Source: a virus
Strand: one strand, 5' to 3'
IMG/VR virus record: IMGVR_UViG_3300046522_000439
Location: 1 to 27,268 of that record
DNA length: 27,268 nucleotides
A program made the position numbers and the translations under genes. The notes beneath the pieces were generated by a model. That model saw only the letters and a program-made list of their open reading frames with translations. It was not told the DNA's origin and ran no database searches. Positions within the stretch are counted from its first letter, which is position 1; every line of letters starts with the position of its first letter. Below are positions 1 to 27,268 of this stretch, in pieces.

Positions 1-4
1 CTGC

Positions 5-1327
5 ATGGCCGACCTCTTCGCCGATGACCTTCCGCCCGCGCACGCCCCCGACGCCGTGCGCGAGGATGCCCCGCTCGCCGACCGGCTGCGCCCGCGCACG
101 CTAGCCGATGTGGTCGGGCAGGAGCACCTGACCGGCCCCGAAGGCGCGATCGGGCGCATGGTCGCGGCCGGAAGGCTGTCCTCGATGATCCTGTGGGGTC
201 CGCCCGGCACCGGCAAGACCAGCATCGCCCGCCTGCTCGCCGATGCGGTGGGGATGCGCTTTCACGCGGTTTCCGCCGTGTTCTCGGGCGTGGCGGACCT
301 CAAGAAAGCCTTTGCCGAGGCCGACGTCGCCGCCAAGGCCGGCCAGCGCACGCTGCTATTCGTGGACGAGATCCACCGCTTCAACCGCGCGCAGCAGGAC
401 GGCTTCCTTCCCTTCGTCGAGCGCGGCACCGTCACGCTGGTCGGCGCGACGACCGAGAACCCCAGCTTCGCGCTCAATGCCGCACTGCTCAGCCGCGCGC
501 AGGTGCTGATCCTGCACCGACTCGACGCCGCCGCGCTGTCCGCCCTGCTTGCCAAGGCCGAGGATCTCGAAGGCCCGCTGCCGCTGACCCCGGACGCGCG
601 CGAGGCGCTGGTCGCCTCGGCCGACGGCGACGGGCGTTTCCTGCTCAACCAGGCCGAGACGCTCTACGCCGCGCGTATACCCGAGCCGCTCGATCCAGCG
701 GGCCTCGGCCAGTTCCTGCAGCGCCGGGTGGCGGTCTACGACAAGGACCGCGACGGGCACTACAACCTCATCAGCGCGCTGCATAAGTCCCTGCGCGGAT
801 CGGACCCGCAGGCCGCGCTCTATTACATGGCGCGCATGCTGACCGCCGGGGAGGAGCCGCTCTACGTGCTGCGCCGCCTCGTGCGCTTCGCCAGCGAGGA
901 CGTCGGCCTCGCCGATCCGCAGGCGCTCGTACAGTGCCTCGCCGCCAAGGACGCCTACGAGTTCCTCGGCTCTCCCGAGGGCGAACTGGCGATCGTCCAG
1001 GCCTGCCTCTACCTCGCCACCGCGCCCAAATCGAACGCGGCCTACGCGGCGTTCAAGTCCTCGTTCAAGGCCGCGCGCGAGACCGGCTCGCTCAGCCCCC
1101 CGGCGAACATCCTCAATGCGCCGACCAAGCTGATGAAGGACATCGGCTACGGCAAGGACTACGCCTACGACCACGATGCGCCCGATGGTTTCTCCGGCGA
1201 CAACTACTGGCCCGACGAACTTGGCCCGCAGGTCTACTACGACCCCGTAGAACGCGGCTTCGAGCGCGAGATCAAGAAGCGCCTGGAATGGTGGGACAAG
1301 AAGCGCGCCGAGCGGCGGGAGGGGTGA
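5..1327 (+). CDS. rarA: Replication-associated recombination protein A (AAA+ ATPase RarA/MgsA)
   Basis: RarA is a cytoplasmic clamp-loader-like AAA+ ATPase that acts at stalled replication forks and interacts with SSB. The 440-aa product has the family's usual length and order. A Walker A motif GPPGTGKT lies at about residues 65-72, Walker B FVDEIHRF around D121-E122, and a sensor-1-like GATTEN around 148-152. A helical C-terminal half follows with the conserved NAPTKLMKDIGYGK..Y.YDHD stretch typical of the RarA tetramerisation region. The ATG at position 5 gives a normal N-terminus (MADLFADDLP, a plausible SSB-interaction segment). Only four bases precede it, so promoter and ribosome-binding site are outside the window. 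It is an ordinary chromosomal housekeeping gene and anchors the left part of the window as host DNA. Confidence 0.96.
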   Translation: MADLFADDLPPAHAPDAVREDAPLADRLRPRTLADVVGQEHLTGPEGAIGRMVAAGRLSSMILWGPPGTGKTSIARLLADAVGMRFHAVSAVFSGVADLKKAFAEADVAAKAGQRTLLFVDEIHRFNRAQQDGFLPFVERGTVTLVGATTENPSFALNAALLSRAQVLILHRLDAAALSALLAKAEDLEGPLPLTPDAREALVASADGDGRFLLNQAETLYAARIPEPLDPAGLGQFLQRRVAVYDKDRDGHYNLISALHKSLRGSDPQAALYYMARMLTAGEEPLYVLRRLVRFASEDVGLADPQALVQCLAAKDAYEFLGSPEGELAIVQACLYLATAPKSNAAYAAFKSSFKAARETGSLSPPANILNAPTKLMKDIGYGKDYAYDHDAPDGFSGDNYWPDELGPQVYYDPVERGFEREIKKRLEWWDKKRAERREG

Positions 1328-1381
1328 TCGAGCCTCCCCCATCCAAGGCTCGCTAGAACGTGATCTGGTCGAAACCCTCTC

Positions 1382-1409
1382 CGTCATTCCCGCGAAGGCG
1401 GGAATGACG
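1382..1409. repeat. Perfect 12-bp inverted repeat (REP-like hairpin)
   Basis: The arms CGTCATTCCCGC (1382-1393) and GCGGGAATGACG (1398-1409) are perfect complements around a 4-nt GAAG loop, in the 129-bp gap between rarA and the next gene. No U-tract follows, so a Rho-independent terminator is unlikely. The CATTCCCGC..GCGGGAATG type of hairpin is a frequently scattered intergenic repeat in proteobacterial genomes. I infer an REP-like element or mRNA 3'-end stabiliser. Confidence 0.8.
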
Positions 1410-1456
1410 AGGATACAATTTCCTTACGACTGTCAAATTCCACGACGGGACCCACG

Positions 1457-2341
1457 ATGCACTTCCGCAACTTCATGGCGATCGACTGGTCCGGCGCGCT
1501 GGGCGAACGGCAGAAGGGCATCGCCGTGGCTCTATGCGCCGATGGCGACGAAGCCCCTCGCCTGCTCGCGCCGCCCGGCAATGCGAAGTGGTCGCGGGCC
1601 GAAGTGCTGGACCTGCTGCTCCACTGCCTGCCCCCCGACACCCTCGTCGGCATGGATCTCGGCATCTCGCTGCCTTTCGCGGACGCCGGCGCGTTCTTCC
1701 CGGGCTGGGCGCAAAGCCCGCCCCACGCCCGCGCGCTCTGGGCGCTGATCGACACGGTGTGCGCCGACGATGCGCACCTCTCGTCCGCCAGCTTCGTCGA
1801 CCATCCCGAACTCAGCGCCTACTTCCGCCGCCACGGAGGCCGCGAGGGCGCGCAGTTCCACCTGCCCGGCGCGCTCCATAGACGTGGGCGGATGCGCGTG
1901 ACCGAGGCGGCGCAGGCGCGCGCGGGGTGCAAGCCCTACTCCAACTTCAACCTCGTCGGCGCGGCGCAAGTCGGCAAGTCGAGCCTGACGGGAATGCGCC
2001 TGCTCCACCGGCTGGACGGGCGCCTGCCGGTCTGGCCAGTCGATCCGCTGCCGGAAAGCGGCTCGGTGCTGGTGGAGATCTACACCACCCTCGCCGCCGT
2101 CGCCGCCGGGCGCACTGCCGGTCGCGCCAAGATGACCGACCATGCCCCGCTCGACGCCGCACTGATCACGCTGGGCTCGCGGCCCGGCGGCGGCAGCGGC
2201 CCGATCGACGACCACAGCGCCGATGCCCTCGTCACCACCGCCTGGCTGCGCACCGTCGCCCACCGCGCCGACCTGTGGCACCCCGCCGAACTCACGCCCG
2301 ACCTCGCCGCTACGGAGGGCTGGACCTTCGGCGCGCCCTGA
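1457..2341 (+). CDS. DUF429-like predicted RNase H-fold nuclease
   Basis: A 294-aa cytoplasmic protein with no signal peptide. It carries an RNase H/RuvC-type acidic constellation: AIDWSGA at the N-terminus (D10), GMDLGISLPF (D67), LVEIYTT (E207) and the C-terminal DDHSADALVTTAWLR (D252, D256). This pattern fits the DUF429 group of predicted nucleases, whose substrate is unknown. The start at 1457 places the first catalytic-type aspartate in the usual position next to the N-terminus, although the ribosome-binding site upstream is weak. It sits between rarA and a lipoprotein gene on the same strand. The family call rests on motifs only; a specific function is not supported. Confidence 0.7.
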   Translation: MHFRNFMAIDWSGALGERQKGIAVALCADGDEAPRLLAPPGNAKWSRAEVLDLLLHCLPPDTLVGMDLGISLPFADAGAFFPGWAQSPPHARALWALIDTVCADDAHLSSASFVDHPELSAYFRRHGGREGAQFHLPGALHRRGRMRVTEAAQARAGCKPYSNFNLVGAAQVGKSSLTGMRLLHRLDGRLPVWPVDPLPESGSVLVEIYTTLAAVAAGRTAGRAKMTDHAPLDAALITLGSRPGGGSGPIDDHSADALVTTAWLRTVAHRADLWHPAELTPDLAATEGWTFGAP

Positions 2342-2380
2342 CGCACAACCTGCGTCATAAAACAGGGAGCGCCATTCTTC

Positions 2381-4126
2381 ATGAGATCCGTTCTGCTGGC
2401 AGGCATCGCCTGCCTTTCGCTCGCCGCCTGCGCCACGACAACCTCTACCAACAACAATGCGGCGAGCGCCGTCGAAGCGGCAAAACAGGCCGAGCAGCCC
2501 TTCCCCAAGCAGAACTGGAAGCAGTTCGTCGATGCCAGCATCAAGGACTGGTTCGCCACCGACCCGTCCTTCGCGATCTACGAAGGCGCGCACGAATACG
2601 ACGGCAAGCTGCCCGATTGGAGCGAGGCTGGCCTCAAGGCACGCGCCGCGTTCCTGCACGCGGTGATCGACAAGGCCGCCACCTTCAGCGACCTCTCCGA
2701 TGCCGAACGCTTCGAGCGTGACTATCTGGTGCAGGTCGCCAAGGGCAACCTGTTCTGGCTGGAAGATGCGGACCTGCCGCACACCAACCCCGCCTTCTAC
2801 ATCAACGGCGGACTCGACCCGAACGTTTACGTCAGCCGCGACTATGCCGACAAGCCGACGCGGATGAAGGCGATGATCGCCTTCTTCAAGGCCGTACCCG
2901 CGCAGGCCGCCAACATCCGTGCCAACCTGCCCGGCGCCATGCCCGCGAGCTTCATCAAGCTGGGCAAGGACGGCTTCGGCGGCCTTGCCGGCTATTACCG
3001 CGGCGATGCCCGCGCCGCCTTCGAGGACGTGGCAGATCCCGCGCTCCAGACGGATTTCAGGGCATCGTCCGAGGCCGCTGCCACTGCCATGCAGGCCGTC
3101 GCCGACCAGGTGGCCAAGTCCAAACCGACACAGGGCTTCGCGATGGGCGCGGACAAGTTTGCGCGCATGCTCGCCGCCACCGAGGCGGTCGACGCCCCGC
3201 TCGACCAGCTGGAAGCCGCAGGCCGCGCCGATCTCCTGCGCAACCAGCAGGCGCTGAAGGCCGCCTGCGCGAAATTCGCGCCGGGCAAGACCATCCAGCA
3301 GTGCTTCGACAAGATGCGCGCCGACAAGCCCGCCGGCGGTCCCGTCGCCGAAGCCCGCCGCGAGATTCCCGAGCTGGCGGACTTCGTGCGCAAGAACGGT
3401 GTCGTCACGATCCCCGGCACCAAACTCGCGCAAGTAGAGGAGAGCCCGCCCTACAACCGCGCCAACTCCGCCTACATCGACCCGCCGGGACCGCTGGAGA
3501 ACGGCGGCTCGTCGATCTACTACATCTCCCCACCCGACCCGACGTGGTCGAAGCAGATGCAGATGGACTACATCCCCGGCAAGGCCGACCTGCTTTTCAC
3601 TACCGTGCACGAGGTCATGCCCGGCCACTACATCCAGTTCCTCCATTCGAACGCCGCGCCCTCGATCGTCGGCAAGCTCTTCGTCGGTTACGCCTATGCC
3701 GAAGGCTGGGCGCACTATGCCGAGGAAATGATGCTGGAGGCGGGCCTGGGCAACGGCGATCCGGGCATCCAGGTCGGGCAGATCTCCAACGCGCTGCTGC
3801 GCAACTGCCGCTATCTCTCCGCTATCGGCCTCCACGCGCGCGGGATGACGCAGGCGCAGTCGAAGACGATGTTCATGGAGCAGTGCTACCAGGACGAGGG
3901 CACCGCCGAGCAGCAGGCCGCGCGCGGGACCTACGATCCGGCCTACCTCAATTACACGCTGGGCAAGCTGATGATCCGCAAGCTGCGCACCGACTGGACC
4001 GCCACGCGCGGCGGTACCGCCTCATGGAAGGCGTTCCACGACGACTTCCTCAGCCGCGGGGGCCCGCCGATCCCGCTGGTCCGCGCGGCGATGATGAAGG
4101 AAGACGCGCCCCACGCGGTTTTCTGA
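2381..4126 (+). CDS. DUF885 family lipoprotein, predicted zinc metallopeptidase
   Basis: A 581-aa exported protein. The N-terminus has a short hydrophobic segment ending in the lipobox LAAC, with the lipidated cysteine at residue 17, so it is expected to be anchored in a membrane facing the periplasm. The catalytic-type motif HEVMPGHY (H410, E411, H416) resembles the HExxxGH metal-binding signature, and EGWAHYAEEMM (E441, H445) provides the likely third ligand. LNYTLGK near residue 528 is also characteristic of DUF885 proteins. Members of this family in sphingomonads and xanthomonads are usually annotated as DUF885 proteins of unknown substrate; peptidase activity is inferred. An AGGGAG-like ribosome-binding site lies about 10 nt upstream of the ATG. 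The stop is followed by a G+C-rich hairpin and then the tRNA fragment, so this is the last intact host gene before the prophage. Confidence 0.88.
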   Translation: MRSVLLAGIACLSLAACATTTSTNNNAASAVEAAKQAEQPFPKQNWKQFVDASIKDWFATDPSFAIYEGAHEYDGKLPDWSEAGLKARAAFLHAVIDKAATFSDLSDAERFERDYLVQVAKGNLFWLEDADLPHTNPAFYINGGLDPNVYVSRDYADKPTRMKAMIAFFKAVPAQAANIRANLPGAMPASFIKLGKDGFGGLAGYYRGDARAAFEDVADPALQTDFRASSEAAATAMQAVADQVAKSKPTQGFAMGADKFARMLAATEAVDAPLDQLEAAGRADLLRNQQALKAACAKFAPGKTIQQCFDKMRADKPAGGPVAEARREIPELADFVRKNGVVTIPGTKLAQVEESPPYNRANSAYIDPPGPLENGGSSIYYISPPDPTWSKQMQMDYIPGKADLLFTTVHEVMPGHYIQFLHSNAAPSIVGKLFVGYAYAEGWAHYAEEMMLEAGLGNGDPGIQVGQISNALLRNCRYLSAIGLHARGMTQAQSKTMFMEQCYQDEGTAEQQAARGTYDPAYLNYTLGKLMIRKLRTDWTATRGGTASWKAFHDDFLSRGGPPIPLVRAAMMKEDAPHAVF

Positions 4127-4146
4127 CGCTCAAGGTTTGGGCTTTA

Positions 4147-4178
4147 CCGGCGCCCCCCGCTCGCGGTAAGGGCGCCGG
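4147..4178 (+). terminator. GC-rich hairpin after the DUF885 gene
   Basis: CCGGCGCCC (4147-4155) and GGGCGCCGG (4170-4178) are perfectly complementary 9-nt arms around a 14-nt loop, 20 nt after the DUF885 stop. There is no T-run on the 3' side, so it is a weak terminator candidate. It may instead mark the 3' end of the lipoprotein mRNA before the tRNA promoter region. Confidence 0.45.
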
Positions 4179-4205
4179 ACTTGCCCGCCTGCAAATGGCG
4201 CGCGC

Positions 4206-4253
<48 letters not shown>

Positions 4254-4256
4254 TTT

Positions 4257-4276
4257 GGCGGAAAACCGCCGTTTTT
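4257..4276 (+). terminator. Rho-independent terminator just inside the prophage
   Basis: GGCGG (4257-4261), AAAA loop and CCGCC (4266-4270) are followed by GTTTTT on the + strand. It reads in the direction of the tRNA, 12 nt past the break, and would stop transcription entering the prophage from the host side. On the opposite strand the stem is followed by AAAACC, so it is not an obvious terminator for the integrase transcript. An alternative GGTTTT/AAAACC pairing (4251-4267) competes with it. Confidence 0.6.
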
Positions 4277-4280
4277 CAGA

Positions 4281-5333
4281 TCATTGTGCCTTGGATTGTG
4301 ACACACGCCTCGTTTTGCGCGGTTGCAGCATGGTCCCCACGCGGTCGAATGCGGTGTCCTTCGCATCCGGTTTGATGTGCGCATAGCGCATGGTGACAGC
4401 CACCGTGCTGTGGCCAAGCGCGTCACAGATGTCGGCAAGGTCGGAACCGTTCATGCGGGCCCAACTGGCGAACGTGTGGCGCAGGTCGTGGAAGTGGAAG
4501 TCGACCAGGGCTGCGGCTTTGAGCGCGGCGGCGAAGCGCTTCCTGAAGTTGGTTGTGTCGAACACCCTGCCCGTGCGCTCCTTCGGCGGGGTGCGGCCAA
4601 GCACGGCTGCGAGAGGCGGTGATATGCGGACAGCCAGCGGCTTGCGGCCCTTCGTGCGCGGGATCGTGATCGTACTACGGCCGAGGTCGATCTGGTGCCA
4701 ATCGAGGGAGAGGATGTTGTCTTTGCGCAGCCCGGTCGTGACGGCCGCGACGATGACCGCCTGGACGCTGGCATGCGCCCCCCGCAGCAGCCGCGTGTAT
4801 TCGTCGGTGCCGGCGTAGCGGATGCGATGCTCCGGCTCGGCCATGCGCAGTCGCTTCCATGCGAGCGCCGGGATTTGCTGGCCGTGCATCTCGTTCGCCC
4901 ATGTGAGGGCCGCCTTGAGGTAGGCGAGGTCACGGTTCACGGTCGAGGGGCTGACCTTGCCGAACTCCCGATCGCCGACCTTGATGGCGCCGCCGCGCCG
5001 GCACGCCCGGTAGTCCATCACCAGCGAGTTGGTGATGCTCAGGATCTCGGTATCTGCACCGAAGTGCGCGCTCAGAATCTCGAGCGAGCGGAAGATATCG
5101 TCCTCGGTGGTCCGGTGCTGGCCATGGTCTTCCCAGTAGGCGGCGAAGCACTCGCGAATCCGCCACGCGGCCGGCTTGTTCAGCCCCGCGCGCAGCTTCT
5201 GCTCCGTCTCGGCCTCTACAAGCCGCGCTTTCCTCTCGTTCGTCTCGCCTGTACTGCCTCGAAATCGAGGACGGCCGGGGACGGAGATCGACATCCAGTA
5301 ATGCGGGGAGCCTTTGCGGGTGTAGATTGGCAT
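4281..5333 (-). CDS. int: Phage tyrosine-recombinase integrase
   Basis: This 350-aa site-specific recombinase catalyses prophage integration and excision. The catalytic set is visible: Arg in TTGLRKDN (R203), the beta-hairpin Lys in RTKGRKP (K228), HDLRHTFASW (H282, R285), GHST (H308) and the nucleophile in MRYAHI (Y317). The N-terminal MPIYTRKGSPHYW beta-strand segment is typical of DUF4102-lacking phage integrases and supports the ATG at 5333. A longer reading to 5462 is open, but its extra 43 residues are out-of-frame sequence of the HTH gene and look non-protein-like. The stop lies 28 nt from the tRNA-Thr junction, the expected place beside attL. The gene is last in the long leftward early operon and overlaps the excisionase-like gene by 118 nt. 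Confidence 0.95.
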   Translation of the reverse strand: MPIYTRKGSPHYWMSISVPGRPRFRGSTGETNERKARLVEAETEQKLRAGLNKPAAWRIRECFAAYWEDHGQHRTTEDDIFRSLEILSAHFGADTEILSITNSLVMDYRACRRGGAIKVGDREFGKVSPSTVNRDLAYLKAALTWANEMHGQQIPALAWKRLRMAEPEHRIRYAGTDEYTRLLRGAHASVQAVIVAAVTTGLRKDNILSLDWHQIDLGRSTITIPRTKGRKPLAVRISPPLAAVLGRTPPKERTGRVFDTTNFRKRFAAALKAAALVDFHFHDLRHTFASWARMNGSDLADICDALGHSTVAVTMRYAHIKPDAKDTAFDRVGTMLQPRKTRRVSQSKAQ

Positions 5334-5521
5334 GTGCGCTGGCTTTCGACGAAGGCTTGCAGATCGTCGAGGGTATACCTGATTCCCGACTTCATCTGGA
5401 CGTACGTAATTTTTCCCTCCTGCCGCAAGGCGCGCAGCGTTCGGGTGCAGACGGAAAGCCACTGCGCGGCTTCGGCCTCCCTCAAAAGCCGGGGTGGAAT
5501 ATGGACGCGGTCTGCGGTCAT
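5216..5521 (-). CDS. Excisionase-like helix-turn-helix DNA-binding protein
   Basis: A 101-aa protein whose first ~60 residues form a MerR/AlpA/Xis-type winged HTH: PPRLLREAEAAQWLSVCTRT, then LRALRQEGKITYVQMKSG and IRYTLDDLQAFVES. Such proteins bind att-site DNA and bias integrases to excision, or act as operon regulators. The start at 5521 (MTADRVHIPP) overlaps the previous stop as ATGA, which decides it over an ATG 15 nt upstream. The last ~40 residues (rich in Arg, Ser and Pro) are read from the same DNA as the integrase N-terminus in another frame, so the C-terminus may be under little selection. Function as Xis is inferred from position next to int. Confidence 0.8.
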   Translation of the reverse strand: MTADRVHIPPRLLREAEAAQWLSVCTRTLRALRQEGKITYVQMKSGIRYTLDDLQAFVESQRTCQSTPAKAPRITGCRSPSPAVLDFEAVQARRTRGKRGL

Positions 5522-5727
5522 CGGTTGGCCGCGCAATCGGTCCCGACCACGAAAGGATCGCCCAGCGGGTCGGGTCGGGCCACGCTGACAGTGTTATCCT
5601 GCCTACGCCCGCCCTTGCCGCCCGAAAACGGGATGCGCTTCGGAGCAGTGCATGCGCACAGGTCCATGCAGAAACCCGCGTAGTCCTCGTAGCCAGTGTC
5701 AGCGCAGTTGGCGCACCTCGGGTTCAT
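5518..5727 (-). CDS. Small cysteine-rich protein, possible zinc knuckle
   Basis: A 69-aa protein with a compact Cys cluster near the N-terminus: CANCADTGYEDYAGFCMDLC then AC, i.e. CxxC plus CxxxCxC, suited to binding one Zn ion. The ATG at 5727 overlaps the stop of the upstream methyltransferase-like gene (ATGA), and its own stop overlaps the HTH gene start in the same way. This strongly supports both the reading frame and translational coupling. No family recognised; likely a phage early accessory protein. Confidence 0.7.
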   Translation of the reverse strand: MNPRCANCADTGYEDYAGFCMDLCACTAPKRIPFSGGKGGRRQDNTVSVARPDPLGDPFVVGTDCAANR

Positions 5728-6419
5728 GCGGCCTGCGCCTCGTGCGCCGGGAACAGGTCCAGTTGTTCGGGTTCGACATGGTCGGAGAGTAACGCACCCC
5801 ACTGAGATGCCATGGCGAGCGCAGGGCCTGGGAAAGTCTGGCTCCGGAATTTCGCGCGGTCTGGCCCCGGCGCTGCCCTGTGAATTGCGCTCCATGCCTT
5901 GTGCTCGGCCGTTCCGGGCCGAGGCGGCGTCAGGCGGTTCGTCGCGCGCAGCGGAGGCAAGTCGATAAGCTCAAGACCGGTGGCTTTGAAGAAGGGGTCA
6001 CCGAACCACCATGGCTGGATGAACTGCACTTTACCGCGCCGTGTGAGCCGGATCGCGTGCTTATGCATGATGGGGTTTTCAACGGCCTTGCGCGGGATGC
6101 TCTTTGCATCGCGCAGCGTACGGTAGAATGCAGCCGCTTCATCCAGTTCCGCCCAGCGCTGCGGGTCCGGTCCATTCTCTTCCCGGCCGTCGATGTAGAG
6201 CCAGCGCGCACCCGAGTTGCAAAGAAGCGGGCACGGGGGATGCATCACCGCGAGCAAATCCCAGCCATCGTCAAGGTGGTCGCGAACGTCACCGCGTATG
6301 TGCCGATTGCTGCCGTCATCTGCCGGCTCGAGGTCGCACGACCAGGCATCGTGCCCGGCAGCTATGAAGGCCCGCCGAACGACGCCGGAGCGCTCGCAGG
6401 CGATCAGCACGCGGCCCAT
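5724..6419 (-). CDS. Mini DNA cytosine-C5 methyltransferase-like protein
   Basis: A 231-aa protein with a C5-methyltransferase-type core. It starts with a SAM-binding-like strand-loop (VLIACERSGVVRRAFIAAGH followed by an acidic strand end CDLEPAD). It then has a PPC motif IV equivalent (HPPCPLLC, C63) and an ENP motif VI equivalent (AVENPI, E114-N115-P116). The target-recognition domain and motifs VIII-X of full-length enzymes (usually over 300 aa) are not present. Related proteins are common in sphingomonad phages and are often annotated as DNA cytosine methyltransferases. Role inferred: phage DNA modification or anti-restriction. Activity is uncertain because of the short length. It is coupled by overlaps on both sides. 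Confidence 0.7.
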   Translation of the reverse strand: MGRVLIACERSGVVRRAFIAAGHDAWSCDLEPADDGSNRHIRGDVRDHLDDGWDLLAVMHPPCPLLCNSGARWLYIDGREENGPDPQRWAELDEAAAFYRTLRDAKSIPRKAVENPIMHKHAIRLTRRGKVQFIQPWWFGDPFFKATGLELIDLPPLRATNRLTPPRPGTAEHKAWSAIHRAAPGPDRAKFRSQTFPGPALAMASQWGALLSDHVEPEQLDLFPAHEAQAA

Positions 6420-6703
6420 CAGCTCGACGCTCCGAGGAAAGGGAGGAAGTGGGCGCAGCCGATGTCACCGCGCGCGGCGCATCGGCGGCAAGGGGCGGTG
6501 CTGCTCGCGCGATGTGTCGGCGCGGCCGGCGTCGCCGGGTGCGGCTTCGCGCGAAAGGCGTTTGCCAGGCGCGCGCCGTCGAAGGGCTTCGGCCGGATCA
6601 CGGCTTCGCTTCTCGCTCGGCGGGCCTGCACCGCGTGGAGGTTCGCGACGAATTCGTCCATGGCTTCATCGGCCAGGGCGTCGATCAAGGTGAGCATTGT
6701 CAC
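6419..6703 (-). CDS. Small phage protein with C-terminal Cys/His cluster
   Basis: A 94-aa protein: an acidic helical N-terminus (LTLIDALADEAMDEFVANLH), a basic middle and a C-terminal CRRCAARGDIGCAHFLPF segment that could coordinate Zn through CxxC and CxH. GTG at 6703 overlaps the previous stop (GTGA). An ATG two codons later (6697) is an alternative start. Its stop overlaps the methyltransferase-like ATG, placing it in the coupled early operon. Function unknown. Confidence 0.65.
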   Translation of the reverse strand: MTMLTLIDALADEAMDEFVANLHAVQARRARSEAVIRPKPFDGARLANAFRAKPHPATPAAPTHRASSTAPCRRCAARGDIGCAHFLPFLGASS

Positions 6704-6876
6704 GATCCCACCCTCATCAAGTCGGCAACCGCGCTTTCAGCCTTGCGCACTCCCATGTCCCACCAGATGTGGGATCGGGAATCGCGGCGGTAGGGGTTTG
6801 CTGGGACCGGCCCACCCTTGAAGCGGGCGGCGATCACGGCCTCGCGAGCTTCGCGTTGGACGCGGATGGAGATCAT
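6700..6876 (-). CDS. Ribosome modulation factor/CrpP-like small protein
   Basis: A 58-aa peptide with the Rmf/CrpP-type signature: an N-terminal helix (REAREAVIAARFKGG), then NPYRRDSRSHIWWDMGV, where NPY, a basic stretch, a Trp and a Gly sit at the family's spacing. Rmf dimerises 70S ribosomes in stationary phase; related small phage and plasmid proteins are common and of uncertain role. The ATG at 6876 overlaps the upstream stop (ATGA), so it is preferred over a GTG four codons upstream. Its own stop overlaps the next GTG. Family membership rests on a short motif. Confidence 0.6.
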   Translation of the reverse strand: MISIRVQREAREAVIAARFKGGPVPANPYRRDSRSHIWWDMGVRKAESAVADLMRVGS

Positions 6877-7076
6877 CGACCGATCCACTTCATGAGATGA
6901 GCGACGGCGATGATCGCGCCGAGGATCGACGCGACCGCGATCAGGGCCGGCGAGAGGCGGCGGTACATGGCGGCGAGCAGCGCGACCTGATGCTCGAGGC
7001 GGAGGACCTCGGGATCTTCGATCACGACGACATGAAGACGGACCGCTTCGGCCCGAATGTTTGCGGGTGCGTTCAC
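6873..7076 (-). CDS. Small single-pass membrane protein
   Basis: A 67-aa protein with an amphipathic N-terminal half (VLRLEHQVALLAAMYRRL) and one C-terminal transmembrane helix (ALIAVASILGAIIAVAHLM), ending in a short basic tail. The GTG at 7076 overlaps the upstream stop (GTGA). The layout suits an inner-membrane anchor or small exclusion-type protein, but no family is recognised. It is a member of the coupled early operon. Confidence 0.65.
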   Translation of the reverse strand: MNAPANIRAEAVRLHVVVIEDPEVLRLEHQVALLAAMYRRLSPALIAVASILGAIIAVAHLMKWIGR

Positions 7077-7297
7077 TGGATCTGGCCTCCGTCGCGAGGG
7101 AGGTCGATCGCGCAACCGCCGCAGTAGGCGAAGATGTCGTCGCCGATCACTTCGGTCGCCCAGCCCTGCGGGAGGCTCGGCGTCGGGCGATGCTCCACCG
7201 TCTCGCAGCAGCTGCATTGGAAGGTGAAGGGAATGGGCCGGGGCACCGGGCGCTTGGCCCTGGCACTGCGGGAATTCGGGCGGGGTTGGATACGCAT
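7073..7297 (-). CDS. Small zinc-ribbon protein
   Basis: A 74-aa protein with two cysteine pairs forming a likely zinc ribbon: FQCSCCET and YCGGCA, separated by about 30 residues including LPQGWATEVIGDD. The basic N-terminus is compatible with nucleic-acid contact. The ATG at 7297 lies 7 nt after a GGAG ribosome-binding site; a GTG one codon upstream is possible. Its stop overlaps the start of the membrane protein gene. Function unknown; such zinc-ribbon peptides are frequent in phage early regions. Confidence 0.68.
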   Translation of the reverse strand: MRIQPRPNSRSARAKRPVPRPIPFTFQCSCCETVEHRPTPSLPQGWATEVIGDDIFAYCGGCAIDLPRDGGQIQ

Positions 7298-7310
7298 CAC
7301 GGTTCTCCGA

Positions 7311-7484
7311 TCAGGACCAGAAGGACAGGCGGTCGACGACCTGGGCGACGAGGCAGGTCAGCGCCGTGCCGGCGGCGATGACGCCGATCGCGCGCTGCAG
7401 CGGCGTCAGGCGCGGCGCTGCCGGGTGACGCGGTGTGCAGCGCGGGCAGCGGCAATGGGAGGCGTGGGTATGGTGCTTGGACAT
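7311..7484 (-). CDS. Small His/Cys-rich membrane protein
   Basis: A 57-aa protein with a His/Cys-rich N-terminus (MSKHHTHASHCRCPRC) and one transmembrane helix around residues 32-50 (AIGVIAAGTALTCLVAQVV). The ATG overlaps the stop of the 172-aa gene as TGATG. The N-terminal cluster could bind a metal. No family recognised; an inner-membrane location is inferred. Confidence 0.6.
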   Translation of the reverse strand: MSKHHTHASHCRCPRCTPRHPAAPRLTPLQRAIGVIAAGTALTCLVAQVVDRLSFWS

Positions 7485-8002
7485 CAGGCAGCACTCCGGA
7501 GGTCGGCCGGGGCGGAAGCCGCGGCTTGCTTGCGCGCCAGCTCGGCGCGGATCTGGTGGGTGACGGCGGCGAAGAAGTGGGTTTCGCGCTCGGGCTCGAG
7601 GTGCCAGCGCATGGCGATGACGTGCTGGGCCTGCAGCGCGAGCGGGCGCGTGAAGCCGCCCTGTTCGCTGGCGATCTCGGCGACGGTGTCGAGGCTGGCG
7701 TCGAGCGCCGCCTGCCGGGCGCCAAGCGTTGAGAGGCAGGCGCGCTCGCCCTCGCCGGTGACGATCCATTTCCAGTCGGCGACGATCGCGGCGTAAGTCG
7801 CCAGCTCGGCAGCCGCCGTGGCCTGGTCCATCTTCCCGGTACGGACGCGATCGGGGTAGCGCTTCTGCCGCGAGGCCAGCATGCCCTCGGCCATGGCGAG
7901 GAGATCGGGGTAGTCCCCGGCCGCCCAGGGCGTTCCCTGCGCGTCGATGCCGCGCCAGATGCCCTGGGTGAACCGGTCCATGAAGCTGCGCGGGCGGTTC
8001 AT
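7484..8002 (-). CDS. Conserved-type hypothetical early protein
   Basis: A 172-aa, mainly helical, soluble protein that starts MNRPRSFMDRFTQGIWRG. It contains aromatic-rich stretches (YAAIVADWKWIVTGEGERA) and a long helical C-terminal half ending in an Ala-rich tail. The ATG at 8002 overlaps the primase-helicase stop (ATGA), which fixes the start within a longer open frame. Position directly after the primase-helicase suggests a role in replication or its regulation. No domain is recognised. Confidence 0.72.
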   Translation of the reverse strand: MNRPRSFMDRFTQGIWRGIDAQGTPWAAGDYPDLLAMAEGMLASRQKRYPDRVRTGKMDQATAAAELATYAAIVADWKWIVTGEGERACLSTLGARQAALDASLDTVAEIASEQGGFTRPLALQAQHVIAMRWHLEPERETHFFAAVTHQIRAELARKQAAASAPADLRSAA

Positions 8003-10644
8003 ATGATCCGCTCCGCCTTCTTGGGCTGCTCGAAGACCCAGCAAGACATGACGCGCCCGGCCGGGTTGTTGACGTTTTTGGTCGCCACCCACTTGCGGGA
8101 CTTCGAGTTGCGCAGCAGCTTCTTGAGCTGGTCCATGTTGGGGGGCGCGATGCCGGCGTTGCGGCAGCGCGCCTCGAAGTCGACCAGGTTGACCGCGATC
8201 TGCGTGTCCCGGTCGCGGTGCTGGTTGACCGACTGGCCGTTGGCGTGATCGTCCGGCTTCTCGCGGTCGATCAGGTACTGGACCTTGTCCCAGAAGTCGG
8301 AGACGACGGGGTGGTCTCCGCCGCAGGAGTTCTGGCGATCGAGCGCCATTCCATCGACCAGCGCCAGCGTTTCCTCGATCCACTCGGAGCGGATGTTCGG
8401 GAACAGCGCCTGCAGCGCTTCCACGCCAGCGGCGAGCTGGCTGTGGCACTTGATCGGTCGGGTGTTGTGCAGGCCGTCGACCCGCCTGGGCATGTCCTGG
8501 TCGTGGTGGGCGAAGCGCTCGAAATAGCGGGGCAGGTACTTCGCCTCGCTGCGGATGACGTGGACGATGGTCCCCGACAGTTCCTCGATCGGCCAGCCTT
8601 CCAGCTTTACCGCTGCGGCCTTCGTCGCCGGAGAGAACCGGGACTTGTCGATGTCCATCGACATGAGGCGCTCGAGCACGGCGGGGATCGCGTCGATCCG
8701 CTCGTTCTGCATGAGATAGATGGAACCGAGGAACGGCGGCTCGTTGGTCTCGTAGCCGCCACTCTTCTGGCCGGTGCCGCGCGGCGAGCGGCCGTTGTAG
8801 AGGACCAGCAGCTCGTTGTAGTCGAATTGCTTGTAGCCGCCCCGCTTGTCGTCATCGCGGCCGCCCTCGATCAGGCCGACCGGCAGGTTCGACACCTTCA
8901 TCAGGCTGCGGGCGAGGAAGGCGACGGTGCCCTTGTTCGGGTCGAAGCCTTCGTACCCGGCGCGCCCGGCGAGCTTCCAGAGGAATTCGACCAGAGTGGA
9001 CTTGCCCGAGCCCGGCAGGCCGGTGATCTCGAGGAAGCCGAGCGACTTGTGCCGCTCGCGGATCTGCACCGCGAAAAACGACATCGTGAAAAACGCGAGA
9101 GCGACCAGCCCCTTGGGGCCATAAGCGGTCCACAGGACGGACACCCACTCGAATGCGATCTTGTCCGCATCGTACTGGATTTCGAGCAGGCGCTCGGCAC
9201 TGCGCAGTTTCACGGCCTGCTTGCCGAAGTCGAAATACTTCTCCTGGTTGAGATCGACCAGGCGGCCGTCACGGACGGCCATGTCGCCCAGCAGCCACGC
9301 GCGGTGCGGCGCAGAATATCCGGTGAACGGGACCGGCTCGACCACCTTGAGGCCGCGCGTCTGGTTGCGGATCAGCCGGTCGAGCTGCTCGCCGCTGCCA
9401 GTCCATGTGCCGGCGAAGGCCATCAGCCGCTTCTTGAACTCGCCCGAGTTGGCGCAGGCCGAGGATGAGAACCGTGCCTTGATGGTGGGCTCGGCGCCGG
9501 GGAAGTCGACCTGCAGGAAGTAATTGGTCTCGTCCGCGATCTCGTCGCGTTCACGGTAAAGGAGGCGGAACGCACAGTTGGCGATCTCCTCGATGATGAG
9601 GTTGCGCTTCTCGTCGTCGTCGTAGCTGACCTTGCACCACCACAGGCTGTTGCCGTGGCGGAAGTCGAACGAGGCCAGCTTGCGGCGCTCGTGCAGCATC
9701 TTCGCCTTCTCGCGGGGCGATGCGGCGATGGTGACGGCCCCGTTCCACAGGTAGGTTTCGATCGCGTCGGGGCCGAGCGGGGCGCGATCCTTGTCGCCGC
9801 GCCATTCCAGATGGTCGAGGAGCAGGTCGTTCCAGTCCTTGGTGGTGCCCTCTCCGTCGGGGCGGACCTGCGCGGCGGTGGCTTCCCAGCCTTCCGCCTT
9901 GGCCTGTTTTACGAAGCGGCGGGACCAGCTGACACCAGCCTCGCCGGGGTCGAACGCGAAGACGAGGCGCGGCCGGGTGGCGCGCTGGATGCCCTGCAGT
10001 CCGCCCCGAAGCATTTCGAGGAAGTGCTTCGGCCAGAAGTTGCAGGACATGGCGGAGACGGCGACGAGGTGCGCGCCCTGGTGAAGGGCGGCGGCATTGA
10101 AGATGCCCTCGGTGATCCAGATGTCATCGGCGCGGGCCAGATCCTCGAGGGAGATCTTGGGCGGGATCCAGCAATGCCCACCGGGCTTCCCGCCGGCTGC
10201 GAAGTGGGCCTTCTTTTCGAAGCGCCCCGGCTTGTCGATGATGCGTTCCCAATAGGTGGGGCCGACCGGGAAACGGACGGTGGCGCTGGTCTCGCGCGTC
10301 TTGGGGTCCTGGTAGACCTCTTGAGTGTAGGCGCTCCGCAGCAGCCGCAGGTCGAGGCCCCGCTCGCTGGACAGGTACGCGTCGGCCGAGGCGTGGGGAT
10401 CTGCGTCAGTACGTGGGTGGCGCTTCGACCAGTCTTCGAACAGGTCGGGCAGCAGGTTGCGGACGCTGTCTTCCCACTGGCACTTGCCTTTGCCGCACCG
10501 GACGATCTTCGGCTCTTTGGCCGCGCAGAACACCGAGGACTTCCGGCAATCGGGGCACACGCCCTCCTGCAGCCAGTCTCCGCCGGTCTTCTTGAACTTA
10601 AAGCGGGCCGTCAGGCCCTTTATGACATCGTCCTGCAAGCTCAC
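7999..10644 (-). CDS. Phage primase-helicase (zinc finger, Toprim, P-loop ATPase)
   Basis: An 881-aa replication protein. The N-terminus has a zinc-finger set (C30, C33, C50, C55). A Toprim domain follows, with the TEG glutamate (E179) and FDPGEAG aspartate (D232), then a KDWNDLL motif (269-275) seen in phage primases that hand over to a helicase. The C-terminal half is an ATPase with Walker A ITGLPGSGKST (K548) and a downstream LIEGGRDDD acidic stretch. This is the layout of combined primase-helicases of phages and satellites that start their own replication. It differs from phage P2, which uses a rolling-circle A protein. The GTG at 10644 overlaps the upstream stop (GTGA). It is the largest early gene and the core of the replication module. 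Confidence 0.88.
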   Translation of the reverse strand: MSLQDDVIKGLTARFKFKKTGGDWLQEGVCPDCRKSSVFCAAKEPKIVRCGKGKCQWEDSVRNLLPDLFEDWSKRHPRTDADPHASADAYLSSERGLDLRLLRSAYTQEVYQDPKTRETSATVRFPVGPTYWERIIDKPGRFEKKAHFAAGGKPGGHCWIPPKISLEDLARADDIWITEGIFNAAALHQGAHLVAVSAMSCNFWPKHFLEMLRGGLQGIQRATRPRLVFAFDPGEAGVSWSRRFVKQAKAEGWEATAAQVRPDGEGTTKDWNDLLLDHLEWRGDKDRAPLGPDAIETYLWNGAVTIAASPREKAKMLHERRKLASFDFRHGNSLWWCKVSYDDDEKRNLIIEEIANCAFRLLYRERDEIADETNYFLQVDFPGAEPTIKARFSSSACANSGEFKKRLMAFAGTWTGSGEQLDRLIRNQTRGLKVVEPVPFTGYSAPHRAWLLGDMAVRDGRLVDLNQEKYFDFGKQAVKLRSAERLLEIQYDADKIAFEWVSVLWTAYGPKGLVALAFFTMSFFAVQIRERHKSLGFLEITGLPGSGKSTLVEFLWKLAGRAGYEGFDPNKGTVAFLARSLMKVSNLPVGLIEGGRDDDKRGGYKQFDYNELLVLYNGRSPRGTGQKSGGYETNEPPFLGSIYLMQNERIDAIPAVLERLMSMDIDKSRFSPATKAAAVKLEGWPIEELSGTIVHVIRSEAKYLPRYFERFAHHDQDMPRRVDGLHNTRPIKCHSQLAAGVEALQALFPNIRSEWIEETLALVDGMALDRQNSCGGDHPVVSDFWDKVQYLIDREKPDDHANGQSVNQHRDRDTQIAVNLVDFEARCRNAGIAPPNMDQLKKLLRNSKSRKWVATKNVNNPAGRVMSCWVFEQPKKAERII

Positions 10645-10832
10645 CGTCCGGCGCCCTCGCGGGTGCAGGTGACTTCAATGTCAAAGCCCAGCCAGAGCAG
10701 CCAAATGCGAAAGCCCTTCGCTGTCCGGTCCAACGAACCGTGGTGGATGATAATGCGCTCGACTGCTGCGCGCGGTATGATGTTGGCAGGCAAAGCTTCC
10801 CCCTCGACCGCAGCGCGGCCGTTAAAAATCAC
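10641..10832 (-). CDS. Small hypothetical protein
   Basis: A 63-aa product from a GTG start, with a hydrophobic segment (GFRIWLLWLGFDIEV). Its stop overlaps the primase-helicase GTG, matching the coupling pattern of the operon. The ribosome-binding site is weak and 25 nt separate it from the Ogr-like gene upstream. No family recognised, so the coding call is moderate. Confidence 0.5.
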   Translation of the reverse strand: MIFNGRAAVEGEALPANIIPRAAVERIIIHHGSLDRTAKGFRIWLLWLGFDIEVTCTREGAGR

Positions 10833-10857
10833 TGTTGAGTGGTGGTCCGGTGGCCGG

Positions 10858-11229
10858 TTAGGCCGAGGCGAACATCGTCATCTGGCTATCGTCTGGCCCG
10901 TCGCGGCTAGGCGGCAAGACGTGCGGGATCTGGTCCGCCGGGCACTGCGGCAGGTTAAGGTCTGGCCGGTCGATTAGGCCGGGGTTGAAGCTGTGCACGA
11001 AGACGATCTCGGACATGAAGGTGTGTCCGCAGCCGGTGTTCGTGCAATGCGCATGGAGGTGCTTGACCGTCGCCGTGACCCGCGTGGAACGCCGGATGAA
11101 AGCCGGCGCTTCGCATTTCGGGCAGGTGATGAGCGCGCTGTCCTTGGAGAGCGCGCCACCCGACCGAAGCCGGAATTCCAAGGGTGCATGGATAAGCGGC
11201 CCCCCGCGTAGTACCCCTTCGCCGCTCAT
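10858..11229 (-). CDS. Ogr/Delta-type zinc-finger activator of late transcription
   Basis: A 123-aa protein with the Ogr/Delta signature: CPKCEAPAFIRRS (C36, C39), then TATVKHLHAHCTNTGCGHTF (C62, C67), ending FVHSFNPG. In P2 and P4, Ogr and Delta bind one Zn through such a C-x2-C...C-x4-C set and activate late promoters through RNA polymerase alpha. The 35-residue N-terminal extension before the first cysteine is longer than in P2 Ogr (72 aa), and a later start is possible. The ATG at 11229 overlaps the upstream stop (ATGA), supporting the long form. It lies in the early operon, not beside gene D as in P2. That would couple late tail expression to early transcription. Confidence 0.85.
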   Translation of the reverse strand: MSGEGVLRGGPLIHAPLEFRLRSGGALSKDSALITCPKCEAPAFIRRSTRVTATVKHLHAHCTNTGCGHTFMSEIVFVHSFNPGLIDRPDLNLPQCPADQIPHVLPPSRDGPDDSQMTMFASA

Positions 11230-11684
11230 TTTCGTCCGTCCTCCGCTTCCTTCTGGTCCAGCGTGGCCAGACCGTCCGTCAGGCTTTCGATGGCTTCATG
11301 AACTTCCTGCCGGGCGCGGCGCCTGGCGCGCGGATCGCTCGAGCTGCTGGCCGTGATGAGGGCAGCGACTGCCTCCCCGGTTTCTTTGGCCGCCTTGCCG
11401 GCGACCGCCGCGAGGCAATGATCGGGACCGTCCCGCCCGGCGAGATCGAGCCGCAGCGCGTTGAGGCGGTGAAAGGGTGCGTGATCGCCGCCGTGCTCCA
11501 TGAAGGCGCGGTCAAGGCGCTCGGCGTCGATGAGGCGGATCTCGGTCTCGCAGTCCGGGTCTGACCAGTAGCGAACTGCGCGCTCGGTCACGCCGCAGAT
11601 GGCGGCGCAGCGATCCCAACCGATCCGCCCGGCTATTTCGGTCAGCGTCAGCTGATAGGTGAGAGGCTCGCGGCGCTTCGTCAC
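11226..11684 (-). CDS. CII-like helix-turn-helix regulatory protein
   Basis: A 152-aa protein with an N-terminal HTH (LTLTEIAGRIGWDRCAAICG, then VTERAVRYWSDPD) followed by a segment (HGGDHAPFHRLNAL) reminiscent of phage CII/CP76-type regulators, and a helical, Ala/Arg-rich C-terminus. Such proteins act in the lysis-lysogeny decision. The GTG at 11684 overlaps the Cro-like gene's stop. Being second in the early operon fits a regulator; the CII assignment is by position and HTH only. Confidence 0.62.
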   Translation of the reverse strand: MTKRREPLTYQLTLTEIAGRIGWDRCAAICGVTERAVRYWSDPDCETEIRLIDAERLDRAFMEHGGDHAPFHRLNALRLDLAGRDGPDHCLAAVAGKAAKETGEAVAALITASSSSDPRARRRARQEVHEAIESLTDGLATLDQKEAEDGRK

Positions 11685-12025
11685 AGGGAAGCCCTCTTCA
11701 TTTGCGTTAAGTTATTGCAAGAGACGCGGCCTGCGCGGGCATCTACCCCCACTTGGCGGACACCGACGCGCTGATCGACGCCGGACCAACGAGAGGACGC
11801 CTCCAGCATTTCGACAGGGTAGATATCGGGGCGAATAGAATGACGCGAAACGCCATAGAGCTGCTCGGAAAGCAGCACGAACTCGGCGGGCATTTGCTTG
11901 GACTGATTGATCCAGCGCCACACTTTCGGTTGCGGCACGCCCAGGTCGCGAGCCATCTGACTATCGCTTCCAGCCCGATTTCGGCAGAGGACCAGCGCCT
12001 CGTAGCGGGAGATTTCTTCATCCAT
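11681..12025 (-). CDS. Cro/YdaS-like repressor, first gene of the early operon
   Basis: A 114-aa DNA-binding protein. The HTH is in AGSDSQMARDLGVPQPKVWR, followed by WINQSKQMPAEFVLLSEQLYG and then VSRHSIRPDIYP, the VxRxxIRPDIYP ending typical of Cro/YdaS-type HTH proteins. The C-terminal ~40 residues after this are less typical. The ATG at 12025 lies only 7 nt after a -10 hexamer, suggesting a leaderless mRNA; an open frame runs further upstream into the operators but is not credible. It diverges from the CI-like gene and should compete with it for the operators at 12034-12098. Confidence 0.8.
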   Translation of the reverse strand: MDEEISRYEALVLCRNRAGSDSQMARDLGVPQPKVWRWINQSKQMPAEFVLLSEQLYGVSRHSIRPDIYPVEMLEASSRWSGVDQRVGVRQVGVDARAGRVSCNNLTQMKRASL

Positions 12026-12032
12026 GAAGCGC

Positions 12033-12060
12033 TCTATACAGAACCGTATAGATGGGTCAA
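12033..12060 (-). promoter_or_regulatory. Leftward early promoter (Cro-like operon)
   Basis: On the - strand, TTGACC (12060-12055) and TATAGA (12038-12033) are separated by 16 nt, a near-consensus sigma70-type pair. The ATG of the Cro-like gene begins 8 nt after the -10, so the transcript is predicted to be leaderless or nearly so. Operator 12034-12051 covers the -10. Confidence 0.7.
12034..12051. promoter_or_regulatory. Operator 1: CTATAC-N6-GTATAG
   Basis: A perfect 6-bp inverted repeat with a 6-nt spacer (AGAACC), overlapping the -10 of the leftward early promoter. It matches the site at 12081-12098 in spacing and sequence, so it is most likely bound by the CI-like and/or Cro-like protein to repress the lytic operon. 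Confidence 0.78.
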
Positions 12061-12080
12061 CGAATTTGTAGAGTGTGCCG

Positions 12081-12098
12081 CTATTCAAATTCGTATAG
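12081..12098. promoter_or_regulatory. Operator 2: CTATTC-N6-GTATAG
   Basis: An 18-bp site of the same form as operator 1 with one mismatch in the left arm, overlapping the -10 candidate of the rightward repressor promoter. A weaker third copy may lie between them at 12056-12073 (GTAGAG arm with a GAATTT spacer, reverse orientation). The lower symmetry fits a weaker site for repressor autoregulation. Confidence 0.72.
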
Positions 12099-12099
12099 G
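12094..12099 (+). promoter_or_regulatory. Rightward -10 for the repressor operon
   Basis: TATAGG lies 8 nt before the repressor ATG at 12108, with no good -35 at the proper distance. This resembles a weak maintenance promoter giving a leaderless repressor mRNA. Inference from sequence only. Confidence 0.4.
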
Positions 12100-12107
12100 T
12101 GCCGCGA

Positions 12108-12779
12108 ATGGCTGATATCGTTGGTTCGCGCCTAGAGTGGCTGCTTCAAGATCGTCATAAGAGCCAATCCGCCTTAGCGCGTGATTTGGGCGTTTCGCAG
12201 CCGACTGTCGGCCGCCTGATCTCTGGTGAGACCCGGGAAACGGGCAAGATTATCGAGCTTGCGAGAGCTCTCGGGACCACGCCCGAATATCTCATCGGCG
12301 AAACTGATGATGATGGCCCCTCGGCGCGCGTCGTGCTCGCTGCACCTAGCGACGACGATGATGAGATCGTCGAGATAATGGAACTCGACTTGGCTTTCGG
12401 CATGGGGGGCGGGAGTTATCTAGATCTGCCTGTAAGGCCGAAGGGGCGGAAGTTCGCCCGGGATTGGCTGCGCCTCTACACGAACTCGCCGCCTAGCCGG
12501 ATATTCCTGGCCCGGGGGATTGGGGACTCCATGGCTCCCACGATCCAGAACGATGATGTGGTCATTATTGACACAGCTGAAGATGCGGTACGCATAGGCG
12601 ACCAAATCTGGGCCGTAGCATACGGAAATTTTGGATTGATCAAACGCCTTCGGCCGCTCCCGAGCGGAGGGATCAAGATCATGTCCGACAATCCGCTCGT
12701 TGAATCTGAAATAGCCTACGACGGTGAACTGCATACGATTGGGAAGGTGGTGGCAGTAGTTCGGAAAATGGCAGGCTGA
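12108..12779 (+). CDS. CI-like phage repressor (HTH plus S24 LexA-type domain)
   Basis: A 223-aa repressor. The N-terminal HTH_XRE domain (QSALARDLGVSQPTVGRLIS) binds the operators upstream. The C-terminal S24 peptidase-like domain has the serine motif GIGDSMAPTI (S141) and the general-base lysine in LIKRL (K179), the dyad used for self-cleavage in LexA/CI. No Ala-Gly or Cys-Gly pair is seen in the linker (residues ~60-135); the nearest candidate is FG in DLAFGMGGGS. The ATG at 12108 is preferred over an in-frame GTG at 12099, because the GTG lies inside the -10/operator. Base composition of this and the next two genes appears lower in G+C than the flanks. It maintains lysogeny by repressing the leftward operon. 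Confidence 0.9.
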   Translation: MADIVGSRLEWLLQDRHKSQSALARDLGVSQPTVGRLISGETRETGKIIELARALGTTPEYLIGETDDDGPSARVVLAAPSDDDDEIVEIMELDLAFGMGGGSYLDLPVRPKGRKFARDWLRLYTNSPPSRIFLARGIGDSMAPTIQNDDVVIIDTAEDAVRIGDQIWAVAYGNFGLIKRLRPLPSGGIKIMSDNPLVESEIAYDGELHTIGKVVAVVRKMAG

Positions 12780-13234
12780 TGCCGTTCGACACTCCGCTTC
12801 CGCCTCTATCGCTTGCAGTCGTCGGAATCGAATTCGACAACAGCGACGGATCTAACCGCCGGTTCGCCATGGCTATGTGCAGCATTGGCGATCCAATCGA
12901 GCTACGCTTGGAGCCTAAGAACCCGGCCGACGAAAACGCGGTCGCCGTTTACAATTCAGCGGGAATGCAGCTCGGCTACATCACCTCGATCCGCGCCGTC
13001 CGCATCAGCGCATTGATACGTGAGGGCCGAGAGCTGCAGGCCGTGTTCCAACGCCGCACGGAGTTTGGTGCATGGATCCGGGTGGCATTCGATGGCGAGG
13101 CGCCCGTCCTTACGGCGGCCATGATCGAAGAGAGCAATTCCCCTCGTCCGCATCGGAAGCGCCTCGATTTGGACAGCCAGGTCAGGGATGATGAGCCAGA
13201 TTTCTACCCGGACGAGGTATGGCCGGATGACTGA
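12779..13234 (+). CDS. Stand-alone HIRAN-domain protein
   Basis: A 151-aa protein with a HIRAN domain: LAVVGIEFDN, RRFAMAMCSIGDPIELRLEP, KNPADENAVAVYNSAGMQLG, YITSIRA. The KNPxDxNAVAV....LGYI core is diagnostic. HIRAN domains bind 3' ends of single-stranded DNA and are usually fused to helicases (HLTF/Rad5) or nucleases; here it is alone, followed by an acidic tail (DDEPDFYPDEVWPDD). The ATG overlaps the repressor stop as TGATG, so it is translated with the repressor in the lysogen. Candidate role: surveillance of foreign DNA ends or superinfection immunity. This is inferred from co-expression only. Confidence 0.8.
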   Translation: MPFDTPLPPLSLAVVGIEFDNSDGSNRRFAMAMCSIGDPIELRLEPKNPADENAVAVYNSAGMQLGYITSIRAVRISALIREGRELQAVFQRRTEFGAWIRVAFDGEAPVLTAAMIEESNSPRPHRKRLDLDSQVRDDEPDFYPDEVWPDD

Positions 13235-13245
13235 GGGGGCGAGGC

Positions 13246-13623
13246 ATGAAGTTCATGGTCCAGCTAAAGGCTCGCATCGATCGTTGGTTCGACGAGCAAC
13301 AAGTCGCTCTTGATCAGCGCAAGGCCGAAGAGCGAAGCGGAACGCAAATACTTGATGAAATCGCGCGCAAGGAGCGGCTCGGCGTGGAGGGCCGCCTGCT
13401 GGAGCACTTCAAGGCCTATCGCACAGGTGCGATCGACCTCGACGATTATCGTGCCGAGATCATGTTCGAACGAGAGGGCGTCAAGGAGGCAATGAAGGAC
13501 TTGCGGGCGAACAGGAAGCACATCGCATCCGGTGACTTCGAGGAGCAAATGATGGCTCTTGAAGAGGACTTGGACGATACGGCCTGGCGGCTTGAATGGG
13601 TGAACGAGCAGCGAAATAATTAA
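13246..13623 (+). CDS. Charged alpha-helical protein of the lysogenic operon
   Basis: A 125-aa, strongly charged protein that appears to be almost wholly helical, with long E/K/R/D-rich stretches (DEQQVALDQRKAEERSG; FEEQMMALEEDLDDTAWRLE) suggestive of coiled coils. It has no signal peptide or membrane segment. It follows the HIRAN gene after 11 nt with a purine-rich GAGGGGGCGAGG ribosome-binding region, so it is probably co-transcribed with the repressor. Its TAA overlaps the convergent gene D stop by 4 nt. No family recognised. Confidence 0.72.
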   Translation: MKFMVQLKARIDRWFDEQQVALDQRKAEERSGTQILDEIARKERLGVEGRLLEHFKAYRTGAIDLDDYRAEIMFEREGVKEAMKDLRANRKHIASGDFEEQMMALEEDLDDTAWRLEWVNEQRNN

Positions 13624-14615
13624 ACGCTTTCCAGCGAAATCCGCTGCTTGATGCCCGCGTTGCCCATGCTCGTATCGATCGACGCCACCAGCCATTGGAC
13701 GGCGTCGATCTTCGGGTTCCAGCCCGATAGCGTCACCCGCAGATTTGTCTGCAGGCGGGTGTCGGCGACAGCCAGCTCGTACTCGAACTGGTAGACGCCC
13801 CGCTTGCGCTTCGACGCCTCGGCCTCGGCCGCCTGTTTCGCCTCGGCCTCGCTGGCATAATTCCGCTTCAGGCGCTTCGCCTTGCTGCCGCCCGTAGAGA
13901 CCTTTTTGCGCTTCCCGCTGTCCTGGTCGTGCCAGGTGGCCTCGGCGCCGTCGTAGTCATCGCGCTGGGCGCGGGTGAAGCGCCAGGACCAGCCATCGCG
14001 CTTGGTCAGGGTGACGGCCGCCAGTTCCCTGCCGCTGGCGGTGGTGGTGCTGCCGATCGGCATGAAGACGAGCTTGCGGTCCTTCCACGTCGCGACGGCG
14101 TCGTAGCGGCTCCCGAGATCCTTCACGAGCACCATGTCGCTCTTGCCGTGCTGGTCGAGCGCCGCGACGGCCTTGCCCGCGAGATCGGAGTGGACCTGCG
14201 CCGTGATTGCGTTGCGGCTCGCGATCTGCTCGAGGATCGCGCCGAGGGTGGTGTCCTTCCACACCTGCGTCCGCCGCTTGCGGTAATCGCCGTTGAGGTC
14301 GGCCGAGCGGGCAGTGATCCGGATCTGGTCGGGCGGGCCGGTCGGTTCTACCTCGTCCACGGTGAAGCGGCCCTTGTCGACCAGGCCAACAGGCACGCTC
14401 GAGCCCGAGATCCAGCCCAGCGCGAGCGACAACACCTTGCCCGGCTCGGGAATGTCGAGCTTGCCGTCCGCGTTCTGCAGGGTGAGCGACAGCTCGTCGG
14501 CCTCGCCGCCGCGCTTCTCCGACAGCGACAGCTCGACGAACCGCGGATTGATCTTGTCCGCCAGATCCGCGCCGTCCAGCGTGAGCCGCAGCCCGGCGAT
14601 GTTCGCGTCTGCCAT
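13620..14615 (-). CDS. Late control D protein (tail baseplate hub, GpD)
   Basis: A 331-aa P2 GpD-type protein, the central hub of the contractile-tail baseplate (gp27-like fold). It has ADKINPRFVELSLSEKRGGEAD near the N-terminus and GPPDQIRITARSADLNG, RKRRTQVWKDTTLGAILEQI in the middle, all typical of phage late control D proteins. A Lys/Ala-rich segment (residues ~235-275) precedes the last beta domain. Its ATG overlaps the U gene stop as TGATG. It is the last gene of the late tail operon and meets the lysogenic operon tail-to-tail at 13620-13623. Confidence 0.93.
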   Translation of the reverse strand: MADANIAGLRLTLDGADLADKINPRFVELSLSEKRGGEADELSLTLQNADGKLDIPEPGKVLSLALGWISGSSVPVGLVDKGRFTVDEVEPTGPPDQIRITARSADLNGDYRKRRTQVWKDTTLGAILEQIASRNAITAQVHSDLAGKAVAALDQHGKSDMVLVKDLGSRYDAVATWKDRKLVFMPIGSTTTASGRELAAVTLTKRDGWSWRFTRAQRDDYDGAEATWHDQDSGKRKKVSTGGSKAKRLKRNYASEAEAKQAAEAEASKRKRGVYQFEYELAVADTRLQTNLRVTLSGWNPKIDAVQWLVASIDTSMGNAGIKQRISLESV

Positions 14616-15019
14616 CAGTCGACCCGCGTGATGCGGAGCTGGAAATCGACCGCGCGCGGGATACCGCCAGCCATCACCGTGCGGTGCGTGGTGTCCAGCT
14701 GGTCGATGCGAAAATGGCCGAGGACCCGGCCGGCGCCGTCGACCAGTGGCCAGTTGCCGCCGGTGTCCGCCATCTCGACCAGGCTATCCAGCGCGGCGTA
14801 GGAACCGGCGACCTCGGGGACGAGCAGCCCGGCCAGCGAGATAGTGTCCTCGCCCGGCCCGACGAACTGCGTTGCCGGCCGGGCCATGTGGCGATCTGTG
14901 CCTTCGTGCCGCCACGCCTGGCTGCGCTGGAAGTCGGAATAGGCGGCCGTGTCCATGCCGAAGATGAACATGCCCAGTGTCAGGAGCCGGGCCGGCGACA
15001 TGAGGGGGGCGGAGGCCAT
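14615..15019 (-). CDS. Tail terminator/completion protein GpU
   Basis: A 134-aa P2 GpU-type protein with LLTLGMFIFGMDTAAYSDFQRSQAW at the N-terminus, the family's hallmark. GpU caps the tail tube end in contractile-tail phages. Order T-U-D matches P2. The ATG overlaps the tape-measure stop and its stop overlaps the D start (TGATG both times). Confidence 0.92.
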   Translation of the reverse strand: MASAPLMSPARLLTLGMFIFGMDTAAYSDFQRSQAWRHEGTDRHMARPATQFVGPGEDTISLAGLLVPEVAGSYAALDSLVEMADTGGNWPLVDGAGRVLGHFRIDQLDTTHRTVMAGGIPRAVDFQLRITRVD

Positions 15020-17265
15020 CAGCGATCCTCGTAGCTGCTGCGGCCGCGCTGGGCCTTAATCCGATCGAGCTTGCGGACGACAGCGTCGGCCAGATCATCG
15101 ACGCTCATGCCGGGCGTACCGTGGACGTGGATCTCGATCGGCGCGGACCCTCCCGCTGCGGTCGCCCCGCCGGCCGGGCGCGCAGCAGCGGCCATCGGCG
15201 TAAGGGAGATCGCGCCGGCGGCTGCCACGCCGCTGGCCATGCGCCCGATCGCGCGCACCGGCCCGTGGCGGTTCTTGTCGATTCCGCGCTCGAGGCCGCT
15301 GGTGACATGCCCGCCCATGGCCATGAACAGGCGCGAGGGCGACTTGATGCCGAGGTAATTCCGGAAGGCAGCGACACCGTTCTTCGCGACCGAGATCAGC
15401 TTCCACGCCAGCGCCATCGGGTTGATGGCCATGAGCAGGCCCTGCATCATCATCGAGCCGATGTTCCGCAGCCAGTCGGGCAGCGCCTGCACCGACGACT
15501 TCACCCAGGCTACGCCCTTCATGAAAGCCCCGCTGATCGCGTCCCAATGGGTGTAGACGAGGTACGCCGCGCCAGCGAGCGCCGCGACGATCAGGGTGAT
15601 GACCAGAACGATCGGGTTGGCCATCATCATCAAACCGGCCTGCATGACTCCCCGCGCGAGGAACATGGCGGCCATCCGCATCAGGCCGAAGCCACGCACC
15701 GCGAATCCGGCCGTCCTCATGGCGATGCTGCCAAAGCGGCCGAGCAGAGCGCCGGCTCGCGAGACGCCCTCGACCTTGCGGAAAAACGGGATGAGCCGGG
15801 CGAACGGGCCGAGCAAGCCGCCGATCGCGAACTGCGCGGCGCCGAGGCCGATACGGAACGCGACCAGCCCGGTGAGCGCCGTGACAATGCCCGATGAAAG
15901 GCGCGGGTTCTCGGCGCTCCATGCGCGCACGGATCTGGAAATGCTCAGTACCGCGCGCGAACCTTCGACGACGGTGGGGAGCAGCTGCTGGCCCAGCTCG
16001 ATGTTGAGGGCCTTGAGCCCGTTCATGGCGAGCCCGGTGGCGCCCTCGGTCGTGGCGATGGCGGACAGGTATTCCTTCTGCATCGAGCCAGCGTAGCGCG
16101 CCTTGTCGCCCACCAGCGCAAGGTTCGCCTTCAGCTTGTCGAGGTTGGTCAGCATCGGCGCGATTGCGGCTACCGATTCCGATCCGAAAATCTGGGTCAG
16201 GATGCCCGACTGCTGCGACTTCGGGACCTTGCTGAGCCGCTGCAGCACGTCGGTGATCGCCCCGCCGGCGTCCTTCTGCATGCGCTGGGCAAGATCGGTG
16301 GTCTTGAGGCCGAGGCTGTCGAGGGCGGCCGCCTGGCCCTTCGTTGCCGCCTCGCCCTTGGTCAGCGTCAGCATCATGTTCTTGATGCCCGTGGCGGCGA
16401 CCTCCTCCTCGACGCCGACGCTGTTGAGGAGCTGCGCCATTGCCCCGACCTGCGCAGCCGCAACGCCGGAGACTTCGCCCAGCGCGCCGATCCGGGTGAT
16501 GATGCCGGAGACGGCGGTGGCGTTGCCGCCATAGGTATTGGTGAGCGCGTTGACCTGATCGGACAGCCGCACGACGTCGCCTTGGCTCATCGAGAACGCA
16601 GTGCGCCACTTCGCCATCATGCCGCCGGCCTCGTCGCCGGTCATGTCGAACGCCACGCCCATCTTGGCGGCGTCTTCAGCGAAGCGGAGCAGCTCCTTGC
16701 GCGGGATGTTGGCGCGTCCGGCAGCGGCGACGATCGCGGCGATGCCTTCGGCCGCCATCGGGATCCTGGTGCTGAGATCGAGCACGTCGGTGGACATCTG
16801 GGCAAAGGCCCTGGGCGTGGGGAAGTCCACGACCTTGCGCACGTCGGCCATAGCGCTTTCGAAGGTCATCGCCTGCCGGGTCGCCATGATCAGCGGCAGC
16901 GACATGGCCGCGCCCTTGAGCAGGTTATCCTGCCCCGCCGACCTCCATTCCTGCGCCTTGTTGAGCATCGCCATCCTGTCGGCGTTGATCGCCGCGAGTT
17001 GGCGCTGGCGTTGCAGCTGCTGGTTGGTGCGGGCCAGCTGGCGCTCGAGCGCGCGCTCGCTGTTCATCAGCTCGGTCACGTTGCCGGCGCTGCCGGCGAG
17101 CTGACGGCGGACCTTCGCCAGCTCGCGCTCGAGCTTCTTCGATTCACCGGTGAGCCCACGGATCGACTTCGAACCGCTGCGGCCGAGGCCGACGATGTTG
17201 CGCAGCGCCCCAGACATCTTGTCGACGCCGAGGAAGTTCACGATCAGGGATAGCTTGTTGCTCAC
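15019..17265 (-). CDS. Tail tape-measure protein (GpT)
   Basis: A 748-aa protein that sets tail length. It has an N-terminal coiled coil (residues ~44-110, LERELAKVRRQLAGS and ALERQLARTNQQLQ), a TP901-type core domain from ~120 (MTFESAMADVRKVVDF, STRIPMAAEGIAAIVAAAGR), a strongly hydrophobic region around 535-573 (NPIVLVITLIVAALAGAAYL), and a C-terminal segment (NYLGIKSPSRLFMAMGGHV) typical of P2-like tape measures. The GTG at 17265 overlaps the E' stop. It lies between E/E' and U as in P2. Confidence 0.94.
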   Translation of the reverse strand: MSNKLSLIVNFLGVDKMSGALRNIVGLGRSGSKSIRGLTGESKKLERELAKVRRQLAGSAGNVTELMNSERALERQLARTNQQLQRQRQLAAINADRMAMLNKAQEWRSAGQDNLLKGAAMSLPLIMATRQAMTFESAMADVRKVVDFPTPRAFAQMSTDVLDLSTRIPMAAEGIAAIVAAAGRANIPRKELLRFAEDAAKMGVAFDMTGDEAGGMMAKWRTAFSMSQGDVVRLSDQVNALTNTYGGNATAVSGIITRIGALGEVSGVAAAQVGAMAQLLNSVGVEEEVAATGIKNMMLTLTKGEAATKGQAAALDSLGLKTTDLAQRMQKDAGGAITDVLQRLSKVPKSQQSGILTQIFGSESVAAIAPMLTNLDKLKANLALVGDKARYAGSMQKEYLSAIATTEGATGLAMNGLKALNIELGQQLLPTVVEGSRAVLSISRSVRAWSAENPRLSSGIVTALTGLVAFRIGLGAAQFAIGGLLGPFARLIPFFRKVEGVSRAGALLGRFGSIAMRTAGFAVRGFGLMRMAAMFLARGVMQAGLMMMANPIVLVITLIVAALAGAAYLVYTHWDAISGAFMKGVAWVKSSVQALPDWLRNIGSMMMQGLLMAINPMALAWKLISVAKNGVAAFRNYLGIKSPSRLFMAMGGHVTSGLERGIDKNRHGPVRAIGRMASGVAAAGAISLTPMAAAARPAGGATAAGGSAPIEIHVHGTPGMSVDDLADAVVRKLDRIKAQRGRSSYEDR

Positions 17266-17755
17266 GTCTCGCCGTCCTTAGGTCCGTGCTGGCGATTCCA
17301 GATCGCCACCGCGCGCTCACGCCAATCAAGCAGCTCATCGATCGACAGCGCCGCCAGCTCGCTGAGCGGCCAGTGGAAGATGGCGGCGATTTCGGCGATC
17401 AGGTCCTGGGCCGATGTTCCGCCATCAGTGCCTCGATCGCTGCCAGCTCCATCTTCGTCATAAAAAAACCGCGAATGGTGCCGCAGATCTCCGCCAGGTC
17501 TTCCGGCTCCAGGTCGTCGGCTTCAGGCTGGGTAAGCGGCGGGTCGGTGACGCGGGGAATGAGCTTGAGCATGGCGGTAACGTCGGTGCCGAGGATGTCC
17601 TGCAGCGACAGGTTGCGCAGCTCGCCCGACTTGGGCTTGCGGATGTTGAGCTTCTCGATCCTGGTCTCGCCGCGAACGATCGGCTCCGACAGCGTCACGG
17701 TCTCGAAGCGGTTCTTGGTCGCGGTGGTGGCGGCAATATCGGTCTGGTCGGCCAT
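17262..17755 (-). CDS. Tail assembly chaperone E+E' (predicted -1 frameshift product)
   Basis: The predicted 164-aa fusion is E residues 1-98 plus 66 residues from the -1 frame, which end at 17262 overlapping the tape-measure GTG. The extension contains LIAEIAAIFHWPLSELAALS and IDELLDWRERAVAIWNRQHG, matching the GpE-prime family of P2-like phages (AxxFHWP...ELxxWRE). Such E+E' proteins act with E as chaperones that load onto the tape measure before tube polymerisation, like G/GT of lambda. The frame change takes place at 17462-17468. No start codon suited to independent translation of this domain is seen near it. Confidence 0.85.
17399..17755 (-). CDS. Tail assembly chaperone E (unshifted product)
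   Basis: A 118-aa P2 GpE-type protein (phage tail assembly, Mu gp41-like): FETVTLSEPIVRGETRIEKL, IRKPKSGELRNLSLQDILG, then LEPEDLAEICGTIRGFF. It is the major, unshifted product; the last 20 residues after FF are replaced in the E+E' form. It follows the tube gene and precedes the tape measure, as in P2. ATG at 17755. Confidence 0.9.
   Translation of the reverse strand: MADQTDIAATTATKNRFETVTLSEPIVRGETRIEKLNIRKPKSGELRNLSLQDILGTDVTAMLKLIPRVTDPPLTQPEADDLEPEDLAEICGTIRGFFMTKMELAAIEALMAEHRPRT
17462..17468 (-). promoter_or_regulatory. Programmed -1 ribosomal frameshift slippery site
   Basis: On the - strand, seven consecutive T residues are read as GGT TTT TTT ATG in gene E. T-TTT-TTT is a perfect X-XXY-YYZ heptamer; P2 uses T-TTT-TTG at the same place. 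Slipping back one base opens a frame of 66 codons that encodes the conserved E' domain. The shifted frame runs exactly to the tape-measure start. Confidence 0.88.
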
Positions 17756-17786
17756 GTGCGGGGCTCCTGGTCAGCGGGGCGGATAA

Positions 17787-17828
17787 GGCCGGGGAGGGGG
17801 AGAAAGAGCTTGCCGGTCCTCCCCGGCC
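17787..17828. repeat. 11-bp inverted repeat between tube and E genes
   Basis: GGCCGGGGAGG (17787-17797) pairs perfectly with CCTCCCCGGCC (17818-17828) across a 20-nt loop in the 131-nt gap between FII and E. A smaller stem CCCCAG/CTGGGG (17862-17886) abuts the FII stop. No U-tract follows on the - strand. A role in stabilising the abundant tube mRNA, or in attenuating E relative to FII, is inferred. Confidence 0.6.
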
Positions 17829-17886
17829 CACCACCGAGGGCGGCGCCCCGCAACAGGACCGCCCCAGTGGAACTGTGGTGCTGGGG

Positions 17887-18396
17887 TCAGCTCAGAAGGA
17901 TGGACATGATCTCGGCGTAGCGATCGACGCCGTCGACCATGAACACGCCGCCCACCATGTCGATCTCGACCTCGACGACGCCGTCCACCTCGCGGCGGTA
18001 GTAGGCGACCGGCACGGTGTACTTGTGCTCGGTGCCTTCGCCCGCCTTGGCCTTGCCCTCGTCAATCTCGGAGAAGCGGCCGCCGATGAAGATCTCGACC
18101 GCCTGCGCGGCGGTGCCGTCATCGGCGCGGTAGGCGCCCACCAGGCGCAGCGGGACGCCGTCGACCGCCGTGGTGCCGAAGCGGCGGATTAGCGCCGCCG
18201 TGTGGCCGCCCATGGTCAGGGTGGCTTCCTGCGCCTCGAGGCCCATGTCGAGCTTCACGGGGCCCAGCATGCCGCCGCCGCGCCAATCCTCGGTGGCAAT
18301 GGCGAGCTTGGGCTGTTCGAACTCGGAGACGATGCCGAGGTAGCTGGCGCCGTCGACGTAGGCGTTGAGGTTGATGAGCTTGCGCGGCAGACCCAT
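17887..18396 (-). CDS. Major tail tube protein (FII)
   Basis: A 169-aa P2 FII-type tube protein that begins MGLPRKLINLNAYVDGASYLG, the family's N-terminal signature. KLDMGLEAQEATLTMGGH and the C-terminal MVGGVFMVDGVDRYAEI are further hallmarks. Copies polymerise into the inner tail tube. A good AAGGA ribosome-binding site lies 8 nt before the ATG at 18396. It sits directly after the sheath gene as in P2. Confidence 0.94.
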   Translation of the reverse strand: MGLPRKLINLNAYVDGASYLGIVSEFEQPKLAIATEDWRGGGMLGPVKLDMGLEAQEATLTMGGHTAALIRRFGTTAVDGVPLRLVGAYRADDGTAAQAVEIFIGGRFSEIDEGKAKAGEGTEHKYTVPVAYYRREVDGVVEVEIDMVGGVFMVDGVDRYAEIMSILLS

Positions 18397-18431
18397 GGCC
18401 GGATCCTTTCAGAAAGTGGGAGGGGTCAGGC

Positions 18432-19586
18432 TCAGACCAGCTGGTCGGCGAAGTCCGAGTAGTAGAAGTCCGTGATCACCAGGTTGACCCGAGGGTTTTC
18501 CATCGGCGCGCAGGCGGTGAACTGCATGCGGAAGGTCGGGCGACCAGCGGCGAGCTGGTCCGAGGTGTTGGCCGAGCGATCGAAGAACGCCTTGGCGCCG
18601 ACGATCCGGCCCTGAGTGACCAGTGCGCGGAACGCCGCGTTGACCTTCTCGAGCAGGTTCTTGATCTGGCCCGTGGTAATGGGCTGATCGATGAACGGGC
18701 GGATGGTGGTGGCAATCACGTCCTGCAGCGCAAAGCTGGTCCGCACCGCGCTCTCGAAGACGAAGTCCGGCTGCTCGGGACCCGCCGTGGTGCGGTTGCC
18801 CCAGAAGCGGGTGCCGTCGGTGCGGATGATCGTGGTGACCGGCGCGTCGTTGAGCACACCGGCGTCAGTCGAGCTGTCGAGCAGGTCGAAGTGGACGTCC
18901 TTCGAGATCGACAGCACGCCCTCCATCGCGACGTTCGACAGCGTCTTGTGCCAACCGATCTCCTCGTCGATGCGGGTGCGCAGGCCGAGGGCGCGAGCGA
19001 TAGCATCGCCAGTCCAGTCGTTGGTGTCCGGCCAGATCAGCATCAGCTCGCGAGCCGCGAAGTTGTCGCGGTAGAGGACGACGGCCGCGATGTCGGCGCC
19101 GATCGCGCGGGCATAGGCCATGCCGCGCAGTTTCTTCGCGGTGATGACCAGCTCGGTGGTCACCGCCAGGGTGTCGAGGCCGGGCGCGCCAATGATGCGC
19201 GGGCGCACCCCGACCAGGGTCTCGGCCGCGAGCAGCGCCTGCAGGCCGGTATAGGTGCTGCCGTCCGTGGAGCCGATGACGTTCTCGTTGGTCTCGGCGA
19301 CGGTCGCGCCTTCCTCTACGCGCACGACGACGACGATGGGGCTCGCCTGGTCGCCGATCGCCTCGAGCGCCTTCTTCAGGGTGCCGAGCTTGCCGGCCTT
19401 GCCGGCGGCGACGTCGACGCTGGTGACGAGCACCGGCGTGTTGAGGGGGAACGCGGCGTCGATGTCGGCCGCGACGTCGCCGACGCCGGCCTCGCTGGTA
19501 GCGATCAGACCGATCACCGCCATGCTGGACGGCGAGACCGTGACGGTGCTGTCGGACGATTCGGTAAGGGTCAGGCCGTGGGTCAT
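18432..19586 (-). CDS. Tail sheath protein (FI)
   Basis: A 384-aa contractile sheath subunit of P2 FI type: MAVIGLIATSEAGVGDVAADIDAAFPLNTPVLV near the N-terminus, SPIVVVVRVEEG, and a C-terminal domain with AFRALVTQGRIVGAKAFFD and NLVITDFYYSDFADQL, typical of the family. Length is normal (P2 FI is 396 aa). A GAGG ribosome-binding site precedes the ATG. It shows that the tail is contractile, and it lies directly behind W with the P2 genes J, I, H and G missing in between. Confidence 0.95.
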   Translation of the reverse strand: MTHGLTLTESSDSTVTVSPSSMAVIGLIATSEAGVGDVAADIDAAFPLNTPVLVTSVDVAAGKAGKLGTLKKALEAIGDQASPIVVVVRVEEGATVAETNENVIGSTDGSTYTGLQALLAAETLVGVRPRIIGAPGLDTLAVTTELVITAKKLRGMAYARAIGADIAAVVLYRDNFAARELMLIWPDTNDWTGDAIARALGLRTRIDEEIGWHKTLSNVAMEGVLSISKDVHFDLLDSSTDAGVLNDAPVTTIIRTDGTRFWGNRTTAGPEQPDFVFESAVRTSFALQDVIATTIRPFIDQPITTGQIKNLLEKVNAAFRALVTQGRIVGAKAFFDRSANTSDQLAAGRPTFRMQFTACAPMENPRVNLVITDFYYSDFADQLV

Positions 19587-19596
19587 GGGACTTGCC

Positions 19597-19947
19597 TCAG
19601 CTGGCGATGGGAATGGAGAGGGTGACTTGCGCGTTGGGCTCGACGACGTCGGTGCGCTTGCCGGCGATCGAGATCGTGAGGTTGCCGTCCGCGAAGGTGC
19701 CGGCGATGCCGATCCTGGCCACCGCGATGCGCGGCTCCCACCGGCGCAGGGCGAGTGCCGACGCTGCGCGCAGCAGCATCACGCCGGCCGAGTTGGCTGG
19801 ATAGTCGATGAGGTTGGGGACGTCGGAGCCGAAGTCGCGGCGCATGACGCGGGTACCGAGCCGGGTGCTCAGGATCTTGCCGATCGACTGCGCAAGGTGC
19901 GCAGTACCGTCGAGGGCTTTCCCGGTGGTGGCGTTCATCCCGATCAT
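19597..19947 (-). CDS. Baseplate wedge protein GpW (gp25-like)
   Basis: A 116-aa gp25/GpW-type lysozyme-like-fold wedge protein: MIGMNATTGKALDGTAHLAQ, then SIGKILSTRLGTRVMRRDFGS, the conserved IxxILSTRxGxRVMRRxFGS motif. The start at 19947 matches the MxGMNxxTG beginning seen in P2 W; an upstream TTG in frame lies within a hairpin and is less likely. In P2, W follows V directly; here 1.39 kb of cargo separates them and W has only a weak ribosome-binding site. Confidence 0.92.
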   Translation of the reverse strand: MIGMNATTGKALDGTAHLAQSIGKILSTRLGTRVMRRDFGSDVPNLIDYPANSAGVMLLRAASALALRRWEPRIAVARIGIAGTFADGNLTISIAGKRTDVVEPNAQVTLSIPIAS

Positions 19948-19957
19948 GGGAGAAATC

Positions 19958-19978
19958 AAAGCCCCTTGCGCGGGCTTT
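19958..19978. terminator. Hairpin upstream of W, probable bidirectional terminator
   Basis: AAAGCCC (19958-19964) and GGGCTTT (19972-19978) are perfect arms around a 7-nt loop. The + side continues TTATCT and the - side GATTTCT, so each direction has a modest T-rich tail. It lies only 11 nt before W on the - strand and may end the cargo transcript. Confidence 0.55.
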
Positions 19979-20191
19979 TATCTAGGGCCCGGTGGGGTAG
20001 AGAGCGGCGCTACCCGGACCAATCCAAGCAGATGAGCGTCCGCTATCAGGAGCACAGATCCGAGCGGTGTATGGCCGGATTTGGTGGATTGCGGACCGTC
20101 CGCTTACGGGACACCTATGGCGATAGCCGACATAGGTCGGCACCGCCTTGCCCGAAAAGGATCGAGTTTTGTGAAGATGGTGCTGGGCCGA

Positions 20192-20575
20192 TTATTCGGC
20201 GAAGGCGATGAGATTCCCGCCGGGATCGCGGAGGATGAATGTGCGCGCCCCCCATGCCTCCCTTTTGAGGCGCTGATGCCACTCGACACCGGCGGCCTCG
20301 AAGGTCCGCGCCAGCTCCTCGATACCCTGAACGGTCACGGTGGCTGAAAGAGCATCGACTTCCCGCCCACGGAAGCCGTCCACGAACACTTGGCCGTCTG
20401 TATGCCGCAGGTTGAGGCAAGCGCCGCCGCGCCTGACCTGCGCATAGAAGGGCGGATCGCCGTGCATGAACATGAGCGTGAAGCCGAGGCGATCGCGATA
20501 GAACGAGCAGGCCGCATGCAAATCCGGCACGAAAAGTTGGGGCTCGACCGCGATCAGGTTTGGTTCTTCATTCAT
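20192..20575 (-). CDS. VOC-family protein (glyoxalase/bleomycin-resistance-like)
   Basis: A 127-aa single-module vicinal-oxygen-chelate protein: VEPQLFVPDLHAACSFYRDR, LGFTLMF and the C-terminal FILRDPGGNLIAFAE are the classic strand-helix and metal-site signatures; the final Glu is a likely metal ligand. VOC proteins act as glyoxalases, dioxygenases or drug-binding resistance proteins; substrate cannot be told from sequence. The ATG at 20575 has a strong GGAGG ribosome-binding site. It overlaps the MarR gene end by 8 nt, forming a two-gene cassette. No structural phage role; it is cargo (a moron). Confidence 0.88.
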   Translation of the reverse strand: MNEEPNLIAVEPQLFVPDLHAACSFYRDRLGFTLMFMHGDPPFYAQVRRGGACLNLRHTDGQVFVDGFRGREVDALSATVTVQGIEELARTFEAAGVEWHQRLKREAWGARTFILRDPGGNLIAFAE

Positions 20576-21023
20576 GGTTGTCCTCCTGCGTCTCGCCGGC
20601 AAGGCGGAGCATCACGTCGGATGCGGCAAGCAGAGTCCGACGGTTGGCAGCATCCAGTTGGTTGGACATCGCATCCGCCAACCATTGACGGCGTCGAACC
20701 ATCGCCCGGTGCAATGCCGTGGAACCGGCATCGGTCAGGGCGATCAGCTGACGACGGCGATCGGCCGGATCAGTCGGACGCTCGATCAGCGCGGCATCCT
20801 CCAATCGGACCAGCAGGCGGCTCAGGGATTGGGGCTGCAACCCCTCGCTACGCGCAAGCGTGACCGCACTCATCGGACCTTGCCGGTGCAGAGACGCGAG
20901 CAGCGCCAGTCCGCTGCCGGTCACTTCCGCGTCTGAAGCGGGCCGCCGCAAGCGGCGCGCCAAGCGGAGTACCGCCCGCACGATCTTGGCCTCGTCGGGC
21001 TCATGACTATCAGTACCGCTCAT
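20568..21023 (-). CDS. MarR-family transcriptional regulator
   Basis: A 151-aa winged-helix repressor: an N-terminal dimerisation helix (KIVRAVLRLARRLRRPASDA), then ALLASLHRQGPMSAVTLARS, EGLQPQSLSRLLVRLEDAAL and the wing IERPTDPADRRRQLIALTDAG, the DxxDxRxxxxxLT signature of MarR. It likely senses a small phenolic or reactive ligand and controls itself and the VOC gene downstream through the 19-bp palindrome just before its ATG. Located between phage V and W, it is accessory cargo. Confidence 0.92.
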   Translation of the reverse strand: MSGTDSHEPDEAKIVRAVLRLARRLRRPASDAEVTGSGLALLASLHRQGPMSAVTLARSEGLQPQSLSRLLVRLEDAALIERPTDPADRRRQLIALTDAGSTALHRAMVRRRQWLADAMSNQLDAANRRTLLAASDVMLRLAGETQEDNHE

Positions 21024-21024
21024 T

Positions 21025-21043
21025 TAATACGCATTGCGTATTA
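21025..21043. promoter_or_regulatory. 19-bp perfect palindromic operator of the MarR gene
   Basis: TAATACGCA-T-TGCGTATTA is a perfect palindrome that begins one base before the marR-like ATG. A TTGACA -35-like hexamer on the - strand (21058-21053) lies just upstream; no convincing -10 is seen at the right spacing, although the palindrome is AT-rich. Size, symmetry and position are those of an autoregulatory MarR binding site. Confidence 0.82.
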
Positions 21044-21337
21044 TTGACTGACTGTCAAGGTTAGGTAGGCTTTCCCGATTGGGAACCTATAGCGGGACAG
21101 TTTCCCCGGCGATCGAGCCGAAAGCCGTCCGGGTGCGCCGCCTTTCCCAAACCTGTTCCCGATTGCTCATCCCCAAATGGCCTCGCGGAGACGGAGAAAC
21201 GGAAAGATCGCGCCTAACGAATGGCCGTTATCGGGAGCCCAGATCGCCAGGCTGGCCGTCCGGGTGGGGGGCGTGACCGGAAAGTCCCCTGTTGGCCACG
21301 GATCATGAATAGCAGACGTTGATTCGTCCGGCATGAC
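21044..21337. other. Non-coding stretch between cargo cassette and gene V
   Basis: About 290 bp without a credible gene on either strand. It includes a TTCCC-GATT-GGGAA hairpin (21072-21085) and two copies of GCCGTCCGGGTG (near 21124 and 21255). It reads like chromosomal intergenic DNA, and the right end of the cargo insertion is probably inside it or at the V stop (21338). No promoter or terminator could be defined. Confidence 0.6.
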
Positions 21338-21892
21338 CTAGGTTGGCCCGCCCGTCTGAGCGGTCCCAGCCTGGACATTGCCGTGCTTGTGGTTCTTGAG
21401 GCTGATGTCGCCCGCCAGCACGTCTTCGCTCGCGGTGATCTTCCCCTCCACCGTGACGTCTCCCCGAATGGTCAGACCGCCGGGCGCTTCGATGATGGCG
21501 GACCCGCCACCGGGCAGCACGGCCGTCAACACGTGAGCTTCAGGGTCGTAGCCAATGCGAGCCCCGTCCTTGAACTCGATCAGATTCGCCAGCCCAGCGG
21601 CAGGCAGCGGGAAAGCGTCCTGCTCGATACCGGTCAGCGCGATGGCGGCGCCGATCTGCCCGTCCGGACATAGCACGACGGCCTGCTCGCCGACCGTGGG
21701 AGGGCTCCATACGCGGGTGTCGCCGCAGCGGAAGGCGAGCCAACGGATCGGCGGGGTGGTCGCCCCGCCGTCCTCGTCGTCCTCGTCGCCGTAGAGCACG
21801 GTGCAGCGCCGCGCGCCGAGATCCACGGACGCGATCGTGCCGAGGCGGATCAGCTCCGACAGGTCAGCCGGGATGTCTTCCTGGTCTTTCAC
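21338..21892 (-). CDS. Baseplate assembly/spike protein GpV
   Basis: A 184-aa GpV-type central spike: an N-terminal OB-fold part (IASVDLGARRCTVLYGDEDD, RVWSPPTVGEQAVVLCPDG) and a C-terminal beta-helix (GGLTIRGDVTVEGKITASED) ending LKNHKHGNVQAGTAQTGGP. The HxH near the tip is the iron-binding apex motif of P2 V and phi92-type membrane-piercing spikes. The GTG at 21892 overlaps the Rz1 stop (GTGA). The following gene should be W, but the cargo cassette intervenes. Confidence 0.93.
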   Translation of the reverse strand: MKDQEDIPADLSELIRLGTIASVDLGARRCTVLYGDEDDEDGGATTPPIRWLAFRCGDTRVWSPPTVGEQAVVLCPDGQIGAAIALTGIEQDAFPLPAAGLANLIEFKDGARIGYDPEAHVLTAVLPGGGSAIIEAPGGLTIRGDVTVEGKITASEDVLAGDISLKNHKHGNVQAGTAQTGGPT

Positions 21893-22182
21893 GGCGAGAC
21901 TGGTTCCGCAGCGGGCGCCCCGGCCCGCGCCTTCGCATCATGATCGCGGATCGCGTCGACCTTGGCGGCGCATTTCTCGAAGCCCGTCTTGTAGCGGTTG
22001 CGGCTCTCGACGATGTCGCCGGTCGAGACCAGCTCGACGTCCTGGACAACGCAGCGCGTCATGAGCCCGGCCGGGACGCCCTGGTAGATCGACGGCGGCG
22101 GCGAAGCGATCTCACTTCTTGTCGAGCAGCCGGCGCAGATCAGCAGGGATAGGGCGAGACATGTACTCTTTGACCTCGGCAT
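21889..22182 (-). CDS. Rz1-like outer-membrane spanin lipoprotein
   Basis: A 97-aa lipoprotein: a hydrophobic signal with lipobox CAGC (C19, unusual Cys at -3), followed by a Ser/Pro-rich segment (SEIASPPPSIYQGVPAGL) and a short C-terminus with two more cysteines. It partners Rz to fuse inner and outer membranes in the last step of lysis. It overlaps the 3' end of Rz by 71 nt in another frame, the classic overlapping spanin arrangement, and directly precedes V. Confidence 0.82.
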   Translation of the reverse strand: MPRSKSTCLALSLLICAGCSTRSEIASPPPSIYQGVPAGLMTRCVVQDVELVSTGDIVESRNRYKTGFEKCAAKVDAIRDHDAKARAGAPAAEPVSP

Positions 22183-22492
22183 TGCTGGCCTCCAATTCCT
22201 TGAGTTGCGTGGCGGCGGCGGTGTTCTGCTGCTCGATCAGCGCGAGCTTGTCCTCGAGCAGCAGGACGTTGCGCTGCTCCAGCGCGCGGAGCCGGTTCTG
22301 TTCGGCCGCATGTGCAGCCCACCCCTTGTTGGTGGTGACCAGCTCGCCGATCTGGGCTTCCTTCGCCTCGAGCTGGTCGTTCTGCCGCTGGATGTGCAGC
22401 CAGGCGATGAGAGTGGCGCCGAGCCCGCACACGGCCAGGACGCCGACCATGGCGAAAATCTGGGATCGGAATTGCTTGAACAACGTGATCAC
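22112..22492 (-). CDS. Rz-like inner-membrane spanin
   Basis: A 126-aa protein with one N-terminal transmembrane helix (residues ~12-34, IFAMVGVLAVCGLGATLIAWL) and a long periplasmic coiled coil rich in Gln, Glu and Leu (LEAKEAQIGELV, LRALEQRNVLLLEDKLALIE), ending DLRRLLDKK. This is the LysB/Rz architecture. The GTG at 22492 overlaps the holin stop (GTGA), so the longer open frame upstream is not used. Confidence 0.85.
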   Translation of the reverse strand: MITLFKQFRSQIFAMVGVLAVCGLGATLIAWLHIQRQNDQLEAKEAQIGELVTTNKGWAAHAAEQNRLRALEQRNVLLLEDKLALIEQQNTAAATQLKELEASNAEVKEYMSRPIPADLRRLLDKK

Positions 22493-22866
22493 GGCTCTTC
22501 TCCTTGGGTTGCGTTCTCCCTGTGCTTCGCAGCGGCGACCCGCGTTTCGGTGTTGGCCCGTAGCTTGATGCCGAGGCGTTCGTAGACGATGCGTTCGAGG
22601 AGGCGGATGGAGACGTTGGCGCCGAGCCACCCGAAGATCCCCACGACAAAGCCCGACCACAGCGGGTCGAGCGACATGGCGCGGCACAGAAGCATGACGA
22701 GGAAGCCGACGAAGCCGGAGGAGACGGCCTCGGTCAGCGCCCGCCACCCGCTCAGCTCGTTGCCCTTGTCGTGCTCCCGCATGACGTAGCCGAGCAGTCC
22801 GCCGACCGAGGCCAGCACGGTATAGCCGATCGACGTGAGCCAGTCGGAGAAGGAGAAGTGTTCCAT
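22489..22866 (-). CDS. Phage holin
   Basis: A 125-aa protein with three predicted transmembrane helices at about residues 10-28, 44-62 and 68-86 and a charged C-terminus. This fits the HP1/LydA-type holin family. It permeabilises the inner membrane to release the cytoplasmic endolysin encoded just upstream. ATG at 22866, 16 nt after the lysozyme stop; its end is coupled to Rz. Confidence 0.8.
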   Translation of the reverse strand: MEHFSFSDWLTSIGYTVLASVGGLLGYVMREHDKGNELSGWRALTEAVSSGFVGFLVMLLCRAMSLDPLWSGFVVGIFGWLGANVSIRLLERIVYERLGIKLRANTETRVAAAKHRENATQGEEP

Positions 22867-22882
22867 TATACCCCTGCCTGGT

Positions 22883-23362
22883 TCACGGCGCGGCGCCGTA
22901 CAGCGCCGCCTCGTCTGCGCGGCGCGACTTGAGGCCGTTCATCGGCTTCTTGTCGTTGTAGATCCATTTGCCGAACTCGCCCCGCGCGGCCGCGAAGTTG
23001 CCCGCCTTGTGCAGCTTGCCGAGCGTGGCCGAGCGGATCTTGCCGGTGTTGTAGTGGAACGAGACCAGCGCATCGAACTGGCTCTGCGTCGTCGGGGCCG
23101 CGCCGATGAAGGCCGCGACCTCCTTGACGTACTTCTGGATCTCGACATCGAAGCGGGCATCGCACTGCGCCTGCGTCCACACCACGCCCTTGCGGATGTC
23201 GGCACCGGTCGAGCCCCATCCGATCGTCCACGGCTTGCCGTCAACGCTGCCGGGGTCGGGGTAGGCTTCGAACATGCCGTCCTTGCGCTTTTCGGCGCAG
23301 CCTTCCCACTTCTTGATGAGGGTCTTGCCGGCGGGGCCGAGGGTGCGGGGAGCGTCAGGCAT
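22883..23362 (-). CDS. Endolysin, GH24 (T4-type) lysozyme
   Basis: A 159-aa muramidase that cleaves peptidoglycan. Catalytic-type residues are visible in order: Glu in KKWEGC (E20), Asp in AYPDPGS (D36) and Thr in WTIGWGST (T46). Further conserved parts are QFDALVSFHYNTG and the C-terminal RRADEAALYG. There is no signal peptide or N-terminal anchor, so release depends on the holin. The start at 23362 overlaps the upstream small gene by 8 nt. Confidence 0.95.
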   Translation of the reverse strand: MPDAPRTLGPAGKTLIKKWEGCAEKRKDGMFEAYPDPGSVDGKPWTIGWGSTGADIRKGVVWTQAQCDARFDVEIQKYVKEVAAFIGAAPTTQSQFDALVSFHYNTGKIRSATLGKLHKAGNFAAARGEFGKWIYNDKKPMNGLKSRRADEAALYGAAP

Positions 23363-23573
23363 CGTCTTCGGCCTTGGTGAGGATCGCGCCGAGGCGGCGA
23401 TCGATTTCGAGGAGCTGGATCATCGCGGCGCCGAGGTGCGCGCGGGCCTCACCGTAGCGCTCGGCGGCTTCGTCATCGGGCGCGGGGGCAGTGCGCAGCG
23501 CGTCCTTCAAGTCCCGCGCCTCGATCGCGAGGGGAGACAGCAGGGCGAGCGCCTGGGCGCTGATATCGGTCAT
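23355..23573 (-). CDS. Small helical hypothetical protein
   Basis: A 72-aa acidic helical protein (ALALLSPLAIEARDLKDALR, then LGAAMIQLLEIDRRLGAILT). It lies 11 nt behind the large tail protein and overlaps the lysozyme start by 8 nt. No signal or membrane segment and no recognised family. Its place just before lysozyme is shared by many small lysis-region proteins of unknown role. Confidence 0.7.
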   Translation of the reverse strand: MTDISAQALALLSPLAIEARDLKDALRTAPAPDDEAAERYGEARAHLGAAMIQLLEIDRRLGAILTKAEDDA

Positions 23574-23584
23574 GGCTTCACTCC

Positions 23585-25981
23585 TCAGGTAATCGGTTCG
23601 CGGATGCCGGCGCGCTCAAGGCCCCACCAGCGGGCGGGCAGCAGGTTACCCAGCGAGCCGCGGTTGATGCCCATCAGCCAGTCGTATTCCCGGCCGTAGA
23701 GGTCGATCGCGGCGGTCACGCCGTCGATGGCCGAGCCGCCGGTGTTCCTGGGCAGGCCAGTGGCGGGGTCGTAGAACAGCGCCCGCTTCGCCGCGCCGGT
23801 CGGCGTAAGCGAGATGTCGAAGGCGGTTCCGGTGATCAGCATGTAGCGGCGCAGGGCGATGCCCTTGAGCGGGGCCAGCGTGCTCATGAACAGCTGGGTC
23901 AGCAGCGCGAGGCTGATCGGGATACCATCGGCCGGGATCGCCACCGTCGTGATGTCCTCGTTGAAGCCGAAGTGGGCGAAGCCGAGGTCGGTATCGACGG
24001 ACAGGAAGAAGCCGTTGCTGCGGTAGGGATCGGGGGCCGGGCGCACGACTGCCGATCCGGCCAGCGAGGTGCCGCTGGTGTTCTTGAGGAACAGGCGGAC
24101 GGAACTCAGGCCGGAATTGGTCTGCAGCAGGGTCGCGGTGTCGAACGAGCCCGAGCACCCGCCCGGCATGACCCGCATCGCGATGAACAGGGTCAGCTTC
24201 GTGGTGTTGGGGATGCGCGGATAGAGGATGGCATTCGCCGCATCGACCGGCACGAGCCGGGGGTTCTGCCGGCCGTCGTCCATGCCGAGGAACTCGACCT
24301 CGTAGCGCGGATTGGTGTCGCCGGTGTCCTGCGCCATCAGGAACGTCTTGCGGCCCTCGTGCCCGCCCCGGAAGTTGGACGCCTTGACGATGATCTCGCG
24401 CGAGCCCTGGGTGATCTTGCCGCTGCCGCGCGTGATGGCGCCGGTCTTGCCGATCGCGACAGCGCCGTCGCTGTTGTCGCCGGCCGACCGGATGCAGTTG
24501 GCGACCGTGCCGAGGATCAGTCCATTGGACAGCACCGTGCCGGCCGCGTCGTTCTCGCGCAGCGGCAGCACTTCCTCGTGGACGTAGGGCGCGCCGCCGT
24601 AGGACGCGCGCAGCAGCCGGGTGTCCTCGTAGCCCTTGAACGTTGCCCCCTGCGAAGCGAAGTGCAGGCCGTCGAACGTCAGGCCGTCTTCGGTATTGCT
24701 GGGGAGGTGCTGCCGCCAGATCGTTTCCCAATCCCAGATCTTCGCACCATGGATTGCGCGCAGTTCACGGAACAGGCGCCGCTGCTTGTCCTCGACGCCG
24801 TTGGCGAGGCTGCCGCCGGTGGCGAACACCCACGCGCCGGTGAAGGACGCGATCAGCGCGTCCACGTTGGCACGGGTGACGTCGTAGGCCACCGTCTGCT
24901 CGTCGTTGGTCGAGGCTTCGCAGATGTTCATGCCCGCAGCGCGGGCCGGGAAGGCCGCATTGTCGGCGAGGACGCGGGCGAGGATCTGCCCGGCGGTGTC
25001 GCCGTTCTTCCCGAGGTTGGCGCTGTCGACCATGCCGGGGGACAGCTTCAGCGTCACGTCGTAGGACGTGCGCACGGGCGCGCCGATGCTCTGCCAGGTC
25101 AGGCTGTCGCCGCTCGGCCGATAGATCAGGCCGGCGCCGATCGGATCGAAGAGGCAGTCGTTCTTGAGCGCGGCCTCGTTGCGGATGATCATCGCGCGGT
25201 AGTTGCTCGTCATCTGCGACAGGCGCGCCGAGCGGACCTGCGCCGCCAGCTTGACGGCGTCCAGCTGGTCGGAGCGGGCGAGGCCGAGCGAGATGTAGCG
25301 CGTGGCGTTGTGATTGCCCCAGGCAGCGCCGGAAACCTTGCGCCAGCCCAGCTGCCACTGCGCCCCGGCACCGCCAGCGTAATAGCCGCTGCCGAACGCC
25401 CTGGGCGCGCCGGCCGCGTCGAAGCCATTGACGAACGGGATGTAGTATCGCCCGGCCACGCCCATGCAGCGGGGGATGACGAAGCCGCCCTGCGCGGTGA
25501 ACTCCGCTGCCGTGATCGTGGCCGACGACACCAGCAGGTCGCCGGCCGAGCCCGGCACCGCATTGAGGCTGGCGGTGGGCAGGCGCTCGTAGATGCCCAC
25601 GGTGTAGTAGGCGGCGTCGGTCGGCGCGGTCAGCGCTGCGCGGATCATGTCGATGAAGCCGGGCGGGAAGTCCGTGCCGCAGAGCCAGCCCCGCGCGATC
25701 GAGGTGAACAGGCCGGCGGCGGTGTTCTGGCCGCTGCCGAACAGCGACACCAGCGTCGTCGCACCGGCCCGGTTGCGGTCCATGGCATTGGTGAACGATG
25801 CCGTCGCCGCCGTGGCTGTCGCTGCCTGCGTAGCCATCAGGGTGATGAACGGCTGGGCCAGCTTCTCGAAGAAGGCGGACGCCAGCGTGCGCCACATCGC
25901 CCCGCCCTTGAGCACGGGCAGGGTCTCGGTGCCGTCGACGTTCTCGGGCGGCAGGACGGGAAGCTGGGAAGTCTTGGCCAT
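23585..25981 (-). CDS. Large tail-fibre-like protein with SGNH/GDSL hydrolase domain
   Basis: A 798-aa virion-type protein. The N-terminus (MAKTSQLPVLPPENVDGTET then LPVLKGGAMWR) looks like a tail attachment region. The middle carries all four SGNH esterase blocks: YRPSGDSLTW (S293, block I), a Gly in GKNGDTAG (~327), a GxND-like EASTNDEQ (N359) and DGLTFDGLHFASQG (D437, H440, block V). The C-terminal ~350 residues are Gly/Thr-rich beta-type sequence expected of a receptor-binding or beta-sandwich part. SGNH enzymes de-esterify sugars; on a tail protein this suggests deacetylation of capsule or O-antigen during adsorption. It lies between the fibre and lysis genes. Confidence 0.78.
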   Translation of the reverse strand: MAKTSQLPVLPPENVDGTETLPVLKGGAMWRTLASAFFEKLAQPFITLMATQAATATAATASFTNAMDRNRAGATTLVSLFGSGQNTAAGLFTSIARGWLCGTDFPPGFIDMIRAALTAPTDAAYYTVGIYERLPTASLNAVPGSAGDLLVSSATITAAEFTAQGGFVIPRCMGVAGRYYIPFVNGFDAAGAPRAFGSGYYAGGAGAQWQLGWRKVSGAAWGNHNATRYISLGLARSDQLDAVKLAAQVRSARLSQMTSNYRAMIIRNEAALKNDCLFDPIGAGLIYRPSGDSLTWQSIGAPVRTSYDVTLKLSPGMVDSANLGKNGDTAGQILARVLADNAAFPARAAGMNICEASTNDEQTVAYDVTRANVDALIASFTGAWVFATGGSLANGVEDKQRRLFRELRAIHGAKIWDWETIWRQHLPSNTEDGLTFDGLHFASQGATFKGYEDTRLLRASYGGAPYVHEEVLPLRENDAAGTVLSNGLILGTVANCIRSAGDNSDGAVAIGKTGAITRGSGKITQGSREIIVKASNFRGGHEGRKTFLMAQDTGDTNPRYEVEFLGMDDGRQNPRLVPVDAANAILYPRIPNTTKLTLFIAMRVMPGGCSGSFDTATLLQTNSGLSSVRLFLKNTSGTSLAGSAVVRPAPDPYRSNGFFLSVDTDLGFAHFGFNEDITTVAIPADGIPISLALLTQLFMSTLAPLKGIALRRYMLITGTAFDISLTPTGAAKRALFYDPATGLPRNTGGSAIDGVTAAIDLYGREYDWLMGINRGSLGNLLPARWWGLERAGIREPIT

Positions 25982-25982
25982 G

Positions 25983-27194
25983 TCAGGTCCCTACAGCGAT
26001 GAAGCAGCAGTCCACGTCGGCGTCATCTGCGTTGAAAGCGGAAAAGCCGGTCTTCGCGATTGTGGAAGTCACGACGCCCGGGCCGTTGTCCTTGGAATCG
26101 GTCCCGCTGCCGAGCACGCCGCTGGGAACGGCGGCGAAGCAGGCCGCGCCGAAGGCTTGGGCGAAGACCACTGGTGTCGTAGCGTTCGCGCTCGCGGTGA
26201 AGCGGCCCCAGACGATCTGCAGCCCGAAGAACCGGATGAAGCCGCTCTGCGCGAGCGTCATCGTGATGGGGCCGAGACGGCGGGGCGTCACTACCTTGTC
26301 GGCGGCGGCGCCGGCTGTGATGTCCGCTGCGCTCGCCTCGGTCACCGTCAGGATGCGGCTTGCCGAGAGATCGCCGCCGCCGGTGACGAGGCCGCCGCCA
26401 GTGATCGTGCGGCCCCGCAGCGCGTCCATGGCGCTGCCGATGTTGTCGAGCACGGGGCGCAGGCGGCGCGGAGTGACTGCCTTGTCGGCCGCCGTGCCCG
26501 CGTCGATCTCGGCCGCCGTCGCCTCGGTGACCGTCAGCGTGCGATTCGCGGAGAGATCGCCGCCACCCGTCACCAGGCCGCCGCCGCCGATGCTGGTGGA
26601 CTTGAGCGCGAAGGTGGCCAGCGCGGTCGCGATGCTGTCGATCGCGGTCGTGATCGGCGTCAGCAGGCCGCTCAGGCGCGTGGCGAGCTTCGCCGGGGTG
26701 ACGATGCGCTGGTCATCGGTGCCAGCATCCACCTCGGCCTGCGTCGCCAGCTCGGCGACACCGCGCATTGTCAGGGTCGCGGGCGGATAGAAGAATACCG
26801 CGTCGCCGAAGGCGATGTTGGCGGCGAGATCAGCCTCGAATGCGATGTCGCAGGCCAGCAGCGCGAAGGCGACGCCGGCCTTGTTCATCACCGGCTCGGT
26901 GCCGCCGTAGACCGCCAGGAGCGTCCCGTCCGACAGGAACAGACCGAAGCTGGTCGCGCTCCAGACCTCCGCCGAGGTGTCGTAGACTGTGAGGTGGGTG
27001 ATGTTGGGCGCGGCGGCTACGCCAGCGACGGCATCGAGGCGCTTGAACTCGCCGGGCAGCGCGGTCAGCGTCGGCGCGAAGTCGAAGGGGGTGGCGGACA
27101 GGCCGACCCCGGCCACTACGGTGGCGCTGGAACCGGACGCCGCCTGCACGGCGGCCAGCCCTGCGTTGGTGAGCTTGATCGAAAGCGCGGCCAT
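25983..27194 (-). CDS. Phage tail fibre protein (GpH-like)
   Basis: A 403-aa fibre. The N-terminal domain (MAALSIKLTNAGLAAVQAA, FLSDGTLLAVYGG, GDAVFFYPPATL) is the tail-fibre N-terminal domain that attaches to the baseplate in P2-like phages. Collagen-like fibre repeats follow (GVAELATQAEVDAGTDDQRI; then two GGGLVTGGGDLSA units). The C-terminus (GFIRFFGLQIVWGRF and CCFIAVGT) is the compact tip typical of fibre proteins. The ATG overlaps the upstream stop (TGATG). Confidence 0.9.
   Translation of the reverse strand: MAALSIKLTNAGLAAVQAASGSSATVVAGVGLSATPFDFAPTLTALPGEFKRLDAVAGVAAAPNITHLTVYDTSAEVWSATSFGLFLSDGTLLAVYGGTEPVMNKAGVAFALLACDIAFEADLAANIAFGDAVFFYPPATLTMRGVAELATQAEVDAGTDDQRIVTPAKLATRLSGLLTPITTAIDSIATALATFALKSTSIGGGGLVTGGGDLSANRTLTVTEATAAEIDAGTAADKAVTPRRLRPVLDNIGSAMDALRGRTITGGGLVTGGGDLSASRILTVTEASAADITAGAAADKVVTPRRLGPITMTLAQSGFIRFFGLQIVWGRFTASANATTPVVFAQAFGAACFAAVPSGVLGSGTDSKDNGPGVVTSTIAKTGFSAFNADDADVDCCFIAVGT
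26271..26591 (-). repeat. Two ~45-residue tandem units in the fibre shaft
   Basis: Residues ~202-246 (26591-26457) and ~264-308 (26405-26271) share GGGLVTGGGDLSA, LTVTEA and VTPRRL with the same spacing. A partial third unit (EVDAGTDDQRIVTPAKL) precedes them. Such repeats build a trimeric shaft and allow length changes by recombination. Confidence 0.85.
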
Positions 27195-27268
27195 CAGCTG
27201 GTCTCCAGATAATCGAGGCCATCCTCGGTGCGGATCGGCTCGCCCTGTTCGGTCTGCCAGACGGCATT
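27194..27268 (-). CDS. Partial gene upstream of the fibre (C-terminus only)
   Basis: The last 24 codons of an open frame (...VWQTEQGEPIRTEDGLDYLETS) end in TGA overlapping the fibre ATG as TGATG. In P2-like phages the gene before a fibre is usually tail protein I, but this fragment is too short to identify. It runs off the right edge of the window. Confidence 0.6.
   Translation of the reverse strand, partial: NAVWQTEQGEPIRTEDGLDYLETS

Follow-up and report, generated by a model that had tools for sequence, protein, structure and literature searches.

The window, the whole stretch of 27,268 bases analyzed here (IMGVR_UViG_3300046522_000439), contains an integrated P2-like prophage. By gene content its first 4.1 kb are host chromosome, where the genes beside the prophage (5–1327 and 2381–4126) encode an MgsA/RarA-type AAA+ ATPase and a DUF885 protein. 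Beyond the integrase, the prophage encodes a primase, an activator of the Ogr/Delta type, and HTH regulators, and it contains the repressor operon as well as genes for tail, lysis, and fibres; a phage DNA methyltransferase (phrog_757) is encoded at 5724–6419. The features discussed below are as follows.

4281–5462: integrase gene, after the host-chromosome part of the window
11681–12088, minus strand: Cro-like HTH gene, divergent from the repressor gene (PF15943 YdaS-like, 9.2e-14; phrog_35, 4.3e-10)
12099–12779, plus strand, starting at GTG 12099 or ATG 12108: S24/HTH prophage repressor P0001 (Peptidase_S24, 4.4e-13; HTH_3, 6.5e-8; phrog_4 repressor, 4.9e-42)
12779–13234, plus strand: stand-alone HIRAN protein P0002, 151 aa, with a C-terminal peptide (PF08797; fold match to HLTF HIRAN)
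12857–12931, plus strand: HIRAN codons 27–51, predicted counterpart of the HLTF 3'-end pocket (R27, F29, N48, D51), by residue conservation
13190–13231, plus strand: HIRAN codons 138–151, conserved C-terminal peptide EPDFYPDEVWPDD
13246–13623, plus strand: charged helical protein P0003, 125 aa, variable-slot cargo (four helices by AlphaFold2; one relative)
13620–14615, minus strand: gpD-like tail/baseplate hub gene, slot boundary, convergent with the repressor operon (phrog_52, 3.6e-105; Phage_GPD, 3.3e-10)

The stop codon of the repressor and the start codon of the HIRAN gene overlap in the sequence TGATG, which bears out the translational coupling proposed in the initial annotation and from which we infer that the two proteins are co-expressed in the lysogen. 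The helical ORF starts 11 bases past the HIRAN gene on the same strand, with GAGGGGG about 9 bases upstream of its ATG, and its 3' end abuts the convergent gpD gene. Third-position GC is 0.62–0.71 in the repressor, HIRAN, and helical genes versus 0.91 in gpD, a low value that fits mobile cargo.

P0002 was initially described as a stand-alone HIRAN protein, and this description holds. The protein scores above the Pfam curated cut-off for PF08797 (E 1.2e-9; 38.3 bits versus 24.7), and its residues 10–132 match phrog_27141 (E 5e-32). In its AlphaFold2 model, pLDDT is about 96 for the domain, drops to about 57 for the linker, and rises again to 75–78 for the tail; a fold search with this model returned 4xzf, 4s0n, 5bnh, and 3k2y (lp_0118) with a probability of 1.00 and E values of about 3e-6 to 2e-5, those for the DNA-containing HLTF HIRAN structures (4xzf and 4s0n) being about 3e-6 to 6e-6. 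Searches by protein and by alignment recovered relatives in 80 viral loci and two genome loci (L002–L083), giving 83 sequences with the window copy; this set includes near-duplicates, and the non-redundant subset comprises 59. R27, N48, and D51 are invariant in all 59 and F29 is present in 53. When aligned to HLTF, N48 corresponds to N91 and D51 to D94, the residue that touches the 3'-OH in HLTF, while the position of Y72 is occupied by F in 53/59. In HLTF, Y72 and Y93 border the dinucleotide pocket, and an NN90,91AA mutant did not bind any DNA substrate tested (PMC4666394). Relative to the HLTF/Rad5 HIRAN domains (PF08797), the prophage protein has the same predicted fold and keeps the equivalents of N91 and D94, but it stands alone, without a helicase, it carries an added conserved C-terminal peptide, and its equivalent of Y93 (residue 50) is variable (A, H, F, K, and others), so that one side of the dinucleotide sandwich is not retained. 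Fold and residue conservation together lead us to predict an affinity of the prophage domain for free 3' DNA ends. The slot of one HIRAN-bearing locus encodes another HIRAN-like protein (L015:5198–5770; 190 aa), which scores slightly below the Pfam cut-off.

Other bacterial HIRAN domains, in the HipN and HipL proteins of hip toxin-antitoxin operons, have been proposed to sense phage DNA ends; these are fused to a HipS-like domain and occur next to or within a kinase (PMC8262856), whereas the prophage protein has a HIRAN match only. No HipS-like domain was matched in Pfam or PHROGs, and there is no kinase among the neighbouring genes scanned around the prophage HIRAN. Similarity to the PADLOC model of the phage-defence candidate PDC-M03B (E 3.6e-8) is confined to the HIRAN part, residues 16–89 aligning with positions 136–209 of 232; the PDC-M03B proteins are longer (232–250 positions), and the match does not extend over the whole model.

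The tail of the HIRAN protein consists of the C-terminal peptide DFYPDEVWPDD, which follows a variable linker, and its last 11–13 residues are the best-conserved stretch outside the domain. The tail motif is present in 53 of the 59 non-redundant relatives, a sample biased toward the tail by the inclusion of [ED]PDFYPD, a part of it, among the search patterns; the literal pattern is missing from about 37 of the 59, so that these were retrieved through different patterns, yet about 31 of them have the motif all the same. Among 33,877 stop-to-stop frames, the motif was not found in any non-HIRAN ORF of the loci. When 44 pairs of similar genes, not independent of one another, are pooled, dN/dS is 0.086 in the tail, 0.108 in the domain, and 0.253 in the linker. 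The acidic tail noted in the initial annotation is therefore real and conserved, and it is under selection as strong as that on the folded domain.

SSB-type proteins combine an OB-like DNA-binding domain, a variable linker, and a conserved acidic C-terminal docking tip. The architecture of the HIRAN protein is alike, although the fold family and the tip sequence differ, so the comparison extends only to how such a protein might work; no SSB match for the HIRAN protein was obtained in Pfam, in PHROGs, or by fold search. Alternatively, the tail could act as an internal DNA mimic that sits in the end-binding groove and regulates binding by its own domain, a role that would be compatible with docking. 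Its acidic and aromatic character and the rise in pLDDT between linker and tail, as if the tail were placed on something, are consistent with such a mimic. However, the most constant tail positions are F/W142, Y/W143, P144, D145, and W/Y148, that is, not acids alone, which suits a docking peptide, and we consider the mimic rather unlikely.

In a single-sequence search, a same-strand S24 repressor was found upstream of HIRAN in 81/83 loci; of the other two, L060 is cut off near the start of its contig, and the repressor of L062 was found by profile. A repressor sequence was recovered from every one of the 59 non-redundant loci. The two genes mostly overlap or are adjacent, and the remainder have one or two genes between them. 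The reverse search, from the repressor, found HIRAN in 25 of the 73 closest loci with enough flanking sequence and none in the other 48; the operon thus occurs both with and without HIRAN, which is an optional component. Repressor and HIRAN are a recurrent pair whose linkage is one-sided, and an obligate cofactor role of HIRAN for the repressor is rejected by the same 48 loci. Matches to HIRAN at E ≤ 1e-3 occur in 41 of 401 Sphingomonadales genomes searched, and a class-wide draw of 385 genomes yielded no further genome with a match better than E 4e-21. The prophage-type copies in the Sphingomonadales genomes mostly retain the repressor, which is absent in L122–L124. Production of the HIRAN protein together with the repressor appears to be a feature of many temperate phages in sphingomonads. 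In the literature searched, we found no paper linking HIRAN to a prophage repressor.

A chromosomal clade (L127–L131, L133, L135, L136, L138, and L139) mostly lacks the S24 repressor and has a different C-terminal tip (...FYPDPDGPEWGA); most of its members have the FYPD core, and they end in GPEWGA. In L136 and L138, HIRAN lies, by reading, between the same two genes, which encode a 637–638-aa membrane protein and a RimO-like protein. The neighbourhoods of the type-2 chromosomal copies have no obvious defence theme, which counts against the reading preferred below. Since the FYPD core is kept in most of this clade without S24, the repressor is an unlikely partner of the tail, and we regard a repressor-docking function as improbable; the conservation pattern points to a different partner or to a role within the HIRAN protein itself. 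The existence of a related clade outside prophage repressor operons would also be expected if HIRAN were a passenger that does nothing specific to the phage, such as a DNA-repair accessory captured from the host and of general benefit to the lysogen. However, a midpoint-rooted tree places the chromosomal clade inside the prophage forms. This speaks against host-to-phage capture and for the opposite direction, and a passenger would hardly show strong purifying selection and a fixed position across many diverged phages. We consider this explanation quite unlikely.

A further possibility is that HIRAN is a lysogeny regulator, which would sense DNA ends or damage and tune repressor stability or RecA access, thereby setting the threshold of induction. 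Its place directly after the repressor is nearly constant, it is translationally coupled to the repressor, and its divergence follows that of the repressor C-terminal domain (Spearman r 0.44 in P2-like loci and 0.29 in others) but not that of the HTH domain (r about 0) or gpD (0.13). This correlation could also be expected from physical linkage together with exchange of the HTH domain and operator, from which co-evolution is inseparable by distance correlation in these data. In the repressors of 58 HIRAN loci, divergence of the HTH domain and divergence of the C-terminal domain are unrelated (r 0.02–0.16), which suggests that the domains are exchanged at the inter-domain linker.

Among the 59 repressor relatives, the catalytic Ser of GDSM is invariant and the Lys is present in 95%; repressors from loci with and without HIRAN alike have the Ser throughout and the Lys nearly throughout. 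Almost all of them lack the usual Ala-Gly or Cys-Gly cleavage pair and have a conserved [M/L]-G in its place, rarely A-G. The loop expected to hold the autocleavage site is alike whether HIRAN is present (59 repressors) or absent (48 repressors), and compensation by HIRAN for a lost autocleavage site was rejected on this ground. The similarity of this region, the absence of HIRAN beside most of the closest repressors, and the retention of the tail core in HIRAN proteins without S24 all speak against a lysogeny regulator, which we regard as possible but doubtful.

The helical ORF has a coding-like codon-position GC profile (0.66/0.32/0.70), although an opposite-strand ORF at 13264–13695 has a similar profile and could itself be coding. 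AlphaFold2 predicts four helices (pLDDT 81, from a two-sequence alignment). No Pfam family matches the protein, no PHROG does so significantly, and a search with it found no relative in phage records, viral contigs, or 201 family genomes. The sole detectable relative is a slot protein of 204 aa (L168:4667–5281), whose N-terminal part is 34% identical. It was found by inspecting repressor loci; direct searches had missed it, and further remote relatives may exist. The HIRAN and helical proteins had been put forward as a dedicated two-gene immunity module, in keeping with their adjacency on the same strand, 11 bases apart. However, L168 has no HIRAN, and elsewhere unrelated genes, or none, come after HIRAN; at the repressor-adjacent positions of related phages, the pair is not kept together. 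We consider such a module very improbable: the helical protein is interchangeable slot cargo rather than a cognate partner of HIRAN.

The slot that holds this cargo lies behind the repressor, or behind HIRAN if present, and in P2-like loci is bounded by gpD. It was seen in several sphingomonad P2-like prophages (L012, L018, L119, L164, L168, L196, L204, L205, L215, and L230). Its cargo includes Ltp (PF07553; L012 and L018), a RelA/SpoT protein (L119), and zinc-ribbon membrane and NA37 proteins; HIRAN-less loci contain a CAP12/Pycsar-type TIR protein with AbiD (L215), a candidate KAP NTPase (L205), PDC-M41A (L230), an MTase-Mrr fusion (L204), and HicA (L196). The neighbourhood is thus rich in exclusion and defence genes. 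The Ltp prototype stops DNA injection by superinfecting phage (PMC3952083), and comparable prophage hotspots are known, one of which adjoins the cI repressor in Vibrionaceae (PMC9122126). The present slot resembles these systems in having variable anti-phage cargo beside a repressor or lysogeny module (PMC9122126, PMC3952083), but differs from the described hotspots in its borders, gpD on one side and an S24 repressor, alone or accompanied by HIRAN, on the other. We found no description of a slot in this location in the literature searched.

Taken at about even probability, our preferred reading is that the prophage HIRAN is a lysogen-expressed adaptor for DNA 3' ends that recruits another protein by its C-terminal tip. 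As an optional part of the repressor operon, the protein would be expressed in lysogens of Sphingomonadales temperate phages, and its OB-like HIRAN domain would grip free 3' DNA ends. The flexible linker would present the aromatic-acidic C-terminal peptide, which may dock on another protein, probably one of host DNA metabolism, in the manner of the SSB tip, and the docked protein would thereby be brought to DNA ends in the lysogen.

The benefit of such an adaptor would most likely be interference with the DNA of a rival phage, incoming or replicating. Superinfection exclusion is the likeliest purpose because the adjoining slot holds exclusion and defence genes, but it is still a tentative assignment. 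The position of HIRAN is fixed while the cargo varies, unlike ordinary defence cargo, and exclusion may therefore not be its purpose. Lysogeny control is a close rival for the same role, because of the fixed place of HIRAN and because its divergence follows the repressor C-terminal domain. A more specific version of exclusion, which we hold at low probability, couples the S24 repressor to a DNA-end sensor: HIRAN would detect the 3' ends of rival-phage DNA, injected or replicating, and call a host nuclease or a RecA/SSB-linked protein via its tip, which would constitute an undescribed form of repressor-encoded exclusion.

The repressor-adjacent slot gives ready access to exclusion and defence genes in bacteria that have been little studied for such genes. 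If the adaptor reading is true, prophages of a widespread group express a minimal two-part protein, an end-gripping domain with a recruiting peptide, together with the repressor; the 14-residue tip would then be a direct bait for its partner, and the action of bacterial HIRAN proteins would become testable.
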